A stretch of 64,000 nucleotides of DNA, taken from Methylobacterium nodulans ORS 2060 (lineage in GTDB: Bacteria > Pseudomonadota > Alphaproteobacteria > Rhizobiales > Beijerinckiaceae). Numbering within the stretch: the first letter of the stretch is position 1; the number at the start of each line of letters is the position of its first letter. Made by a program: the position numbers and the translations under genes. Under the pieces are notes generated by a model. The model saw only the letters and a program-made list of their open reading frames with translations, searched no databases and had not been told where the DNA came from. The stretch covers positions 3,313,501-3,377,500 of the forward strand of contig NC_011894.1 of NCBI RefSeq assembly GCF_000022085.1. Reading direction: 5' to 3'. Shown here one piece after another: positions 1 to 64,000 of the stretch.

Positions 1-1
1 T

Positions 2-697
2 GCCTATGGCCCAGTGGATGAGTTTCCGGCCGCAACCCTCGTCGGCGGTCTCGTCGCCAACGCCTTGGGCTACGATCGCGCTGACTGGCAGCGCCTGGAG
101 GCTCTCCAGGAGCGGCTCGTGGTGGGGGCGGCCGTGCTGCGCCGCGGTTCTACGATCACAGACAACCAGAACGCCAAGCTTGAAAAAGGGGATGTCGGCT
201 GGACGACGCGCGGCCGCCCCGAGGGGAGAGGCGGGGGAGCGGAGGCGTACAAAAGCCCTCATCGCCGCTTCCGCGACTACCATGCCGACACGCTCGCCCT
301 TGTCGCGCTCCGCCTCGACCCGGAAGACGAAAAACCCGATCTCGACGCCATCGCCCACACCCTGGAGTGGCCCGAGCGCCCGCTGTTCCTCGGCCGCAAA
401 CCCTGCCTGCCGTCGCGGTCCATAGTCTGGCCAGAGCGGATGCGGGCCGAAACCCTCCTCAAGGCGCTCAACCTCGGCGCTGCGATGTTGGTCGCGGCGG
501 AGAGCGCGAACCCAAAGCTCCGGCTTGAGCTCGATGCCGGGCCGTGGCGCGCCCGCTGGCCGGAGCGGGAGGGCAACGCGCCGAGCAGCCGCCTTGTCGA
601 GGTGTGCGACGATCGCGACTTCCGCAACGACGTCCCTGTCGGCCTGCGCCGTCGCCGGGTTGGTACGATTGGCGAAGAGCGGGAGCACACGCCGTGA
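2..697 (+). CDS. cas5e: Cas5e (CasD) of a type I-E CRISPR-Cas system, 5' end outside the window
   Basis: Cas5e is a Cascade subunit that holds the 5' handle of the crRNA. The frame is open to the left edge (AYGPVDEFPAATLVGGL...), so the GTG at 14 is probably internal and about 25-30 N-terminal residues lie outside. Family marks visible are the FPAA segment followed by GLVANALG, the RDYHAD motif in mid-protein, the LFLGRKPCLPS motif and a VCDDRDFRND stretch near the end. The visible length fits a normal Cas5e. The stop overlaps the GTG of the next gene (GTGA at 694-697), as is usual between cas5e and cas6e. No lesion is seen in the visible part, but the downstream partner is destroyed, so the operon is unlikely to work. 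Confidence 0.85.
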   Translation, partial: AYGPVDEFPAATLVGGLVANALGYDRADWQRLEALQERLVVGAAVLRRGSTITDNQNAKLEKGDVGWTTRGRPEGRGGGAEAYKSPHRRFRDYHADTLALVALRLDPEDEKPDLDAIAHTLEWPERPLFLGRKPCLPSRSIVWPERMRAETLLKALNLGAAMLVAAESANPKLRLELDAGPWRARWPEREGNAPSSRLVEVCDDRDFRNDVPVGLRRRRVGTIGEEREHTP

Positions 698-813
698 GCC
701 TGCATCTCGTCTCTCTGCGTCCCAACCTGCCGCGTCTGGCATCGATGGGACGCGCGAGACCAAAGCAGTGTCTGCCCAGCGACAGCTCGGCACTAGCTAG
801 GAGCCGTAGGTGA
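694..813 (+). pseudogene. cas6e: Truncated start of Cas6e (CasE) crRNA endonuclease
   Basis: Starting at the GTG that overlaps the cas5e stop, the first residues read MSLHLVSLRPNLPRLASM, the usual opening of alphaproteobacterial Cas6e proteins. After about residue 18 the likeness stops and the frame ends at 813 with 39 residues, against about 200 or more for Cas6e. The ferredoxin-like domains and the catalytic part are absent. No cas1, cas2 or repeat array follows. I read this as the breakpoint of a deletion or insertion that removed the 3' end of a type I-E operon. Confidence 0.7.
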
Positions 814-819
814 TCGCCC

Positions 820-1065
820 ATGCCAACTGTCGCAGACCTCCGCACCACCAAGCGCCTCACAGACGAGCAGCTCGATGCTGCGGTAATGGCCTACCTCGCC
901 GACCCCTGTCCTGGCCCCCGCCGGATCGCCGAGGGCTTGACCCTCGACATTGCGGCGGCCGTAGCGGATTTTCGCCAAGCGGCAGAGGCGATGCGGCGCA
1001 AGGACGTCACCGTTGCGCGGCGGGTCGCTGTCCGAACCGCAATCCTGCTGGCGCGGCCGTCCTAA
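820..1065 (+). CDS. Small hypothetical protein ending in AVRTAILLARP
   Basis: An 81-residue protein beginning MPTVADLRTTKRLTDEQ, soluble and alpha-helical in character. I do not recognise a domain. Its last residues, VAVRTAILLARPS, recur at the end of a small ORF at 45934-46059 and near the start of a fragment at 48958-49041, so it shares a tail with a small family of this accessory DNA. Spacing from the cas remnant is 6 bp, which may be chance. No strong ribosome site is seen before the ATG. Confidence 0.5.
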   Translation: MPTVADLRTTKRLTDEQLDAAVMAYLADPCPGPRRIAEGLTLDIAAAVADFRQAAEAMRRKDVTVARRVAVRTAILLARPS

Positions 1066-1153
1066 CCCGCGGCACGCTCGCTCACAATAAGGTTGGGCCG
1101 AGGATCAGGATTGGGCACAGGTGTGGCCACTGGCACGGCATCTCTGCGCTCGG

Positions 1154-1666
1154 TCAGGCGACTTCAGCTTCGATCCCGAGCCATTCCTTGATCTTGCCCA
1201 TCATGGTCCGATCCGGCGTCATTTGTTCGGGCGCACGCTTGGCCCGGGTCAGCCGTTCGCTCACCTCGTCCTCACCCAGGAGGCTGGCCTGACGGCCGAT
1301 GGCCAGGGCCCCTTCGAGCACCGTCAGCCCGTCCTCGAAGCTCAGCGCTGCCTCGAATGCGTGGGCGTCAATGTACTTTTGGCGCAAGCGCTCCACCTCG
1401 GGCGTGTCTGCACAGGCCAGCCGGGTGACAAACGGCAGCAGCCGCTGGCGTTGCACGTCATCCGCTTGGTCGTTGAGCAGCATTGCCAAGCGGCAGATGG
1501 GTCGCGAGAAGCAGCGCGGCATGCTGCCGACCCGCCACACCGGCTGGTAGGGAAACCCGGCCGCGACGATCGCGGCTTCATTGATGCAGGTGCCGCCGTC
1601 CGGTCCTGGGAACCGGTGTGATCCGGCCTTGAGGCTCCAATTCAGGATGTAATCGAACTGCGCCAT
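1154..1666 (-). CDS. Conserved hypothetical protein (FPGPDGGTCINEAA motif)
   Basis: A 170-residue soluble protein. I chose the ATG at 1666 because GGAGGG lies 8 bases upstream, although the frame stays open for another 330 codons. A Tyr/Trp-rich start (FDYILNWSLKAGSH) is followed by FPGPDGGTCINEAA, a segment I associate with conserved proteins of unknown function in Rhizobiales. Two Cys residues (TC and RCF) are present, and the second half is helical and charged. No catalytic motif is recognised. Confidence 0.7.
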   Translation of the reverse strand: MAQFDYILNWSLKAGSHRFPGPDGGTCINEAAIVAAGFPYQPVWRVGSMPRCFSRPICRLAMLLNDQADDVQRQRLLPFVTRLACADTPEVERLRQKYIDAHAFEAALSFEDGLTVLEGALAIGRQASLLGEDEVSERLTRAKRAPEQMTPDRTMMGKIKEWLGIEAEVA

Positions 1667-1995
1667 GGCTCCCTCCATGCCGCCCTTTGAGCAGTTTCGC
1701 GCTCCGCCGCGCGCCGTCAATGCGGACCATCCAGGCCAATCAGCCGGACAGGCGCTTTCCACTCCCATCGCGCCGATCTCGAAGATCTGCCAACATCCTA
1801 CGCGCATCGCCGCCGGCTTCCGGCGACCGAGGGGACGCAGTGATTGCCTTGCCCGTACCTGCTTCCGCGACCACTCCCCGGGTCGGCCCTCGCCTTCATC
1901 GTCTGCCGCCGTAAGCCCGCCTGGAGGCTTAACGTTCTCCATCGTTGGCCGGTGCTGCCGGCATATCGAGAAGTACGATCCGGCAGGAAACCGCA

Positions 1996-2667
1996 CTACT
2001 CGTCCTCGTCGCCGGGATTTCGGGCGGGTCTCCAGGGGCACAGCCCGCGCCTGACTCCATAGGGGCCAGAGTAGTCGAGGTCGCCGGCCCAAGGATGCGC
2101 GCGGATCGCCCATGGGTCGACATCGTCGATTCCCATGACCGGATGGGTTCTTCGGGCCAGGACGGCCCACCGGGGCGGTACTGGTCTGGACACGACGGGA
2201 TAGGGCCTCCGGGCCAGAACGGTCTGCCGGGGCGGCATCGGTCTGGAGGCCACAACAGGATGGGTTCTTCGGACCTGGACAGTCTGCTGGTGCAGCACCG
2301 GTCTGGAGGTCACGACGGGATGAGTTCTTCGGACCACAGCGACCTGCTGGTGCGGCACCGGTCTGGAGACGCGTTCCGCCTGACGCGAGCGGAGAACGGG
2401 CGGCGACGGACGCTGCGCGACCACCCGCGCAGGCCGCCGGACGGTGGCGATGGTGCGGCCGCGGGCGGGCGGGCGCTTCGCCTGCCGCCGGACCGCCTTC
2501 GGGGATGCCGGTGCTTGCGGTTGCTCGACCTCCGGCCGGGCAGGCACATCCGTCCCGGACGGGGCTGTGGTGTGGGTCGGCGGATCGGTCCAGGGGGTCT
2601 GTGCGGCCAAGCCGGGTACGCCGGAGAGCAGGAGCGCCACCACGAGGGCAATTCGGCATTTCACCAT
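1996..2667 (-). CDS. Exported Arg/Pro-rich repeat protein
   Basis: A 223-residue protein with a clear signal peptide (MVKCRIALVVALLLSGVPG, cleavage near LAAQ). The ATG at 2667 has GGAAGGGG 7 bases upstream. The mature part is rich in Pro, Arg and Val and holds four tandem units of about 20 residues built on RRTHPV and SRPV, encoded by 2131-2370. The tail is acidic and aromatic (DDVDPW, GDLDYSGPYG, ends DEDE). No enzyme domain is visible; a cell-wall or surface-associated basic protein is a guess. Confidence 0.65.
   Translation of the reverse strand: MVKCRIALVVALLLSGVPGLAAQTPWTDPPTHTTAPSGTDVPARPEVEQPQAPASPKAVRRQAKRPPARGRTIATVRRPARVVAQRPSPPVLRSRQAERVSRPVPHQQVAVVRRTHPVVTSRPVLHQQTVQVRRTHPVVASRPMPPRQTVLARRPYPVVSRPVPPRWAVLARRTHPVMGIDDVDPWAIRAHPWAGDLDYSGPYGVRRGLCPWRPARNPGDEDE
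2131..2370 (-). repeat. Four tandem about 60-bp coding repeats
   Basis: The units encode VSRPV...RRTHPV blocks four times in succession, with differences between units (RRPYPV in one), so the array is not a recent duplication. On the + strand the repeat is visible as four GGTCTGGA- or GGGCCAGA-centred blocks. Confidence 0.65.
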
Positions 2668-2927
2668 GAGCACGCCCCTTCCGTCACGAGAATGACCGGG
2701 ACCCGACGGCATAATAGCTGACGGACCGCTGGCCGTCAGGCGGTTCGATGACCGCCCCTGTTCCTGCCGCGCCCTCCTCCGCCACAGAGGTCGCCGGCTC
2801 TCGGCCGTTTTGTGCCACCTGCCGAGTGGGCGAGGCCATCCCAACGGAAGGAGCCACTGAGCTTAGTTGGGACATAGATTGGGCATCGATGGACGGCTCA
2901 TCAAACGGGCGGGGTTCAGAACAAACA

Positions 2928-2950
2928 ACCCGCTGGTGAGACCAGCGGGT
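2928..2950. terminator. Perfect hairpin, possible terminator
   Basis: ACCCGCTGGT, a 3-base loop, then ACCAGCGGGT: a perfect 10-bp stem with no T run. The rest of 2668-2993 holds no convincing gene. It could end the broken gene that ends on the minus strand at 2994. Confidence 0.45.
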
Positions 2951-2993
2951 CGGAATGCAGTAGTCCCGCCGTCTGAGACCGGATCCTTAAGAT

Positions 2994-3223
2994 CTAGCTG
3001 CGCTGTAGCCGTGAGGCGAGGAGCTGCTTGGCGCGTTCAGCCCGCTGCTGCTCCTGCTGATGAACCTGGCGGAAGAAGTTAGCGAGTCCTGATCGCTTCC
3101 CGCGTCGCTGGCGTACTTTTGATAAAGCTCCGCCCCTTGCAGTGCATGATAAAGCACGCTGACGAGATTATACTCGGGATTACCAGTGCCCGTGGTGCTG
3201 GCTATGAGACGGCATCCTCTCAT
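2994..3223 (-). pseudogene. Frameshifted small helical protein gene
   Basis: From the ATG at 3223 the frame gives MRGCRLIASTTGTGNPEYNL, then VSVLYHALQGAELYQKY. Near 3060-3075 the reading continues in the next frame as GLANFFRQVHQQEQQRAER and AKQLLASRLQRS, ending at the stop 2994-2996. Joined, these make a typical 70-75-residue protein of a helical family (YNLVSVLYHALQGA) that I recall from Methylobacterium genomes. A single-base indel splits it here. Confidence 0.55.
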
Positions 3224-3360
3224 GACGGTAACACAGTTGGAATTCTGGCGCGGCAAACAAGTTCCTGCGCGCCCGCGCAAGCCAGCCGAATCAAGCGTGA
3301 GTTGGAGAGCGAGGCTTGGCGGCTCTCGCGCACGGCCTCGCCCGCGGGTAGCGTCCCGCC

Positions 3361-3459
3361 ATGTTCGACTCACCCATCCTCGATGCACCCTCCCCCACTG
3401 TCCTCGAATGGAGCCGCGGGCTGGTGCTCCTGTCGCTCGTTCGCCTGTCGCCTCAGTGA
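3361..3459 (+). pseudogene. Copy A of a five-copy broken gene family (5' part only)
   Basis: The ATG at 3361 opens MFDSPILDAPSPTVLEWSRG, matching the start of copies B, C and D, then diverges and stops after 32 residues. About 60 bp upstream (from 3310) is also shared with copies B and C, ending in TAGCGTCCCGCC just before the ATG. See copy D (46520-46890) for the nearly full-length form. Confidence 0.6.
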
Positions 3460-3665
3460 AGCGTGTGAGGATTGCCCGCCCGTCGCTCATCGAGCTCGGC
3501 CTGGATGTAGGCGAGTATCTTCAGCGACGAGGCAAGCTCAGTGGCGGCCTTGCGCGACAGTCCTGTTTGCTCCCGCCCGTTGACGCGGGCCGGCTCGCCC
3601 GTGTGTGCGCAATAGACGCCCCAGCCTTTACGGGCCTTGCGCACGGTGAAGCGGCGATTACACAT
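3453..3665 (-). CDS. Small hypothetical protein, paralogue of the 41009-41221 gene
   Basis: A 70-residue basic protein: start MCNRRFTVRKARKGWGVYC, then AHTGEPARVN and TGLSRKAATELASSL, with a helical end. It has exactly the length and layout of the 41009-41221 product (YTVRRGRNGWSVYAVHTGKP...), so the two are paralogues. A GGGGGG run lies 4 bases before the ATG at 3665; an ATG 12 bases further up is less likely. The W..Y..HTG core suggests a compact beta fold, but the function is unknown. Confidence 0.65.
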   Translation of the reverse strand: MCNRRFTVRKARKGWGVYCAHTGEPARVNGREQTGLSRKAATELASSLKILAYIQAELDERRAGNPHTLH

Positions 3666-4331
3666 GGCTCCCCCCATTTTTCCTTCTTATTGGTTTGGTG
3701 CACGCCCACATCTGAAGCAGGTCGCCGTCGGGGAAGAGCTCCGGCTGCCCCCGATAGGCCAAGGTCGCCGGACACGTCGAGGCCGAAGCCGCGCATCGTC
3801 TCGCCTCCGCCGAACTCTGCGCGGGCCACACCCACACCGAGATTGAGCGCATCGCAACTGCGACGAGAACCTGAAAGCGGAGGATCTAATCGATGGGCTT
3901 GGGCGCTGGCGGCGTGCGCGCGGCAGTCTGGGGCGATGGGACAATCACGGCCATGAGGCGTTCTCCCGGCTGATTGCGGACGGGGCCGATCGACGCGCCG
4001 GGCACAGGGCCCGACCGATTCCGGCTCTTGCTCTTAACCTTTCGGTGTGCAGCCTCTGCCGACGGAAAAGGCCACGGTTGGCTGGCGTGATGGCAACCCG
4101 CGTGCCAGGGCGTTGGGCCGGCAAATAATTTGTTAAGATGTTGTGAAAGGGAGAAAATTTCCGATGCCGGAGGAGACCCGGCCCGACCCCGTTCCGGATT
4201 CCCGCACAAAGCTGCGGGACTAAGTGCGGAAATCCGCAATGACGATGCGAGCGAGAACTTCGCCGCCATCGGCAGCCGCTCGGTCCCAAATACCGGGCAG
4301 GTCAAGATCCTGGTACGAGGATTGGAGAGTG
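3666..4331. other. Gene-poor stretch
   Basis: No convincing gene in 3666-4331. Minus-strand frames here lack ribosome sites. The end of one of them (3658-3852) touches the start of the 3665 gene and could be the tail of a lost upstream gene. Confidence 0.4.
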
Positions 4332-4514
4332 ATGGGCGTACCAGATTTCGCGGCCGAGGAACGCCTGCTGCATCAGCTCGAACGCGAGACCCGCGCTATG
4401 ACCGAGCGGGTGAAGCAGATGCTTTTTGAGAAGGGACGGCCCGACATCGTCGCCGACGTGGAACGCAATCTGTGGGATGTGGAGAGGGGCGTCAGCCAAG
4501 CCCGAAGCACCTGA
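4332..4514 (+). CDS. Small helical hypothetical protein
   Basis: A 60-residue protein starting MGVPDFAAEERLLHQLERET, strongly helical and charged with coiled-coil character throughout. GGAGAG lies 3-8 bases before the ATG at 4332. No domain recognised. It is followed directly by a winged-helix-like gene remnant. Confidence 0.5.
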   Translation: MGVPDFAAEERLLHQLERETRAMTERVKQMLFEKGRPDIVADVERNLWDVERGVSQARST

Positions 4515-4786
4515 CACAGCATCTCGCCGGCTCAGCGGCGCGTGCTGAAGGCCTCAGCGAGGGCCAGTGCCTCGTCCGAGAGGGCGGCAGCAAAACGGTC
4601 TATACGGCTCACGGCGAGCCGCCCGCTCTTTGTCGTGTCGCTCGCCTCGCCACGGTCCGCAATCTGGCTGCCCGCGGTCTGGTCGATTGGGACGGCGGGG
4701 CATTCGACCCCGAGCGGCGCGCCGTGATCAGCGAGCTAGGCCGGTTCGTGCTCGCCAAGGGCCGCCCAGGATCTCAGTGTGGATGA
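4515..4786 (+). pseudogene. Remnant of a small winged-helix-like gene
   Basis: In one frame 4521-4551 reads ISPAQRRVLKA. The next frame continues LSEGQCLVREGGSKTVYT, then ATVRNLAARGLVDWDGG and ELGRFVLAKGR up to the stop at 4784. This is the layout of small phage-type winged-helix proteins (helix, spacer with Thr/Ala, recognition helix ...LAARGLV, wing). A frameshift near 4550 and the lack of a start codon make it a likely pseudogene. Confidence 0.4.
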
Positions 4787-5052
4787 TCGGAGGAGACTGA
4801 GGCTTAGCTGACATCGCTGCCGGCCGACTAGATTTGTGAGGTGCACGCGTTCGAGCGTTCTCCACCTCTCGAGGCATTTGGGCGAGACACCCAGAAAGGG
4901 TAATGGTCAACCTGAAAATCGAACGGCATTTGGCGCAAATGGGCAAACAAGTCTTAGAGGCGCTCACTTTCTCTTGTGCGTCGCCGGTTGCGCTCTGTGC
5001 GCAACTCTGACAAGATTCAATGGTGGATATCCACTTGAAAGAGGCATGACCG

Positions 5053-5307
5053 ATGAATGCATTGTTCTTTGCGATCGCCCTGTTCATCGTGATTGTGTCG
5101 GCACCTTTCAGGGCTGAAGCCCTTCCGGTGTCATCAACTGATCTGATTGGGTCTTCGACAAAAGTCACTCCCGTGGCAGGCGGATGCGGGCCTGGGTGGC
5201 ATCGAGGTCCGTACGGTGGCTGCCGCCGGCAATGGAGACCTCGGGGCGGGATGTATCGTTGCTGGTTTGTCCGCACCCCCTACGGCCCACGTCGGGTTTG
5301 CCGCTAG
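5053..5307 (+). CDS. Small exported GCG-type protein (GWHRGPYGGC motif)
   Basis: An 84-residue protein with a signal peptide (MNALFFAIALFIVIVSAP, cleavage near AEA). The mature part carries GGCGPGWHRGPYGGC, the Cys-flanked signature of the exported GCG_CRPN-type proteins common in Methylobacterium and Bradyrhizobium, followed by an Arg/Tyr/Trp-rich tail ending RRVCR. The long repeats that often follow in this family are missing. GAAAGAGG lies upstream of the ATG, and a GC-rich hairpin closes the unit. Confidence 0.7.
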   Translation: MNALFFAIALFIVIVSAPFRAEALPVSSTDLIGSSTKVTPVAGGCGPGWHRGPYGGCRRQWRPRGGMYRCWFVRTPYGPRRVCR

Positions 5308-5330
5308 AGGCCTGGATAAAAGCAAGAGAA

Positions 5331-5356
5331 GCCCGCCGCGGTTGGATCGGGCGGGC
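5331..5356 (+). terminator. Hairpin terminator after the GCG-type gene
   Basis: GCCCGCC and GGCGGGC arms around a 12-base loop, preceded by an A-rich stretch (AAGAGAA). Several hairpins in this window have the same arms (21311, 42108, 42300), which look like a genome-wide terminator style. Confidence 0.5.
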
Positions 5357-5547
5357 CAAGAAGTACCAGCACTCGAGGCCCGCATGATCGCCGAAGCCGA
5401 GCTGACCCCGTGTTTGCCGTCCTGGGCACACCCGGGACGGCAGACCGTATCCGAGAGGCCGAGGCGGTCGGGATTACTGTGAGGATCGGGGGAGAGTGAG
5501 GCTTGGCGGCTCTCGCGCGCGGCCTCGCCCGCGGGTAGCGTCCCGCC

Positions 5548-5881
5548 ATGTCCGACTCACCCACCCTCGACGTCCCCTCCCCCCACCCTCCTCGAATGGA
5601 GCCGCGGGCTCGCCAGCCTGTCGCCCGGCTAGGTCCCCTGTCCTGGCTTCCGGCCCGACGAATGGGTCGAGACGCTCGCGAACTGCCGGCGCTTCGTGGA
5701 CGACTTCGGGCCTAAGGCTGACCGGCTCGGCTGGGACACCATCACCCTGTTCGGGGTGCATCCGAAGTCCGGCGTGATCCGCGGCGACTGGTCGAGCGTG
5801 CTGCTGTCGTCCACCTACCCGGTCCTGGAGGTGCGGGCCGACTTCATGCGGAAGCACCTCTGGATAATCGTCGGTTCGTAA
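5548..5881 (+). pseudogene. Copy B of the five-copy family (frameshift plus stop)
   Basis: The ATG at 5548 opens MSDSPTLDVPS; an extra base in the C-run (5575-5585) shifts the frame. A TAG at 5630-5632 replaces the Gln/Pro codons of copy D. The later part reads cleanly as FRPDEWVETLANCRRFVDDF, then GWDTITLFGVHPKSGVI and ends ...RKHLWIIVGS. Coverage is nearly full length, with at least two lesions. The 55 bp before the ATG match copies A and C. Confidence 0.6.
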
Positions 5882-6067
5882 GACTGCGCCGGCTGAGCGT
5901 CGCGCGGCACGCCGTGGGAATGACCGTCGGTTGGCCATTGAGCACCCGCGCCGCCAAATTCTGAGCCTTGCGGCTTCATGCCCAATCTGCTTTCAAGTTT
6001 CGTATGCGCGGTGCAGTATTTCAAGCGCCACTGACCGCGCCGCGCAGCCAGTGCCCGCTCGCAGCGG

Positions 6068-6319
6068 CTACACCGTGCACGAGCGCGTGTGCTTCATGTG
6101 CTCGAGCGAGGTCGGGACGATGACGCAGTCGTGGTGGCCGCCGTTGCTCGGCCAGATGCCGACCAGCTCGTCGGTCTCGGCATCGATGAAGGCGATACCG
6201 CTGGACAGCCGCTGGAAGCCGCTGAACACGCCCACCACGTATTTGCCGTCGTAGGTGACACCAACTTCGCCAGCGGTATCAAACTCGACGATTAACCACT
6301 TCAGTGGGGGCTGATCACA
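6068..6319 (-). pseudogene. 3' fragment of an unrecognised gene (beta-propeller-like end)
   Basis: The minus frame reads QPPLKWLIVEFDTAGEVGVT, YDGKYVVGVFSGFQRL, GIAFIDAETDELVGI, GGHHDCVIVPTSLEHMK and stops at 6068. An in-frame stop lies just upstream of the fragment and there is no start. The pattern of a strand, DGKYV, then D.ETDELVG resembles the last blades of a propeller protein; I cannot name the family. It is a remnant 36 bp downstream of the aldolase gene. Confidence 0.5.
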
Positions 6320-6355
6320 TGACTACTGCCTCATAGTGCAATGATCGATTTACAA

Positions 6356-7246
6356 CTACTGCTTTGCGACCGAGGCCACGTAGATCTGCTCGATCGCCCC
6401 GGCGAGCGCCGCGTCGAATTCCGCATCGCTCATGGTGACCGTCAAGCCCTCGGTCAGCGCGCGCGAGAAGCTCGCGATCACGCCGTGATTGACGGCAAGC
6501 CGCTCGCAAGCCTCCGCCCGCGAGTAGCCGCCCGACAACGCAACGACCCGGGCCACGCGCGGATGCCGGGTCAGCGGCGCGTAGAGGTCCGTCACGTCGG
6601 GCAAGGTCAGCTTCAGCATCACCCGCCCATCGGGCATCGCGTCTAGCGCCTTCGTCAGTTCCGTCAGGAGGATCGCCTCCGCATCCCGCTTGCCGGGGCT
6701 CTTGATCGAGACCTCCGGCTCGACGATCGGCATCAGCCCGTGCGCGGCGATCCGGGCGGCCACGTCGAACTGCTGCTTCACGACTGCGGCGATCCCGTCG
6801 CGTGACGGCCCGTTGATGACCGAGCGCATCTTGGTACCGAACACGCCGAGCTTGACGGCGCGCGCGAGGAGCGGGTCGAGGTCCGGCATCGGCTTCATGA
6901 GGCTGACCCCGTCTGCCTCGGCGGCCAGCCCCTTGTCGACCTTGACGAAGGGCACTACGCCGCGCTCCCTCCAGAGATAGGCCGGGACGGGCTTGCCCGC
7001 GGCGGACCCGTTCATCGTGCCCTCGAACAGGATGGCGCCCATCACCTTGGCGCCCGTGAAGGCGGGCGCGGTCATGATGCGCACCCGCATCGCGTGCATC
7101 AGCGCGAACATCTCGGCTTCGCCGGTGTAGGCGCCGTCGGGGATGCCGTAGAGCCGCAGCGCACCCGGGGTCGACCCGCCGCTCTGGTCGAGCGCGGCGA
7201 TGAAGCCATCGGCCGCCACACGCGCCGCCATCTCGCTCTGGGACAT
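6356..7246 (-). CDS. fda: Fructose-bisphosphate aldolase, class I
   Basis: This enzyme cleaves fructose 1,6-bisphosphate to dihydroxyacetone phosphate and glyceraldehyde 3-phosphate (reversible, cytosolic; glycolysis and gluconeogenesis). The 296 residues line up along their length with the short bacterial class I aldolases of the Staphylococcus type: FIAALDQSGGSTPGALR near the start, GAILFEGTMNG, VVPFVKVDKGLA, LMKPMPDLD, FGTKMRS, PIVEPEVSI, VMLKLTLP (with the expected Schiff-base Lys), VALSGGYSR and IASFSRAL. I chose the ATG at 7246 because AGGAG sits 8 bases upstream; the GTG at 7255 overlaps that site. The gene is intact and codon use is like the core genome. Confidence 0.92.
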   Translation of the reverse strand: MSQSEMAARVAADGFIAALDQSGGSTPGALRLYGIPDGAYTGEAEMFALMHAMRVRIMTAPAFTGAKVMGAILFEGTMNGSAAGKPVPAYLWRERGVVPFVKVDKGLAAEADGVSLMKPMPDLDPLLARAVKLGVFGTKMRSVINGPSRDGIAAVVKQQFDVAARIAAHGLMPIVEPEVSIKSPGKRDAEAILLTELTKALDAMPDGRVMLKLTLPDVTDLYAPLTRHPRVARVVALSGGYSRAEACERLAVNHGVIASFSRALTEGLTVTMSDAEFDAALAGAIEQIYVASVAKQ

Positions 7247-7703
7247 GGTCTGCACTCCTGTAGGAGGATGCGCCGCCGCCCGCCCGGGCGCAAGACCCGA
7301 TCGCCCGCCCCGACCGATACGGTCAAGGCCGGCGACGCGCCTGGCTCCCGAACCGGATGTCAGGCAACTTTGATCAGGCCGCCTTCGCGACGGACTGGCG
7401 AGCGGCCACGGTCGCGAAGAGCAGGTTAAAGGGCGTTGTCACGGGAATGGTTTTTACTTGCCGCCAGTGGGGTCGCATCATTGCGCGCCTGATGCAATTT
7501 CAACGCCTTAGCGAACCGTCCGAGGGCCGCGGACGGGCCCAAAACAGCCTCTACTTGTTAGATGTGACAACGCCCGGCTTTGAAAGGTCAGACTGGACGT
7601 GTCTGTCGCGCTGGCCTCGACCGCCGCTGCCGCCTGTGGCGGCTTGCAATCACCTTCCGGCGGCCTACCATGCATTGCGTTGCCACCGCCCAAGAGCGCA
7701 GCC
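7247..7703. other. Divergent intergenic region
   Basis: Lies between the minus-strand aldolase and the plus-strand kinase and must hold their promoters. No gene and no convincing -35/-10 pair is seen. 7433-7560 is somewhat AT-richer than its surroundings. Confidence 0.4.
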
Positions 7704-8189
7704 ATGGAACTCACCGTGGTGCCTATCGTCAAGCCGGATGCCGCCAACTTCATCTTCGGCCAGTCGCATTTCATCAAAACAGTGGAAGACCTCCACGAGG
7801 TGCTGGTGAGCGCGGTTCCGGGCATCCGCTTCGGGCTGGCCTTCTGCGAGGCCTCCGGTAAACGGTTGGTGCGCTGGTCGGGTAATGACGAAGCCGCCCT
7901 CGCTCTCGCACGCGACAATGCGTTGGCCATCGGCGCCGGCCACACTTTCCTGATCTTCCTGGGCGACGGTTTCTTTCCCCTCAACGTGCTGGCTGCGGTG
8001 CGCGCGGTACCGGAGGTCTGTCGCATCTATTGCGCGACGGCCAACCCGACGCAGGTAATTGTCGCGCAAACGGAGCTGGGCCGCGGCGTGCTCGGCGTCG
8101 TGGATGGCGCCTCGCCGTTGGGTGTCGAAACCGACGCTGATATTGCGTGGCGGAAAGATCTATTACGAAAAATCGGCTACAAGCTGTAG
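7704..8189 (+). CDS. Adenosine-specific kinase family protein (PF04008)
   Basis: The 161-residue product matches the compact family described as adenosine-specific kinases: MELTVVPIVKPDAANFIFGQ, SHFIKTVEDLHEVLVS, VPGIRFGLAFCEASGKRLVR, GHTFLIFLGDGFFPLNVL, EVCRIYCATANP, GRGVLGVVDG and the terminal WRKDLLRKIGYKL. The length is the family norm. The upstream frame extension from 7599 is not used; the ATG at 7704 fits the conserved start, though no strong ribosome site precedes it. The biochemical activity comes from the family name and has not been widely tested. Confidence 0.88.
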   Translation: MELTVVPIVKPDAANFIFGQSHFIKTVEDLHEVLVSAVPGIRFGLAFCEASGKRLVRWSGNDEAALALARDNALAIGAGHTFLIFLGDGFFPLNVLAAVRAVPEVCRIYCATANPTQVIVAQTELGRGVLGVVDGASPLGVETDADIAWRKDLLRKIGYKL

Positions 8190-8537
8190 TGGTCGGATGA
8201 AGCCGAAATCGACAGGCCGGTGCGGACAATACGCTGCCCACTCGAGGGCGGACTCGTTGTGCTCCCCTTCAGTTTTGTCGAGTTTGGCCCAACGGAAATG
8301 CCGATGGGCGGATCAAGCGCCCGCACCTAGCGCAAATTCGATGGTATTCAGTTCTTCGCATGAATCCCGCTTTTCCGGCCTCGGGTGACCGGGCATTCGC
8401 TGCTTGCCAGAGCGGGCCGGAACCGAACGCAGCCGAAAACCGCGGCCGTGCTTATTCGGTGATTACTTCTGATCAAAAGACCAAAGTCGCCCCGGAGGGC
8501 GTCATCTGAAATTACTTGCTATGCCAAACTGTTATGA

Positions 8538-8589
8538 TGGTTGCGGGGATAGGATTTTAACCTACGACCTTCAGGTTATGAGCCTGACG
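8538..8589 (-). other. 3' part of a tRNA-Met gene, candidate attachment-site scar
   Basis: Read on the minus strand, this is the anticodon loop with CAT (GGCTCATAACC), variable region, T arm and acceptor end up to the encoded CCA of a tRNA-Met. The match stops abruptly at about 8589, so the 5' half is absent. The T-loop reads GTTAAAATCC instead of the usual GTTCAAATCC, a sign of decay. Isolated tRNA 3' halves are typical scars of integrases that use tRNA 3' ends. Confidence 0.7.
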
Positions 8590-8801
8590 GTTGCCAACCA
8601 GTTCTCATCCTCATCTGCTCCGGCGCGCCAACCTTTTCAACGGTTTAGCTTGTTTGCGGTCCTCTCCTGTCCAATGAGTGGTCAACAAGCGGTCGTGGAC
8701 GGCGGTGGAATCAGCCACTCACGCGACGGCTACCGCCCAGCATCAGGCTGCAAGTTCGGTTCGCACTCGCGCGCGGCCACGCTCGCAAGTAGCGTCCCGC
8801 C

Positions 8802-8996
8802 ATGTCCGACTCACCCACCCTCGACGTCCCCTCCCCCACCGTCCTCGAATGGGGCTGCGGGCTCGCCGGCCTGTCGCCCGGCCAGCCCGCCGTGCCCTCT
8901 GGCTTTAGGCCTGACGAATGGGTCGAGACGCTCGCGAACGGCCGGCGGTTCGTGGACGATTTCGGGCCGCAGGTTGGAGCATTGCGCTCCTCCTGA
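8802..8996 (+). pseudogene. Copy C of the five-copy family (3' truncated)
   Basis: The ATG at 8802 opens MSDSPTLDVPSPTVLEWGCG and continues FRPDEWVETLANGRRFVDDF, then leaves the family sequence at about 8970 and stops at 64 residues. The upstream TAGCGTCCCGCC and about 25 further bases match copies A and B. Unlike B, this copy has no frameshift in the shared part. Confidence 0.6.
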
Positions 8997-9053
8997 GGTG
9001 TAAGGCAGAACATTGCTCCGCCGGTGGGTAGCCAGACGGGCGAAAGGCTTCGC

Positions 9054-9266
9054 ATGACCCAGGACGAACTCGAGCGGCTGCTCATCGGCCTACAGCCCGG
9101 CCAGGAAGCATGCATTCACCACGACGTGTACGCCAGCCTCTTCCCGCCAGGTGAGCCGGACGATGGCGCCCGCGGGCGATTCTACGAATTCGCTCGGCGG
9201 TATGGCTGCACGATCATGAACGATCCGCCTCACGACGAGATCTGCTTCCGCAGGGCTTCCGATTAG
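9054..9266 (+). CDS. Small hypothetical protein
   Basis: A 70-residue acidic protein starting MTQDELERLLIGLQPGQEAC. GAAAGG lies 7 bases before the ATG at 9054. It contains HHDVYASLFPPGEPD and ends CTIMNDPPHDEICFRRASD. No domain recognised. First of a row of small plus-strand genes up to the insertion sequence. Confidence 0.6.
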   Translation: MTQDELERLLIGLQPGQEACIHHDVYASLFPPGEPDDGARGRFYEFARRYGCTIMNDPPHDEICFRRASD

Positions 9267-9446
9267 CAGGGCTCCAGCCCGCCTAGTCGGGCGTGCTGAT
9301 GCCATGCGTTTACCCGGTATGGAAGGTGCGAGAGGAGGTCCTGCGGGTGCATCGTGCCGCGATAGCTGAGATCCAGGCTTTCGAGCGCGCCAGGGGGCGC
9401 CCTCCACAATGAGCGCTGCTGCCCCATCCGCCCAGTGAGGAACCCG

Positions 9447-9704
9447 ATGACCGAGGACCGTACGATCGAGTACTCACCGCTCTCTGGCCCCGTCACACAG
9501 GCCGGCATCACCGTCGATGTGAAGATCTTCCGTTTCCTCGGCACAGGCGATCCCTGGACCCTGGAGGTGGTGGATCACGAGGGTGGCTCGACCGTCTGGG
9601 ATGAAACGTTTTTGACCGAGCACGCAGCATACGAGGCTTTTCGAAACGCGCTCGCCCAGGAAGGGATCGGCTCCTTCGTCATGCCGCCGGAAACCCGGCA
9701 CTGA
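9447..9704 (+). CDS. Small hypothetical protein (EYSPLSGPV)
   Basis: An 85-residue protein beginning MTEDRTIEYSPLSGPVTQAG, with alternating strands (VDVKIFRF, WTLEVVDHEGG, STVWDE) and a helical end. GAGGAA lies 5 bases before the ATG at 9447; the GTG at 9435 is less likely. I recognise it as a type of short conserved protein in Methylobacterium but know no function. Confidence 0.65.
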   Translation: MTEDRTIEYSPLSGPVTQAGITVDVKIFRFLGTGDPWTLEVVDHEGGSTVWDETFLTEHAAYEAFRNALAQEGIGSFVMPPETRH

Positions 9705-9740
9705 ATGCGCTGCTACCCGAGCCACGAGCGGAGAGCCTCC

Positions 9741-10031
9741 ATGAGAGCCACGATTGCAGCCATCCTTCTCGGCACATTCGGCGCTGGTGAAGTTGCTGAT
9801 GCACTGGCCCAGGGGTCGACCGAAGTTCCTATCCAGCGCGACCTCCAGCGCGAGCGGCGACTTGAACGAAGGCTCGGGCGGGACCGCCCGCCGGCCGTTG
9901 ATCCGAACGTGACCCCGGACAATCCCGATGGGGTGGTGGGCTTTGACGGACCTCCCGGCATCTTCGGCAACGATGTCGAAGACAGCGGACCGCTGCCGCC
10001 AGGCTCGCCGGCTGACATCGACGAGGATTGA
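9741..10031 (+). CDS. Small exported acidic protein
   Basis: A 96-residue protein with a signal peptide (MRATIAAILLGTFGAGEVAD, cleavage after ALA), an Arg-rich stretch (QRDLQRERRLERRLGRDR), then a Pro/Gly/Asp-rich tail ending DIDED. A GAGAG site lies upstream of the ATG at 9741. The function is unknown. Confidence 0.6.
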   Translation: MRATIAAILLGTFGAGEVADALAQGSTEVPIQRDLQRERRLERRLGRDRPPAVDPNVTPDNPDGVVGFDGPPGIFGNDVEDSGPLPPGSPADIDED

Positions 10032-10083
10032 AAGCCGTGCTTTCCGATTGTGCCGACCGCTACACCGCTGAGGACCCTTCGAA

Positions 10084-10254
10084 GTGATCAGTCGCGGGAT
10101 CACCGCCGCCCTCGGCATCGCCATCGTCGCCACCGCCCTCGTGTGGCTGCTGGTGATGCCTGATGAGCCGGAGAAGGCGCTCCAGGATGGAGCCGGCGCT
10201 GCGGCTCTCGCCACCCTCATCGTTGGCGCATCGACCAGGCGGCGTATGGAATGA
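10084..10254 (+). CDS. Very small membrane protein
   Basis: 56 residues from the GTG at 10084: one transmembrane helix (GITAALGIAIVATALVWLLV) then a short helical tail ending RRRME. It overlaps the next gene by ATGA (10251-10254), which supports both starts and suggests translational coupling. Confidence 0.5.
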   Translation: MISRGITAALGIAIVATALVWLLVMPDEPEKALQDGAGAAALATLIVGASTRRRME

Positions 10255-10478
10255 CGCCAGCCGAGATGCTCAGCGCGCGCCTGAGCGCGATCGAAAATGC
10301 CGTCAAGCGCATCGCAGAGGGCCAGGCGGTCGCGGCCGAAGCTGCCGAGGTTCGTGCCGCACTCCTGGACGTGCTGGACCTTGTCGTCCGCAATCCTGGC
10401 ATCGATGCAGCCGTGGATGACCTGTACCGGAGCGTGCTCGCACTCATGGAGGCGACAGCTAGGAGCCTGTCCGAGTAA
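10251..10478 (+). pseudogene. 5' part of a small helical gene split by an insertion sequence
   Basis: The frame reads MTPAEMLSARLSAIENAVKR and is helical throughout. From 10463 it enters the insertion sequence and stops after SLSE, so the last residues come from the terminal repeat. Removing the element with one CTAG copy joins 10462 to 11933 in frame and gives an intact 96-residue protein. Confidence 0.75.
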
Positions 10479-11928
10479 GCGTCTCGACGGCGGGGCGCGG
10501 AGGTGATTCACTCGGCCCATGGCCAAGGTGTTTCGCTCCTGGGATGTCGATCAAGGCTGGCTGCTGCCGCCCTCGTTGCATGAGTTCGTGCCGCCCGGGC
10601 ATATGGCGCATTTCGTGCGCGACACGGTGCGCGAGGCGCTCGATCTGTCAGCCATCCTCGACACCTATACCGAGGAGCGCGGCTATCCACCCTACCATCC
10701 CGGCATGATGGTGGCGCTCCTGCTCTACGGCTACAGCCGCGGCCTGTACTCCTCGCGCCAACTCGCCCGCGCCTGCGAGGAGCGGGTCGACGTTATGGCG
10801 GTGACCGGCCTGAACCGGCCCGACTTCCGCACCATCGCCGAGTTCCGCAAGCGTCATCTCGCGGCGCTGTCGGACCTGTTCGTGCAGGTGCTGCGGCTGT
10901 GCCAGGCGGCCGGGCTGGTGGGCTTTGCTCATGTGGCGGTGGACGGGACCAAGCTGAAGGCCAATGCCTCGCGCCACAAAGCGATGAGCTACGGCCGGAT
11001 GAAGACGACCGAAGCGGCCTTGGCGGCCGAGGTCGAGGCGTGGCTTGCCCAAGCTGCCGAGATGGATGCCGCTGAGGACCGCGCGCACGGAATGGATCGG
11101 CGCGGCGACGAGACGCCGGACTGGATGGCCGACAAGCAGCGGCGGCTTGCTGCGATCCGCGCCGCCAAGGCCGCCCTGGAAGCCGAGGCCGCCGATCCGC
11201 CCGCCCCTGAGGACGAGAGCGGGCCGGGCGCCTCGTCGGGCATGCGTTGGCAGGGGCGGCCCCTGCGCGGCGAGGACGGCGGCCCACCCGACCGGGCACA
11301 GCGCAACTTCACCGAGCCGGACAGCCGGATCCTGCCCACCCGCGACGGGTTCGTGCAGGGCTACAATGGCCAGATCGCGGTCGATGCGGCGCATCAGGTG
11401 ATCGTGGCGCAGCGGCTCGTGACCAACGCAGCCGACTATCGTGCCCTGGTGCCGCTGATCGACGACGTCTCTGCTCATCTCGGACGCAAGCCGCGCGAGG
11501 TCTCGGGCGATGCCGGTTTTGCCACCGAGGCGAACCTGACGGCGCTCCAGGCGCGTCGGATCCGGGGCTACCTGCCGCCCGGCCGAGCGCGTCACGGCGA
11601 GGCCCATGCGGCTGGACGGCGCAAGCTGACGAAGATGCCGCTGATGAGCGCGATGGCTCAGCGGCTGAAGCGGGCTGGGCGCCGGAGCCGCTACCGCCTG
11701 AGAAAGCAGGTGGTCGAGCCGGTCTTCGGGCAGATGAAGCAGGCCAGAGGTTTTCGGCAGTTCCTGCTGCGCGGTCTTGAGCAGGTCCGAGGCGAGTGGG
11801 CGATGATCTGCACCGCCCATAACCTCCTGAAGCTGGCGCAGGCCGCGCGCTAAGCCTGTGGCGCGGAATCCATCCGCCCAGATCTCAACCTCAATCCCAA
11901 CGCATCAACCCGTTACTCGGACGGGCTC
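10463..11928 (+). mobile_element. IS1182-family insertion sequence, complete
   Basis: Ends are GAGCCTGTCCGAGTAA on the left and, inverted, GAGCCCGTCCGAGTAA on the right: 16-bp terminal repeats with one mismatch. CTAG flanks both sides (10459-10462 and 11929-11932), the palindromic 4-bp target typical of this family. The single transposase gene is intact, so the insertion is probably recent. Confidence 0.85.
10519..11853 (+). CDS. IS1182-family transposase
   Basis: A 444-residue DDE transposase, full length for the family. The N-terminal part has YPPYHPGMMVALLLYGY and RPDFRTIAEFRKRH. The catalytic core has HVAVDGTKLKANAS (first Asp), VSGDAGFATEANL (second Asp) and KQVVEPVFGQMKQARGF (Glu). The middle insertion (VEAWLAQAAEMDAAEDR...) is the charged helical region common in the family. 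It lies within matching terminal repeats and shows no lesion. Confidence 0.9.
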   Translation: MAKVFRSWDVDQGWLLPPSLHEFVPPGHMAHFVRDTVREALDLSAILDTYTEERGYPPYHPGMMVALLLYGYSRGLYSSRQLARACEERVDVMAVTGLNRPDFRTIAEFRKRHLAALSDLFVQVLRLCQAAGLVGFAHVAVDGTKLKANASRHKAMSYGRMKTTEAALAAEVEAWLAQAAEMDAAEDRAHGMDRRGDETPDWMADKQRRLAAIRAAKAALEAEAADPPAPEDESGPGASSGMRWQGRPLRGEDGGPPDRAQRNFTEPDSRILPTRDGFVQGYNGQIAVDAAHQVIVAQRLVTNAADYRALVPLIDDVSAHLGRKPREVSGDAGFATEANLTALQARRIRGYLPPGRARHGEAHAAGRRKLTKMPLMSAMAQRLKRAGRRSRYRLRKQVVEPVFGQMKQARGFRQFLLRGLEQVRGEWAMICTAHNLLKLAQAAR

Positions 11929-11932
11929 CTAG

Positions 11933-12011
11933 TCAGGATGGGGTTGGTGCGCGGCATCTCAGGCTGCTGACCGAGGCTTACACCCGTTTCAGGCAGAGGC
12001 TCGCCGCTTAG
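11933..12011 (+). pseudogene. 3' part of the gene split by the insertion sequence
   Basis: Continues the frame of 10251-10462: AG (10461-10462) plus T (11933) makes Ser, then QDGVGARHLRLLTEAYTRF, RQRLAA and the TAG at 12009-12011. Confidence 0.7.
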
Positions 12012-12250
12012 AAGCCCCTTCATCCTTATGGAGGAGAATGGCGAGCGTCCGGGCGTCGGACACCGGAGGCAGCGTGAGGAGCACGCCGTGCCTACTGGCT
12101 CTGTTCTCGCTGGTCACCCTCTGGGCCAGCAGCCTGGCTCTGCGCGGCCTCGTGCGACCCCGACGCGCCGCCTGGTATCCCAAAGCCGAGGTCACCTTCT
12201 CCGACGCGCTCGCCGCCGCGCGAAAGGAACTCTGGACCGCGCAGGCTTTC

Positions 12251-12580
12251 TCAACCTCTCGGGACGCCCGAGACAGGGCGACAATCCCAAAAGCCCTCTT
12301 TGATCGCCTGGCCGACGCTGCTTGTCACCAGCCTGAAAGAGCCAAACTCGAGCTGAGAGCCGGGAATCCAGATCGACTGCAATCCGTATTCTTCATAGAT
12401 TACATCCGTCAGCCGTGCGCCCTCGGGCGGCGTCCAGTCCACGGTATCATAGGCAATCGCCGGCGGATGGTGACGTGCTCCCCTGAATTCCGGCCGGGGA
12501 TAAGTTGGGTCCAGCGCCTGAGCCTGCGCCCCGTGACCGCGTGGTTCGAAGACTAAGTGCGGCAAAGCCGGGTCACAGAG
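12251..12580 (-). pseudogene. Unrecognised gene fragment
   Basis: The minus frame holds protein-like sequence (LDPTYPRPEFRGARHHPPA, VDWTPPEGARLTDVIYEEYG, IWIPGSQLEFGSFRLV, QAIKEGFWDC) without a usable start; its upstream end runs into the LysR gene. I do not recognise the family. It is probably the remains of a metabolic gene next to the regulator. Confidence 0.35.
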
Positions 12581-13550
12581 TCTGCCCGGTCGCCGCCCCG
12601 TGCGACCGGTGTTGTTCCGAGTCTGCAAGATTCATGAGAACGAAATCTATGAACTCCTGCACATGCGGCTTGTCCAAAGATGCCCGGTTCACCTTCAAAT
12701 AGTATCCCCGGTCAACCCGGAGAGGGGCGTCGAACAATACGCAGAGCGCGCCTTCGTCCACCAGCGATCTAACGAGGTGACGCCACCCCAGAACGACTCC
12801 CTCTCCTTTGACCGCGGCGTTCAGAAGAAGCGGGTAATTGTTGCTGGTCATGATGGGAGAAAAGTGCGGCATATCGAGACCGTTCGCGTGAAACCAGCTA
12901 GCCCAGGTGATCGGATGCCAGCCAATGGCTTCAGCGGTCCAATGCTTCCGGTGCAGCTCCAACAAATCCGCGCGTCCGAGACTTTGGGCGTCCGGAAACG
13001 GCCCATGGCGTTCTAGATAGGCTGGGCTGCATACCGGCTGGACGACTTCCGGAAAGAGATAATAGAGACACTCTCCAACCTCACAGCGTTCGTTTCCAAA
13101 AATAAAAGAAAGATCGACCTCGTCGAAGTTTCTCAATGTATCATCCTCGTCAGAGGCCAAAAGAACGAACCTGACGTCCGACCGTTCGGAACGGAACCTG
13201 TCCACGAAGGGTTTCAGCCAACAGGCGATCGCTGCAAGGGTGCCCGAACAGGTGATGACGGGAGGACCGGACGACGCATTGAGGCCGTTGATCGCGTGGC
13301 AGATTATGTCCAGCCCGTCACTGACAGCAGACAAGAGCTGTTGCCCATTGGACGTCAATTCTAAGCTGTTGTGCTTGCGGACGAACAAGGTAGCGCCAAG
13401 TGATTTTTCGAGTCCGCGAATCTGCTGGCTGATGGCGGCTTGAGTGACGTTGAGCTCGTTCCCAGCGAGGGTAAAGCTGAGATGCTTCGCTGCGACTTCG
13501 AAAGCGGCGAACGAACCAAGGGAGGGAAGATAACGGCGCTTGAGTGACAT
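12573..13550 (-). CDS. LysR-family transcriptional regulator (GcvA-like)
   Basis: A 325-residue regulator. The N-terminal winged helix-turn-helix is typical: LPSLGSFAAFEVAAKHLSFT, then ELNVTQAAISQQIRGLEKSL and LFVRKHNSLELTSNGQQLL. The substrate-binding domain follows (GTLAAIACWLKPFVDRF, DVDLSFIFG-like segment, GEGVVLGWRHLV near the end). The LPSLGSFAAFEVAA opening points to the GcvA/AmpR branch. Its likely target, divergent on the right, is missing; only a fragment remains downstream. The effector is unknown. Confidence 0.88.
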   Translation of the reverse strand: MSLKRRYLPSLGSFAAFEVAAKHLSFTLAGNELNVTQAAISQQIRGLEKSLGATLFVRKHNSLELTSNGQQLLSAVSDGLDIICHAINGLNASSGPPVITCSGTLAAIACWLKPFVDRFRSERSDVRFVLLASDEDDTLRNFDEVDLSFIFGNERCEVGECLYYLFPEVVQPVCSPAYLERHGPFPDAQSLGRADLLELHRKHWTAEAIGWHPITWASWFHANGLDMPHFSPIMTSNNYPLLLNAAVKGEGVVLGWRHLVRSLVDEGALCVLFDAPLRVDRGYYLKVNRASLDKPHVQEFIDFVLMNLADSEQHRSHGAATGQTL

Positions 13551-14112
13551 ACAGCAACATGCTCACGAGGGGAACATGGCAACATCATGCAGATTTGTGT
13601 GCGCAAGACCAGCTAACTAGCGAACTATCGTCATCCCGCATTCCCCTCTTTAGCTGAACCGCAAGCTCTGCATTGAAACCAGGCCATATGCCGCAAGCTC
13701 CTATCGCTGCTGCGGCGCTGGCACCGTGCGTGATCGTGCAACGCTGATCCTTCTTCGCCTTCGCGGCCGACCGGCACCCTCGACGGCAAGGCTGTGGACA
13801 TGACGCTTCACCAGGGGCGAAGCTTGGATAACGCTCACGCGCTGCCCACAGGCCCGCAGCTGCAGCAGCAACAGACAGGCCTGGTGGCGTGACGGGACAA
13901 AGGATCGGAGACGGGCGAGCTTCCAACTAAGAAACCCAACCCATTGGTCCCGCTGATCGGGTCCACTTCAGCGCTTTGCCCATGATCCACCTCCACATCA
14001 AAGGGAATCATGAAAGCACCCAAATAGGAATCCCGTCCGATTCTCGTTTATCGAGCGACGCTCTAGAGCAGGATCCGTTCATGGTGGAACGGATGCCGCT
14101 CTAGCTCTTTGA
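13551..14112. other. Gene-poor stretch between LysR and the IS630 remnant
   Basis: No gene supported. 14060-14105 has an inverted pair (GAGCAGGATCCGTTC and GGAACGGATGCCGCTC) that may be an old element end. Confidence 0.35.
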
Positions 14113-14520
14113 TTGTGCCTGGTCCTCACCCGGCCGCACAAGCGACGGCGTGAAGTAACTGAGTTGCTCGAGGCGCTGCTGGCGCGCCACCGCAGCGAGA
14201 CGGTGTACGTGGCCTGGGACAACGCCAGCACGCACGAGGATGAGGAGATCGAAGCCGTCCTGCGCGGCGCGGCTGGGCGCCTCGTTCTGCTGGATCTCCC
14301 GACCTACAGTCCCTGGCTGAACCCGATTGAGATGCTCTGGCGTCACTTCCGGTGTGAGGTCACGCACTGCGAGCTGTTCGAGAGCGTCGACGCGCTGCTC
14401 CAAGCCACCCAGGATTTCTTCGACTGCTACAACCGCAAGCCAGAAGCTGTGCGCTCCATCATCGGAGCGCATGCCATACGACTTTCGAGGTTGTACTTAG
14501 TGCGAATACCCAGCGGCCGT
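14113..14520 (+). pseudogene. IS630-type transposase, 3' fragment
   Basis: The frame contains the end of a DDE transposase: ETVYVAWDNASTHEDEEIEA (catalytic Asp), LLDLPTYSPWLNPIEMLWRH (catalytic Glu) and DALLQATQDFFDCYNRKPEA. The N-terminal two thirds are missing, and the frame runs past the element end into the opposite-strand transporter gene. Non-functional remnant. Confidence 0.75.
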
Positions 14521-15870
14521 CTCGCTGAGGCTCTTCCCCTTCGTCTCGGGAGCCAGCCACTGCGACAATCCGGCACCGACCGCAGCGACGCCGGCGGCGA
14601 TCAGCATGGTCGTTGAAGTGCCGAGGTTCGTCATGGACCACGGCAGCAGGAAAGTGCCGAGGCCAGCGCCGATCCGGCTGACAGCGGCGCTGAATCCGGT
14701 GCCGATGCCGCGGATTTCAGTCGGGAAAACCTCAGCCGGGAAGATCTGGGTCAGCGTGGTGTACATGGCGTTGAAGAACGAGAAGGCGAGGAACAGGATC
14801 AGTACGACGGTCGGCGGTGCGCCCGCCCACAGGCCGATGACCGCCAGTAACGCGGCGCACAGCCATTGCGGCGGCACGGTCAGGACACGCCGGCCGGCCT
14901 TGTCGATCAAGAGCACGGTGATCACCACCGCGAGCAGAGCGAGCGCGGAGAGCCCGACCCCACCGGCCAGCCCACCACTGAGGCCGTATTGCTGCAGCAC
15001 GCTGTCGGCGAAGGTGGCGATGGCGAAATACGGGGTGACGGCGCAGAACCAGAACCCGGATGTGAAGAGCGTCGCTCGCCAGTACTGCCGGGAGAACAGC
15101 ATCCCGAAGCTGCCCTTGCGGATGTCCTCATGTTCGACGTCGGTCATGTCGGAAGCGCTTTCCATGTACCGGTGGGCAATGGTGCGGGCTTCGTCCCGGC
15201 GGCCCTGGTTCCACAGCCAGCGGGGGGATTCGGGCAGGCCGAGCCGGGCGATGAACAAGGCCACTGCGATCACGGTGCTCGATCCCAGGATGAGCCGCCA
15301 GCTCAGGTCGGTTGTCGCCACCAGCACGTGACCCACGATGAACGCGAACATAAACCCGGCGTACCAGGCGATCAGCGTCATGCCCAAGAGCCGTCCGCGC
15401 AGCCGGGCGGGAGCGAACTCGGACATCAGTGGCCCGCCGATGGAGTACTCGCCGCCGATAGCGACGCCCATCAGCAGCCGCACGAAGAACAGCTGCCAGG
15501 CCGAGTCGACGAAGAACTGAACCAACCCAGCGAATGACTGCATGAACGAGGCGATCACGAACAAGGCTATGTCCACCAGGAACAGCGGCTTGCGGCCGAA
15601 TTTGTCGGTGGCCCAGCCCCCGAGCGGCGAGCCGATGAAGATGCCGAACAACGGGGCCGCGGCGATCAGACCTACCCAGAGCGTCGACAGGCCCAAATCG
15701 TCGGTCATCTTCTGGGTTACCGGACCGATGATCCCGAGGATGTAGCCGTCGAGGAACATCCCGCCGATGAGGACGGCGATCAGCCGCCGCATGAAGCGTT
15801 GCTTGAATGCTGCTGAGGTCTCGCCGGAATCGGCAGTTGTGCTCTCTATGGATGACACTGAAGATGACAT
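14497..15870 (-). CDS. MFS transporter, sugar-porter-like
   Basis: A 457-residue inner-membrane transporter with about 12 transmembrane helices. Marks are FLDGYILGIIGPVT in helix 1, GGWATDKFGRKPLFLVD between helices 2 and 3, LMGVAIGGEYSIGGPLMSEF, ARLRGRLLG, LPESPRWL at the end of the first half, a repeat of the loop motif as DKAGRRVL, and FPAEVFPTEIRGIGTG. This is the sugar/metabolite:H+ symporter pattern. I chose the ATG at 15870, with AGGAA 6 bases upstream; the frame stays open further. Its 3' end abuts the IS630 remnant, so the last residues may be altered. Substrate unknown. Confidence 0.85.
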   Translation of the reverse strand: MSSSVSSIESTTADSGETSAAFKQRFMRRLIAVLIGGMFLDGYILGIIGPVTQKMTDDLGLSTLWVGLIAAAPLFGIFIGSPLGGWATDKFGRKPLFLVDIALFVIASFMQSFAGLVQFFVDSAWQLFFVRLLMGVAIGGEYSIGGPLMSEFAPARLRGRLLGMTLIAWYAGFMFAFIVGHVLVATTDLSWRLILGSSTVIAVALFIARLGLPESPRWLWNQGRRDEARTIAHRYMESASDMTDVEHEDIRKGSFGMLFSRQYWRATLFTSGFWFCAVTPYFAIATFADSVLQQYGLSGGLAGGVGLSALALLAVVITVLLIDKAGRRVLTVPPQWLCAALLAVIGLWAGAPPTVVLILFLAFSFFNAMYTTLTQIFPAEVFPTEIRGIGTGFSAAVSRIGAGLGTFLLPWSMTNLGTSTTMLIAAGVAAVGAGLSQWLAPETKGKSLSETAAGYSH

Positions 15871-16600
15871 GAGGCGTTCCTCTAGAGGGCCGAGTTCATC
15901 CACCAGCGCGCGAGCGTGGCGCTCCTTCAGCGCGGGCGAGTTCGGCTCACTGAAATGGGTCGACGGGTTCAACGATCGCCGGCGACTGGGGCACATCCGC
16001 ACCATCCCGCCGGCGAAGCCGAGGCACGCTGCTGCGTCACGCTGGAACAACCAGCCACGGTTGCTTGACTGGAACGAAACGGCCTCCGGCGCGGTTCATT
16101 CAGCAGCGATGATCGGATGTGGTAATACGATTGTATTCTTGGATGACTGCCGACGCCTCCAGTGAAACATTGATGGAGACGTGCATCGCACTACGGTGCC
16201 TGCTCATTTGACGTTTCTCCCGCGGGCATTATGCCACATTATACTTTATGCATTCGTGGTCGAATTCGACCAAAAATACATTAAGTACGGAGCCGAATTC
16301 GGCAAACGAGGATATTCATGGGCGCGGCATAAGGCGCACCTTATGCCTTCGCGTGTTCTCGGGCGGCGATGCGTTAACGCTATCGCCGGTCGAAGCGAGA
16401 TCGGGAAGTGCACCCGAACGCGGCCTTGCTCGGTCCGGCTGATCCGCGAGCAAAGTGGCTTCGCGCATCAAGGACCTCTTTGCGAAGTAAGACAAGCTAA
16501 AGCCGCCGTCGCCTGCTCTGATCGTCAAGCTTGATGCGGCGCACGCTGGAACGAATGGCGATCGCGGAACGAGTGAGCAGGCGCATGGTCTATGACCCGC
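15871..16600. other. Upstream region of the MFS gene, no gene seen
   Basis: 16100-16300 is distinctly AT-richer (ATACGATTGTATTC, TTATACTTTATGCATTC) and may hold promoters. No frame has a ribosome site or recognisable content. Confidence 0.4.
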
Positions 16601-17122
16601 TTAACCAGAGCGGCATCCGAGCGCATTGGCGTCGAGGATCTCCGGCACGTTCGCGTGCAGGCCTCGCTTCACGATGGCGCCGACATCACGAGCACTCTGC
16701 GGTGAGAGGCCCGGCCGGCGCTCCGTCGGCGCCTCGATCGCCGGGTTGTGCATCGCCTCCATGTGCTGGCGAACGACCTCGTTGCACCACGCGTGGAAGG
16801 CGGGATCCAGGTACTTCGCATAGGCCATGGCGACCTGCCAATACGCCCATGTACCGGGCGACTTCCCGCCCCTCACCACCCGGACGATCCCATACTGGGT
16901 ATTTCCCAGGTTGAGAACGTCCGCAAGGAAGGAAAGGAACCGCTTGGCATCGGCGGACCTCAGCCACTCGGCCGGCTGCCGGGACGGGTCGGCGCCGGCG
17001 GCACGCCGCATGTCCGTGAGCGACAGCGTCTCGCCGCGCTCGTGGATGATGTGCCCATTATAGTCGAGCACCTGAAGGCTCGCGCCCGGCCACCGACCTG
17101 ATGTATCGGTTCGATCCGTCAT
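16601..17122 (-). CDS. KilA-N domain protein, phage type, probably 3' truncated
   Basis: A 173-residue protein. The KilA-N DNA-binding domain spans roughly residues 18-120: VLDYNGHIIHERGETLSLTD, then WLRSADAKRFLSFLADVL, GGKSPGTWAYWQVAMAYAKY and LDPAFHAWCNEVVRQHME. This domain is typical of phage and large-virus proteins. A second helical region (LSPQSARDVGAIVKRGL) ends abruptly at a stop, shorter than I expect. GGAGA lies 8 bases before the ATG. It follows the HU gene on the same strand. Confidence 0.8.
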   Translation of the reverse strand: MTDRTDTSGRWPGASLQVLDYNGHIIHERGETLSLTDMRRAAGADPSRQPAEWLRSADAKRFLSFLADVLNLGNTQYGIVRVVRGGKSPGTWAYWQVAMAYAKYLDPAFHAWCNEVVRQHMEAMHNPAIEAPTERRPGLSPQSARDVGAIVKRGLHANVPEILDANALGCRSG

Positions 17123-17234
17123 TGGTCTGGTCTCCTGGGAAGAGTTGGACCGATGGCGCCGCCCGCTGCTGGGATGGCGGGTGGACGGCGGCGGGACCGT
17201 GCCCTGGGAAGCTTCGATCCCGCCGCCAACCTTC

Positions 17235-17507
17235 TCAGTTCAGCGCGTCGTGCAGCGTGGTTGACGCCCGGAGCTTCGGGACCAGGCGGGCCGGGATCTG
17301 CAGGGGCTGGCCGGTGCGCGGGTTATGGCCCTTGCGGGCCTCTTGGCGGACAGTCACCAGCTTGCCGAGGCCGGGCAGCGGGACATCGTCGCCGCTCTTC
17401 AGGCTCTGGGTCGCGATGTCGCCGAAGGCCGCGAGGACCTTCGATCCGATCGCTTCGCTGACCCCTGCCTTCGCAGCGATGGCCTTGAGCAGGTCTGGCT
17501 TGTTCAT
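17235..17507 (-). CDS. HU-family DNA-binding protein
   Basis: A 90-residue nucleoid-type protein: MNKPDLLKAIAAKAGVSEAI at the start, the dimer helices, DVPLPGLGKLVTV strands and the DNA-clamping arm with GHNPRTGQPLQIPA. GGAGA lies 5 bases before the ATG. The position between phage-type genes suggests a phage-encoded HU and not the housekeeping copy. Confidence 0.88.
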   Translation of the reverse strand: MNKPDLLKAIAAKAGVSEAIGSKVLAAFGDIATQSLKSGDDVPLPGLGKLVTVRQEARKGHNPRTGQPLQIPARLVPKLRASTTLHDALN

Positions 17508-17580
17508 GGTGTTCTCCGGGTATTGTCCTGGGATGAAGCGGGCAGGCTAACGCTGTTCTGCCCTGATATTGCCCCGTGGG

Positions 17581-18019
17581 TCAGGGCGATCGCGGTGACG
17601 CCTTCCGGCGCTGCTCCTCGAGTGCAATGCCGACGCTGGCGCCGGTCAGCTCGTGGGCATAGATCCCGCGCTTGCAGTGCGGACAGCAGGGTAGCGCTCG
17701 GCCGCCACGCCAGATCCGATCCAGCATGCGGACGGCCTTCAGGAACCGGTGCTCCTTGATCTCGGCCTCCTCGCGCTTCATCGCGGCCATCTGGCGCCGG
17801 TACAGTCCCTCCTGGGTCGCGACGGTCTTGAGTGCATGGAAGGCAGAGACGGACTCGCCGCAGTCCTTGCAGCTGACAGTCCCGTGCTGGGCGTCGATCA
17901 CGAACCGCTGGTGGACGCAGCCGCACGGGCGCCCGCGCTTCTTGGCCTCGTGGGTGAACGAGACCCACCTTCTCGCAACCCAGCAGTCTCGTGACCTCGT
18001 CCTCGTCCATCGTTGCCAT
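17581..18019 (-). pseudogene. Zinc-ribbon protein gene with a frameshift
   Basis: From the ATG at 18019 the frame starts MATMDEDEVTRLLGCEKVG. Protein-like sequence then continues in another frame as SFTHEAKKRGRPCGCVHQRF, VIDAQHGTVSCKDCGESVSA and later ALPCCPHCKRGIYAHEL to the stop at 17581. Paired Cys motifs (CGC, CKDC, CCPHC) suggest metal binding. The break is near 17950-17965. Intact, it would be about 145 residues. It lies in a minus-strand row with the HU and KilA-N genes. Confidence 0.5.
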
Positions 18020-18029
18020 GGAGATTCCC

Positions 18030-18182
18030 TCAGGCGGTCGGCGGCTGGGATTCGAGGCGCTGGTTCAGCGCTTCAACGTCAGCCGGCTCGGGCAAGAAGC
18101 GGTAGAAGGCGGCGACGGCATCGCAGGCGCTGAGGAAGAGGACGCTCACGGTGCGCTCATCGCCCATGTTGAGCCGGGCCAT
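18030..18182 (-). CDS. Very small helical hypothetical protein
   Basis: 50 residues, MARLNMGDERTVSVLFLSAC then DAVAAFYRFLPEPADVEALN. It ends 10 bp before the zinc-ribbon start, with GGGAA between, so it is probably the first gene of that minus-strand row. A longer start upstream in the same frame cannot be excluded. Confidence 0.45.
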   Translation of the reverse strand: MARLNMGDERTVSVLFLSACDAVAAFYRFLPEPADVEALNQRLESQPPTA

Positions 18183-18229
18183 GGCTGTGAAGCTGAGGCG
18201 CTCGACAACGCGATGCAGGAGGATCGCCT

Positions 18230-18382
18230 GTGTCCAGCCGTCCGGCAGCGGACAAGGAGCGCATCTTCCTGATCGCTGCGGACGTGGCCGACAACGGCGG
18301 CATTGGCGACGAGGAGAAGCAGGCGCTGCTCACCATCGCCCAGGTGTTGGGCGTGAACGGCGAGAAGCTGCTGCAGGGCTGA
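18230..18382 (+). CDS. Very small TerB-like helical protein
   Basis: 50 residues from the GTG at 18230, which has GGAGGA 6 bases upstream. The sequence ADVADNGGIGDEEKQALLTI, then AQVLGVNGEKLLQG, resembles the N-terminal helices of the TerB/DjlA N-like fold (acidic loop, then LxxIAxxLG). Full TerB domains are about twice as long, so it is a half-domain or only a look-alike. Confidence 0.5.
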   Translation: MSSRPAADKERIFLIAADVADNGGIGDEEKQALLTIAQVLGVNGEKLLQG

Positions 18383-18538
18383 TCGGGCGCCGATGCGGCG
18401 CCGGTAGAGACAGCGCCCGCCTGGTTCACGCCATGCGGGCGCATCTGCCAGAGGGGCAAACCAATGCCCTCTCCCACCTCACCCGCCCTCAGGGCGCACC
18501 GGGCCGGCCAGCAACAGCGCGGAGTGACGAGAATGGTG

Positions 18539-18724
18539 TCAGTGCATCTCTGCTTGAAGAACCAGAAGCGCCGCAATCAGAGCGGCCGCGCACACGACTG
18601 CCATCACGTCGATCGGATGAGTCGCAGGATCCCGACGGTGCACCACCTCGCCTCGCCACGCGATGACTGCGGACACGAACAGAAGAAGAAGGCCGATTAC
18701 GATGTGCGCGACGTACATGGGCAT
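18539..18724 (-). CDS. Small membrane protein, two helices
   Basis: 61 residues from the ATG at 18724: MPMYVAHIVIGLLLLFVSAV (helix 1), a short RGEVVHRRDP loop, then DVMAVVCAAALIAALLVLQA (helix 2). GAAGG lies 4 bases upstream. A start at 18778 would add 18 residues. In a phage context a holin-type role is possible but not shown. Confidence 0.5.
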   Translation of the reverse strand: MPMYVAHIVIGLLLLFVSAVIAWRGEVVHRRDPATHPIDVMAVVCAAALIAALLVLQAEMH

Positions 18725-19036
18725 CAGACCTTCGGCGCCCCAGTGAAAAAACGCTCGGAATGGTCGCGGGTGCCTCATGTGCGCTGATCCCGCCCGCCCG
18801 CTCCCCATCCGCAGAAGGACACCGCCGATGAGCGCGGACCAGGCATCACCCTCGCCGCTGCTGTGCAGTGGGCCGAACGCATCACCGGATACCGGGCGAC
18901 GCCGCCAAGGCGAGACGCCCCGAGTACGGAGAAGCAGCCGTGAGCATCGACCAAAACTGCGCGTAGAGCACGCCCGAAAGGCGACACGCGCTTACGAGTG
19001 CGCCGCCCTCGCCGCCCCGAGCACGGAGGAGAGGCG

Positions 19037-19660
19037 ATGAGCGCTGATCTGCGCGAGGCCATCTACGCCTGGATCCGCGAGGATGCGCCCCCGGTCATCA
19101 AAATGAGGATCACGCCAGAGCTGGTTATCGTGCTCGCCGAGCGCCTATCCGGCCCTGTTACCTCTCTGAATGCCCGCGTCGAAGAGTTGGAGGCCGAGTG
19201 CTACGCCCTGAAACTGGCTGCGGCCGGGGGCGAGGATGCGCCGGGGGCTGCAAACGCAGTCACGCGTGAGGACGTGAAGCGGTGGCGCAAAGAGGCTGAG
19301 TAACACGAGTATAGGCTGGTGACCGAGAACGCCCGGCTGCGCGAGGCTCTGCGCATCATCCGCGATGCAGCCTACACACCCGAGAGCCTTACAGGCTGTC
19401 CATTCGACACGTCGGGACACCGCTGGATTGCCGCTCAAGCTCTCTCCCGATCCTCGCCCGCGTCAGGAGCGGGGGAGAAGACCGCCGATCACGTCGAGGC
19501 CGGCCGCCGCATCATCGCCGAGAACGCGGGATGCTCCCAGCCGGCTCGGGACTGCAGGGCGGGCGGTGGCGGCGTAGGCGCCTGCGGCTGCCGTCAAACC
19601 GCGGAGGCGGTTCTCGGGCTCGCGCTGGCGAGTGTTGGGCGTGAGAAGGGGGAGAAATAG
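19037..19660 (+). pseudogene. Coiled-coil phage-type gene interrupted by an in-frame stop
   Basis: The ATG at 19037 has GGAGGA 7 bases upstream and reads MSADLREAIYAWIREDAPPV, then a coiled coil up to WRKEAE and a TAA at 19301-19303. The same frame goes on HEYRLVTENARLREALRIIR, TPESLTGCPFDTSGHRW and ends at 19660. One base (CAA to TAA) would explain the break; intact length is 207 residues. Translation could restart at the GTG at 19319. The end carries a Cys cluster (CRAGGGGVGACGC). Confidence 0.55.
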
Positions 19661-19663
19661 CGG

Positions 19664-19822
19664 ATGCCACGCCGCTCTTCGGATCCCGCCGGGCACGAGC
19701 CCTCCTGCCTTTACCCAGATGAGGCCGAGATCGCGCGTGCTGTGCTCGGCCCCGGTCGAGCCAAGGCGTGGCCCGGCCTCGCCGTGGTGCTCGAGCGCGG
19801 CGGCTTCCCTGCCCTCATTTGA
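19664..19822 (+). CDS. Very small phage-type hypothetical protein
   Basis: 52 residues, MPRRSSDPAGHEPSCLYPDE then AEIARAVLGPGRAKAWPGLA. GGGGGAGAAA precedes the ATG. The type (PDEAEIARAVLG...WPGL) recurs in Rhizobiales prophages; function unknown. It is the last gene before the tRNA-Phe scar. Confidence 0.5.
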   Translation: MPRRSSDPAGHEPSCLYPDEAEIARAVLGPGRAKAWPGLAVVLERGGFPALI

Positions 19823-19868
19823 AGCCCTTGCCCGGTAACAGAGTGCTGAAAAATCAATGACATCAGAC

Positions 19869-19916
19869 CGACTGAAAATCGCAGTGTCGGTGGTTCGATT
19901 CCGCCCCTGGGCACCA
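19869..19916 (+). other. 3' part of tRNA-Phe, candidate attachment site (left copy)
   Basis: Anticodon stem and loop with GAA (CTGAAAATC), variable loop, T arm (GGTTCGATTCC) and acceptor strand to the encoded CCA at 19914-19916, as in alphaproteobacterial tRNA-Phe. The 5' half is not present. A second copy lies at 46999-47042 in the same orientation. Confidence 0.8.
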
Positions 19917-19968
19917 CTCTAATTACCGAACATCCCGAGCAAGTTAGAGTTGGTGCCTCACCTGCTGT

Positions 19969-20325
19969 GTGATCCCGACGCGTCTTCTGCGAGAGACCTC
20001 GATCGTCACGGGGCTGGGCGACGCGCTGCTCTCGGCCGCTCCAGATCGGCCGAGCGCGAGCTTCGACATTCTGGCGTTTGCCCACACGGTGCTGACCGAC
20101 AAGGACGAGTTCCTGGCGCTGACGACTTACGCGCGCATCCGGGCGGCCGGCGGGGACGCGGAGGCCTCGATTGCGGAGTGGTGCCGTGAGAAGGGTTGGC
20201 AAGAGCGCACCTTTCACCGACGGCGCGTGCGGGCTTGTGAGCGGCTCGCCGCGGCAAAGAACGCGGCGAGCTTGGCCGAAGGCGAAAATCGGTCTGGGTT
20301 CGGAACTCGACCAGCTAGACGGTGA
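19969..20325 (+). CDS. Phage-type helical protein, function unknown
   Basis: 118 residues from a GTG at 19969. The core is FDILAFAHTVLTDKDEFLAL, then SIAEWCREKGWQERTFHRRR and ACERLAAAKNAASLA. The WCREKGW..RTFHRRR segment looks like a helix-turn-helix with a basic recognition helix, seen in small phage proteins of Rhizobiales. The start is uncertain because the frame begins just after the tRNA scar and could be a truncated N-terminus. Confidence 0.5.
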   Translation: MIPTRLLRETSIVTGLGDALLSAAPDRPSASFDILAFAHTVLTDKDEFLALTTYARIRAAGGDAEASIAEWCREKGWQERTFHRRRVRACERLAAAKNAASLAEGENRSGFGTRPARR

Positions 20326-20355
20326 GAGGCGGCTGTCGGTGACTCTCTGCCTTTC

Positions 20356-20559
20356 CTACCCGCTGCTGCATTCCTCATCCTGCCGCCCGACAGCGTGGTC
20401 CTGGCTCAGGATGAGAGAACCGCGGCAGAGAACAGCGGCCGCGACGAAGAGCTCGACAGCGAGCCCCTGTTTGGCTTCACCGAAGGCTCCGACATGGGCG
20501 AGCCCGGCGAGAAGGAACCGGAGCTCCTGGCGCAATCGGCTGTCCGTGGTGATGCCCAC
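20356..20559 (-). CDS. Possible small hypothetical protein
   Basis: 67 residues starting MGITTDSRLRQELRFLLAGL, helical with Ala/Gly/Leu spacing like a tetratricopeptide pair (HVGAFGEAKQGLAVELFVAA), then a tail without pattern. It may be the 5' part of a longer gene. No clear ribosome site. Confidence 0.35.
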   Translation of the reverse strand: MGITTDSRLRQELRFLLAGLAHVGAFGEAKQGLAVELFVAAAVLCRGSLILSQDHAVGRQDEECSSG

Positions 20560-20777
20560 GGGCAGGTGTCAGACGAGGACCGGTGGCCCCCTCCGGCTGA
20601 CCGGCCCCCGTCCCTTTGCGAGGAGTCTCGCTGGCGGCGCGGGGACGTGCGGGGGAGACACCCGCGCCGACCGCCGGTAACTCGCCGGCCGACCAATCAG
20701 TTCCGATGGATCGCGCAGGAGGCCACCAGCGGCCGATCGTGCCTGTCGAGTCCCCGCCCCCGGCACCGCCGGCCCCC

Positions 20778-20978
20778 TCAAACGCCGCCTGCGACTCTCC
20801 TGCGGCCCGGGGCGGGCGTCCAGGCGCATCGGATCGCGCGGGCGGACTTGCGCTCGGCGGTCACCTCGACGCGGAGCAACTCCTCCGTCGACCGGCGGAG
20901 TTCAGCCGCCTGACGGTTCCACTCCGTGATCGTCTCTTCGACCTGCCGCAGCACCTCGGCGAGGTTGGGGTCCTTCAT
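20778..20978 (-). CDS. Small coiled-coil hypothetical protein
   Basis: 66 residues, MKDPNLAEVLRQVEETITEW followed by NRQAAELRRSTEELLRVEV, a clear amphipathic coil, then a basic tail of low information. No good ribosome site precedes the ATG at 20978. Confidence 0.4.
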   Translation of the reverse strand: MKDPNLAEVLRQVEETITEWNRQAAELRRSTEELLRVEVTAERKSARAIRCAWTPAPGRRRVAGGV

Positions 20979-21789
20979 GACCGGTTGCCATCAATCGTTG
21001 GGGCACAAGGCCCACGAGTCGACGTCCGGTTGCTCGTCTGGTTCCGCTGCGCCGGCCGACGGTCACCTCTGCCGCGTCCTCAACAAGCGATCGACAAGCT
21101 TGAGCACGGCGCGCCATAATGCTCCCGATAACGCGGATGAGCAGATAATAATCGCTTTTTTAAGGCGAGGTCAGGTTCTATAGAATAAATCTATAATCTA
21201 AGTGCTTATAAGACAGACGATGGGACGATATTATTGCAGATTGCGAAGAAGAATGTGACTCCAGCGAGGAGAGCGGTTGGAACGGCTATCAGGGGCTGAA
21301 AACAAGAAAAGCCCGCCACAGTAAACCGGGCGGGCGAAGGCAGCTCGTAGACAAGTGGCACTAGAAGTACACGCCTCAGGCGGCGAGGCAATCCTGCCGT
21401 TTGGACTAGGCCGGCGCGGTTTGCATGTTGCACAGCACCAGCTCATTCACCCAGTTCAGGGCACGCTGGATGTGAGCGCCCGTCGTCGCCGGAAATGCGC
21501 CCGCCCGCGTGAGGCCGGCCCCATTCGCATAAGAGCGGCGTATGGAACCAGAGTATCTGGCCACGCGGCGCTGATGAGGTGCGCCGGTCGGCCCGGAGGC
21601 ACACTGAAGAGCGGTACCTAGGCCTGACTACCGCACCTGTGCAGTTCGCCGAAAGCGCCGCTCCACCTTGCGCGTGATCGTTTCCCACAGATGCCGCTCG
21701 ATTGGGGCTGTCGCAAACGCGAACGCGCCGGCGTTCTCGGGTCGTTAGCCATACCGGCCCAGCTTGCCGCCTCCGACCCGGAGCCGGCC
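20979..21789. other. Non-coding stretch with an AT-rich segment
   Basis: No gene supported over about 800 bp. 21118-21230 is AT-rich and includes an inverted repeat TATAGA-ATAAA-TCTATA near 21179-21195. Confidence 0.45.
21311..21335. terminator. GC-rich hairpin terminator
   Basis: GCCCGCC and GGCGGGC arms with an 11-base loop, preceded by GAAAA. Same style as the other terminators of the window. Confidence 0.5.
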
Positions 21790-22366
21790 CATGATCCTCA
21801 CCGTCCTCGCCCTCAAGCTGAAGCGCAGGCGCGTGGCGACCTCAGGGGCCGGCACTTCGAGGCGGCGCTGATCGTGCAGGCCGTCTCCTGGTCCCTGCGC
21901 TACGCCCTCAGCTACCGCGACATCGAGGAGATGCTCCTGGAGAGAGGCCTCACGGTGGACCACTCCACCATCAACCGCTGGGTTCTGGCCTACGCGGCTG
22001 CCATTGGGCGCCAGCTGCGCCGGTTCCGCAAACCGCACTGCTACAGGATCAGCCGCTCCTAGCTCCGGACCGGATCGGCACGGATGGCGCCGGTCCCTAT
22101 CCGCCGGCGATCGCCGAGAGCCACGAGGAGGGTCTGCTGCCGCGCATGCCCACGCACCACGTCACCAAGCCCCTGCAGCAAGGGATCGCGAGCGACCCCT
22201 TCCGGATCAAGCGGCCGATGCCACGAGTGGGCGGGTTCCGATCGTTCCACACCGCGCGGCGCGCGATCCAGGGCTTCGAGGCCATGCTATGGCTGCGCAC
22301 GGGCTTCGGGTTCTCGGGTGTCTGGACCGTGCGCGAGCAGAACCACACTCGGTTCCGCGGCGATGA
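21790..22366 (+). pseudogene. IS6-family transposase with its middle deleted
   Basis: The first part reads GRHFEAALIVQAVSWSLRYA, LSYRDIEEMLLERGLTVDHS, TINRWVLAYAAAIGRQLRRF and RKPHC. The last part, in another frame, reads HHVTKPLQQGIASDPFRIKR, PMPRVGGFRSFHTARRAIQG and MLWLRTGFGFSGVW. Both ends are diagnostic of IS6 transposases. About 100 residues with the catalytic Asp residues are missing between 22040 and 22100. Dead remnant. Confidence 0.75.
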
Positions 22367-22369
22367 GCG

Positions 22370-22825
22370 CTATTTCGCTGCGTCCAGCGTACCGGTCGAA
22401 ACGTGATTGTGCAGATTGACGAGCTGCGCGAGCAACCGCACCATCTTGGCTCTCTCGCTGGGATCGAGCGGCTCGAGAAGCCGTTGCTGGACGCGACGGA
22501 CCGCGGGTTCCACGTCGCTGAGCACCTGCAGGCCGGCCGGCGAAAGGCGCAGCAGCTTGACCCGTTTGTCGCTCGGGCTCGGGCTGCGAAGGATCCAGCC
22601 CTTCGCCTCCAGGCGCTCCAGCACGTCACCGAGCGTCGAGCGGTCGAACGCGATCAGGGACGACAACCGCGTGGCATCCACCTCGGGGTTCTCGCGTATC
22701 GCGGTCAGCGCGGCGTACTGAACCGAGGTCAGACCGGACGCGGCACATTCCTCGGCGAAGATCGCCGACGAAATCTGGTGAATACGGCGGAACAAGTGGC
22801 CGGGCATCGAGTAGAGATCGCTCAT
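22370..22825 (-). CDS. mobR: MarR-family regulator, probable repressor of the 3-hydroxybenzoate genes
   Basis: 151 residues. Helical N-terminus (LYSMPGHLFRRIHQISSAIF), winged helix-turn-helix with TSVQYAALTAIRENPEVDAT, RLSSLIAFDRSTLGDVLERL and EAKGWILRSPSPSDKRVKLL. This is the MarR pattern including the wing DKR. I chose the ATG at 22825 with AGGA just upstream; the ATG at 22843 is possible. It is divergent from the mobA-like gene, the arrangement known for MobR/MobA in Comamonas, where MobR represses mobA until 3-hydroxybenzoate binds. The symbol is by analogy. Confidence 0.85.
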   Translation of the reverse strand: MSDLYSMPGHLFRRIHQISSAIFAEECAASGLTSVQYAALTAIRENPEVDATRLSSLIAFDRSTLGDVLERLEAKGWILRSPSPSDKRVKLLRLSPAGLQVLSDVEPAVRRVQQRLLEPLDPSERAKMVRLLAQLVNLHNHVSTGTLDAAK

Positions 22826-23109
22826 GGGTTCCTGGCAGGGCATCTGATCTAAGCTTATAGCGAGCCGGCGGAATCTGCCGATTCGTCCGTACTTTGACGC
22901 CTTTCCGGCTCCGGCTGCCGGCGTCGGACGCGGCCAGCCTCGCATCGCTGCGCGATCCTGCCAATCCAGCGGCGGCGAGAGAGCCTCACGCTCGCTGGCG
23001 AGGTGCGTGGCAGCGCCTGCTACGGCCGTGACGCGAGCGCCTTCGAGCCAAGCCGCGTCCTCACAGTCCTCCCCACCCCAGAAAGGCGGCACCCCGCCGC
23101 GAGCCGATA

Positions 23110-23138
23110 TTGACAGCATACATATTATCCGTATACGG
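23110..23138 (+). promoter_or_regulatory. Promoter with overlapping palindrome, likely MarR operator
   Basis: TTGACA at 23110-23115, a 16-base spacer, then TATACG at 23132-23137. The perfect palindrome CCGTATACGG (23129-23138) covers the -10 box, where a repressor would block transcription. It lies about 160 bp before the monooxygenase start, leaving a long leader. Confidence 0.5.
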
Positions 23139-23299
23139 TCTTTTTGGCGAGAGGACGTCGCGCGATCCGACAGGCCGCCCTCGCGGCACGGGCTGCGCGC
23201 GCCGGGATGGTCCGAGCGGCACGATCGCAGAGCAACGAGAGCACGCCGGCCCCGCAGCGAGAGTTCATCTCAGCCAATAAGAGATTTGGGAGGACAGTC

Positions 23300-25204
23300 A
23301 TGCAGTTCTATCTCGACGGCTACAATCCTGGCGACCCCGACATCCTCGCCGCCGCACCGGGCGCCGCGAACCAACCAGCGGGTCTGCCCGAGACCGTCGA
23401 CGTCCTCATCGTCGGCGCCGGTCCGGCCGGGATGCTGCTGGCCGCGCAACTCTCGACTTTCCCCAGCATCAGCACGCGCATCATCGACCGCCGCGACGGT
23501 CCGCTCCAGGTGGGGCAGGCAGACGGCGTGGCGTGCCGCACGGTCGAGATGTTCGAAGCCTTCGGCCTGAGCGAGAAGCTGGTCCGCGAGTCCTACTGGG
23601 TCAACGAAACCGTGTTCTGGCGTCCCGCGCCGGACGACCGCTCCACAATCACGCGCACCGGTCGCGTGCAGGACACCGAGGACGGCCTGTCTGAATTTCC
23701 CCACCTGATCGTGAACCAGGCCCGCCTGCTGCAGCACCTGTCGGACTACATGCTGAAGGCGCCGACGCGACTGGTGCCTGATTACGGCTTGGAGTTCGTC
23801 ACGCTGACGATCGAACCCGAGGGCGATTACCCGGTCGTGGTCACGGTGCGCAACGTGGACAGCGGGGCGGAGACCTCGATCCGCGCCAAGTACGTCGTCG
23901 GCTGCGACGGCGCGCGCAGCCGCGTGCGGGATGCGATCGGGGCCGAGCCGCGCGGGGACTTCGCCAACCACGCCTGGGGCGTCGTGGACATGCTCGCCGT
24001 CACCGACTTCCCGGATATCCGGCTCAAGGCCGCGATCCAGTCGGCGGACGAGGGCAACATCCTCCTCATCCCGCGCGAAGGCGGCTACCTGGTTCGGCTT
24101 TACGTCGATCTCGGTGAGATCGACCCGAGCAATCGCGACGCGTTCCGGCTGAATACGCAGGAGATGGTGATCGAGACCGCCCAGCGCGTGCTGCGCCCGT
24201 ACACGCTGGAGGTGCGCGACGTCGCGTGGTTCGCGGTCTACCAGGTCGGCCAGCGCGTCACCGACCGCTTCGACGATGTCCCGGCGGAGGAGGCCGGATC
24301 TCGCCTGCCCCACGTCTTCATCGCGGGCGATGCCTGCCACACCCACAGCGCCAAGGCCGGCCAGGGCATGAACGTGTCCATGCAGGACACGTTCAACCTT
24401 GGTTGGAAGCTCATCGCGGTGCTCGAGGGGCGCACCAAGCCGGAGCTCCTTCGCACCTACACCACCGAGCGCCACGCGATCGCTCAGGGCCTGATCGACT
24501 TCGACAAGGAATGGTCGACGATCATGGCCTCGCCGCCGACGGATCCGGCGCATCCGGAGCTCGGCGGCGTCGACCCTGCGGAGCTGCAGGCCTATTTCGT
24601 CAAGTCGGGCCGGTACACGGCCGGGGTGGCGACGCATTATCCGCCGGCGACCGTTCTCACCGCCGCGGCGACCCATCAGGCGCTTGCCGCGGGCTTCCCG
24701 GTCGGCAAGCGGTTCCACTCGGCGCCCGTCGTGCGCCTCGCCGACGCCAGGCCGATGCAGCTCGGCCACGCGGCCCGGGCCGATGGCGCCTGGCGCATCT
24801 ACGCCTTCGCCGACGCGAGCGGACAGCGGGTGCGCGCGCTCATGCGCTTCCTCGCGGAGTCCGAAAACTCGCCGATCCGCCGGTTCACCCCGGAGGGGGC
24901 GAGCATCGACAGCGTCATCGACGTGCGGGCGATCTTCCAGCAGGGCCATCGCGCTCTGAAGGTGGAAGAGCTGCCCGCGCTGCTGCTCCCGCGCAAGGGA
25001 CGGTTCGGCCTGATCGACTACGAGAAGGCCTACACGCCCGACCTCAAGACCGGCCCCGACATCTTCGACCTGCGCGGCATCGACCGCGGGACCGGAGCGA
25101 TGGTGGTGGTCCGTCCGGACCAGCACGTGGCGAACGTGCTCCCGCTCGATGCGCACGACGACCTCGCCGCCTTCTTCGGACGGTTCCTGCTTGATCGTCG
25201 CTGA
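23300..25204 (+). CDS. mobA: 3-hydroxybenzoate 4-monooxygenase (FAD-dependent, MobA-like)
   Basis: The 634-residue flavoprotein resembles Comamonas MobA along its whole length. It would hydroxylate 3-hydroxybenzoate to protocatechuate with NADPH and O2 in the cytosol. Motifs: FAD-binding VDVLIVGAGPAGMLLAAQL near residue 35, QADGVACRTVEMFEAFGL, the DG motif YVVGCDGARSRVRDAIG, the GD motif VFIAGDACHTHSAKAGQGMN and a C-terminal thioredoxin-like domain with FDLRGIDR and VVVRPDQHVANVLPL. Start MQFYLDGYNPGDPD at 23300 has GGGAGGA 6 bases upstream. The phenol 2-monooxygenase family is the nearest alternative. No ring-cleavage genes are in the window. Confidence 0.88.
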   Translation: MQFYLDGYNPGDPDILAAAPGAANQPAGLPETVDVLIVGAGPAGMLLAAQLSTFPSISTRIIDRRDGPLQVGQADGVACRTVEMFEAFGLSEKLVRESYWVNETVFWRPAPDDRSTITRTGRVQDTEDGLSEFPHLIVNQARLLQHLSDYMLKAPTRLVPDYGLEFVTLTIEPEGDYPVVVTVRNVDSGAETSIRAKYVVGCDGARSRVRDAIGAEPRGDFANHAWGVVDMLAVTDFPDIRLKAAIQSADEGNILLIPREGGYLVRLYVDLGEIDPSNRDAFRLNTQEMVIETAQRVLRPYTLEVRDVAWFAVYQVGQRVTDRFDDVPAEEAGSRLPHVFIAGDACHTHSAKAGQGMNVSMQDTFNLGWKLIAVLEGRTKPELLRTYTTERHAIAQGLIDFDKEWSTIMASPPTDPAHPELGGVDPAELQAYFVKSGRYTAGVATHYPPATVLTAAATHQALAAGFPVGKRFHSAPVVRLADARPMQLGHAARADGAWRIYAFADASGQRVRALMRFLAESENSPIRRFTPEGASIDSVIDVRAIFQQGHRALKVEELPALLLPRKGRFGLIDYEKAYTPDLKTGPDIFDLRGIDRGTGAMVVVRPDQHVANVLPLDAHDDLAAFFGRFLLDRR

Positions 25205-25422
25205 GGTCGGCTGGCCTAGCGCAAGCGCCGTGACGCTGCCGGAGCGCATCGGATGGATGGGGATGGCGCGCTGTTTCCGAACGTCGCGCAGCCGATGCCC
25301 CCTGTTCCGAACAGAATACCTCCCGCCTCACAGCCGTGGGGCTCGAGCCTGACCAGAGCCGAGACGAATACGTGCGGCTACGTGCTCTAACACAGAAATC
25401 ATGATAACCGAGGAGACGAACA

Positions 25423-26793
25423 ATGGCGGCCTTCGTGAGCGCGAGCGGCGCGACAGATCCCGATCGTGAGGCGAAACAGATCCGGACCGTCGTTTGGGTC
25501 GTAAGTCTCGCCCTGGTCGGGCTGGTTTTCGATGGATATGACCTGGTCGTCTACGGCGCCTGCGTGTCAACGTTCCTGCGCGATGCGACGCAACTGGGCA
25601 TCGTGACCCCCGCGATCGCCGGTCAGCTGGGCAGCTATGCGCTCTTCGGGGTCCTCGTCGGCGCGCTGCTCGCCGGTTCGGTTGGCGATCTCATCGGCCG
25701 CCGCAAGGTGATGCTGTTCTCCTACGCCTGGTTCTCGTTCGGCATGGCCGTCACGGCGATGACGAGTACGGTGGCGGCTTTCGGCATCATGCGCTTCCTG
25801 ACCGGCCTCGGTGTCGGTGCCCTGGTGGCGACCACCGCCGCGCTGGTGTCCGAGTTCGCCCCCAAGGGTAAGAAGAACCTGTGCAACGCGATCGTCTATT
25901 CGGGCGTGCCGCTCGGCAGCCTGATGGCCGCCGCCCTGGCGATCATCCTGCTGGGCTCGGTCGGCTGGCGCGGCCTGTTCATGATCGGCGCCCTGCCGAT
26001 CGTTACGTTGCTGCCGCTCGCCTACTTCAAAATGCCGGAGTCGGTGGCGTGGCTCGCCGCGCGGGGGCGCATGGCAGAAGCGCAGGCCGTCGCCGAGAAG
26101 ACCGGCATCGATGTACCGGAGGCGGCCCCACGGCCGGCCGAGGTGACGAGGAGTTCGACGGGTGACGGGAAGGCCAGCTGGGCGGGTCTGTTCACGTCCT
26201 ACCCGCTGCCCACCATCCTGCTCGGACTGATGAGCGCCACCGGCCTGATGCTGGTCTACTCGCTGAACACCTGGCTGCCTGAGCTGATGTTGCGCGCCGG
26301 CTTCAACGCGCAAGGTTCGCTGTCCTTCCTGATGGTTCTCAACGGCGGCGCCGTTCTGGGCGCCTTGCTAGGGTCCAAGGTTGCCGACCGCTTCGGCGCA
26401 AAGCTGGTGGTTGCTGCCTGCTTCGCCATCGGGGCCCTTGCGATCTTCCTGCTAACCATGGGTTTTCCGCTGGGCGTATTGCTGGCCATCGTCGCCGTCG
26501 TCGGTCTGGGGACGAGTGGCACCCAGACCCTGATCTATGGCTTGGTGGCGAATTACTACCGGACCAACGTTCGCAGCGCCGGTGTCGCTTGGTGCGCTGG
26601 TTTCGGCCGCCTGGGCGGCGTCGGGGGCCCGATCCTGGGCGGCTACCTGGCAGGCGGCGGCTTCGCGCTCGAAACCATCTTCTACATCCTGGCCAGCTTA
26701 GGCATGTTCGGCGGCGTGCTGACTCTGCTGGTGCCATCCGGCAAGGTCATGTCCGAAGTTGAACCTGCCTTGATCAGGGCTAAGAGTGCCTAA
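25423..26793 (+). CDS. Aromatic acid/H+ symporter (MFS, AAHS family), probable 3-hydroxybenzoate importer
   Basis: A 456-residue inner-membrane transporter with 12 predicted helices. Helix 1 carries FDGYDLVVYGA, whose Asp residues are the mark of AAHS members such as PcaK, BenK and MhbT. The loop 2-3 motif is GDLIGRRKVML, with MRFLTGLGVGALVATTAALV in helix 4 and NLCNAIVYSGVPLGSLMAA in helix 5. The start at 25423 follows GAGGAGACGAAC. It lies 218 bp after the monooxygenase on the same strand, which argues for uptake of its substrate. Substrate by context only. Confidence 0.85.
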   Translation: MAAFVSASGATDPDREAKQIRTVVWVVSLALVGLVFDGYDLVVYGACVSTFLRDATQLGIVTPAIAGQLGSYALFGVLVGALLAGSVGDLIGRRKVMLFSYAWFSFGMAVTAMTSTVAAFGIMRFLTGLGVGALVATTAALVSEFAPKGKKNLCNAIVYSGVPLGSLMAAALAIILLGSVGWRGLFMIGALPIVTLLPLAYFKMPESVAWLAARGRMAEAQAVAEKTGIDVPEAAPRPAEVTRSSTGDGKASWAGLFTSYPLPTILLGLMSATGLMLVYSLNTWLPELMLRAGFNAQGSLSFLMVLNGGAVLGALLGSKVADRFGAKLVVAACFAIGALAIFLLTMGFPLGVLLAIVAVVGLGTSGTQTLIYGLVANYYRTNVRSAGVAWCAGFGRLGGVGGPILGGYLAGGGFALETIFYILASLGMFGGVLTLLVPSGKVMSEVEPALIRAKSA

Positions 26794-27063
26794 CCGCGGT
26801 TGAGCGGCACGCCTCGCCGGGTTTCGGGGCCGAGCCTAGCCTCGCCGATGTGTACTTGGTTCCGCAGGTCTACGCAGCCCGCCGCTTCGCCGTGCCGATA
26901 GAGAATTCCTGAAGATCGAGCGCGCTGCCGCGCTCGCCGAGACCCACCCCGCGTTCCAAGCAGCCCATCCATCGCGGCAGCCTGACGTCGAATGATCAAG
27001 CTCGGCGTGGTGACGAACTACGCCCTCCGGAACAACCATAATTTTACCGCGAGGAGAAATTCC

Positions 27064-28118
27064 ATGCGCCGCATCTTCGACGACACAGCGCATCTGCATC
27101 AACAGCGTCGAGGTGTACTCCGCGCAGGCATAGGTCTGCTCGGCGCTTGCTTGGCACCGTCGGTCATCTCCACGCCGGCCCGGGCGCAAACGGCCCCGGC
27201 CGCAGCAGATGCTATGACAGTGACCCTGCTCGGGACAGGATCACCAAGTCCCAACCCTCCCGGTTCAGCGCAGCCACGCTGGTCCAGGCCGGAGGGCTCA
27301 ACCTATTATTCGACGCGGGACGGGGCTGTGCCATTAGGCTGCGCCAAATCGGGGTTCCGCTTGGCAGTGTTGCTCCGGTCTTTCTCACTCACTTCCATTC
27401 GGATCACACCGTTGGGCTGCCGGATCTCTGGATGACAGGCTACATCCAGACCTCCTACGCGATGCGGAGGGCGCCTATGGTTCTAATCGGGCCGGTGGGC
27501 ACGAAACACATGGCGGAGAACATGCGAGCCGCCTTTATAGACGACATCCGCATCCGCATGGCCGACGAGAAGACGCCCGAGATCGCGACCCAGATCGATG
27601 CTCGGGACTTCAACAGTGACGACGTTGTGTTCGAGGCGAATGGCGTGAAAGTCACGGCCTTCGCGGTCAATCACGGCCCGCTGATTCATCCAGCCTACGG
27701 CTACCGGGTGGATCACGCCGGCCATTCTGTACTGATTTCCGGTGATACGAAATTCGACGAGGCGGTAATCCGGCACGGCACGGGCGCCGACCTGCTGGTC
27801 CACGAGGTCTGCGACGCACCGTCAGACGTGCTCGACAAACTGCAAAACCGAGCGATCATGGAGCACCACACCTCGCCGGAGGAGGCGGGCACGGTGTTCT
27901 CGCGGGCCAAGCCGAAGCTCGCGGCCTACACGCACATCATCCAACTCACGGCTCGCGGTTCGACAACTACTCCGGATGTGGCACAGATCGAAGCAGCCAC
28001 CCGGCGCACCTACTCCGGACCGCTCGCGGTTGGAGAGGATCTGATGCGCTTCGTCATCAGCAACGGCACCGTGGCCTTGAAGCGCTGGGATGCGGTGCGG
28101 CAAACATACTCGGAGTGA
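27064..28118 (+). pseudogene. Exported metallo-beta-lactamase-fold hydrolase with a frameshift
   Basis: The start at 27064 has GAGGAGA 6 bases upstream and opens with a twin-arginine signal (QQRRGVLRAGIGLLGACLAP, cleavage near ARAQ), then MTVTLLGTGSPSPNP. There the frame is lost and the next frame continues SRFSAATLVQAGGLNLLFDA, the metal motif LTHFHSDHTVGLPDLW, the loop VLISGDTKFDE and MEHHTSPEEAG. One missing base near 27255-27262 explains the break. The joined protein of about 350 residues fits RNase Z-like/arylsulfatase-type hydrolases. If the lesion is a sequencing error the gene is intact. Confidence 0.75.
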
Positions 28119-28841
28119 TCTTCATCGACCGCTTGGGCCGCCGGGCAGTGTTTGTCTTCGCGCGAGGCTGACTGAGCGCGAGCAATTCAGCTCGCTTGAT
28201 CGGCCAGGTGATGAATGGTGTCCAGAACGTATGGCCCGCCCCGTCTGCAAGGGTGTAGCAAAATGGCGATGCCGGTCTACATCAACGTTTCCGGTCTCAG
28301 GGCAGCGCCCTGGCCAAGATGGAGATCCGCGCGCCCGGGGTCCTCATCAACGACGCGGTGTCGAGCACCCCATCTAGACCCAGGATCCGCGCAGAGGTCG
28401 GCGAGCAGGCGCCGCATGAGGAGCGCGCGCCTTCGCCAGGACGATGCCCCGCTCCAAGAGCATGGCACGCAGCTGATTGATCAGGGCCGTGCGGGCGAGG
28501 ACGAGGCGCTCACGCGCCCGGTGGAGGCTCTGCAGGTCGAGCGGCGCCTCGCTCTGGAGCGAGACGAGGCGGAGCGTCCCTTCTACAGCGTGATGGGACC
28601 GTTCGGGCCCGAGCAGCTGCAGCGGTTCTCGGACAAGGTGGGCGCGGTGCTTTACGCGGGCGCGGAGCCGGTCGGGCAGTTCCCCGCTGCGGCTGCCCGC
28701 ATTCTGGAGGGGCAGCCTGGACTTCTGTGAGGTTGGCGACTTGGTACGCAGGGGAGCGTCCGAGGTCTGCCGGGCGACAGCTTAAAGCCCGGCGGAGTGA
28801 CGCCCTGGGTGGAGGGTATTTGTCCGGCCCGGAGGTCGCCC
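28119..28841. other. Stretch with only weak coding signal
   Basis: A plus frame ending at 28730 holds some protein-like sequence (DEALTRPVEALQVERRLALE, YSVMGPFGPEQLQRFSDKVG, ARILEGQPGLL) but no start or known family; it may be a gene remnant. Nothing else is supported. Confidence 0.35.
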
Positions 28842-29030
28842 ATGTCGCTCCGACTGCAATCGCCACTCCCACCGGTGCCTAAGGACACCGCCCGCGTAGC
28901 CCAAACCGCGTTCCCGCGCGGCAATCCCTACCTGCTCCTGCGCGCCCGGCTCGGGATCATCTTTGCCAACGCGGGTTTCGCTGACCTCTATCCCAAGCGC
29001 GGCCGGCCCGCCTACGCGTTCTGGCGCTCA
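28842..29030 (+). pseudogene. 5' fragment of an IS1182-like transposase
   Basis: The ATG at 28842, with GGAGG 6 bases upstream, opens MSLRLQSPLPPVPKDTARVA and QTAFPRGNPYLLLRARLG, FADLYPKRGRPAYAFWRS, the standard start of a transposase group with VP.DTA.VA.AAFPKGNPY. The similarity ends near 29030, just before the response-regulator gene. Confidence 0.6.
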
Positions 29031-29179
29031 GCACATTTCAGCTGCCAAGGAGGTTTTGCATTCAGACAATCGAGCGGGTTGCAAACGTTCCAACGCCTTA
29101 GCACTCTCGCATCCTCTGGAAGGTTGGACGCGCAGTGTGCGAGAGACTCCACCTCCTTGTAGGATGGGAGCGTTCGGTA

Positions 29180-29893
29180 GTGGCGAAGCGTGACCGACAT
29201 ATCGTTGTTGTGGAAGACGATCCGGTGACTCGCATGAAGCTCGCGCACTACTTCAGCAGCGAGGGTTACCGGGTGACCCAGGCGAGAGACGGCGCCGAGA
29301 TGCGGCGGATTCTGGAGCGCGCTCCTGCCACCGTCCTTATGATCGACGTGAACCTGCCAGGCGAGGATGGCCTCAGACTGGCGAGAGAGCAACGTGAAAG
29401 TTCGGACGTCGGCATCATCCTCGTGACATCACGCACCGACGCGATCGACCGGATCGTCGGCTTGGAAGTTGGCGCCGACGATTACGTGACCAAACCATTT
29501 GAACCACGCGAACTCCTGGCACGGGTCAAAAACCTTATCTCGCGGATGGAGCGTACGCGAAGCGCCACAGATGAACCAAAATACGTCGAATTCGCAGGCT
29601 GGCGCCTCGATCTTCGAGCGAGGTTGTTATGCGATAGCCAAGGTCATCCGACAAACCTTACGAATGCCGAATTCAAATTGCTCGCATTGCTTGCGCGCCA
29701 TCCAGGACAGGTACTCAGCCGTGATCGGATTCTCCGCGAAATCGCCCATCGCGAATGGGACGCGGCCGATCGCACTGCGGATGTGCTCGTTCGCCGACTG
29801 CGGCGCAAGCTGAGGGATGACGGCCGGAAGCCACAGATCATTCTGACCTCGCACAACGAAGGCTATTATCTGTCCGGCGCCGCCGTGGCCTGA
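29180..29893 (+). CDS. torR: TorR-like response regulator (OmpR family)
   Basis: 237 residues. The receiver domain has the acidic pair VVVEDD, phospho-acceptor Asp in MIDVNLPGEDG, and IILVTSRTDAIDRIVGLEVG, DDYVTKPFEPRELLARVKNL, which match E. coli TorR very closely. The C-terminal OmpR-type winged helix has LTNAEFKLLALLARHPGQVL, DVLVRRLRRKLRDD and the wing SHNEGYYL. The GTG at 29180 is taken as start, with GGGAG 9 bases upstream. It converges with the kinase gene, overlapping its 3' end by 28 bp. Its likely targets are the tor-box-like repeats at 34028-34080. Confidence 0.88.
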   Translation: MAKRDRHIVVVEDDPVTRMKLAHYFSSEGYRVTQARDGAEMRRILERAPATVLMIDVNLPGEDGLRLAREQRESSDVGIILVTSRTDAIDRIVGLEVGADDYVTKPFEPRELLARVKNLISRMERTRSATDEPKYVEFAGWRLDLRARLLCDSQGHPTNLTNAEFKLLALLARHPGQVLSRDRILREIAHREWDAADRTADVLVRRLRRKLRDDGRKPQIILTSHNEGYYLSGAAVA

Positions 29894-32808
29894 GTTCGCG
29901 GGGCTGACTGCGCAGCCTGGACCTGGCTCTCAATCGCCTTCAGCCCTGCGTCCCAGGCAAGCCGACACTCTGCGACGAGTCTCGACAACTCCCCATCCCC
30001 TGGACCCGCACCGCTCCTTTCAACGCGCTGGGCGGATTCTAGCAAGCGGCTCATGTTGAGCGATCCTGCTGTGCTTTGGATGGCATGAGCGAGGCGTCGG
30101 AGATTGTCGCCATCGCCTTCAGCCAATGCCCGATCAAGCGCATCGAGACGTGCCGGCATCGTGTTGCGCGCCGCTTCAATGAGGGAGGCCATCACGGCCG
30201 GCCCGAGAGCCGCCAGGTCCGCGGCGAATGCCTCGTGATGATGTGCTAGGCTTGAGCTATTGAGCGCCGATGCCATGGCGCCCGACAGCGCGATCGGCGA
30301 AAGTGGCTTGGCCACGAAAGCATTCATTCCCAAAGACACGAAGCGTTCGACATCGTCGGGGAACACATGCGCGGACATGCAGACGGCGGGGAGGTGTGGA
30401 TCACCGAGACGTTCCCGCAGGCGAGCGACGACCTCCGGTCCGTCGAAATCCGGAAGGCTGACGTCAGTCACGATGATATCAGGCCGAAACTGTTCAAGCG
30501 CTTCCACGGCGCTCGCGCCGTCGCAAGCGGCGATGACCTCGTGTCCGAGCCGTTCCAGATAGGTCGAAGCGACGATGCGCGTCGCCTCGTCATCCTCGAT
30601 CAGTAAAACCTGACGGCTTTGGACCGGCTCAATTCCGCGTTCCCGACGCGCGGCATCATAGTGGTAACGCTCTGCCCGTTCGAGTCGTAGCGTCAGAGAG
30701 AAGGTCGAGCCTCTGCCAGGCTCGGATACAGCCGACACCTCGCCGCCCATGAGAGCGGCGAGCCGGCGTGATATCGCGAGGCCGAGGCCGGTCCCGCCGT
30801 AGCGGCGGGTGATGGAATTATCGGCCTGAGCAAATGGCTCAAAGATACGTTCGAGTTGGTCAGATGGGACTCCAACGCCCATGTCGTTCACGTCGAAGCG
30901 CACGGACTGAAAATCCTGATCCTCATCCAAAGCTACGACTTCGACTCGCACTACGCCGCGTTCACTGAACTTGATAGCGTTGCTGACGAGATTGACTATG
31001 ATCTGCTGTATCTTTCCATCGTCAGCGCGGTGAAGCGGCCACAAATCGGGGTCGACTTCGAGTTCGAGGCAAAGCCCTTTGGCTTCCGCGACCGGCTGCA
31101 TCAGTGCGCCGACGCCCTCCACGAGCGTCCTCACGTCGACTGGCTCGATGTCGAGAGCAATTTCGCTCGTCTCTGCCCTTCCATAGGAAAGAATGGAATC
31201 AAGCACGCGAAGCAGCGCGGCGCTGCTGCGTCTCGCGCCGTCGAGCCACCGGGCTTGCTCCGGCTTGAGCTCGGCAGAGCTGAGCAGATCCATCATGCCG
31301 ATCATCCCAGTCAACGGCGTCCGGATCTCGTGGCTCATCACGGCGAGGAACTCCGTCTTGGCGCGGCTCGCGGCCTCGGCCCGAGTCCGGGCGGCAGCAT
31401 GTTCCACAGCTTCGATCCGCAGGAGTTCGTTCGCAGCCTCGAGCATTGCGGTCTGCTCGCGCACGAGTTGCTGGAGGTCTCGTCTATGCCGTAGGAGCTC
31501 CAGGTTAGTTTCGGCCTGCTCTACTTCCAACATCCGGCGACGTTTGGACTCGTCCCGAAATACGACGACCGCCCGCCCTAGCTGCTGCAGCTCGGGCGCC
31601 CCCCTGATATCAACATCAACGTCGACGTCGCCGTCCGACAGCCTCTCAAGCGCGAGGGTCACCTCCTCCAGCGGTCTCACCAAACGCCGCTCGACCAGCA
31701 ACCACACGACGAAGCCTGACGCTCCCACCGCCGCTACGGTCGACATGATCAGAATGATGAAACCCCAAGTGACGGCGCTCTCGCCACGAGATGCGGCAGC
31801 CGCGGAGGATGCTTGGGCCGCCTTCAGGAGATCCGCCGCGATCGTCCTCGTCGCATCGGCCGACCGCTCAGCGGTACGCGCCAAGTTATCGGATTGAGCA
31901 CCGATGGCGACGATCCGCGAGCGCGCTCCGGCGAGGCCGCCGTCCGGCGCATTGTCGCTGATCGCGTTGCGCAGCGCCTCCAGGTAACTTTTGGCCTGCT
32001 GGCGCCGGGTGGGATCCGCGATCCCGGTTACCCGCCTGGTGATCGTTTCGATATATGCAAGGTACTCAGTCCTGATGTCGGAGACTTCGATGGCCTTGGA
32101 CGCATAGCGAAACTTATTGACAACGACTCCTATCTGTGAGGCCGCAAGGCGCAACTCGGACATTTGCTGAAGATTGTAGATATTCCTCTCGACAATTTGA
32201 TCTAACATCTCTAATTTTGCTTCGTCTTCCAGCTTCGGGTCCTTTGGTTTGTAGAGATCCGCGATGAGCGCCAGGCTGAGAGCATGTGCATTCGATACGA
32301 AGGTCTCGGAAAGCTCCGTTAGATTCCTAGCGGCGTCCATTGTCTGCCCGACGACATTCTCGAAGCGCGCAGCAAGCGGGAGGCGCTCAGCAACGAGTGC
32401 TTCCTGCCGCTCAAGATCTGAGAGCAGGCTTTCAATCTCGTACTTCAGCCGGCTCGTATGGCTCGAGCCGGTGACCGGCTCGCCCTCTCTGGTGAGGAGC
32501 CTTCTGATCTGGTCGCGAAGGCGGGCAAAGTCGGTCTTCTGCCGCTCAAACTCCACGGGATCGTTGACACGTCGCAGGGCCGGCCCCATTGCAACAAGCT
32601 GGTCGCTTGATTCAACCATCGACTGTGCTGTGACCACGGCCGGAAGCGCGCGAGCACTCAACAGCGTCTGGGTTTCCGCGACATCGCGGAGTATCAACCA
32701 GGCGAACAAACCGGGCGTCAATGACAGCGAAGCTATGATGAGGAAGGCAACGAACAGCCGCCGACCGATGCCTGACTGCGAAAACATGATGGCGTTCAAC
32801 CGTTCCAT
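29866..32808 (-). CDS. torS: TorS-like hybrid sensor kinase (HK-REC-HPt)
   Basis: About 980 residues. Transmembrane helix near 17-40 (RRLFVAFLIIASLSLTPGLF), a long helical periplasmic sensor region (about 40-340), second helix (TWGFIILIMSTVAAVGASGF), HAMP, a coiled coil, HisKA with MSHEIRTPLTGMIGMM, HATPase with IVNLVSNAIKFSERG and GGTGLGLAISRRLAA, receiver with VLLIEDDEATR and IIVTDVSLPDFDG, and a final HPt domain with AHAIQSTAGSLNM. This is the TorS order. It would autophosphorylate on a signal relayed by TorT. The start may be the ATG at 32808 or a TTG at 32823. It lies back to back with torT. Confidence 0.9.
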   Translation of the reverse strand: MERLNAIMFSQSGIGRRLFVAFLIIASLSLTPGLFAWLILRDVAETQTLLSARALPAVVTAQSMVESSDQLVAMGPALRRVNDPVEFERQKTDFARLRDQIRRLLTREGEPVTGSSHTSRLKYEIESLLSDLERQEALVAERLPLAARFENVVGQTMDAARNLTELSETFVSNAHALSLALIADLYKPKDPKLEDEAKLEMLDQIVERNIYNLQQMSELRLAASQIGVVVNKFRYASKAIEVSDIRTEYLAYIETITRRVTGIADPTRRQQAKSYLEALRNAISDNAPDGGLAGARSRIVAIGAQSDNLARTAERSADATRTIAADLLKAAQASSAAAASRGESAVTWGFIILIMSTVAAVGASGFVVWLLVERRLVRPLEEVTLALERLSDGDVDVDVDIRGAPELQQLGRAVVVFRDESKRRRMLEVEQAETNLELLRHRRDLQQLVREQTAMLEAANELLRIEAVEHAAARTRAEAASRAKTEFLAVMSHEIRTPLTGMIGMMDLLSSAELKPEQARWLDGARRSSAALLRVLDSILSYGRAETSEIALDIEPVDVRTLVEGVGALMQPVAEAKGLCLELEVDPDLWPLHRADDGKIQQIIVNLVSNAIKFSERGVVRVEVVALDEDQDFQSVRFDVNDMGVGVPSDQLERIFEPFAQADNSITRRYGGTGLGLAISRRLAALMGGEVSAVSEPGRGSTFSLTLRLERAERYHYDAARRERGIEPVQSRQVLLIEDDEATRIVASTYLERLGHEVIAACDGASAVEALEQFRPDIIVTDVSLPDFDGPEVVARLRERLGDPHLPAVCMSAHVFPDDVERFVSLGMNAFVAKPLSPIALSGAMASALNSSSLAHHHEAFAADLAALGPAVMASLIEAARNTMPARLDALDRALAEGDGDNLRRLAHAIQSTAGSLNMSRLLESAQRVERSGAGPGDGELSRLVAECRLAWDAGLKAIESQVQAAQSAPRTQATAAPDR

Positions 32809-32809
32809 T

Positions 32810-33949
32810 GTGGATCGACGCAAGCCCTCGCCCGTGGGTCGACGTTGGAAATATCGCCGCTCGAACCTGGAGCAAACTTTGGCCTGTGCGATCAGCCGTC
32901 TTCTCCCGCCGATTGCCTTGGCGTTGGTGGCAGTGGTCGGGCTGCGCGCCAGCGTTCACGGTGCGGAACGCGAGGTGCTGGCGTGGCCACCACCCTACGA
33001 TTATTCTGGCACGCCTGCGACGATCTCTTTCAAGCCAATCGCGAAGGCGGAACGGCAGTGGCGGATATGCGCATCCTATCCGCATCTCAAGGATGCGTAT
33101 TGGATCAGCGTCAACTATGGCATGGTCGCCCAAGCGACCGCTGCCGGCGTTCGACTCACTGTCGTTGACGCTGGCGGCTATCCCAACGTGAAGAGACAGA
33201 GAGAGCAGATCGAAACTTGCAGCCACAATGCAGATGCGCTCATTGTCGGAGCGGTCTCCTACGATGGACTCAGCGAGGTTGTACGGGCGATAGCGGCGCG
33301 TATTCCCGTGATCGCCGCCGTCAACGATATGGAAGATGCTGGCCTTGCCGCAAAGGTCGGAATCTCCTGGACTGAGATGGGACGCATCGTGGGTGCCTAC
33401 TTAGCAAGCCGTCATCCGACGGGAGGCGCCGCTGCGAAAGTCGCGTGGTTTCCCGGCCCATCCGCCGCAGGCTGGGTCAAATTCATCGATGCTGGGTTCC
33501 GGGCCGGACTCGCTGGAAGCGCCGCGACAATTTCGATTGTCAAATGGGGAGATACCGGCTTTGACATCCAATCACGTCTCGTCGAAGAGACACTCGAGAG
33601 CGGACCTCCAGTTGACTACATCGTCGGAAGCGCCGTGACAGCTGATGCCGCCGTAAGCGTGTTGAGAGAGCGAAGACCGGATACCTCGATAAAGATCTTC
33701 GCTGATTATTTTACCCACGGCACCTACCGTGCGATCAAACGGGGGCGCTTAATAGCAGCCCCGACGGACTCGCCGGTGCTTCAGGGACGACTGGCGATCG
33801 ACCAAGCCATCCGCGCGTTGGAGCAGAAACTCGAGCACCGCCACGTCGGCCCATCAATTCTATTGGTCTATAAAAGCAACGTTGATCGGCTTGACTTGGA
33901 CGACAGCCTTGCTCCCGGATGGTTCGAGCCCCGCTTCGAAGTTCCTTGA
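32810..33949 (+). CDS. torT: TorT-like periplasmic binding protein
   Basis: About 379 residues from a GTG at 32810, divergent from the kinase. An N-terminal hydrophobic export segment (LLPPIALALVAVVGLRASVH) is followed by WRICASYPHLKDAYWISVNY, GMVAQATAAGVRLTVVDAGG and YPNVKRQREQIETC, the hallmark region of TorT. The rest is a type I periplasmic-binding fold (VIAAVNDMEDAGLAAKVGIS, PVDYIVGSAVTADAAVSVL). In E. coli TorT binds TMAO and docks on TorS; the ligand here is open since no TMAO reductase is present. The precise start is uncertain: the N-terminal 20 residues before the hydrophobic stretch are basic. Confidence 0.85.
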   Translation: MDRRKPSPVGRRWKYRRSNLEQTLACAISRLLPPIALALVAVVGLRASVHGAEREVLAWPPPYDYSGTPATISFKPIAKAERQWRICASYPHLKDAYWISVNYGMVAQATAAGVRLTVVDAGGYPNVKRQREQIETCSHNADALIVGAVSYDGLSEVVRAIAARIPVIAAVNDMEDAGLAAKVGISWTEMGRIVGAYLASRHPTGGAAAKVAWFPGPSAAGWVKFIDAGFRAGLAGSAATISIVKWGDTGFDIQSRLVEETLESGPPVDYIVGSAVTADAAVSVLRERRPDTSIKIFADYFTHGTYRAIKRGRLIAAPTDSPVLQGRLAIDQAIRALEQKLEHRHVGPSILLVYKSNVDRLDLDDSLAPGWFEPRFEVP

Positions 33950-34027
33950 TCTCTCGGACCGCGCGATGCCGATGCGCTCGCGCCACTCTCGGCCGGTGCC
34001 GATCCAGCGCTCGGCGAGAGTTAAAAT

Positions 34028-34080
34028 CCGTTCACAAATGGAAGCATCCGTTTAACAAATTCGATCATTCGTGTTCACAT
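34028..34080 (+). promoter_or_regulatory. Three tor-box-like repeats upstream of the cupin gene
   Basis: CCGTTCACAA (34028-34037), CCGTTTAACA (34048-34057) and GTGTTCACAT (34071-34080). The E. coli TorR decamer is CTGTTCATAT; these match at 7, 5 and 8 of 10 positions. The first two are spaced 20 bases, two helical turns. They lie 90-140 bp before the cupin start, where an activator would bind. Confidence 0.45.
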
Positions 34081-34168
34081 CGACTGGGTAAATAGTCGGT
34101 GTCAATGTTGGCATCAACCTCATAACAATAGGCTGATGGCACAAAAATAACGACGAAGGGATGGAACA

Positions 34169-34606
34169 ATGCACAAGATTCAATCATTGGGGATTCTTGC
34201 TGGGGTCGCAGCGCTCGTTTTGGGCGCCGGTTTCACCGCCCAGGGACACGGCGTCGAAACATCGGCGGAAATGACCTACGTTAAAGCCGCATCCAGTAAA
34301 AAAATTAAATCCATGAATGAACCTGGAGTGAAGGCTTTCTTTGAAGATATCGTTTCCTCAAAGGATCCGAAGTCGCCGATCACCTGTGCCATGTTCCGGC
34401 TTGAGAAATCAGAACCGCTAAAGTACACCTACGACTACGACGACACAAAGATTATTTTGGATGGCGAAATTACGGTGAGCGACGGCAAGTCCACCTTCAC
34501 CGCGCACAAAGGAGACGCACTTCTGCTCCCGAAAGGTGCAAATATTACCTTTACGACCGCATCTTCCGGCTTGGCTTGGGCTTGTGGCCAACGCCCCGCA
34601 TCCTGA
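34169..34606 (+). CDS. Exported single-domain cupin
   Basis: 145 residues with a signal peptide (IQSLGILAGVAALVLGAGFT, cleavage near AQG). The cupin core is TYDYDDTKIILDGEITVSDG then THKGDALLLPKGANITFTT-like strands and a terminal WACGQRPAS, resembling EutQ-type cupins. The classical His metal ligands are largely replaced (YDYDDTK in motif 1), so ligand binding without a metal, or an unusual site, is possible. GAAGGGATGG precedes the ATG. Codon use is less GC-rich than in flanking genes, with many AAA/AAT codons. Confidence 0.75.
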   Translation: MHKIQSLGILAGVAALVLGAGFTAQGHGVETSAEMTYVKAASSKKIKSMNEPGVKAFFEDIVSSKDPKSPITCAMFRLEKSEPLKYTYDYDDTKIILDGEITVSDGKSTFTAHKGDALLLPKGANITFTTASSGLAWACGQRPAS

Positions 34607-34647
34607 CAACCGGCTTCAACCCGGTCTCGAGGTTGTAGAGGTGCCCC

Positions 34648-36183
34648 ATGAAATTCCCGTCAATTTGTAGCCTGCCATTACTTGGCTTGGCCATGATCGA
34701 ACCTTCGGTTGTCCTGGCTGATCCGGTAGCCAATCTGCGCGATCTCACGGGGGGAGATCCATTCTTCTATACGAGCGACCAGTACGTTAGAGAAGGGGAG
34801 GGACAGAAAGCTCTCGTGGGTGTCGGGCGTCCATCGACGACACATTCACGAATTCCCCATCTACCATTTTACATGGGCTACATGAACACGAACTATACCT
34901 ATCGGTTCGTGAGCGTAGCAGAGCAAGTCCTTATCATGATCGGTGAAGGCAAGCACGGGCTGTGGCGGACCCAGGAGAACGGTTTCGTCCGGGAGTACAG
35001 AAAAAAAGGTGCGGCCGGTTTGGAAAAGGATGCCAACCTTGAGGATCCCAAGAATTTTGATGTGATTAAAAAGGATTATGCGTCGTATTTGCCTGACGAA
35101 AGCTACGCCGGTTACAAGTATCCAGACGAGCAGCTCAGCGCGGATGGTCGTCTCAATTTTATAGACCTACCAATTAGCCACGCAAAATACGAAGCTAAAT
35201 ACGCAGACCACGAGCCTATCGACCTTGCGAACTATTATTGCACGATGTCTGAGGCCGATTACCCTTATGCATTTCAGGCAGTGAACTTTGCCTTCTCGCA
35301 ACCTGGAGCTAACGTCGTTGGACCACTGGGTCGGCGCGCCGGCCTAGATATCAAAGAAAATTACACGAGAGTGCTTCGCCTGAAGCAGTTCCCGGACGCA
35401 CGCACGTGGGTCAATGGGGTCAATGTCGGCCAACCCGGCCGAGACAGCCTCCATGTTGACTGGAAAGCTGTCGACTATGATCGAACCGATGCCGAGTTCT
35501 ACTTGGTAGAGAGGCCGTTTTTTAATAAGCCGTATCTGTTCGTTGTGGCCGTATACGAGCCGAAGAGCGGTAATGGGTTCGCGTATCTCCGGCCCAATGG
35601 AGCCTACTTTCGATCCCTCGGAGACCGTGCAAAGGGCGTGCGCACAACTGCCCCCGCAGCTCCAACATTTCCGCTGAAAGACGGCGGTACGGGTCAGGCT
35701 GTCGGGCTACCAATCTATGGCGTTCATCATCCGGACCGTGCTGCCTATAGCAGTGGCGGTGCCTGTCCGCTGAAAGGCGGCGACTGGGGCAGATACCCCG
35801 ACCCGCGGGCTGGCTCGGGCTGGCCGACCCAGTACGAGGAGGTCACCCCGCTCTGTGATGCAGTGCTCATAGACATTAAGTTCTACAGCAACTTGGACGG
35901 GCGTGATTGGAGCGATCCGGACAAGTACCTCGCCAATGCAGGTGCCGGCACTAGGACGGTCGAATACAAGATGCAGCCAGGGACTTACGGAATCTTTACC
36001 GACCCGTACAATGTGGCAGCTGGCCGATCCAATCCGGAGCAGCAGGAAGTACCCGACCGGCTCAGCTTAAACTACCGCACGGTTCAGAAGCCGGTTTCTT
36101 ATGTCGAAACCGCAAAGCCCACGAGCAACACTGCGACGGCGCCAGTACCTAGCACCTCCTGTAGGCAGGCTTTGGCAAAATAA
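34648..36183 (+). CDS. Large exported protein of unknown family
   Basis: 511 residues with a signal peptide (MKFPSICSLPLLGLAMIEPS, cleavage near LAD). GAGGTG lies 5 bases before the ATG, and the gene begins 41 bp after the cupin gene. The mature protein is rich in Tyr, Asp, Gly and Pro (FYTSDQYVREGEGQ, HLPFYMGYMNTNYTYRFVS, EPIDLANYYCTMSEADYPYA, GGDWGRYPDPRAGSGWP) and has a Ser/Thr/Pro tail with a final Cys. I recognise no family. Four Cys could make disulfides. It is followed by a strong terminator, so the cupin and this gene form one unit. Base composition is lower in GC than the surroundings. Confidence 0.7.
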   Translation: MKFPSICSLPLLGLAMIEPSVVLADPVANLRDLTGGDPFFYTSDQYVREGEGQKALVGVGRPSTTHSRIPHLPFYMGYMNTNYTYRFVSVAEQVLIMIGEGKHGLWRTQENGFVREYRKKGAAGLEKDANLEDPKNFDVIKKDYASYLPDESYAGYKYPDEQLSADGRLNFIDLPISHAKYEAKYADHEPIDLANYYCTMSEADYPYAFQAVNFAFSQPGANVVGPLGRRAGLDIKENYTRVLRLKQFPDARTWVNGVNVGQPGRDSLHVDWKAVDYDRTDAEFYLVERPFFNKPYLFVVAVYEPKSGNGFAYLRPNGAYFRSLGDRAKGVRTTAPAAPTFPLKDGGTGQAVGLPIYGVHHPDRAAYSSGGACPLKGGDWGRYPDPRAGSGWPTQYEEVTPLCDAVLIDIKFYSNLDGRDWSDPDKYLANAGAGTRTVEYKMQPGTYGIFTDPYNVAAGRSNPEQQEVPDRLSLNYRTVQKPVSYVETAKPTSNTATAPVPSTSCRQALAK

Positions 36184-36187
36184 TACC

Positions 36188-36219
36188 AACGGCCCGAGAT
36201 GCTGCCGCTTCGGGCCGTT
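36188..36219 (+). terminator. Strong terminator of the cupin/orphan operon
   Basis: AACGGCCCGA and TCGGGCCGTT form a perfect 10-bp stem with a 12-base loop, 5 bp after the stop codon and followed by GATTTAT. Confidence 0.8.
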
Positions 36220-36483
36220 GATTTATCTCGACTTCTCGATGCCAGGTCACAGCTTGGCGAAATCTGGGAATGGAACCAAGGGTCATTGCTGATGTCCGTT
36301 GGTATAAGATGAGAATGATCCGGCCTGCGTCGCCTACGTCTACGCACCCGGTCGCGCCGTCGAGATCCCGATCTCGCACGCGCTTGGGAGGGCCGCTTTT
36401 CTATGTTCTCACGAGTGATGAGGTGGGCCGTGCTGACGTCTGCAAGGAGATTATCTTACCCTCGCCGCGGCTTCCGAGCAGCG

Positions 36484-36522
36484 GAGGATGTGAGCGGCTG
36501 AGGATGTGAGCGGCTGAGGATG
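36484..36522. repeat. Short tandem repeat, period 16
   Basis: GAGGATGTGAGCGGCT occurs twice in a row and the first 7 bases a third time. 36220-36558 otherwise shows no gene. Confidence 0.6.
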
Positions 36523-36558
36523 TTCTTTCAATCTCACTGACCGTCTGCTGTGAATGCC

Positions 36559-36834
36559 ATGCAACAAGAGCTCCTGTATCGAGCATTCTACATCCGCCAT
36601 GAGTGTGGGATGTTCATTACAGAAGAAGCTGTCGTCGGTTCATTAGCCTTCGAAATGGCTTCAAGAGATATCGGCCGAATACAACGGGCCATCGACGAGC
36701 TCTGGCTCAGCATACGCCATGACACGACGGGGCCGCGTTGGCTTGCTCCAGCTCTCATAGAGTACAATCAAATGCGCATAGACCTGGACGGCGTCGTTCT
36801 CGACACCGAGGTGTGTCAGCCAATGCATTATTGA
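36559..36834 (+). CDS. Small hypothetical protein
   Basis: 91 residues from the ATG at 36559 (a GTG at 36550 is possible): MQQELLYRAFYIRHECGMFI, then TEEAVVGSLAFEMASRDIGR and PRWLAPALIEYNQMRIDLDG. It is helical with several Cys and His. No family recognised, and the ribosome site is weak. Confidence 0.45.
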   Translation: MQQELLYRAFYIRHECGMFITEEAVVGSLAFEMASRDIGRIQRAIDELWLSIRHDTTGPRWLAPALIEYNQMRIDLDGVVLDTEVCQPMHY

Positions 36835-37535
36835 GGCGCGCACCTCGCCGCGAGTGACAACCTGCGCGAAGAGCCACTCTCGTGAGGGCGGATCAGGTTG
36901 GCTTCCACCCAGAGACAGCGCCGTGTTGCTGAACGCAAGGGAAGATGGTAATTAGCTCAGCGGACGCCCACGCTGTGCGTGATCCGCGAGCTTCGAGTGC
37001 ATCTCCGGTGTGGCCCTGGCCCGGAAGCCCCGTGCGCCGCGACAGGGAGAATGCGTCGTTTTCCAGCTCTCGCCGGCGTGCCGCTCCCCCTGCCACGGCA
37101 ATGGCTCAGCGCGTGATGGCCGAGCAGTCTTCATGGCTGGGGCAGGTCCCTCGCGGGAAAGCTCAAGGCGGGCCAGTCGCGACTGAGGGGGATGATTTTC
37201 GCGACCGGCCCGCAGTCCCACACTTTCGGTAGGATACCTGCGAGACAGGTTAATCTTGAACGTGTGATGTTTCCGGATGATGTGCGGGCCCGGCACTTGT
37301 TGGTGAAGCCCTCATCGCCCGGCCCGCGGCCCCGCATCGAGGAAGCACTGGCACGGAGCACGCCAAGCTTGGCAGTCCCGTGTTTCTGATGTGTGTGGCG
37401 GCCCTCAGACTGCCGCCCCCTTGAACCCCTCCCGGTCCCAGCGCCCGGTCCTCTCCTCGGCAAAGGCCTGTGACGAGACTGGCAGTAGCGGAACGCTCTT
37501 CATGAGCGGCTACACCGGCGGCATGGGCCTGGGCT
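36835..37535. other. No gene supported
   Basis: Frames such as 37192-37389 on the + strand have no ribosome site. The end of the stretch may hold the lost 5' part of the tail-fibre gene. Confidence 0.35.
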
Positions 37536-39345
37536 GTGGGCACGGACAGCGGCAGTGCGCGCTACAGCGTCAGCGCCGGGACCCACTATGAGCTGCAGGC
37601 ATATTATGCGGCTCTGAAGTGCGCCGGACTGGTCATCGTCAACTGGTTCAACAGCGCCGGATCGGCGATCAGCACCGCTTACGGTACGCTGGTCGACGGG
37701 CGCGGCGGGTCCTACGCCTACAGCAGGAGCATGCTGCTCGTGACCGCTCCGGCCGGAGCGGCCTACGCGGAGGTCATCTGCGCCGCCACCACCGCGGCCG
37801 GGGCGGCGGGTGCCTGCTTCTACCTCTCGCGGGTGATGTTCGCGGTGGCCGTCGCGGGCCAGACGGAGGTGTCGCCCTACGTCGACCCTGGCATCACGGC
37901 GATCTCGGGCGGCGGGATCATCACCCGGTCGATAGGTGCGGACCGGCTCGTTGCGCGCTCGATCACGGCCGGCGAAATCGCCGCTGGCACCATCACCGCC
38001 ACCGAGATAGCGGGCGGGACCATTACCGGGGACAAGATCGCCGGTAACACCATCACGGGCGGCAACATCAAGGCGGGCACCCTGACCGCGCGTGAACTCG
38101 CGGCCTGCTCCATCACCACGCCGAAGCTCGCGGTCTCCAGCTACAACTTCGCCTACAATACGGAGCTGGTGCAGAGCACCCGGGGCTGGAACATCTCCGG
38201 CACGAGCTGGGGTGCGAACATGCCCGCGATCTGGCAGGAAACCCTTTGGGTGCCGGCCGGCGCGACGGGCATCCGGCTCACCTGCGACGTCGCGGCGGCG
38301 GCCGTCCCGGCAGGCGGCTACTTCGAGCTGTTCCACGGCCGCGCCAACGCCAACGGCGTCTGGGCCTTCTACCCCCCGCGTGGGCGGGTCCTTCTATGAG
38401 TTCAGCGTCTACGCGACGGGGCACCGCTGCGCGCCCCAGATGTATGTCCAGTTCCTCGACGCGGCCGGCAATCATGTCGCCTATGCCGGTGGCGTGGTCG
38501 GTGCCAACAACCAGGGCATCCAGGGCGGCGCCCTGAAGGACTACCCCCGCCTCGGGTTCATCGCCCAGGCTCCGAGCACCGCGACCCAGTTCCGGGTCAT
38601 GTATCGGGGCGTCAACATCACGGGTGACGGCCCGATCGTGATGCTCGCCGGCATGATGTATGCGGGCGCCCGCTCCGATCAGACGGAGTGTTCGCCCTAC
38701 ACCCCGCCCGGTGTCACGCTGATCGACGGCGGCACCATCATGACGCACACGATCGCGGCGGACCGGCTCGTCGCAAGATCGATCACTGCCGGGCAGATCG
38801 CGGTCGGCGCGATCACGGCAACCGAAATCGCCGGCTCGACCATCACGGGTGGGAACATCGCGGCGCGGACGATCACCGCGGCCAACATTGTCGGCCGATC
38901 CATCACGGCCTGGGAGATCGCGACAAACACCATCACCGCCAACCAGATTGCCGGCCAGACCATCACCGGCTGGAATATCGCCAGCAATACCATCTCAGCG
39001 GACAAGCTCGTCGCGAATTCGATCACCGCCGGGCAGATCGCGGCCGGCGCCATCGGCGTTGACCAGCTCGCCGCGGGCGCGATCACGGCCGACAAGATCG
39101 GGGTGGGGCTCAACTCGACCAACCTGCTCTACAACTCGGACTTCCGGGCGGGAGTGGCCGGCCACAACGGGATGACCGGCCCGTGGCCTCCCGGCATCTA
39201 TGGGACGTGGTCGAACTACGACCTCACCGGCCATGGCCACGCCCCCTACATCGGCCTCAACCAGTCGGGCGCGGCATGGCAGCCGAACGGGATGGGCTCG
39301 TTGCAGGTGAGCTGCACCGGCACCCCCCTGCGGTACGTCTTCGGT
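37536..39345 (+). pseudogene. Phage tail-fibre/host-specificity protein with a frameshift
   Basis: Two frames join near 38380 (extra base in a C-run) into one protein of about 600 residues. It alternates carbohydrate-module-like blocks (ARYSVSAGTHYELQAYYAAL; GGSFYEFSVYATGHRCAPQM) with two arrays of short repeats built on xITAxxIAxx, e.g. ADRLVARSITAGEIAAGTIT and TITGWNIASNTISADKLVAN, as in the C-terminal part of phage lambda J-like and tail-fibre proteins where they form trimeric beta structure. There is no real start: the GTG at 37536 is internal, so the N-terminal part is missing. The similarity also ends abruptly near 39345. Confidence 0.7.
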
Positions 39346-39438
39346 GGCGGCGCAGCGGCGTGCACCTGCCCGAGCGTCTCCAGCCATGCGGCCAGTCCGG
39401 TTGGGATCGGCACCTCGCCGGAGGATGGAGGCGACAGC

Positions 39439-39546
39439 TCAGTCTCGCGAGAGCAGGCGGCCGACGAGCGCGACCACCGCAACGACCGCCAGGACGACGC
39501 CGGCCGCGAGGATCATCGCACCCGCACCCTCCAGCATCTCCAACAT
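39439..39546 (-). CDS. Very small membrane protein
   Basis: 35 residues from the ATG at 39546, with GGAG 8 bases upstream: MLEMLEGAGAMILAAGVVLA then VVAVVALVGRLLSRD, a single transmembrane helix with a basic end. Near the tail-fibre gene it could be a phage membrane protein; no family is recognised. Confidence 0.4.
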   Translation of the reverse strand: MLEMLEGAGAMILAAGVVLAVVAVVALVGRLLSRD

Positions 39547-39653
39547 GGCGCGCACTCCAGCCCGAAGGGCCTGCTGGAGCAGCGCGGCTCGCTGAGACCG
39601 GTTCCCGGACACGCCGCGCAGGCCTCCGCATTCTCGCGCACAGGCCCGTTCGC

Positions 39654-39986
39654 TTAGATCGTCTCGTATGCGAACAGAACCGCAATCAGCGAGAGACTGA
39701 CTAGGCCGAGTACGAAGCACAGGTCTGCGACGCGTTCCAATCGAGCGCTCAACCCGATGCCTGTGGTCCTGCGCATCGACAGGTACGAGGCTAGCGCGCT
39801 GGCCAGAAACAGCAGCGCCGCGAGGCCCGCGTACTCGTCGACGTGGCTGGGACCGATCCGCTCCTCCAAGATTTTCACCAAGCCGATCACAGTGGCGCAG
39901 ATGCCAACCATTGTGCCAGACGCGGGCAGGATGTGGTGCGAGAGCCCACGCCCCTGCTCACGCTCGTCAGGCGGCTCATCAGGCAT
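39654..39986 (-). CDS. Small membrane protein, three helices
   Basis: 110 residues from the ATG at 39986. After a charged start (MPDEPPDEREQGRGLSHHIL), three hydrophobic segments: ASGTMVGICATVIGLVKILE, YAGLAALLFLASALASYLSM and FVLGLVSLSLIAVLFAYETI. The HHILPASGTMVG segment is of a type I have seen in small conserved bacterial membrane proteins. The function is unknown and the ribosome site weak. Confidence 0.6.
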   Translation of the reverse strand: MPDEPPDEREQGRGLSHHILPASGTMVGICATVIGLVKILEERIGPSHVDEYAGLAALLFLASALASYLSMRRTTGIGLSARLERVADLCFVLGLVSLSLIAVLFAYETI

Positions 39987-40439
39987 CGGCGAAGGTGAGT
40001 TCCATCGGCAGGCAGACGGTAGACGCACCTGCAACTGGCAGCAACACTGCAGGGACGGCTGCAGACCCCAGGGGGCGGGTCAAACTCTGGAGCGCAAGGG
40101 GTCATCGACCGCACGCAATCTCAGGCGCAGATCTTTTTCCCGCGAGGCGCCTCCTGCGTGCCGTCAGGAACCGTCCCCGCAAATCGTCAGCAAAATCAAA
40201 GCGTTCCGCGTTCCTTGCCCTGCACCGCTGCAGGGTTGGACGTCAGGAACCCGCCCTGGCGCGGTCAGAAACAGGAGGCTGTGAGTGCGCGTCCCGACCG
40301 ATGCCGACCTCCGGCGCACGCCTCCTGGAGATTGGGGCCCGCGCCTCGCACAAGTCGCCCGGCACCATGCGGCAGCCCCCGAGGCCCTCGAGCGCCTCGA
40401 CCCATCCGCGAACGGCCCAACCACCCGGGCCCGCGCCAC

Positions 40440-41012
40440 CCGCCACCGCCGCGCGCTCGCCGATGCTCGCCTACATCGCGTTCCCCTGGTCATAGCGAAG
40501 GTGGATTGCCTCACCCGATCTGTCGCCTCCTATCCAGGCTCCTGGAAAGCAGGGTTGACGTGCGCTTCTGCGACTTGCCGCAGAGTGAGGGTCCGACCGG
40601 CCGGTTCATGTTGAATCAAATGGCCGCTGTGGCCGAGCTGGAGGCTGGTCTGATATCGGCCCGCACTCGTGCCGCCCTAGCGGCGAAGAAGAGGTTCTAT
40701 GCCGAGCTGACGCCCGAGCAGCGAGACGAACTCGTCTCGCAGGGCAAGGCCGTGAGCCTGGGAGGGAATAGAGGCGTGCCACTGACCGATGAAGTCCGCG
40801 CCACAGGCAGGGCTGCCAGGACTGCCAATGCCAACGCGCGGGTCGCTCAGGTAGGCACTGCCATCGCTGAGATCCGCGCGTCCGGCATCACGTCGGCGAC
40901 GGGCATCGCCAAGGCGTTGACCAAGCGCGGCATCCCGACCGCGCGGGGCTCGACGTCCTGGACTACGACGTTGGTGCAGCGCGTGCTCGCCCGCCTGGAC
41001 GCCGCGCCCTAG
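40440..41012 (+). pseudogene. Serine recombinase (resolvase family), decayed
   Basis: In one frame ALADARLHRVPLVIAKVDCL then TRSVA; near 40525 the reading moves to another frame as RLLESRVDVRFCDLPQSEGP, TGRFMLNQMAAVAELEAGLI and SARTRAALAAKKRFYAELTP, then a recombinase-type DNA-binding end (SGITSATGIAKALTKRGIPT, then ARGSTSWTTTLVQRVLARL). The N-terminal catalytic Ser region is absent and there is at least one frameshift. Confidence 0.65.
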
Positions 41013-41221
41013 TCGACCGAGCGCCCTTTGACGATCGGCTGCTCGCCGGACTCAGCCTCGATGAAGGCGAAGACCCTCAGCGACGCGAGAAGCTCAATGG
41101 CGGTTTCGCGCGACAGCCCCGTCTGTACCCGCTCATTCACGCGGACCGGCTTGCCCGTGTGCACGGCATAGACGCTCCAGCCATTGCGCCCCCGCCGCAC
41201 GGTGTAGCCGTGATTCAGCAT
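41009..41221 (-). CDS. Small hypothetical protein, paralogue of the 3453-3665 gene
   Basis: 70 residues: MLNHGYTVRRGRNGWSVYAV, then HTGKPVRVNERVQTGLSRET and AIELLASLRVFAFIEAES. It has the same length and motif order as the 3453-3665 product. GAGGAA lies 5 bases before the ATG at 41221. Its stop overlaps the 3' end of the recombinase remnant on the other strand. Confidence 0.65.
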   Translation of the reverse strand: MLNHGYTVRRGRNGWSVYAVHTGKPVRVNERVQTGLSRETAIELLASLRVFAFIEAESGEQPIVKGRSVD

Positions 41222-41481
41222 GGTGTTCCTCTGTCCCCAAGCCCCCGTGGGACGGCTTTCCTTTTTCCTGGGAGATGCAGCAGGCCGGGCCTGAGAGCGA
41301 TGATCAGGCCCAGCCTGCTGACGGTGCTGCCTGGAACGTCTCGGGAACAGACGTTGGCACCGCAGGCCTGCGGCGGGCCTGCCCGCTCGCCGTGTCATTC
41401 ACGCAGATTACAATTGGACGGCAAAACGCCCGGCTGGAGTTCATATCCCGCACCGGACGTCTCTACAGGTCGAGTAATCGA

Positions 41482-41718
41482 CTACCCCTGTTGCTGATTG
41501 CGTGTAGGAGCACTCTCGCAGGCTTGATGAGCATGGCAGCTTTGCTGTAGTGCGATCACGCGGCCCATCGCGATGTAGCCGCGAAGGCGGGCCGTGTGCA
41601 GGGTCGCCTCCTGCTGCGCCCGAGATTTGCCCTGCTCCGGTTCACTCCGCTCAAGTCGGCGCATCACTTCCTTCTGCTGTTCGCACCTCTGACGTGCGCG
41701 CTCCAGATCAGAATACAC
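41482..41718 (-). CDS. Small coiled-coil protein
   Basis: 78 residues from the GTG at 41718, which has AGGAGGAA 4 bases upstream, a better site than the track-long frame offers. MYSDLERARQRCEQQKEVMR, then RLERSEPEQGKSRAQQEATL and TARLRGYIAMGRVIALQQ: charged helices then a tail rich in Gln, His and Cys. No family recognised. Confidence 0.55.
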   Translation of the reverse strand: MYSDLERARQRCEQQKEVMRRLERSEPEQGKSRAQQEATLHTARLRGYIAMGRVIALQQSCHAHQACESAPTRNQQQG

Positions 41719-41975
41719 GGCGTTCCTCCTAAAACAACGGGTAGGGTAAACGTCCAACCCCTACACTCATTCGCCTCCAACATGAGGGTACACGCTGGTG
41801 TACGTAGCAGCTATGGGAATGGGTATTGGGAGATATGATTGGAGGGTATACCAGCCTGACTGGCCAATCATCTCGCAGGGCTCGTCGGAACGCCGAGTTC
41901 ACGAGCAGCAGCCCGCCTGTAGCGCGTCGCCTCGCGCGAGCGAGAGGCAATCCAGCCAGCAGGGCAAAAGGAAAA

Positions 41976-41994
41976 GCCGCTCTTGCGGAGCGGC
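41976..41994. terminator. Small hairpin
   Basis: GCCGCTC, TTGCG, GAGCGGC: a perfect 7-bp stem preceded by GGAAAA. Confidence 0.4.
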
Positions 41995-42107
41995 CCGAGG
42001 TTTAGGGAGGAGCATGCCCCGCTGCGATGCCAACGCGGCGGGGCATCTGCGTTGCGCCACGCTGCGAGGTGCGCCGCTTGATCTGATGAGACTCGGTCAT
42101 CGCCGTA

Positions 42108-42133
42108 GCCCGCCCGGTCCCGCCGTGGCGGGC
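42108..42133 (+). terminator. Hairpin terminator, first of a twin pair
   Basis: GCCCGCC / GGCGGGC arms around CGGTCCCGCCGT, followed by TCTTT. Nearly identical to the hairpin at 42300-42325. Confidence 0.55.
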
Positions 42134-42194
42134 TCTTTCCTCGGTTCGCCCGCGTGCACGAGATGAGCATGCCCAATGCGCAGGGGGCAATCCG

Positions 42195-42299
42195 ATGAGA
42201 CCCGCCTCAGATGCCGGAGCACCAACATATGTGATTTCGCCACGTGGCCCGCTGTGGCCTTTGCCGCCTATCTCAACACCCCCGTTGAGAACACTCTAA
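42195..42299 (+). CDS. Possible 34-residue protein between twin terminators
   Basis: ATG at 42195 with AGGGGG 7 bases upstream; sequence MRPASDAGAPTYVISPRGPL then WPLPPISTPPLRTL, Pro-rich. The TAA (42297-42299) touches the first base of the following hairpin, as in a compact transcription unit. No homologue is recalled. Confidence 0.35.
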   Translation: MRPASDAGAPTYVISPRGPLWPLPPISTPPLRTL

Positions 42300-42325
42300 G
42301 CCCGCCCGGTCCTGCCGTGGCGGGC
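42300..42325 (+). terminator. Hairpin terminator, second of a twin pair
   Basis: GCCCGCC / GGCGGGC arms around CGGTCCTGCCGT, followed by TTCTT. One loop base differs from the hairpin at 42108-42133. Confidence 0.6.
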
Positions 42326-42364
42326 TTCTTCTCGTCTGGCCGATCCGCCTGATATGATGCGGTC

Positions 42365-42556
42365 CTACCAATCGTAACCGTACTTCCTGTGATATTTGTG
42401 CCAAGCCTTCTCGCTTTTGCGCTGAGCCTTATAGAACTCTTTTTCCTGTTTCATCTCTTGCTTATAGTATTTCTTCCAAGGGTCCTTTGCATACGCACAT
42501 GATGTTCCTGCAGTCATCAGGAGCGGAGCAGTAAAGATGATCAGAGCGCGTTTCAT
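42365..42556 (-). CDS. Small exported basic protein
   Basis: 63 residues: signal peptide MKRALIIFTAPLLMTAGTSC (cleavage near AYA), then a Lys/Tyr/Trp-rich helix (KDPWKKYYKQEMKQEKEFYK, AWHKYHRKYGYDW). TGAGG precedes the ATG. Function unknown. Confidence 0.65.
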   Translation of the reverse strand: MKRALIIFTAPLLMTAGTSCAYAKDPWKKYYKQEMKQEKEFYKAQRKSEKAWHKYHRKYGYDW

Positions 42557-42653
42557 TTGAGCCTCAGGTCAGCCTTGTTGAACCCGAAATAGGGCATCAC
42601 GAGTTCGAGGCACCGGGGTCAGGCCGGATTCAATCGTGGCCTGATCCGACGCC

Positions 42654-43148
42654 CTACCGCATAGCATCAATCGCCTCCGCGACCCTGCGGGAATCTCGCA
42701 AGCTGCGCCGGCCGCTGCCGCCCTGCCTCTCGGCAGCCTTTGCGACGGCTCCGCTGGCCTCCACGGACCAGAACCCTCCCGCCCGGCGCAGTGGCTCAAG
42801 CGCAGCCTCGAGGCTCGATTCTGGTGCCCTGCTCCTCTCCTCGCCCATAATCGGACCGGTTCCCGGTGAGCTTTGCATGTGGGCGACCTGAGCCGCTGGC
42901 ATGGCCCTGGGGGCGCAGGGAGGCTTATAGGCGGGCGTTGCAGCGCAGACGGCGGGATCTCGCCGGCCAGCTGGCGCCGGGGCTCGACGGGCCCGCTGTG
43001 CCCGCGCGTTGGCCGAGGCGAAGGCCTGCCCCTCGTCGGGACTGAACCGGAACAGCATCGGCCGGCAGTGCAGGCCCTCCGCTGTGCGCTGATAGCGCCT
43101 GTCGATGGGCCGCATCCCCCGGAACAGACCCATGATCCTCAGCGCCAT
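42654..43148 (-). CDS. Hypothetical protein, weakly supported
   Basis: 164 residues with some protein-like order (MGLFRGMRPIDRRYQRTAEG, MLFRFSPDEGQAFASANARA, EPLRRAGGFWSVEASGAVAK) but an Ala/Arg/Pro-rich middle. It could be a small phage-type gene, start possibly at the Met of MGLFRG. No family known. Confidence 0.35.
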   Translation of the reverse strand: MALRIMGLFRGMRPIDRRYQRTAEGLHCRPMLFRFSPDEGQAFASANARAQRARRAPAPAGRRDPAVCAATPAYKPPCAPRAMPAAQVAHMQSSPGTGPIMGEERSRAPESSLEAALEPLRRAGGFWSVEASGAVAKAAERQGGSGRRSLRDSRRVAEAIDAMR

Positions 43149-43368
43149 CGCTCCGAAACCGAGGCTCTAGCTCCGCGGCGATCGCGATGCGGCGCGCGGT
43201 GCGGGCACTGATCCGGGAGTGGTGGGAGATGCGGGAGCGATGAGCCTTTGCAGGCTCACAGCAGCGCTAAAGCACCGCTGCCGTACGAGAATGGATCAAA
43301 CTGCGCGCTGATGCAGTTGCCTCCGCAGTTTCAGCGCATTCGTCGCGGAACCGACGTGGAGACAAGCT

Positions 43369-43569
43369 ATGCGGATCAGCGAAAAACTCGCAGAACAGGA
43401 GGCTGGACCAGCACCTACGACAAACTTAACAATGGATGCCGTCGCCCCACTGCCAAGCAAGTGTTCAGGACTGACCAAAGCTGGCTTGATCCCCGACATG
43501 CATCGGCCCGGCAGCAAGGCCGCCGCTGTCGCCACGTGGCTCAAGTCACGGGGCATGACGCCGGGATGA
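43369..43569 (+). CDS. Small hypothetical protein
   Basis: 66 residues from the ATG at 43369 with GGAGA 6 bases upstream: MRISEKLAEQEAGPAPTTNL, then KCSGLTKAGLIPDMHRPGSK and AAAVATWLKSRGMTPG. Not recognised. Confidence 0.45.
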   Translation: MRISEKLAEQEAGPAPTTNLTMDAVAPLPSKCSGLTKAGLIPDMHRPGSKAAAVATWLKSRGMTPG

Positions 43570-44349
43570 GGAGCGTGGAGGCGTTGCCCTCTTCGGCTTT
43601 GGGCTCGGTCGCGCTCAACCCAACGCGGTAGAGCTTACCGCTCATCCAGCTCTGCTGGCCGTGATACCGGCCAGCGAAAGTTCTGACCCATTGCTGCAGG
43701 CCGAGACTGTGCAAGAGCCTGCTTGCTCAACCGACGTTTCGGGCGCGGCACCGTGGTGCCGGCGCGGGCGGGGCTGGAGGCGAAGCGGACGTGGGCGACC
43801 AAGTTCGAGATGCGCACGCCCCGCTACACGACGCGGCTTGACGAACTGCCCGTGGTCAATGCCGTGCCAGTGTGAGCGAGCGTGTCGTTCCCCCTGATGC
43901 GCCGCATCTGCGTAGCTGGCTGCCATCATGGGGGTGGTCGAGCGGGAGACCCCTTTTCTGCAGGCACTCCTCGATCGTGAACCCGCACGTGCTCAGGTCA
44001 TACGCACTGGACTAGTATAACTACAGATCCCGGCAACGATAGAAACAGGTACCCGAACCCTCCGCCTCGTACATCCAACAAATATCTTGCCTCAGACGCA
44101 TCAAAAGTGATTCGGTTTTCCGCGCGCCTATGCCATTCTACTCACGCTGACCAAGACATTGCCGGCCGTGACAGCCCGTTCGGGAGTGCAGCTTAAGCAC
44201 AACATATTGTAGCATGCCGTCGGCCTAAGCCACGAAATATTGTGGCTCCTGCCAAACATCAAACGGGCACCGAGGCCTGGGCGAACTTTGTGCTGAGCCG
44301 GCATTCCTTTGGCAGCGCAGGGGGCTAACCCAGTGCGTGGAGTAAAGCC
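43570..44349. other. Intergenic region before the propeller gene
   Basis: No gene supported. 43990-44230 is AT-richer than the flanks and probably holds the promoter of the gene at 44350. Confidence 0.4.
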
Positions 44350-45507
44350 ATGGGCGCCTTAGATTACAGTCAAGCCGAACCCGAGCACATGCATCACCGG
44401 CACGAACACATGCGTCATCAGCATCACCGGCAGGAACAAGAAAACAGCTACACTCAGACCAATTTGGTGTCTTCCGACCCATCGCTGCCGGCGGAGTTCA
44501 TCGATCCCAACCTGATCAATCCGTGGGGTGTTGCGCACGGCCCCGGCGGACCGCTCTGGGTTTCAGACAACGGCACAGGCGTAACCACCGTCTACGATGG
44601 CGCTGGTAATCTGATCCCGATTGACGGAAACACAGCCATCACCATCGCGACGCCGCCCGGTCAAACCGACCACGCCACCCCAACCGGCCAGGTCTTCAAC
44701 GACACCGGTAGCGGCTTCGATATTACCGAGAACGGCTCAACAGCGCCCGCGGCCTTCATTTTCGGGACCGAGGACGGCACCATCTCCGGCTGGAACCCGA
44801 ACGTAGATCCGGCCAAGTCGGTGCTGGCGGTCGATAATTCCACAGCCGGAGCTGTCTACAAGGGACTGGCAATCGGACATACCGAGTCCGATACGCTCCT
44901 CTTCGCGGCGAATTTCCACGATGGAACCGTGGACGTGTTCGACAGTCAGTTCCACCCGGTCAATAGTTTCACGGACCCGAGCTTGCCGGCAGGGTACGCG
45001 CCCTTCAACACGCAGGTACTCGATGACCACCTGTTCGTCAGCTTTGCTCTGCAGGATGAGGCCAAGCACGACGATGTGGCTGGCCCGGGCAACGGCTTTG
45101 TCGACGAGTTCGACTTCTCCGGGCACCTTCTCCACCGCGTTGCCTCGGGTGGGCTGCTGAACTCTCCCTGGGGGCTGGCCATCGCTCCCTCTGGGTTCGG
45201 GGAATTCTCTGGCGACCTCCTGGTCGGGAACTTCGGGGACGGGACGATCAACGTCTACGACCCGCATAACTTCGGCTTTCTGGGCAAATTGGATGACCCC
45301 GCGGGGAATCCAATCACGATTGGGGACCTGTGGGCGCTTGAACCCGGCACCGGGGTGCGAAACGGCGATCCCCACAGCGTCTACTTCACGTCGGGTGTGC
45401 AGAACGAAGCACAGGGCCTGTTCGGCAGCCTGATGGCCACCTCGGAGCCGGACCATTTCGATCATCACGGCATCTCGATGGGCGGGTATCTCACCCCGCC
45501 GGCTTGA
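44350..45507 (+). CDS. TIGR03118-type beta-propeller protein
   Basis: 385 residues. A His-rich start (HMHHRHEHMRHQHHRQEQEN) may bind metal. Then comes the family opening YTQTNLVSSDPSLPAEFIDP, NLINPWGVAHGPGGPLWVSD, NGTGVTTVYDGAGNLIPIDG and repeated blades (FIFGTEDGTISGWNP, VYKGLAIGHTESDTLLFAAN, NSPWGLAIAPSGFGEFSGDL, LLVGNFGDGTINVYDP). This is the conserved NHL/propeller-like family TIGR03118. Function is not established; the His-rich extension is not typical as far as I recall. No signal peptide at this start. Confidence 0.85.
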   Translation: MGALDYSQAEPEHMHHRHEHMRHQHHRQEQENSYTQTNLVSSDPSLPAEFIDPNLINPWGVAHGPGGPLWVSDNGTGVTTVYDGAGNLIPIDGNTAITIATPPGQTDHATPTGQVFNDTGSGFDITENGSTAPAAFIFGTEDGTISGWNPNVDPAKSVLAVDNSTAGAVYKGLAIGHTESDTLLFAANFHDGTVDVFDSQFHPVNSFTDPSLPAGYAPFNTQVLDDHLFVSFALQDEAKHDDVAGPGNGFVDEFDFSGHLLHRVASGGLLNSPWGLAIAPSGFGEFSGDLLVGNFGDGTINVYDPHNFGFLGKLDDPAGNPITIGDLWALEPGTGVRNGDPHSVYFTSGVQNEAQGLFGSLMATSEPDHFDHHGISMGGYLTPPA

Positions 45508-45832
45508 GCCTGGGATGAGATCTGTGCGCCAACGGCAGGTCTAATAGCAGCCGAAACTTCGAATGCTGGCCGGGATTGTCAGCTGTGCCGGCATTTTCTT
45601 TAAGCAGGACGGTGTTGTCTGCTAAGGTGTGCCGATTTGAGGCGGCGGCGTGAGACGCCGTTCAGTACGTCTCAGATGGCCGGGGGTGAGGCTTCCGAAA
45701 CAGCTTGAGACGGGGGTCTAGATCCAAGCGAGAGGGAACCAGCCGGGCGTGCTTGCGGCGCTCAAGGCGCCGATCGCCCGGTATATCGGCTTCACCAACC
45801 AGAGCCTCCTCCGGCCGCGCGACCAGGAACGG

Positions 45833-45937
45833 TCAGCCCATCCGGGTCCGTCGCTGGCAGTATCGGCAGTGCAGAGTGAAGCCGAGCGCTCCGCTGGCCT
45901 GCCACGCCGCTACGGTGTGCGGGTTCGGGTCACTCAC
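45833..45937 (-). CDS. Very small protein with a CRYC motif
   Basis: 34 residues from the GTG at 45937: MSDPNPHTVAAWQASGALGF then TLHCRYCQRRTRMG. The start overlaps the stop of the preceding gene (45934-46059) by GTGA. One Cys pair could be half of a zinc ribbon. Confidence 0.45.
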   Translation of the reverse strand: MSDPNPHTVAAWQASGALGFTLHCRYCQRRTRMG

Positions 45938-46059
45938 GCGGGCCTCGCCAGCAGGATCGCTGTCCGCACTGCCATGTGCCGGGCGGCTTCGCTCATTGTA
46001 GGTGGTGGGATCTCCCGGCCGTTCTCGTCGTAGGCGCCGCGCGGGCTGCGGCGGCTCAT
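45934..46059 (-). CDS. Very small protein with EIPPPT and AVRTAILLARP
   Basis: 41 residues: MSRRSPRGAYDENGREIPPP then TMSEAARHMAVRTAILLARP. The first half matches the start of the 49748 fragment (RYAYGDNDREIPPPTIAEL), the second half matches the tails at 1021-1065 and 48958. It looks like a recurring two-part small gene of this genome. Confidence 0.5.
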   Translation of the reverse strand: MSRRSPRGAYDENGREIPPPTMSEAARHMAVRTAILLARPA

Positions 46060-46239
46060 AGACGGAGACGTAGGCCCCGCACGTTGCGCGGCTAATTCTC
46101 CCTACAGAAGCCTGCGAGAGTGCATTCGTTCGATCTACTGTCGTGCACCAACGCACAGCAGTCCTCCGACAAACTGCTTATGACGTTCTCACTTCAGATG
46201 CCTGCGCAACCCTAATCTGGAGATTGGAGGAAATAGATT

Positions 46240-46479
46240 ATGAAAAAGAGTCTTACCTTAGCTATTGCGGGCGTCATCGCTAGCGCGGCGTTCGCAACCA
46301 CTGCTTCAGCCAAAAGTTGCCGCTGGTATGGCGGTCAAAGCAACCGGATCTATGCCTGCAAAGATACGAGCGGGTATTCAGAAAAGCTGAAAAAGATCCA
46401 CGACGGCTGGTATGGCAAATCGAATACCGTTTTACAGCCTATCGTTAATTACAACTCCGGGGCCTTTGGGACGCGGTAA
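46240..46479 (+). CDS. Small exported protein
   Basis: 79 residues: signal peptide MKKSLTLAIAGVIASAAFAT (cleavage near ASA), then KSCRWYGGQSNRIYACKDTS and a Tyr/Lys-rich end. Two Cys could pair. GGAGGAAATAGATT precedes the ATG, a very good ribosome site. Confidence 0.7.
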   Translation: MKKSLTLAIAGVIASAAFATTASAKSCRWYGGQSNRIYACKDTSGYSEKLKKIHDGWYGKSNTVLQPIVNYNSGAFGTR

Positions 46480-46519
46480 GACTCAAGCCGCAATCTGCCA
46501 GAACGCCGGCCTAATCGCA

Positions 46520-46890
46520 TTAACGCCCGAACTCCCACACCAGGATCCCGCGATACCGCCCCGGCTTGTGCCGTGGGATCGTCCAGAGGTGCTTCCGCAT
46601 GAGTCGGCCCGCACCTCCAGAACCGGGTAGAGGCTGATCAGCAGCACGCCTGTCCAGTCGCCTCGGATCACACCGGACTGAGGGTGGACCCCGAACAGCG
46701 TCAAAGTGTCCCAGCCGAGCCGGTCAGCCTCAGGCCCGAAGTCGTCCACGAAACGCCGGCAGTTCGCGAGCGTCTCGACCCATTCGTCCGGCCGAAAGCG
46801 GGGGCATGGCGGCTGGCCCGCCGACAGGCTGGCGAGCCCGCGGGACCATTCGAGGACGGTGGGGGAGAGGTCAAAATCGGGCTCGGTCAT
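46520..46890 (-). pseudogene. Copy D of the five-copy family, nearly full length with one frameshift
   Basis: From the ATG at 46890: MTEPDFDLSPTVLEWSRGLA, FRPDEWVETLANCRRFVDDF, GWDTLTLFGVHPQSGVIRGD and LISLYPVLEVRAD. Here one T is missing relative to copy B; in the restored frame the end reads FMRKHLWTIPRHKPGRYRGI and LVWEFGR, stop at 46520. About 123 residues when intact. This defines the ancestral protein: small, soluble, mixed alpha/beta, unknown function. Confidence 0.6.
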
Positions 46891-46998
46891 GCGACGGGTA
46901 GGTTAGACAAACTGGCGGAAAAGCCCAAGCTTCTCAAAGGCCGGTTAGACAGCTTCGCTCGGCGCTAACTTGTTGAAAACGGACGATAAACAACGCTC

Positions 46999-47042
46999 CT
47001 GAAAATCGCAGTGTCGGTGGTTCGATTCCGCCCCTGGCACCA
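46999..47042 (+). other. 3' part of tRNA-Phe, candidate attachment site (right copy)
   Basis: Same sequence as at 19872-19916 except CCTGGCACCA for CCTGGGCACCA. No 5' half precedes it. It marks the right end of the proposed 27-kb island. Confidence 0.8.
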
Positions 47043-47189
47043 CTTATCTCTCAATGACTTAAGTGGCGCTTCCTCACCTGATCTTTCAGGTGCGTTACCG
47101 CGCGCGTTACCACGGTCTGTTTCCACTCTGCCCTGGTCTCGATCGGGCTGCTCTCGCGGCATAGGACTGAGCACAACCTCCCCATTATC

Positions 47190-47301
47190 CGTCCCCACCG
47201 TCCTCGAATGGAGCCGCGGGCTCGCCAGCCTGTCGCTGGGCCTGCCGCCGTGCCCTGGCTTCCGGCCCGACGAACGGGTCAAGACGCCCGCGAAGCTGTG
47301 A
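47190..47301 (+). pseudogene. Copy E of the five-copy family (fragment)
   Basis: Reads SPTVLEWSRGLASLSLGLPP, then CPGFRPDERVKTPAKL and a stop at 47301. It starts without an ATG just right of the tRNA scar. 47043-47189 shows no gene. Confidence 0.55.
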
Positions 47302-47405
47302 GACTGTACGGCCCCTCGCACGCGCAAGAGGAGGGCCGTTCGCATAATGGCCAATTTGGCCGCGCTCGACAGCCGTGAGCCGACGCCGCGAGTGAGCGGC
47401 TCGCG

Positions 47406-47667
47406 TCAGGGATTGCAGCCGATGCAAATGTCCCGCACCGCGTACATGCCCCTCGGCGTGCCCAGCTTCCGGTTCGGAAGCCGGCCCTTGGCAATCTCCG
47501 GCCGCTTGGGGGCTGATTGCGTGGGTAGGCTCCCTGTCACCTCGACCTTGGGCGGTACCTAGGCGGACTCCTCGGCTTTAGGCGCCGTAGGGGAGCGGGC
47601 GGCATGGCCGCCGCGCGAGTGTCCTCCGGAACCGGATCCGCGCCGTCGTCTTGAAAAACTGGGCCAT
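47406..47667 (-). pseudogene. Small gene with frameshift and stop (VRDICIGCNP end)
   Basis: The ATG at 47667 opens MAQFFKTTARIRFRRTL; the next frame continues SRGGHAARSPTAPKAEESA, meets a TAG, then VPPKVEVTGSLPTQSAPKRP, EIAKGRLPNRKLGTPRGMYA and VRDICIGCNP. Coherent protein sequence on both sides of each lesion suggests a recently dead gene of about 85 residues. Confidence 0.4.
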
Positions 47668-47712
47668 ACCCCTAGCTGTTGCGTCCTTCAGCACTCAGAG
47701 GGAGGCCACATC

Positions 47713-48048
47713 ATGCGTCCACATGCACTCGGCATCACCGCTGCAGCAGCGCTCTTCATCTTGCCGATTTCGGCCTTCTCACAGGGGATTGAGATTGGGC
47801 CGGGCGGTATTGGCTTCGGAGGCGGCCGCCGCGGCGGCGACTGCGAGCAGCTAAGGCGCGCGTGCTTGAACAAGGACGCCTTGGGTGAACGGGGCGAAGG
47901 CAACTGCCGGCGCTACCGCGAAGCGTGCGAGAGACGCCGTCCCTCTCGAGATATGTGCTGGGAACTGCGCCAAGCCTGCCTCTATAAGGATGAACTGGGC
48001 GAGCGAGGGGCGGGCAACTGCCGGCGCTACCGGGAAAATTGCCGCTGA
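47713..48048 (+). CDS. Exported protein with a duplicated Cys motif
   Basis: 111 residues: signal peptide (ALGITAAAALFILPISAFSQ), a Gly-rich linker, then two copies of a 4-Cys-spaced unit: CEQLRRACLNKDALGERGEG-NC..YREAC and CWELRQACLYKDELGERGAG-NC..YRENC. The even Cys number suggests disulfide-linked helical hairpins in the periplasm. The frame starts at ATG 47713 after GGAGG. Function unknown. Confidence 0.7.
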   Translation: MRPHALGITAAAALFILPISAFSQGIEIGPGGIGFGGGRRGGDCEQLRRACLNKDALGERGEGNCRRYREACERRRPSRDMCWELRQACLYKDELGERGAGNCRRYRENCR

Positions 48049-48087
48049 TTCTGAATGTGACTCGGTGCCTGTTTCTGGAGGTGCAAA

Positions 48088-48459
48088 ATGAGAAAGATCC
48101 TTATCGCTGCATCTTGTCTTTTCTTACTGCCGCTTCCTGCTCTTGCTCAAGGTTTATCCCGGGATGATGACCGAGGCGGATCATACGGCCGAAGTGACAG
48201 AAGTAGAGACGATGGGAGATATCGTCCCTATGAGGACCGAGACCACGATGATTGGCGAGATTATTCGGATTACATGCCGAGGCGAGGCTCTTCGTTCCAC
48301 ATAAAGATTGGAGATGCGAGGATCCGTGTCCAATGCGGTCCCCGCGAAACGTTGAAGGACTGCGTTGACGCTGCCACCATGCTATTCGACAAAGCCCGTT
48401 CGCTGCCGACTACAGGCAGCGCAAGCCCGGGATCCGGAACCGCACCATCGAGGCCGTAG
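48088..48459 (+). CDS. Small exported protein, Asp/Arg-rich
   Basis: 123 residues: signal peptide MRKILIAASCLFLLPLPALA, an Asp/Arg/Tyr-rich stretch (RDDDRGGSYGRSDRSRDDGR), then a folded-looking end (FHIKIGDARIRVQCGPRETL then KDCVDAATMLFDKA). It follows the 47713 gene by 39 bp with GGAGG before the ATG, so the two are probably one operon. Confidence 0.7.
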   Translation: MRKILIAASCLFLLPLPALAQGLSRDDDRGGSYGRSDRSRDDGRYRPYEDRDHDDWRDYSDYMPRRGSSFHIKIGDARIRVQCGPRETLKDCVDAATMLFDKARSLPTTGSASPGSGTAPSRP

Positions 48460-48585
48460 TCCGAGACGTGCGTTCCGTGGGAGGTGGTGCCCTATGCGCC
48501 GCCTCCTCCTAGCCCGACATGCGGACAGCATCCCGGCAGGCGCAATCTCAGGGGGCCGGTGTTCCAATAGGGCGTGCTCTGAGCG

Positions 48586-48949
48586 ATGGGCCGCAACCTG
48601 CCGGTGGCCGTCCTGGGATCGAGCGGTGGCGATGTCGGCTTCGGCGTCCGCGCGATCAAGGCGGGTGCCGTCGACCACCTCGAGAAGCCCTATGCGCCGG
48701 ATGCATTGTTGAGCGCTATAGCGGCTGCGTTGGCCGAGATCCGCGCGGACGTCGATCGCCAGCGTTCACGCCAGGGCGCTCTGGCTAGGATCGCGTCTCT
48801 CTCTCCGCTCGCGAGCGCGAGGTATGCTAGGGCTGAGCCCACGCACGGTTGAGGTCCACCGGGCCCGAGTCATGGAAGCGCTCGGCGCCCAAACCTGGCC
48901 GCAGGCGATGCTGATCGCAGCGGAAGCCGATATCAAACCCGCAGGCTGA
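48586..48949 (+). pseudogene. FixJ-type response regulator remnant
   Basis: One frame reads NLPVAVLGSSGGDVGFGVRA, IKAGAVDHLEKPYAPDALLS (end of a receiver domain with the KP motif) up to about 48810. The HTH end then appears in another frame as [20 protein letters not shown] and [20 protein letters not shown]. The segment between, normally LTEREREVM...GKSNKEIA, is mostly deleted, and the start of the receiver is missing. Confidence 0.6.
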
Positions 48950-48957
48950 GCGTCTGC

Positions 48958-49041
48958 ATGGCAGTGAGGACCGCGATCCTGCTGGCAGGCGTGATCGTTG
49001 CGTACACCCCACTGCAGCCACTCTGCCGGGTGATAGGATGA
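48958..49041 (+). pseudogene. Fragment with the AVRTAILLA tail
   Basis: A 27-residue frame MAVRTAILLAGVIVAYTPLQ whose start equals the shared tail of the genes at 820-1065 and 45934-46059. It overlaps the next start by ATGA (49038-49041). Confidence 0.35.
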
Positions 49042-49658
49042 TTGAGCCCAATCCGGTGTTCCCGGAGCTGACACGCCTCCGACTCGCCAGTGAGATCGCG
49101 ATGTGGGGGTGGGACATAGGTGAGCATACCTATGGTACGCCTCGCGTGCTCGAGCCTGACCTCGCACGCCTTCACATCGGTCGCTTCTGCTCCATCGGCC
49201 CAAACGTCACCATCGCGCTCGGAAATCACCGAACGGATCTTGTTACGACCTATCCATTCAAAGCGATCAACACGCTCTCGACAGCTTGGCCGAGCGCCGC
49301 GAATGCGGACGACGATCACGACACACGCGGCGACGTGCTTATCGGGCACGACGTGTGGCTCGGCGCCAGCAGCACGATCCTCTCGGGCGCACGAATTGGA
49401 TCCGGTGCCGTCGTCGGAGCAAGCAGCCTCGTGCGCGGGCAAGTGCCACCCTATGCGATTGTGGCCGGCAATCCGGCAAAGGTCGTGCGCTACCGTTTTG
49501 AGGCGCCCATCATCGAGCGTCTGCTTCGCGTCGCATGGTGGAACTGGCCGGAGGAGCAGATTGCGGCAGCAATATCCCAGCTTCTCAGCCCGGACATCGA
49601 AGCGTTCCTCGCACATGCGGAACTCGTTGGCGCTTCGAAGAAGCCTGCTGGGTCATAA
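49038..49658 (+). CDS. Xenobiotic acetyltransferase family (CatB-like, left-handed beta helix)
   Basis: 206 residues. Opening MIEPNPVFPELTRLRLASEI, then a hexapeptide-repeat helix (LHIGRFCSIGPNVTIALGNH, VLIGHDVWLGASSTILSGAR, IGSGAVVGASSLVRGQVPPY), the loop GNHRTDLVTTYPF with the expected catalytic His, and AIVAGNPAKVVRYRF. This is the XAT family that acetylates chloramphenicol, streptogramins or sugars with acetyl-CoA, usually as a trimer. The substrate cannot be told from sequence; many chromosomal members modify sugars. The gene looks intact in an accessory setting. Confidence 0.85.
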   Translation: MIEPNPVFPELTRLRLASEIAMWGWDIGEHTYGTPRVLEPDLARLHIGRFCSIGPNVTIALGNHRTDLVTTYPFKAINTLSTAWPSAANADDDHDTRGDVLIGHDVWLGASSTILSGARIGSGAVVGASSLVRGQVPPYAIVAGNPAKVVRYRFEAPIIERLLRVAWWNWPEEQIAAAISQLLSPDIEAFLAHAELVGASKKPAGS

Positions 49659-49747
49659 CAATTCCGGACAGGGCAGCGATTTTATCGGTGAGGCCAGCCT
49701 GACTCACACAGTCGCCGCGCACCAGGGCGCGGCGCACCTCTATCTTC

Positions 49748-49860
49748 ATGAGATTCCGCCGCAATCCCCGTTATGCCTACGGCGACAACGATCGGGAGAT
49801 CCCGCCGCCGACCATCGCCGAGCTACGCACGGACGGACACAGCGAACTCGAGTATCTTTC
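49748..49860 (+). pseudogene. 5' fragment of an EIPPPT-type small gene
   Basis: MRFRRNPRYAYGDNDREIPP then PTIAELRTDGHSELEYLS; matches the start of the 45934-46059 gene. The frame then runs into the opposite-strand gene, so the original 3' part is lost. Confidence 0.4.
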
Positions 49861-50128
49861 ACTTCTGCTTGGATTCAGGACGCTCGCCTGGACCCGGCGG
49901 GTGGCCGGGATCGGCTCGGCCACCTGGCTGTCCTGCGACGCCGGGCGCTCCGCCACCAACATTTGCGCCTGGTGTTGCGCCGGTCGTGCGTGGCTCCTGT
50001 TGAGCATTACCCGCCGCTGCCGGTTTGTCGGTTCCTGATCCTGTGGTCGTCCCTTCCGCTGCAAGGGCTACTGAGCCGAGGGACAACATGGCTGCAGTGC
50101 ATACGCCAAGGACGTGTCCAGGTTTCAT
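49859..50128 (-). CDS. Small exported Gly/Pro-rich protein
   Basis: 89 residues: MKPGHVLGVCTAAMLSLGSV signal (cleavage near ALAA), then a low-complexity Gly/Thr/Pro tail (GANVGGGAPGVAGQPGGRAD) ending ESKQK. Intrinsically disordered in appearance. Type seen in Methylobacterium; function unknown. Confidence 0.55.
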   Translation of the reverse strand: MKPGHVLGVCTAAMLSLGSVALAAEGTTTGSGTDKPAAAGNAQQEPRTTGATPGANVGGGAPGVAGQPGGRADPGHPPGPGERPESKQK

Positions 50129-50394
50129 CGGGAGAGCTCCCTATGTACGTTGGCTGACACTGGGCTTCTGGCCCGTGCCTAACGGATCAACGTGGGGTCC
50201 CACGGGACAGATCCAGACAGGCGTCCGATACGGAAGGCGGCCCGCCGCGGCGGGCTGAGTGGGTAGGTCAAAAAATCCTCTTGGGCTGTCTTCGTGGGGC
50301 TGCTTAGGGCGGCAATCGATCAAGTTGCGTCGTACCCCGCTGTGGCGACGCCGTTTCGAACTCGGCCGGACGGTAGCGGGTCAGCGCGCGTTTC

Positions 50395-50706
50395 ATGGCG
50401 GTCCAGAGGTCCGGGATGGTGCGCACGGCCAGCCCTACCACCGCGCCCGTGAGCCGCTACGGAGGCCGCCGCCACGCGATCATCAGCACCGATCGCTTCC
50501 CGGCCGATCTGCCCTTCCCGGGTATTGCGCTGCGCCTCCGCTGCTCCGCCTGCGGCTCCCGGGAGGTCGGCGTGATGCGCGACATGCTGGCCCACGATGC
50601 TCGGATGCACGCCGAGACCGGATGGGGCACGGGATCGGCCGGTCCGCTGCCAGCGCACGACAAGGCGGTCGGGCGGGACGTGCCGTGGCCGGATGAGGAG
50701 GGCTGA
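50395..50706 (+). CDS. Small zinc-ribbon-like protein
   Basis: 103 residues from an ATG at 50395; the well-formed part begins at VSRYGGRRHAIISTDRFPAD, then IALRLRCSACGSREVGVMRD and HDKAVGRDVPWPDEEG. One CSAC pair plus His residues may bind zinc. The first 20 residues look out of pattern, so the start or an upstream fusion is uncertain. A terminator follows. Confidence 0.45.
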   Translation: MAVQRSGMVRTASPTTAPVSRYGGRRHAIISTDRFPADLPFPGIALRLRCSACGSREVGVMRDMLAHDARMHAETGWGTGSAGPLPAHDKAVGRDVPWPDEEG

Positions 50707-50714
50707 AGAGAAAA

Positions 50715-50742
50715 GCCCCGCCGTGGCAGGGCCAGGCGGGGC
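50715..50742 (+). terminator. Hairpin terminator
   Basis: GCCCCGCC / GGCGGGGC arms with a 12-base loop, preceded by AGAGAAAA, 8 bp after the stop at 50706. Confidence 0.6.
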
Positions 50743-50760
50743 GAAGGCGACATCTTGCTC

Positions 50761-50943
50761 TCAGGGAGTTATAGCTAAGCACGTCCTCGGCATGAGGCGC
50801 ATCTCTTCTTGCGGGGTAACCGACCTTCCGAGAGCGGAATCTTTAGGACAGAATGCCAGCCGCAGCGGGGCCGGGCGGACTTGCTGGCTGTGGGCGCAGG
50901 CGGCTCCCCCGCCCGCCAGCAACTGGCGACGGCTGATGATCAT
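50761..50943 (-). pseudogene. Remnant of an exported (twin-arginine-type) protein gene
   Basis: The ATG at 50943 opens MIISRRQLLAGGGAACAHSQ, a twin-arginine-like signal start, then PLRLAFCPKDSALGRSVTPQ and a stop after 60 residues. Too short to be a complete exported enzyme; probably truncated. Confidence 0.4.
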
Positions 50944-51009
50944 GGCGCTGACCTTCAGGTTGTCAGGATGATGCAAGTCTAGTTGCCGACGTGAACGCGA
51001 GCAATAATA

Positions 51010-51320
51010 TGGAAACGTCGCAACCGATATCTGCGGAATATGGCACCGTGGAACTCCGGCACCTGCGCTACCTGCTCGCCGTTGCCGAGAAGGGGCACAT
51101 CACCCGTGCGGCTGGGCATGCAGCAGCCGCCGCTTAGCCAGCAGATCCGGAAGCTCAAACGCGAGCTTGGGGTGCAGCGGCTGCCGCGCGGTGTCGAACT
51201 GACCGAGGCTGGTGAGGTCTTCGTGCAGGACGCCCGCGTCCTTCTCTCGCAGCTGGACCGAACTAGCGAGCGGGTGCGCCGCACGGCCAGGGGTGAGGAC
51301 GGGCAGCACGGACGATCGAT
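51010..51320 (+). pseudogene. LysR regulator gene, N-terminal remnant with frameshift
   Basis: The frame from 51010 or the GTG at 51049 gives VELRHLRYLLAVAEKGHITR; near 51110 the reading shifts and continues MQQPPLSQQIRKLKRELGVQ, LPRGVELTEAGEVFVQDARV and LLSQLDRTSERVRRTARG. This is the DNA-binding domain only; the effector domain is missing and the core gene region begins next to it. Confidence 0.75.
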
Positions 51321-51366
51321 CAAGAACTGCCCGTCCGCCGGGATCCGCCGGTCCCGGTGCCCCTCT

Positions 51367-51813
51367 TCAAAATACCTTCCGGTACTGGATGAAGCCCGGC
51401 CGGTCGGCGAGCGTGTCGTAGAGCGCGCGGGCCGTCACGTTGCCCTCCTGCGTGAGCCAGTAGACGCGGCTCGCACCCGCCGCGCGGGCCGCCGCGTAAA
51501 CGGCTTCGATCAGCGCCCGGCCCGCCCCTTGCCCGCGGGCGCTTTCCGCGGTGAACAGGTCCTGCAGATAGCAGTAGGGCCCGACCGTCCAGGTCGAGCG
51601 GTGGAAGAGGTAGTGGACGAGGCCGATCACTGCCCCGTCCATCTCGGCCACCAGGGCGTGCATCGGCTCGGCGGGGTCGTGCAGGCGCGCCCAGGTCGTG
51701 TCGCTGACGGCCGGATCGAGACTCTGGCCGTAGAAGCGCAGATAGCCCTGCCACAGGGGATCCCAGGCGGCCCGCTCGTCGGGCCGCAGGGGACGGATCA
51801 GCAAGCCCGCCAT
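51367..51813 (-). CDS. GNAT-family N-acetyltransferase
   Basis: 148 residues. Strands and helices of the GNAT fold, with the acetyl-CoA motif ESARGQGAGRALIEAVYAAA (Q/RxxGxG/A) and a terminal YDTLADRPGFIQYRKVF typical of the family. Start MAGLLIRPLRPDERAAWDPL at 51813, 4 bp after the glpX stop, so it is translated from the same operon. Substrate unknown. Confidence 0.85.
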   Translation of the reverse strand: MAGLLIRPLRPDERAAWDPLWQGYLRFYGQSLDPAVSDTTWARLHDPAEPMHALVAEMDGAVIGLVHYLFHRSTWTVGPYCYLQDLFTAESARGQGAGRALIEAVYAAARAAGASRVYWLTQEGNVTARALYDTLADRPGFIQYRKVF

Positions 51814-51817
51814 CGCC

Positions 51818-52816
51818 CTACTTCAGGTGGAACTTCGCGAAGTCGCGGTGCTCCGCCTGGATGCGGCGCACCGTGCCGGTATGCGAGCGGTAGACGATCG
51901 TGTCCGTCTGGACGACCTCCCGGCCGAAGCGCACGCCCTTGACCAGCGCGCCGTCGGTCACGCCGGTCAGCGCCACCACCACGTCGCCGCGGGCGAGATC
52001 CTCGAGTTCGTAGCGGCGGTCGGGGTCGGTGACGCCCATCTTGGCCGCGCGGTCCCGCTTGTCCTGCGTATCGAGGATCAGCCGCCCCTGCATCTGGCCG
52101 CCGATGCAGCGCAGCGCGCCCGCCGCGAGCACGCCCTCCGGCGCCGCGCCGATGCCGAGATAGATGTCGATGCCGGTCTCCTCCGGCATGGTCGTGAAGA
52201 TCACGCCCGCCACGTCGCCGTCGGAGATCAGGCGCACGCCCGCGCCGGTCCGGCGGATCGCCGCGATGAGGTCGGTGTGGCGCGGCCGGTCGAGCACGAG
52301 GGCGGTGATCTCGGAGGGCGGCACGCCCTTGGCCTTGGCGAGGGCATGGATGTTGTCCTCGGGCGAGGCATCGAGATCGACGACGCCCTTCGGATAGCCG
52401 GGGCCGATCGCGATCTTGTGCATGTAGACGTCGGGGGCGGCGAGCAGCGTGCCGCCTTCGGCCATCGCCATGACGGCGACCGAGCCCGGCATGTCCTTGG
52501 CGCAGAGGGTGGTGCCCTCCAGTGGATCGACCGCGATGTCGACCTTGGGCCCCTGGCCGTTGCCGAGCGTCTCGCCGATGAACAGCATCGGCGCCTCGTC
52601 GCGCTCGCCCTCGCCGATCACCACCGTTCCGGCGATCGGCAGCCGGTTGAGCTCGCGGCGCATGGCATCGACGGCAGCCTGGTCGGCGGCCTTCTCGTTG
52701 CCCTGGCCCCGCAGGCGGGCGGCGGCGACCGCCGCACGCTCAGTCACGCGCACCAGTTCGAGGGTGAGGATGCGCTCGATGATCGGGCTCGGGCCGGCCT
52801 TGGTGGCGTCCGACAT
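51818..52816 (-). CDS. glpX: Class II fructose-1,6-bisphosphatase
   Basis: 332 residues. Dephosphorylates fructose 1,6-bisphosphate to fructose 6-phosphate (gluconeogenesis, Calvin-type cycles), metal dependent, cytosolic. Family motifs: ELVRVTERAAVAAARLRGQG, GTVVIGEGERDEAPMLFIGE, VDIAVDPLEGTTLCAKDMPG (metal-binding Asp/Glu), RLISDGDVAGVI, GIGAAPEGVLAAGALRCIGG. Length normal. It follows hom by 44 bp on the same strand, a common alphaproteobacterial order. Confidence 0.95.
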   Translation of the reverse strand: MSDATKAGPSPIIERILTLELVRVTERAAVAAARLRGQGNEKAADQAAVDAMRRELNRLPIAGTVVIGEGERDEAPMLFIGETLGNGQGPKVDIAVDPLEGTTLCAKDMPGSVAVMAMAEGGTLLAAPDVYMHKIAIGPGYPKGVVDLDASPEDNIHALAKAKGVPPSEITALVLDRPRHTDLIAAIRRTGAGVRLISDGDVAGVIFTTMPEETGIDIYLGIGAAPEGVLAAGALRCIGGQMQGRLILDTQDKRDRAAKMGVTDPDRRYELEDLARGDVVVALTGVTDGALVKGVRFGREVVQTDTIVYRSHTGTVRRIQAEHRDFAKFHLK

Positions 52817-52860
52817 GCGGTCAGGTTCCCTCGTCAGTCTCTCGGGTAACGGTGCCGGGA

Positions 52861-54183
52861 TCAGTCCCGCTCGATGCGGATGACCTGCGGCGGCTCCGAC
52901 AGGAGGCCGTCCGCCGCCATGGCGTCGAGGCTCGCGCGGATCGCCGCCTCCGTCGCCGCATAGGTGATGAGCACGAGCGGCACCGGCACGCCGGAGCGTC
53001 CATGCGGATCCTGCTGGGCCGCGTTCTCGGAGCGGCGCTGCAGGATGCTCTCCAGCGAGATGTCACGCTCGGCCATCCGGGTCGCAACGCCCGCGGCGAC
53101 GCCGGGCCGGTCGTGGACCGTGAGGCGGATGTAGTAGCCGCCCTCGTGCCGCTGCATCTCGGCCCGCCGGGGATGCACCAGCGCCGCCGCCGGGCGGCCG
53201 AAGGCCGGGACGAGGCGGCCGGCCGCGACGTCCGCGATATCCGCGACGACTGCCGAGGCCGTCGCCTCGCCGCCCGCCCCGGGGCCGATGAGCGTCAGCT
53301 CGCGCAGCGCGTCCGTGTCGATGGTCACCGCGTTCGTCACCCCCATCACCTGCGCGATGGCGGAGGATTTCGGCACCATGGTCGGGTGGACGCGCTGCTC
53401 GATGCCGGCCGGCGTGGTTTCCGCCACCCCGAGCAGCTTGATCCGGTAGCCGAGCTCGTCGGCCATGCGCAGGTCGAGGGGCGTGATGGCCGAGATCCCC
53501 TCCACCGAGACGCCATCCGCGTCGATCTCGCTGCCGAAGGCGAGGCTTGTCAGCAAAGCGAGCTTGTGGGCGGTGTCGTAGCCCTCGACGTCGAAGGTCG
53601 GGTCGGCCTCCGCGTAGCCGAGCGCCTGGGCGTCCTTGAGGCAGGCCTCGAAGGTCAGGCCCTCCAGCTCCATCCGGCTCAGGATGTAGTTGCAGGTGCC
53701 GTTGAGGATCCCGTAGATGCGGGAGATCCGGTTGCCGGCGAGCGCCTCGCGCAGGGTCTTGACCACCGGGATGCCGCCAGCGGCCGAGGCCTCGAAGGCG
53801 AGCGCGACGCCGGCCGCCTCCGCCGCGCGGGCGAGCGCCGCGCCGTGGCGGGCGAGCAGCGCCTTGTTGGCGGTCACCACGTGCTTGCCGGCGGCGAGCG
53901 CCGCCTCGACGGTGGCGCGGGCAGCCCCCTCGGCGCCGCCGATCAGCTCGACCACGCAATCGACCTCGCCCGAGCGGGCGAGCGCCACCGGATCCTCGAA
54001 CCACGCGACGTCGGCGAGCGCGAGGCCGCGGTCGCGGGTCCGGTCGCGGGCCGAGACGGCGGTCACGCGGATCGGCCGTCCGGCCGCGTCCGTGAGCGTC
54101 GCGGCGCGGCGCTCCACCATGCGCACGACGGCGGAGCCGACCGTGCCGAGACCGGCAACGCCGAGGCGAAGGCTCTGAGTCAT
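52861..54183 (-). CDS. hom: Homoserine dehydrogenase
   Basis: 440 residues. Reduces aspartate semialdehyde to homoserine with NAD(P)H in threonine/methionine synthesis. N-terminal Rossmann domain LRLGVAGLGTVGSAVVRMVE, catalytic domain with GGIPVVKTLREALAGNRISR, IYGILNGTCNYILSRMELEG, DPTFDVEGYDTAHKLALLTS, and a C-terminal ACT domain (YYIRLTVHDRPGVAAGVATR) for threonine feedback. I chose the ATG at 54183 (MTQSLRLGVAG); the upstream extension to 54258 has no family support. First gene of the hom-glpX-GNAT unit. Confidence 0.95.
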   Translation of the reverse strand: MTQSLRLGVAGLGTVGSAVVRMVERRAATLTDAAGRPIRVTAVSARDRTRDRGLALADVAWFEDPVALARSGEVDCVVELIGGAEGAARATVEAALAAGKHVVTANKALLARHGAALARAAEAAGVALAFEASAAGGIPVVKTLREALAGNRISRIYGILNGTCNYILSRMELEGLTFEACLKDAQALGYAEADPTFDVEGYDTAHKLALLTSLAFGSEIDADGVSVEGISAITPLDLRMADELGYRIKLLGVAETTPAGIEQRVHPTMVPKSSAIAQVMGVTNAVTIDTDALRELTLIGPGAGGEATASAVVADIADVAAGRLVPAFGRPAAALVHPRRAEMQRHEGGYYIRLTVHDRPGVAAGVATRMAERDISLESILQRRSENAAQQDPHGRSGVPVPLVLITYAATEAAIRASLDAMAADGLLSEPPQVIRIERD

Positions 54184-54285
54184 GCACGCATCCAAGGGGC
54201 TTCTCGACAACCGGACGTGCGCGAAGCGCGGCCTCCGGCGGACGGGGACCTTCTGCAACGATTTCCGGCCCCGTGCAAGGAACGC

Positions 54286-54975
54286 TCAGCCCGCCGGCTC
54301 CCGCCGGTGGCGCGCGGCGACCCGCACCAGGGCCGCCAGGACCACGGCGTTGAGGATGTGCCAGAGCCAGTGCGTTCCGGAGGGCAGCAGCGGGCAGAGC
54401 GCGCGGTCGAGGGTTCTGGCGCAGAGCGACAGCAGGAAGATCCCCGCGATGCCGAGGAGGGCCCGGCCGGCCCGGTGCTGCGCTTCCCGCGGGGCTGCCC
54501 GCAGCGCCGCGCCGATCCCAAGGAGAGCCAGGAGTGCGGGCGCGTAGGCGATCGACCCGTTCGTCGCCGGGGCGAGCGGCCGCCCGGCAAGGGCCGAGAG
54601 CGCGGGCTCGAACCCGAACCCCGCCGCCGCGAAGGCGAGGGTCAGGAGCGTGCTGGCAAGCGCGCCAAGACCGAGCAGGCGGTATAGCGCGAGGAAGAAA
54701 TAGGCGTGGATGAACAGCGTGATCGGCAGCACGTCGGCGAGCTCGGCCCAGCGCAAGGCGAGCGTGTGGAACAGGAAGCTGCCGAGCCCGATCAGCCCGA
54801 CGAGCCCCGCAAGCGCGAGCGCGACCGGATCGGGCGCCGCGCGGCGCCGCTCGGCCAAGGCCAGCGCGACGGCGGCGACCAGGAAGGCGGCGTTCGAGAG
54901 GGCGTTCAGCGGCTCGGCCCAGAAGCCCGCATCGATGCGCTCGCAATAGGCCCGCACCGGCTCCCACCACCCCAT
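54286..54975 (-). CDS. Ceramidase-like integral membrane protein
   Basis: 229 residues, about seven transmembrane helices. The start MGWWEPVRAYCERIDAGFWA, then EPLNALSNAAFLVAAVALAL, LGSFLFHTLALRWAELADVL and the late HWLWHILNAVVLAALV with paired His match the alkaline-ceramidase/CREST superfamily, whose Ser, Asp and three His residues build a zinc amidohydrolase site. In bacteria the substrate is unproven. Divergent from the exonuclease gene. Confidence 0.75.
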   Translation of the reverse strand: MGWWEPVRAYCERIDAGFWAEPLNALSNAAFLVAAVALALAERRRAAPDPVALALAGLVGLIGLGSFLFHTLALRWAELADVLPITLFIHAYFFLALYRLLGLGALASTLLTLAFAAAGFGFEPALSALAGRPLAPATNGSIAYAPALLALLGIGAALRAAPREAQHRAGRALLGIAGIFLLSLCARTLDRALCPLLPSGTHWLWHILNAVVLAALVRVAARHRREPAG

Positions 54976-55071
54976 CGGCCTCCCCCGCGGCACCCCGTCC
55001 CGTCTTCTTGCAAAGCCTCGGCGAAACCCCGATGACGGCAGCCGCCTTCCTCCAACGCGCCGTGGGCCCCG

Positions 55072-55863
55072 ATGCGGATCACCACCTGGAACGTCAACTC
55101 GGTCAAGCAGCGCCTCGGCCACCTCCTCGCCTTCCTGAAGGAGGCCAGTCCCGACGTGGTCTGCCTGCAGGAGCTGAAATGCGTCGACGAGGCGTTTCCG
55201 CGGACGGAGATCGAGGAGGCCGGCTACGTGGTGGCGACCCACGGCCAGAAGGCCTTCAACGGCGTCGCGCTCCTCACCCGCCAGCCCCTGCCCCTGCGCG
55301 ATGTGCGCCGCGGCCTGCCCGGCGACCCGGAGGACGGGCAGGCGCGCTACATCGAGGCGGTCATCCCCACCGCGACGGCGACGCTGCGGGTGGCCTCGAT
55401 CTATCTGCCGAACGGCAACCCGATCGGCACGCCGAAATACGACTACAAGCTCGCCTTCCTGCGCCGCCTCCTGCTGCATGCCCGCGCCTTGCGCGAGAAG
55501 GAGGAGGTGCTGGTCCTCGCCGGCGACTACAACGTGATCCCGGAGCCCATCGACGTCGCCAATCCGGAGGCCTGGACCGGCGATGCCCTGTTCCTGCCCG
55601 AGAGCCGGGCTGCCTTCCGGATGCTCCTCAACGAAGGCTTCACGGATGCGCTGCGGGCCTGCGACGAGCGGCCCGGGCTCTACACCTTCTGGGACTATCA
55701 GGCCGGGGCGTGGTCGCGGAATCTCGGCATCCGCATCGACCACCTGCTGCTCTCGCCCCAGGCCCTCGACCGCCTGGTCTCGGCCTCCGTGCAGAAGCAC
55801 CTGCGCGGCCTCGACAAGCCCTCCGATCACGTGCCGGTCACGGTCGAGCTCGATCTCGGCTGA
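55072..55863 (+). CDS. xthA: Exodeoxyribonuclease III / AP endonuclease
   Basis: 263 residues, the usual length. Cuts DNA at abasic sites and degrades 3' ends in base-excision repair. Motifs: MRITTWNVNSVKQRLGHLLA, VVCLQELKC (metal Glu), ASIYLPNGNP, VLAGDYNVIPEPIDV (Asp/Asn), FWDYQAGAWSRNLGIRIDHL and the final PSDHVPVTVEL (Asp-His). The ATG at 55072 fits the conserved first strand. Confidence 0.93.
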   Translation: MRITTWNVNSVKQRLGHLLAFLKEASPDVVCLQELKCVDEAFPRTEIEEAGYVVATHGQKAFNGVALLTRQPLPLRDVRRGLPGDPEDGQARYIEAVIPTATATLRVASIYLPNGNPIGTPKYDYKLAFLRRLLLHARALREKEEVLVLAGDYNVIPEPIDVANPEAWTGDALFLPESRAAFRMLLNEGFTDALRACDERPGLYTFWDYQAGAWSRNLGIRIDHLLLSPQALDRLVSASVQKHLRGLDKPSDHVPVTVELDLG

Positions 55864-56054
55864 GATCGCCGGCCGCCAGCCTCCGCGGCGGCGCGCGGCA
55901 GAAGCGGGCAGGCTCGCCTGCCTCGAAATTGGCCCGCATGCAAATCTGCCTATAAGCTAGGCAATCGCGCGCCTCTCACCTTGGCCGGACGGGCAGCCCG
56001 TCCTGGCAGGCCTCTTGCAGAAGCCGTCGCGTCAACAGCGACGCGAGGTGTTCA

Positions 56055-57659
56055 GTGAGGCCATCGTTCTTCCGCAGCCCGCTTCTGGGTCTGGCTCTCG
56101 GCGCCGTGATGGCGTGGCCGGCAGCCGCGCAGGGCGTGCTCCGCATCGGCATGACGGCGTCGGACATTCCGCTGACGACCGGACAGGCCGACAACGGTGG
56201 CGAGGGCATGCGCTTCACGGGCTACACGGCCTACGACGCGCTCATCAACTGGGACCTCGGCAGCGCCGACAAGGCTGCCGTGCTGACGCCCGGCCTCGCC
56301 ACCGCCTGGAAGGTCGACCCGAACGACACCCGCAAGTGGATCTTCACGCTGCGCGAGGGCGTGACCTTCCACGACGGATCGCCGTTCAACGCCGACGCGG
56401 TGGTCTGGAACCTCGACAAGATCCTCAAGACCGACAGCCCGCAATTCGATCCCCGCCAGTCGGCGCAAGGGCGCACCCGCATCCCGGGCGTGGCGAGCTA
56501 CCGGGCGATCGACCCGAAGACAGTCGAGATCGCCACCAAGACACCGGACGCGACCTTCCCGTACCAGATCTCCTGGATCCTGATGTCCTCGCCGGCGAAC
56601 TGGGAGAAGCAGGGCAGGAGCTGGGACGCGGTGGCGAAGTCCCCGTCGGGCACCGGACCGTGGAAGATCACCGCCTTCGTGCCGCGCGAGCGGGCGGAGC
56701 TCACGCCCAACAAGGACTACTGGGACAAGGCGCGGGTGCCGAAGCTCGACAAGCTCGTGCTGATCCCGCTGCCCGAGGCCAATGCCCGCGTGGCGGCCCT
56801 GCGCTCCGGCCAGGTGGACTGGATCGAGGCGCCCGCTCCCGACGCCCTCGCCTCGCTGAAGGCCGCGGGCTTCAGGCTCGTGACGAACCTCTACCCGCAC
56901 AACTGGACCTGGCACCTGTCGCGGGTCGAGGGCTCGCCCTGGAACGACATCCGCGTGCGCAAGGCGGCGAATCTTGCGGTCGACCGCGAGGGCCTGAAGG
57001 AGTTCCTCGGCGGCCTCGCGGTGCCGGCCGAAGGCTTCATGACGCCCGGCCATCCCTGGTTCGGCAAGCCGAGCTTCACCGTGAAGTACGATCCCGAGGC
57101 GGCCAAAAAGCTCCTGAAGGAGGCGGGCTACGGCCCCGACAAGCCGATCACCACCAAGATCCTGATCTCGGCCTCGGGCTCCGGCCAGATGCAGCCGCTG
57201 CCCATGAACGAGTTCATCCAGCAGAACCTCGCCGAAATCGGCATCAAGGTCGATTTCGAGGTCGTGGAGTGGAACACGCTCATCAATATCTGGCGTGCGG
57301 GCGCCAAGAGTGACACCGCCCGCGGCGCCACGGGCATGAACTACTCCTACCTGATCCAGGACCCGTTCACCGCCTTCATCCGCCACGCCCAGTGCAACCT
57401 GGCGCCGCCGAACGGCACCAACTGGGGCTTCTACTGCGACCCCGAGATGGACAAGCTGTTCGATCAGGTCCGCAGCACCTTCGACCCGGCAGCCCAGACG
57501 GCGGTGCTGCAGAAGATCCACGAGAAATTCGTCGACGACGCACTCTTCCTGATGGTCACGCACGACGTCAACCCGCGGGCGATGAGCCCGAAGGTGAAGG
57601 GCTTCGTGCAGGCGCAGAGCTGGTTCCAGAACTTCTCGTCGATCTCGATGGAGAAGTGA
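56055..57659 (+). CDS. ABC transporter substrate-binding protein, family 5 (peptide type)
   Basis: 534 residues from a GTG at 56055 with a signal peptide (LLGLALGAVMAWPAAAQ). The periplasmic domain is of the DppA/OppA type: LATAWKVDPNDTRKWIFTLR, EGVTFHDGSPFNADAVVWNL, TGPWKITAFVPRERAELTPN and RVAALRSGQVDWIEAPAPD. First gene of a five-gene operon. Ligand could be peptides, opines or similar; the sequence does not tell. Confidence 0.92.
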   Translation: MRPSFFRSPLLGLALGAVMAWPAAAQGVLRIGMTASDIPLTTGQADNGGEGMRFTGYTAYDALINWDLGSADKAAVLTPGLATAWKVDPNDTRKWIFTLREGVTFHDGSPFNADAVVWNLDKILKTDSPQFDPRQSAQGRTRIPGVASYRAIDPKTVEIATKTPDATFPYQISWILMSSPANWEKQGRSWDAVAKSPSGTGPWKITAFVPRERAELTPNKDYWDKARVPKLDKLVLIPLPEANARVAALRSGQVDWIEAPAPDALASLKAAGFRLVTNLYPHNWTWHLSRVEGSPWNDIRVRKAANLAVDREGLKEFLGGLAVPAEGFMTPGHPWFGKPSFTVKYDPEAAKKLLKEAGYGPDKPITTKILISASGSGQMQPLPMNEFIQQNLAEIGIKVDFEVVEWNTLINIWRAGAKSDTARGATGMNYSYLIQDPFTAFIRHAQCNLAPPNGTNWGFYCDPEMDKLFDQVRSTFDPAAQTAVLQKIHEKFVDDALFLMVTHDVNPRAMSPKVKGFVQAQSWFQNFSSISMEK

Positions 57660-57747
57660 TCGATCGCCGGCACCCCGGCATGAGGACCGAGGTGTCGGCG
57701 AAGGGCCTCCCGCAAGAGGCCTCCCGCAAGACAGGCATTGAGGCGTC

Positions 57748-58701
57748 ATGCTCTCGTTCATCCTGAAGCGCGTCGCCTATGCGGCGCCCGTCGCCCTGGG
57801 GGTCAGCCTCGTCTGCTTCCTCCTCGTTCACCTCGCGCCGGGGGATCCCTTGAGCGCGATCCTGCCGGTCGACGCCACGGCCGAGATGCAGGCGCAGATG
57901 CGGGCGGCCTACGGCTTCGACAAGCCGCTGCCGGTTCAGTACGGGCTCTGGCTCTGGAAGGTGCTGCAGGGCGATCTCGGCACCTCGATCGCCACCGGCC
58001 GGCCCGTGCTGTCCGAGGTCGGGCGCGCGGTGAGCAACAGCCTGATCCTCGCCGCCGTCGCGACGCTGATCGGCTTCACCACCGGCACCTTCTTCGGCTT
58101 CGTCGCCGGCTACGCCCGCGATTCCTGGCTCGACCGGCTCGCCTCGGCCATCGCGGTCTTCGGGGTGAGCGTGCCCCATTACTGGCTCGGCATCGTGATG
58201 GTGATCATCTTCTCGGCGATGCTCGGCTGGCTGCCACCGACCGGGGCGGGGCCCCAAGGCTCCGGCAATTGGTGGCCGGACGCCGAGCACCTGCGCTACC
58301 TCGTGCTCCCGGCCATCACCATGTCGGTGATCCCGATGGGCGTGATCTCCCGCACCGTGCGGGCGCTCGTCGGCGACATCCTGCACCAGGACTTCGTGCA
58401 GGCCCTGCGCGCCAAGGGCCTGTCGGAATTCGGCGTGTTCAGGCACGTGGTGAAGAACGCCGCCCCGACCGCCATCGCCATCATGGGCCTGCAGCTCGGC
58501 TACCTGCTCGGCGGCTCGATCCTGATCGAGACCGTGTTCGCCTGGCCCGGCACCGGCTTCCTGCTGAATGCCGCGATCTTCCAGCGGGACCTGCCGCTCC
58601 TCCAGGGGACGATCCTGGTGCTGGCGATGTTCTTCGTGACCCTGAACCTCCTGGTCGACGTGGTGCAGACCGCCCTCGACCCGCGCATCCAGAGGGCGTG
58701 A
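57748..58701 (+). CDS. ABC transporter permease, DppB/OppB type
   Basis: 317 residues, six helices. Start MLSFILKRVAYAAPVALGVS is the family opening (single file RR/KR then hydrophobic helix), with VHLAPGDPLSAILPVDA, a periplasmic loop, and the EAA loop near ALRAKGLSEFGVFRHVVKNA that contacts the ATPase. 88 bp after the binding-protein gene. Confidence 0.92.
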   Translation: MLSFILKRVAYAAPVALGVSLVCFLLVHLAPGDPLSAILPVDATAEMQAQMRAAYGFDKPLPVQYGLWLWKVLQGDLGTSIATGRPVLSEVGRAVSNSLILAAVATLIGFTTGTFFGFVAGYARDSWLDRLASAIAVFGVSVPHYWLGIVMVIIFSAMLGWLPPTGAGPQGSGNWWPDAEHLRYLVLPAITMSVIPMGVISRTVRALVGDILHQDFVQALRAKGLSEFGVFRHVVKNAAPTAIAIMGLQLGYLLGGSILIETVFAWPGTGFLLNAAIFQRDLPLLQGTILVLAMFFVTLNLLVDVVQTALDPRIQRA

Positions 58702-58705
58702 GACG

Positions 58706-59632
58706 ATGACGACGCCGACCTCCCTCGCCTCCGCCGATCCCGGCGCCGCGACGGCGCTCCCCGCCGAGGCGGCCGAAGCCCCGATCCAGGCGGGACGCGG
58801 CTACTGGTCCAGCGTGCTCTCCCGCCTCCTGCGCGACCCCGTCGCCATGGCGGCCGCCCTGGTCATCCTGCTGATCGTGCTCGCCGCGATCTTCGCGCCG
58901 CTGATCGCGCCCATGGATCCGTTCAAGGGCTCGATGGTCCGCCGCCTCAAGCATATCGGCGACGCGACCTACATCCTCGGATCGGACGAGCTCGGGCGCG
59001 ACATGCTGAGCCGCCTGCTCTACGCCGGCCGCCTGTCGCTGTTCATGGGCGTGCTGCCGGTGGTGATCGCCTTCTTCATCGGGTCCGGCCTCGGCATCCT
59101 GGCGGGCTATGCCGGGGGCTGGATCAACACGCTGATCATGCGCGTCGTCGACGTGTTCTTCGCCTTCCCGTCCGTGCTGCTCGCCATCGCGCTCTCGGGC
59201 GCGCTCGGGGCGGGCATCCTCAACTCGATCGTCTCGCTCACCGTCGTGTTCGTCCCGCAGATCACCCGCGTGGCCGAGAGCGTGACGGTGCAGATCCGCA
59301 ATCGCGACTACGTCGAGGCGGCCCGCGTCTCGGGCGCCAACCCGTTCCGGGTCGTGCGGGTGCAGGTGCTCGGCAACGTGCTGGGTCCGGTCTTCGTCTA
59401 CGCGACCAGCCTGATCTCGGTGTCGATGATCCTGGCCTCGGGCCTCTCCTTCCTCGGCCTCGGCGTGAAGCCGCCAGAGCCGGAATGGGGCCTGATGCTC
59501 AACACCCTGCGCACGGCGATCTACGTCAACCCGCTCGTCGCAGCGCTGCCGGGCGTGATGATCTTCCTCACCTCGATCTCCTTCAACCTGCTGTCGGATG
59601 GCCTGCGTTCGGCCATGGAGGTGCGCTCATGA
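58706..59632 (+). CDS. ABC transporter permease, DppC/OppC type
   Basis: 308 residues. Alanine-rich cytosolic start, then LLRDPVAMAAALVILLIVLA, FILGSDELGRDMLSRLLYAG-type segment (YILGSDELGRDMLSRLLYAG), DVFFAFPSVLLAIALSGALG and EAA loop RDYVEAARVSGANPFRVVRV. Starts 4 bp after the partner permease and overlaps the next gene by ATGA. Confidence 0.92.
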   Translation: MTTPTSLASADPGAATALPAEAAEAPIQAGRGYWSSVLSRLLRDPVAMAAALVILLIVLAAIFAPLIAPMDPFKGSMVRRLKHIGDATYILGSDELGRDMLSRLLYAGRLSLFMGVLPVVIAFFIGSGLGILAGYAGGWINTLIMRVVDVFFAFPSVLLAIALSGALGAGILNSIVSLTVVFVPQITRVAESVTVQIRNRDYVEAARVSGANPFRVVRVQVLGNVLGPVFVYATSLISVSMILASGLSFLGLGVKPPEPEWGLMLNTLRTAIYVNPLVAALPGVMIFLTSISFNLLSDGLRSAMEVRS

Positions 59633-60672
59633 GCGAGACGCTCGATCCGCGGGACCGTGGCGGCCCCGCCCAGCCCCTCCTGTCGGTCACCGGCCTCGTC
59701 AAGCATTTCGGGACGAAGGGCGGCCTGTTCGGCAAAGGCCCGGTGGTGCGTGCCGTGGACGGCGTCGATTTCGACATCCTGAAGGGCGAGACGCTCGGCG
59801 TCGTCGGCGAGTCGGGCTGCGGCAAGTCCACTACCGCGCGCCTTCTCATGCAGATCATCGCCCCGGACCAGGGCGAGATCGTCTTCGACGGCGAGCTCCT
59901 CGGCTCGCGCGCCCTCGACCTGAAGTCCTATCGCCGGCAGGTGCAGATGGTCTTCCAGGATTCCTACGCCTCGCTCAACCCGCGCCTGACCGTCGAGGAG
60001 ACGGTGGCTTTCGGGCCGCAGGCGCATGGGCTGTCGCGCAAGGCCGCGCTCGGGCGCGCCCACGACCTGCTGCGCCGGGTCGGCCTGGAGCCCCGGCGCT
60101 TCGGCGGGCGCTACCCGCACGAGGTCTCGGGCGGCCAGCGCCAGCGCGTGAACATCGCCCGCGCCCTCGCCCTGGAACCCCGGCTGCTCATCCTGGACGA
60201 GGCGGTCTCGGCCCTCGACAAGTCGGTGGAAGCCCAGGTGCTCAACCTGCTCGCGGACCTCAAGCGGGATTTCGGGCTGACCTACCTTTTCATCTCGCAC
60301 GACCTCAACGTCGTGCGCTTCATGTCCGACCGGGTGATGGTGATGTATCTCGGCAAGGTCGCCGAGCTCGGCCCCGCGGACGACATCCTGGCGACGCCGC
60401 GCCATCCCTACACGGCTGCGCTCCTGGCCTCGCAGCCCTCCACCGACCCGCGCGCGCGGATCGACGCCGCGCCGCTCACGGGCGATCCGCCGAACCCGAT
60501 CAACCCGCCGCCGGGGTGCCGCTTCCACACCCGCTGCCGCTTCGCCGCCGAGGTGTGCCGCAGCCGCGAGCCCGGCCTCGACCCGGTCGCGCCCGCCCAT
60601 CGGGCCGCCTGCCACAGGGCGGTGGCCGGCTCCGGCCACCCCGAGGCTCCCGCTCTCCCCATGGCAGCCTGA
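59629..60672 (+). CDS. ABC transporter ATP-binding protein, DppF/OppF type
   Basis: 347 residues. Walker A VVGESGCGKSTTARLLMQII, Q-loop VFQDSYASLNPR, signature HEVSGGQRQRVNIARALALE, Walker B LLILDEAVSALD, and the C-terminal oligopeptide-transporter extension with a Cys cluster (PPGCRFHTRCRFAAEVCRSR). The Walker B region reads EAVSALDKS where most members have EPTSALDVS, a minor variation. The start overlaps the permease stop. Confidence 0.93.
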   Translation: MSETLDPRDRGGPAQPLLSVTGLVKHFGTKGGLFGKGPVVRAVDGVDFDILKGETLGVVGESGCGKSTTARLLMQIIAPDQGEIVFDGELLGSRALDLKSYRRQVQMVFQDSYASLNPRLTVEETVAFGPQAHGLSRKAALGRAHDLLRRVGLEPRRFGGRYPHEVSGGQRQRVNIARALALEPRLLILDEAVSALDKSVEAQVLNLLADLKRDFGLTYLFISHDLNVVRFMSDRVMVMYLGKVAELGPADDILATPRHPYTAALLASQPSTDPRARIDAAPLTGDPPNPINPPPGCRFHTRCRFAAEVCRSREPGLDPVAPAHRAACHRAVAGSGHPEAPALPMAA

Positions 60673-60674
60673 TC

Positions 60675-61682
60675 ATGAACTTTTCCCCGCGTCAGCCCGA
60701 GACGGCGACCGACGCCCTCGTCCATGTCCGCGGCCTGACGGTGGATTTCCTCGGCGGGAGGAAGCCGGTCCGGGCGGTCGGCGGCGTCGATTTCGACCTC
60801 AAGGCCGGCGATGCCCTCGCGCTCCTCGGCGAATCCGGGTCGGGCAAGAGCGTGACGCAGCGCGCCCTGATGCGGCTGCTGCCGGAGAGGCGCACCCGCA
60901 TCGGCGGCACGCTGCGCGTCGACGGCCAGGACGTGCTGTCCCTCGGCCGCCGGAGCCTCGCGGCCTACCGGGGCGGCACCGTCGCGATGATCTTCCAGGA
61001 TCCGGGCCTCGCCCTCGATCCGGTCTACAGGATCGGCGACCAGATCGCCGAGGCGGTGGTGCGCCACGAGGGCGCGAGCTTCGCCAAGGGCCGCGCGCGG
61101 GCGCTCGAGCTGTTCGAGCGGGTCCACATCCCCTCCCCGGCCCGGCGGCTCGACGCCTACCCGCATGAGATGTCGGGCGGCATGCGCCAGCGCGCCATGA
61201 TCGCGCTGGCGCTGGCCTGCCGGCCGAAGCTGCTCCTCGCCGACGAGCCGACCACCGCCCTCGATGCCACGGTGCAGATCCAGATCCTGCTGCTCCTGCG
61301 CGAGCTGCAGCGGGATCTCGGCCTCGCGGTGATCTTCGTGACCCACGATGTCGGCGTCGCCGTGCAGGTCGCCGACCGGGTGGCGGTGATGTATGGCGGC
61401 CACCTCGTCGAGGTGGGATCGAGCGGCGAGGTGATCGGCACGCCCGCCCATCCCTACACGCAGGGCCTGCTCGCCTCGCGGATCACGCCGGATTCGCAGA
61501 AGGGCGTGCGGCTCGCCACGATCCCGGGCTCGCCGCCGGATCTCGCCGACCCGCCCCCCGGCTGCCCGTTCGAGCCCCGGTGCAGCCGCGCCGCGCCGCC
61601 CTGCCGCGACGGCCTGCCGCCGCGCGTGGCGGTGGTGCCGGGCCACGCGGCGCGCTGCATCCGGATCGGCGAGGCCGCCTGA
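60675..61682 (+). CDS. ABC transporter ATP-binding protein, DppD/OppD type
   Basis: 335 residues. Walker [22 protein letters not shown]-loop [20 protein letters not shown], signature [20 protein letters not shown], Walker [21 protein letters not shown], and a C-terminal Cys cluster ([20 protein letters not shown]). Two bases after the partner ATPase stop. Completes the importer. Confidence 0.93.
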
Positions 61683-61931
61683 CCGCACGGCGCCGGGGCG
61701 GCATGGCGTGTCGCCCCCGGAACCGGCAGCCAACCCTGGCCGTTCCCACGCGTCGGGTCCTTCAGGCGAGCCGGTTCAGTGCCTCTTCCCCAGGCGACGC
61801 CCCGGAGAATCGATCGGTCGCGATCCAAGCGCGCCCGTCATCCTCGCGGGGCGGCTCAGCATGCCGCGTTGCACCCTCCCTCGCGCGCCGCTACCCCATC
61901 GGCCGGCCCGCCGGGGGCCAGGAGGGACGGT

Positions 61932-62252
61932 GTGAGCGGGAGCGGTGACGTGCAGCGTCGGCGGCCGAAGGCGGCCTCGGCCCCCTGGAACGACCTCGTC
62001 GTGGTCTGCGCCAAATGCGCCAAGCGGCAGGGGATCGGCAAGGTGCGCAAGGACCTCAAGCGCGCCCTCAAGCGCACCCGGCCCGACCGCAAGGTGCGCG
62101 TCGTCGAGACCGGCTGCCTCGGCCTCTGCCCGAAGCGCAGCCTCACCTTCGCGACGGCGGCCTCCCTGCGCGCCGGCCGCCTTGTGGTCCTCGATCCAGC
62201 GACGGAAGCCGAGGCGATGGCGCAGGTGCTCGTGCCGGATCCCGCGTCGTGA
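61932..62252 (+). CDS. Thioredoxin-like 2Fe-2S protein
   Basis: 106 residues from a GTG at 61932, with GGAGGGA just upstream. WNDLVVVCAKCAKRQGIGKV, then KVRVVETGCLGLCPKRSLTF: Cys residues spaced as in the thioredoxin-like ferredoxin domain (CxxC ... CLGLCPK). The basic N-terminal tail is not part of the fold. Overlaps the next gene by GTGA, so the two are translationally coupled. Confidence 0.8.
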   Translation: MSGSGDVQRRRPKAASAPWNDLVVVCAKCAKRQGIGKVRKDLKRALKRTRPDRKVRVVETGCLGLCPKRSLTFATAASLRAGRLVVLDPATEAEAMAQVLVPDPAS

Positions 62253-63310
62253 CGACCGCCTCCTCCGCCCCTCTGCGGCATCGGCTCGGCAGGGCCCTGC
62301 TGCGGCGCGTTCCGCTGCTCGGCGCCCTCGCGGGCATCCTCCTGGCCCTCTGGCTCGTGAGCGTCCATGACGTCGGCGCCGTGGCGAGCGCCTTCGGGCG
62401 CGTCGGCCCGGCTGGTCTGGCGGCAGTGGTGCTCGTCCGCACGCTGATCCTCCTGCTCTGCGGCTTCGCCTGGGCGAAGGTCGCCGACGCTTCCGGGATC
62501 GGGACCGGGCCGTTCCTGCTCCTGCGCTTCGTGCGCGAGGGCGTGAACGTGCTGCTGCCGGTGGCGTCGGTCGGCGGCGAGGTGCTCGGCGGGCGGCTCC
62601 TCACCTTCTGGGGCGTGGCAGGTCCGCTCGCGGCGGCGGGCATCGTCGTCGACCTGTTCTTCCAGGTCATCGGGCTCGCGCTCTTCGCGCTGGCGGGCGC
62701 GCTCCTGCTGGCCCAGGTGGAGAACGCGCAGGCGGCGCGGCTCGCGACCTGGTGCGCGGAGGGTCTCGTGGTGAGCGCGATCGTGCTTAGCGCCTTCTTC
62801 GCCGTGCAGCGCCTCGGCGGCGCGGGCGCGGTGGAGCGCCGGCTCGCCGCGCTCGGCCGGCGCTTCCTGCGCGAGACGGCACCGAGCCCGGATGCCCGGC
62901 CGGGCGTTCAGGGGGCGCTCGACACCCTCTGGGCGCGCAGCCGCTGGTGCTCGCTGATGCAGGGATTCTGTCTCCACATGGCCGCCTGGCTCCTCGGCGC
63001 GCTGGAGATCTGGATCGCCCTCAAATGCATCGGCGTCGCCGATGTCTCCTTCGCCGAAGCGGTGGTGCTCGAATCCTTAAGCCAGGCCATCAAGTCGGCG
63101 GCCTTCCCGGTACCGAGCGGCCTCGGCGTGCAGGAGGGCGGCCTCGTGCTCCTCGGTGCCCTCTTCGGCATCGACGCCGATACCGCGCTCGCCCTGTCCC
63201 TGGTCAAGCGCGTGCCGGACGTGGTGCTGGGGCTCCCCTCACTCCTGCTCTGGCAGCTGATCGAGGGCCGGCGCAGCCTCGTGGCGCGGCCGCGCGGCGA
63301 GGTCGGCTGA
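62249..63310 (+). CDS. HpnL-like membrane protein (lysylphosphatidylglycerol synthase TM family)
   Basis: 353 residues from the GTG at 62249, about eight transmembrane helices. FVREGVNVLLPVASVGGEVL near residue 100 and SLSQAIKSAAFPVPSGLGVQ then EGGLVLLGALFGI near the end are the marks of the UPF0104/AglD2 family that includes HpnL, which in Alphaproteobacteria is linked to hopanoid transport or localisation. No hopanoid synthesis genes are nearby in the window, so HpnL proper is not certain. Confidence 0.8.
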   Translation: MTTASSAPLRHRLGRALLRRVPLLGALAGILLALWLVSVHDVGAVASAFGRVGPAGLAAVVLVRTLILLLCGFAWAKVADASGIGTGPFLLLRFVREGVNVLLPVASVGGEVLGGRLLTFWGVAGPLAAAGIVVDLFFQVIGLALFALAGALLLAQVENAQAARLATWCAEGLVVSAIVLSAFFAVQRLGGAGAVERRLAALGRRFLRETAPSPDARPGVQGALDTLWARSRWCSLMQGFCLHMAAWLLGALEIWIALKCIGVADVSFAEAVVLESLSQAIKSAAFPVPSGLGVQEGGLVLLGALFGIDADTALALSLVKRVPDVVLGLPSLLLWQLIEGRRSLVARPRGEVG

Positions 63311-63316
63311 TCCGAT

Positions 63317-64000
63317 TCATTTGGTTGGGTGCCCGACGGCCCAGACATAGGCGGCTACGGCTTTCAGGTCGGCATCGGACAGCTCGACCCCTCCCATCGG
63401 CGGCATCGCCCCCCCATGCTGCTTCGGCTCGGGCACACCGTTCGCGATCGTCTGCTCGATGCCCTTGAGGCTGCCGTCGCTCCACAGCCACTTGCCGTCC
63501 GTGAGATCAGGCCCGATCGGCGAGCCCTTCGCGTCCGAGCCGTGGCAGCCGCCGCAGGTCGCGCCCGCAACCTCGCCATGGAATACCCGCTCGCCGCGCG
63601 CGACCTGCTCCCGGGTGGCTCCGGGTGGCACCGGCAGCGCCGCCACCGCCTGCCCGGCATCGGGATGGATGCCCTCGGGGGGAAGTGCCGCGCGCGAGCT
63701 GCGGGCCGGCGGGCCGGCCGCCGGGGCGGCGGCAATCGCGGCGCCCGGGTTGCCGCCCACATAGGTCACGCGCCAGATCCGTCCGCGCACGTCGTCCGAG
63801 ACGTACAGGGCACCATCCGGGCCGACCGCGAGGCCGGAGGGGCGATGCTGCGCCCGGCCCGGCTCCTTGACCGCCCCGGCGAAGCCGTCGGCGAACACCA
63901 CGTAATCGCCCGACGCCCTGCCGTCCTTCATCGGCTGGAACACCACGTTGTAGCCGCCCTGCGGACCGGGCGCCCGGTTCCACGAGCCGTGGAACGCGAT
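63317..64000 (-). CDS. PQQ-type sugar/sorbosone dehydrogenase with a C-terminal cytochrome c domain, 5' end outside the window
   Basis: The frame is open to the right edge (IAFHGSWNRAPGPQGGYNVV), the last blade of a soluble PQQ-dependent aldose/sorbosone dehydrogenase: RPSGLAVGPDGALYVSDDVR then GRIWRVTYVGG. An Ala/Pro linker leads to a class I cytochrome c domain with heme motif CGGCH and distal Met in MPPMGGVELSDADLKAVAAY. Periplasmic oxidation of a sugar or alcohol with electrons passed to the attached heme is inferred. 227 residues visible. It converges with the HpnL-like gene, 6 bp apart. Confidence 0.88.
   Translation of the reverse strand: MAFHGSWNRAPGPQGGYNVVFQPMKDGRASGDYVVFADGFAGAVKEPGRAQHRPSGLAVGPDGALYVSDDVRGRIWRVTYVGGNPGAAIAAAPAAGPPARSSRAALPPEGIHPDAGQAVAALPVPPGATREQVARGERVFHGEVAGATCGGCHGSDAKGSPIGPDLTDGKWLWSDGSLKGIEQTIANGVPEPKQHGGAMPPMGGVELSDADLKAVAAYVWAVGHPTK

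What the first reader, a model, noticed from the sequence alone, without database searches (positions are those of the whole stretch)
29180..36183. TorRST-like phosphorelay rewired to an exported cupin and an orphan exported protein
TorR, TorS and TorT homologues are all intact, but no TMAO reductase (torCAD) is present. Instead, 79-141 bp downstream of torT lie three tor-box-like repeats, then an operon of an exported cupin and a 511-residue exported protein with no family I recognise, ended by a strong terminator. The linked genes are less GC-rich than their surroundings, pointing to import as a unit. TorT and the exported products would all act in the periplasm, so the system may sense, bind and process a small extracellular compound other than TMAO.
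Basis: partly seen in the sequence, partly recalled or inferred. Interest (0 to 1): 0.75.

Follow-up and report, generated by a model that had tools for sequence, protein, structure and literature searches.

The report
TMAO-type sensor controls exported cupin operon
A bacterium appears to use the sensor that gut bacteria use to detect trimethylamine N-oxide to switch on two secreted proteins, one from an unnamed protein family without a clear structural relative, instead of the usual respiratory enzyme.

Summary
TorR, TorS and TorT are intact, no torCAD was found, and an exported cupin plus a 511-residue protein ("P511") follow. The "tor-box-like repeats" form a TorR-type operator: four boxes spaced 10-21-22, as in the E. 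coli torC promoter and in four TmoX-type TMAO-transporter promoters beside TorRST on alphaproteobacterial plasmids. A loose pattern of it, fitted to include this site, hits nowhere else in the 8.8-Mb genome without mismatch. The five best-scoring TorT homologues each share a contig length with a cupin or P511 homologue, so the linkage is probably conserved. P511 is no orphan: at least 292 homologues, the cupin upstream in 19 of 24 other loci, a TorF-type porin downstream in 10; but no Pfam, NCBIfam or PDB relative. Best reading: a TMAO-type signal induces a periplasmic module through TorR. P511's action is inferred only; Tdm, the PF11927 DMA-monooxygenase family and TmoX were not found in this genome.

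The parts
29180..29893 (+). torR, OmpR-type response regulator (start codon uncertain: GTG 29180 or 29135)
   Evidence: NF008034 281.8 bits over cut-off 275; 48.5% identical to E. coli TorR
29866..32823 (-). torS, hybrid sensor kinase with TorS sensor domain, receiver and Hpt; 3' end overlaps torR by 28 nt; start uncertain
   Evidence: PF21689, HAMP, HisKA, HATPase_c, Response_reg, Hpt; TIGR02956 627.9 bits, below its 676.5 cut-off, as is the TorS beside a TmoX-type transporter in L095 (628.5)
32786..33949 (+). torT, periplasmic ligand-binding partner of TorS (start uncertain; 387 aa in database entry P0121)
   Evidence: NF008185 372.2 bits over cut-off 200; TIGR02955 298.9 below 310; residues as in TorRST-linked TorTs; clade with its five best-scoring homologues and P0136, 100/99
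34018..34085 (+). TorR-type operator: four boxes, at 34020, 34030, 34051 (read TTTAACA) and 34073, spacing 10-21-22
   Evidence: same spacing as E. coli torC; matrix from five other promoters scores 24.7 here, next best 7.3 in 64 kb x 2 strands; one 0-mismatch hit of a pattern fitted to include it in the genome
34169..34606 (+). exported cupin, EutQ-like, without invariant His; three invariant Tyr (86, 88, 90) and two invariant Cys (73, 139)
   Evidence: PF06249 35 bits over cut-off 21; alignment of 25 sequences
34648..36183 (+). P511, exported 511-aa protein of an unnamed family
   Evidence: at least 292 homologues; no Pfam/NCBIfam/PDB sequence match (only scattered E > 0.02); AF2 pLDDT 82.9, no clear fold match found
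36187..36220 (+). stem-loop after P511, putative terminator with weak U run
   Evidence: -25.8 kcal/mol, z -5.63; not listed by the terminator scan

Best explanation
A TMAO-type signal in the periplasm is bound by TorT, which switches TorS; the His-Asp-His-Asp relay phosphorylates TorR; TorR-P binds the four-box operator at 34018-34085 and activates the cupin-P511 operon, its only recognisable target of this type in the genome. Both products are exported. P511 is probably an enzyme or binding protein acting on the inducing compound (TMAO or a near analogue) in the periplasm, with the cupin as an accessory small-molecule binder. Shown by sequence: the components, the operator, the conserved cupin-P511 pair. 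Inferred from families: ligand class and relay direction. Inferred only: what P511 does. Rough step confidences: TorR control 0.85, TMAO-type inducer 0.7, P511 acting on that compound 0.35.
For: Operator: spacing 10-21-22 is the same in E. coli torC, four TmoX-type promoters and the window, although single boxes deviate (for example two in L095); an Azospirillum torA-type promoter was aligned to it by hand and its first two boxes are weak. A matrix made without the window puts the window site first in 64 kb on both strands (24.7, next 7.3) and finds the E. coli torC site as the best of its 10.5 kb; 19 cupin promoters of loci without TorRST score at most 5.9 against 23.0 here. One 0-mismatch pattern hit in 8.84 Mb, reversed-pattern control 0. 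PMC9239176 (passages; on Salmonella) gives boxes 1, 2, 4 as CTGTTCATAT and box 3 as CCGTTCATCC, as found in the E. coli stretch. Ligand class: the window TorT has the Y and W of the TorRST-linked plasmid TorTs and of TorT 3o1h; of 12 opened plasmid records (of 59 with a TorT match) all 4 with torR+ torS- torT+ order adjoin an ABC transporter whose binding protein matches PDB 4xz6 at E 7e-156 or better, which PMC8918994 (passages) calls TmoX of Ruegeria pomeroyi with TMAO. Linkage: 5 of 5 best-scoring non-self TorTs share a contig length with a cupin or P511 homologue, against 1 of 113 lower-ranked. P511 module: cupin upstream in 19 of 24 other loci; TorF-type porin downstream in 10 of 24; in actinobacterial-labelled L018-L020 a GcvT-type neighbour, in L018 and L019 nearest to the C-terminal part of TMAO demethylase.
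Against: P511 genomes as a group do not look like TMAO users: Tdm over cut-off in 2 of 24, DMA-monooxygenase family PF11927 in 7 of 24, a TmoX-like protein at E < 1e-60 in 1 of 24 (6 of 24 at E <= 1e-10), and none of these in the window's genome. TorT is over cut-off in 3 of the other 23, and those three have transporter-type residues. P511 is sporadic even in a methylotroph genus (5 of 24 Methylophaga-genus genomes). Elsewhere the operon lies beside XRE-PAS-type (12 loci) or GAF-HTH-type (7 loci) regulators (domains checked in one of each). In Ruegeria pomeroyi the TMA/TMAO genes are reported to be controlled by TmaR and TmoR (PMC13390433, abstract and one passage), not TorR. Shared contig lengths are indirect; those contigs could not be read, and P0136 in the same clade shows no match. 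One unrelated place (L012) scored 24.4 with the matrix. GcvT is a broad family, and 'TorF' is a family label that does not prove TMAO transport.
Confidence: 0.62

Rival explanations
1. Same circuit, but the inducer is not TMAO: another small oxide or methylated compound (DMSO, another amine oxide) is bound by TorT and handled by P511.
For: The genome shows no torA over cut-off, no Tdm, no PF11927 and no TmoX. TorT-like proteins do diverge: six plasmid copies sit in a 5-oxoprolinase/biotin-carboxylase/sugar-ABC operon without TorS at the locus.
Against: The five of those six that were aligned lack the Y and W that the window TorT and its clade keep. The nearest plasmid TorRST sets adjoin TmoX-type transporters.
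Confidence: 0.27
2. TorRST is a captured switch; the cupin-P511 module serves a general periplasmic task (for example metal, cofactor or formaldehyde handling) and is not specific to the TorT ligand.
For: Different regulator types adjoin the same operon in other hosts, few of which have TorT or TMAO genes. 10 of 23 genome loci come from methylotroph taxa. P511 has invariant Cys and His residues.
Against: The linkage to a TorT clade appears kept in relatives with 64-76% identical TorT, and no second operator of this type was found. TorF-type porin neighbours.
Confidence: 0.3
3. Chance adjacency: TorRST and the cupin operon are unrelated neighbours in a low-GC island.
For: None of the 24 other P511 loci held lies beside TorT.
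Against: Operator geometry and its rarity; shared contig lengths in 5 of 5 best-scoring TorTs.
Confidence: 0.03

Closest known systems
TorRST-torCAD of Escherichia coli K-12
   Same: TorR, TorS and TorT homologues; four-box operator with spacing 10-21-22 upstream of the target operon
   Different: No torC, torA or torD at the locus; torR and torS are convergent here; the target is an exported cupin and P511
TorRST beside a TmoX-type ABC transporter (Leisingera, Gemmobacter, Paracoccus yeei, P. aminophilus plasmids)
   Same: Gene order torR+ torS- torT+, no reductase next to the set, same operator spacing
   Different: There the target is an importer divergent from torR; in the window the target lies downstream of torT
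TMAO demethylation pathway (TmoXWV, Tdm, Dmm)
   Same: Non-respiratory TMAO use, the role that a TmoX-linked TorRST suggests (inference)
   Different: Tdm, PF11927 and TmoX not found in this genome
EutQ / Cupin_3 family
   Same: Cupin matches PF06249 and PF05899
   Different: Exported; EutQ equivalog score 36.9 against cut-off 193; no ethanolamine genes seen beside it
TorF family putative porin (TIGR02001)
   Same: Downstream of P511 in 10 of 24 other loci
   Different: None seen by eye among the window ORFs to 48 kb; not searched genome-wide

Membership tests
TorRST sensor system | TorR equivalog score | tested here: met
   NF008034 281.8, cut-off 275
TorRST sensor system | TorS sensor domain plus HisKA, receiver and Hpt | tested here: met
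   motifs
TorRST sensor system | TorS equivalog cut-off | tested here: inconclusive
   TIGR02956 627.9 against 676.5; the TmoX-linked TorS of L095 also misses it at 628.5
TorRST sensor system | TorT equivalog score | tested here: inconclusive
   NF008185 372.2 over 200; TIGR02955 298.9 under 310
TorRST sensor system | Residues of TorRST-linked TorTs (Y in YPHxKD, W in xSW/xPW/xDW) | tested here: met
   same in PDB 3o1h. A His in THG is also kept here but not in L096. That these residues contact TMAO is recalled, not tested
TorRST sensor system | TMAO binding and signalling | not testable with these tools
   needs biochemistry
TorR operator | Four boxes spaced 10-21-22 upstream of the target | tested here: met
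   box 3 fits when read one base on
TMAO respiration (torCAD) | TorA-type reductase in the genome | tested here: not met
   BisC-like protein 617.9 and 584.7 bits against TorA cut-offs 909 and 1465; 896.1 against 1017.55 for the bisC family
TMAO respiration (torCAD) | TorC cytochrome in the genome | not tested
   none seen by eye at the locus; no genome-wide search
TMAO demethylation pathway | Tdm, TmoX, DMA monooxygenase (PF11927) | tested here: not met
   none in G000; other DMA enzymes not tested
EutQ | EutQ equivalog score | tested here: not met
   36.9 against 193
Metal-dependent cupin | HxH...E...H ligands | tested here: not met
   no invariant His in 25 aligned sequences; invariant Tyr instead. 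The motif is recalled
Any solved fold for P511 | Foldseek/VIA match to a PDB chain | tested here: inconclusive

The most novel reading that the evidence does not exclude
P511 founds a new family of periplasmic enzymes that convert TMAO or a close analogue outside the cytoplasm, with its cupin partner as carrier, so that TorRST has been moved from respiration to extracytoplasmic use of methylated amine oxides.
Probability: 0.22. Interest if true: 0.85.

Novelty: new variant of a known kind. Interest (0 to 1): 0.62.

Why it matters
It shows one operator geometry (10-21-22) shared by E. coli torCAD, alphaproteobacterial TMAO-transporter promoters and a new output, which makes TorR targets findable by sequence. 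It also ties an unnamed exported protein family without a clear structural relative to a chemically narrow signal, so that its function can be tested directly.

Tried and rejected

Consensus tor-box counting was not enough: CTGTTCATAT with up to 3 mismatches occurs at 108 + and 86 - sites in the window, and no cluster of three was found at 34020-34085 by that measure. The spacing comparison settled it. Box 1 was recognised only after comparison with the other promoters. The pattern was loosened to fit the window, so its zero mismatch there is by construction; its rarity elsewhere is the result.

Considered and dropped: a PQQ/alcohol-dehydrogenase link (L017 neighbours are YncE- and RbbA-like); a TorR relative beside P511 in Paracoccus (the L025 regulator scores higher as OmpR and is below both cut-offs); vertical spread (only the window's own genome matches in 385 class and 397 order genomes). 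Expression of P511 in Methylophaga thiooxydans was not seen (PMC6548844, passages only; supplements not available).

Literature: searches. None of the rows listed was about TorRST controlling a cupin/P511 operon or tmoXWV; several listings were cut (for example 15 of 272 and 15 of 123), and the library lacks most subscription journals, so this is weak.

The name Methylobacterium nodulans ORS 2060 is recalled from the genome size and comes from no call.

Full report
What is there. The window lies on the 7.77-Mb contig C7 of an 8.84-Mb, 8-contig genome. torR (29180-29893 +), torS (29866-32823 -) and torT (to 33949 +) are intact by family scores and domains, with the three phosphorelay motifs in TorS. 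Downstream are an exported EutQ-like cupin (34169-34606) and the 511-residue P511 (34648-36183). GC3 is 0.64-0.70 for torRST, 0.58 and 0.60 for cupin and P511, and 0.76-0.88 for three upstream genes. P511 is in 1 of 99 searched genomes (the window's own and 98 relatives), and so in 0 of 58 others of the same genus. A TorT match exists in one other same-genus genome, but at 38% identity and without the Y and W residues discussed below. Import is plausible.

No respiratory set found. Across the genome the strongest TMAO/DMSO-reductase-type match is a BisC-like protein on contig C1 (896.1 bits against 1017.55) with no evident signal peptide. TorC was not searched genome-wide.

The operator. By consensus mismatch they are unremarkable. 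I compared the gap with the promoters next to TorRST on four plasmids with an ABC transporter (L094-L097) and one with a molybdopterin reductase (L100). On the coding strand of the target, the four transporter promoters carry boxes spaced 10, 21 and 22 bases, with single boxes that deviate; the L100 stretch was aligned to this spacing by its third box, and its first two boxes are weak. The window has boxes at 34020, 34030, 34051 (read as TTTAACA) and 34073: the same spacing. The E. coli K-12 torR-torC gap shows 10, 21, 22 as well, and its boxes are those named for Salmonella in PMC9239176 (passages). A matrix from the five plasmid sites, without the window, gives the window site 24.7 bits; the next best of 64 kb on both strands is 7.3. 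In the other loci held at that time (1.76 million strand-bases in all, nine loci left out), one place in L012 reached 24.4, so the score alone is not unique. The same matrix finds the E. coli torC site as the best of its 10.5 kb, exactly in place (17.3). With E. coli added to the matrix, 19 cupin promoters of loci without TorRST score at most 5.9, against 23.0 in the window. A loose pattern of the array, fitted so as to include the window, occurs once with 0 mismatches in the whole genome, at this site; one other place has 3, and the reversed-pattern control has none.

Ligand class. The substrate-binding proteins beside TorRST in L094-L097 match PDB 4xz6 at E 2.5e-171, 6.9e-156, 4.7e-158 and 9.3e-158, far above the next chain. 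PMC8918994 (passages) states that 4XZ6 is TmoX of Ruegeria pomeroyi, with TMAO in the pocket. Of 59 plasmid records with a TorT match I opened 12: 4 are TorRST beside TmoX, 1 is TorRST beside a molybdopterin reductase, 1 is torS-torT in Vibrio, and 6 are TorT-like proteins in carboxylase/sugar-ABC operons without TorS at the locus. In the alignment, the five TorRST-linked TorTs have Y (YPHxKD) and W (SW/PW/DW); the five transporter-type ones aligned have F or L and F. PDB 3o1h, a TorT, has Y and W. The window TorT is of the first kind. The three Grimontia/Enterovibrio proteins over the TorT cut-off look like the second kind. That these residues contact TMAO is recalled.

Conserved linkage. In the protein database, the five best-scoring non-self TorT homologues (64-76% identity, P0122-P0126) each have a longest-contig length equal to that of a cupin homologue (8931, 12229, 5353, 2922) or a P511 homologue (4182, 5353); of the 113 lower-ranked TorTs entered, one matches (11937; lists). 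These five and the window's TorT lie in a clade with 100/99 support that also contains P0136, for which no match was seen, so the label needs two changes on the tree. The contigs could not be fetched, so this is inference, though a strong one.

P511. At least 292 homologues (120 listed) and 23 loci in genome contigs plus one plasmid. Of the 23 loci, 10 are from methylotroph taxa (Methylotenera, Methylobacillus, Methylophilus, Methylophaga, Methylophilaceae), the others from Paracoccus/Paracoccaceae, Microvirga, Enterovibrio, Grimontia, a betaproteobacterial MAG and four actinobacterial-labelled MAGs. The cupin lies upstream in 19 of these 24 loci; it is missing in L018-L021 and in the partial L023. 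A TorF-type porin follows in 10 of 24 (9 by clustering; L024 by family; all 10 over cut-off); L019 and L022 hold almost no sequence downstream of P511. Neighbouring regulators cluster as an XRE-PAS type in 12 and a GAF-HTH type in 7 loci (domains checked in L008 and L006). In L018, L019 and L020 a GcvT-type gene adjoins P511; for L018 its best family is TMAO demethylase (C-terminal domain, 299.9 bits, far below the full-length cut-off), and L019 gives 275.7 bits. P511 has invariant residues in 93 aligned sequences including C198, C373, C403, H71, H103, H178, H360 and H361. The AF2 model is fairly confident (mean pLDDT 82.9), yet no PDB chain matches well.

The cupin. In 25 aligned sequences there is no invariant His; Y86, Y88 and Y90 are invariant, near where metal-binding cupins carry their His pair (recalled), as are C73 and C139. 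An aromatic pocket would suit a methylated amine, but this is speculation.

Against the TMAO reading. Among the 24 P511 genomes searched (G000 and 23 loci), Tdm is over cut-off in 2, PF11927 in 7, and a TmoX-like protein at E < 1e-60 in 1 (6 at E <= 1e-10); the window's genome has none. P511 is in 5 of 24 genomes of the Methylophaga genus. Thus P511 is an accessory trait and not visibly part of the known TMAO pathway. In Ruegeria pomeroyi the pathway is reported to be under TmaR and TmoR (PMC13390433, abstract and one passage). E. coli is reported to form DMA and formaldehyde from TMAO by an unidentified activity (PMC4949985, passages); this shows only that such activities can be uncharacterised.

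Verdict. The regulatory claim is well supported by sequence: TorRST with a TorR-type operator drives an exported two-protein module. The inducer is most likely TMAO or a near analogue. The function of P511 is open and testable.

Noticed in passing
L101-L105, L109 (plasmid loci): Proteins annotated 'TorT' sit in 5-oxoprolinase/biotin-carboxylase/sugar-ABC operons without TorS or TorR at the locus and lack the Y and W of TorRST-linked TorTs (checked for L101-L105): probably misannotated transporter proteins.
   Followed up: partly
L035 (contig C1 of the window's genome): A BisC-type molybdopterin reductase without evident signal peptide lies beside a gene that looks like an aminotransferase/C-S lyase (by eye).
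   Followed up: no
window 37536-39657: High-GC ORFs with repeated ITADKI/TIT-type motifs, like phage tail-fibre proteins (by eye), lie just downstream of the low-GC genes.
   Followed up: no
L018:4710-7553: Near P511 in an actinobacterial MAG are an M24/creatinase-like gene and two genes that look like electron-transfer flavoprotein subunits (by eye), besides the GcvT-type gene: a possible methylated-amine cluster.
   Followed up: no
L025:14751-21548: In Paracoccus sp. TOH the P511 locus adjoins an OmpR-type response regulator and kinases, a formamidase and an AmiS/UreI family transporter.
   Followed up: partly
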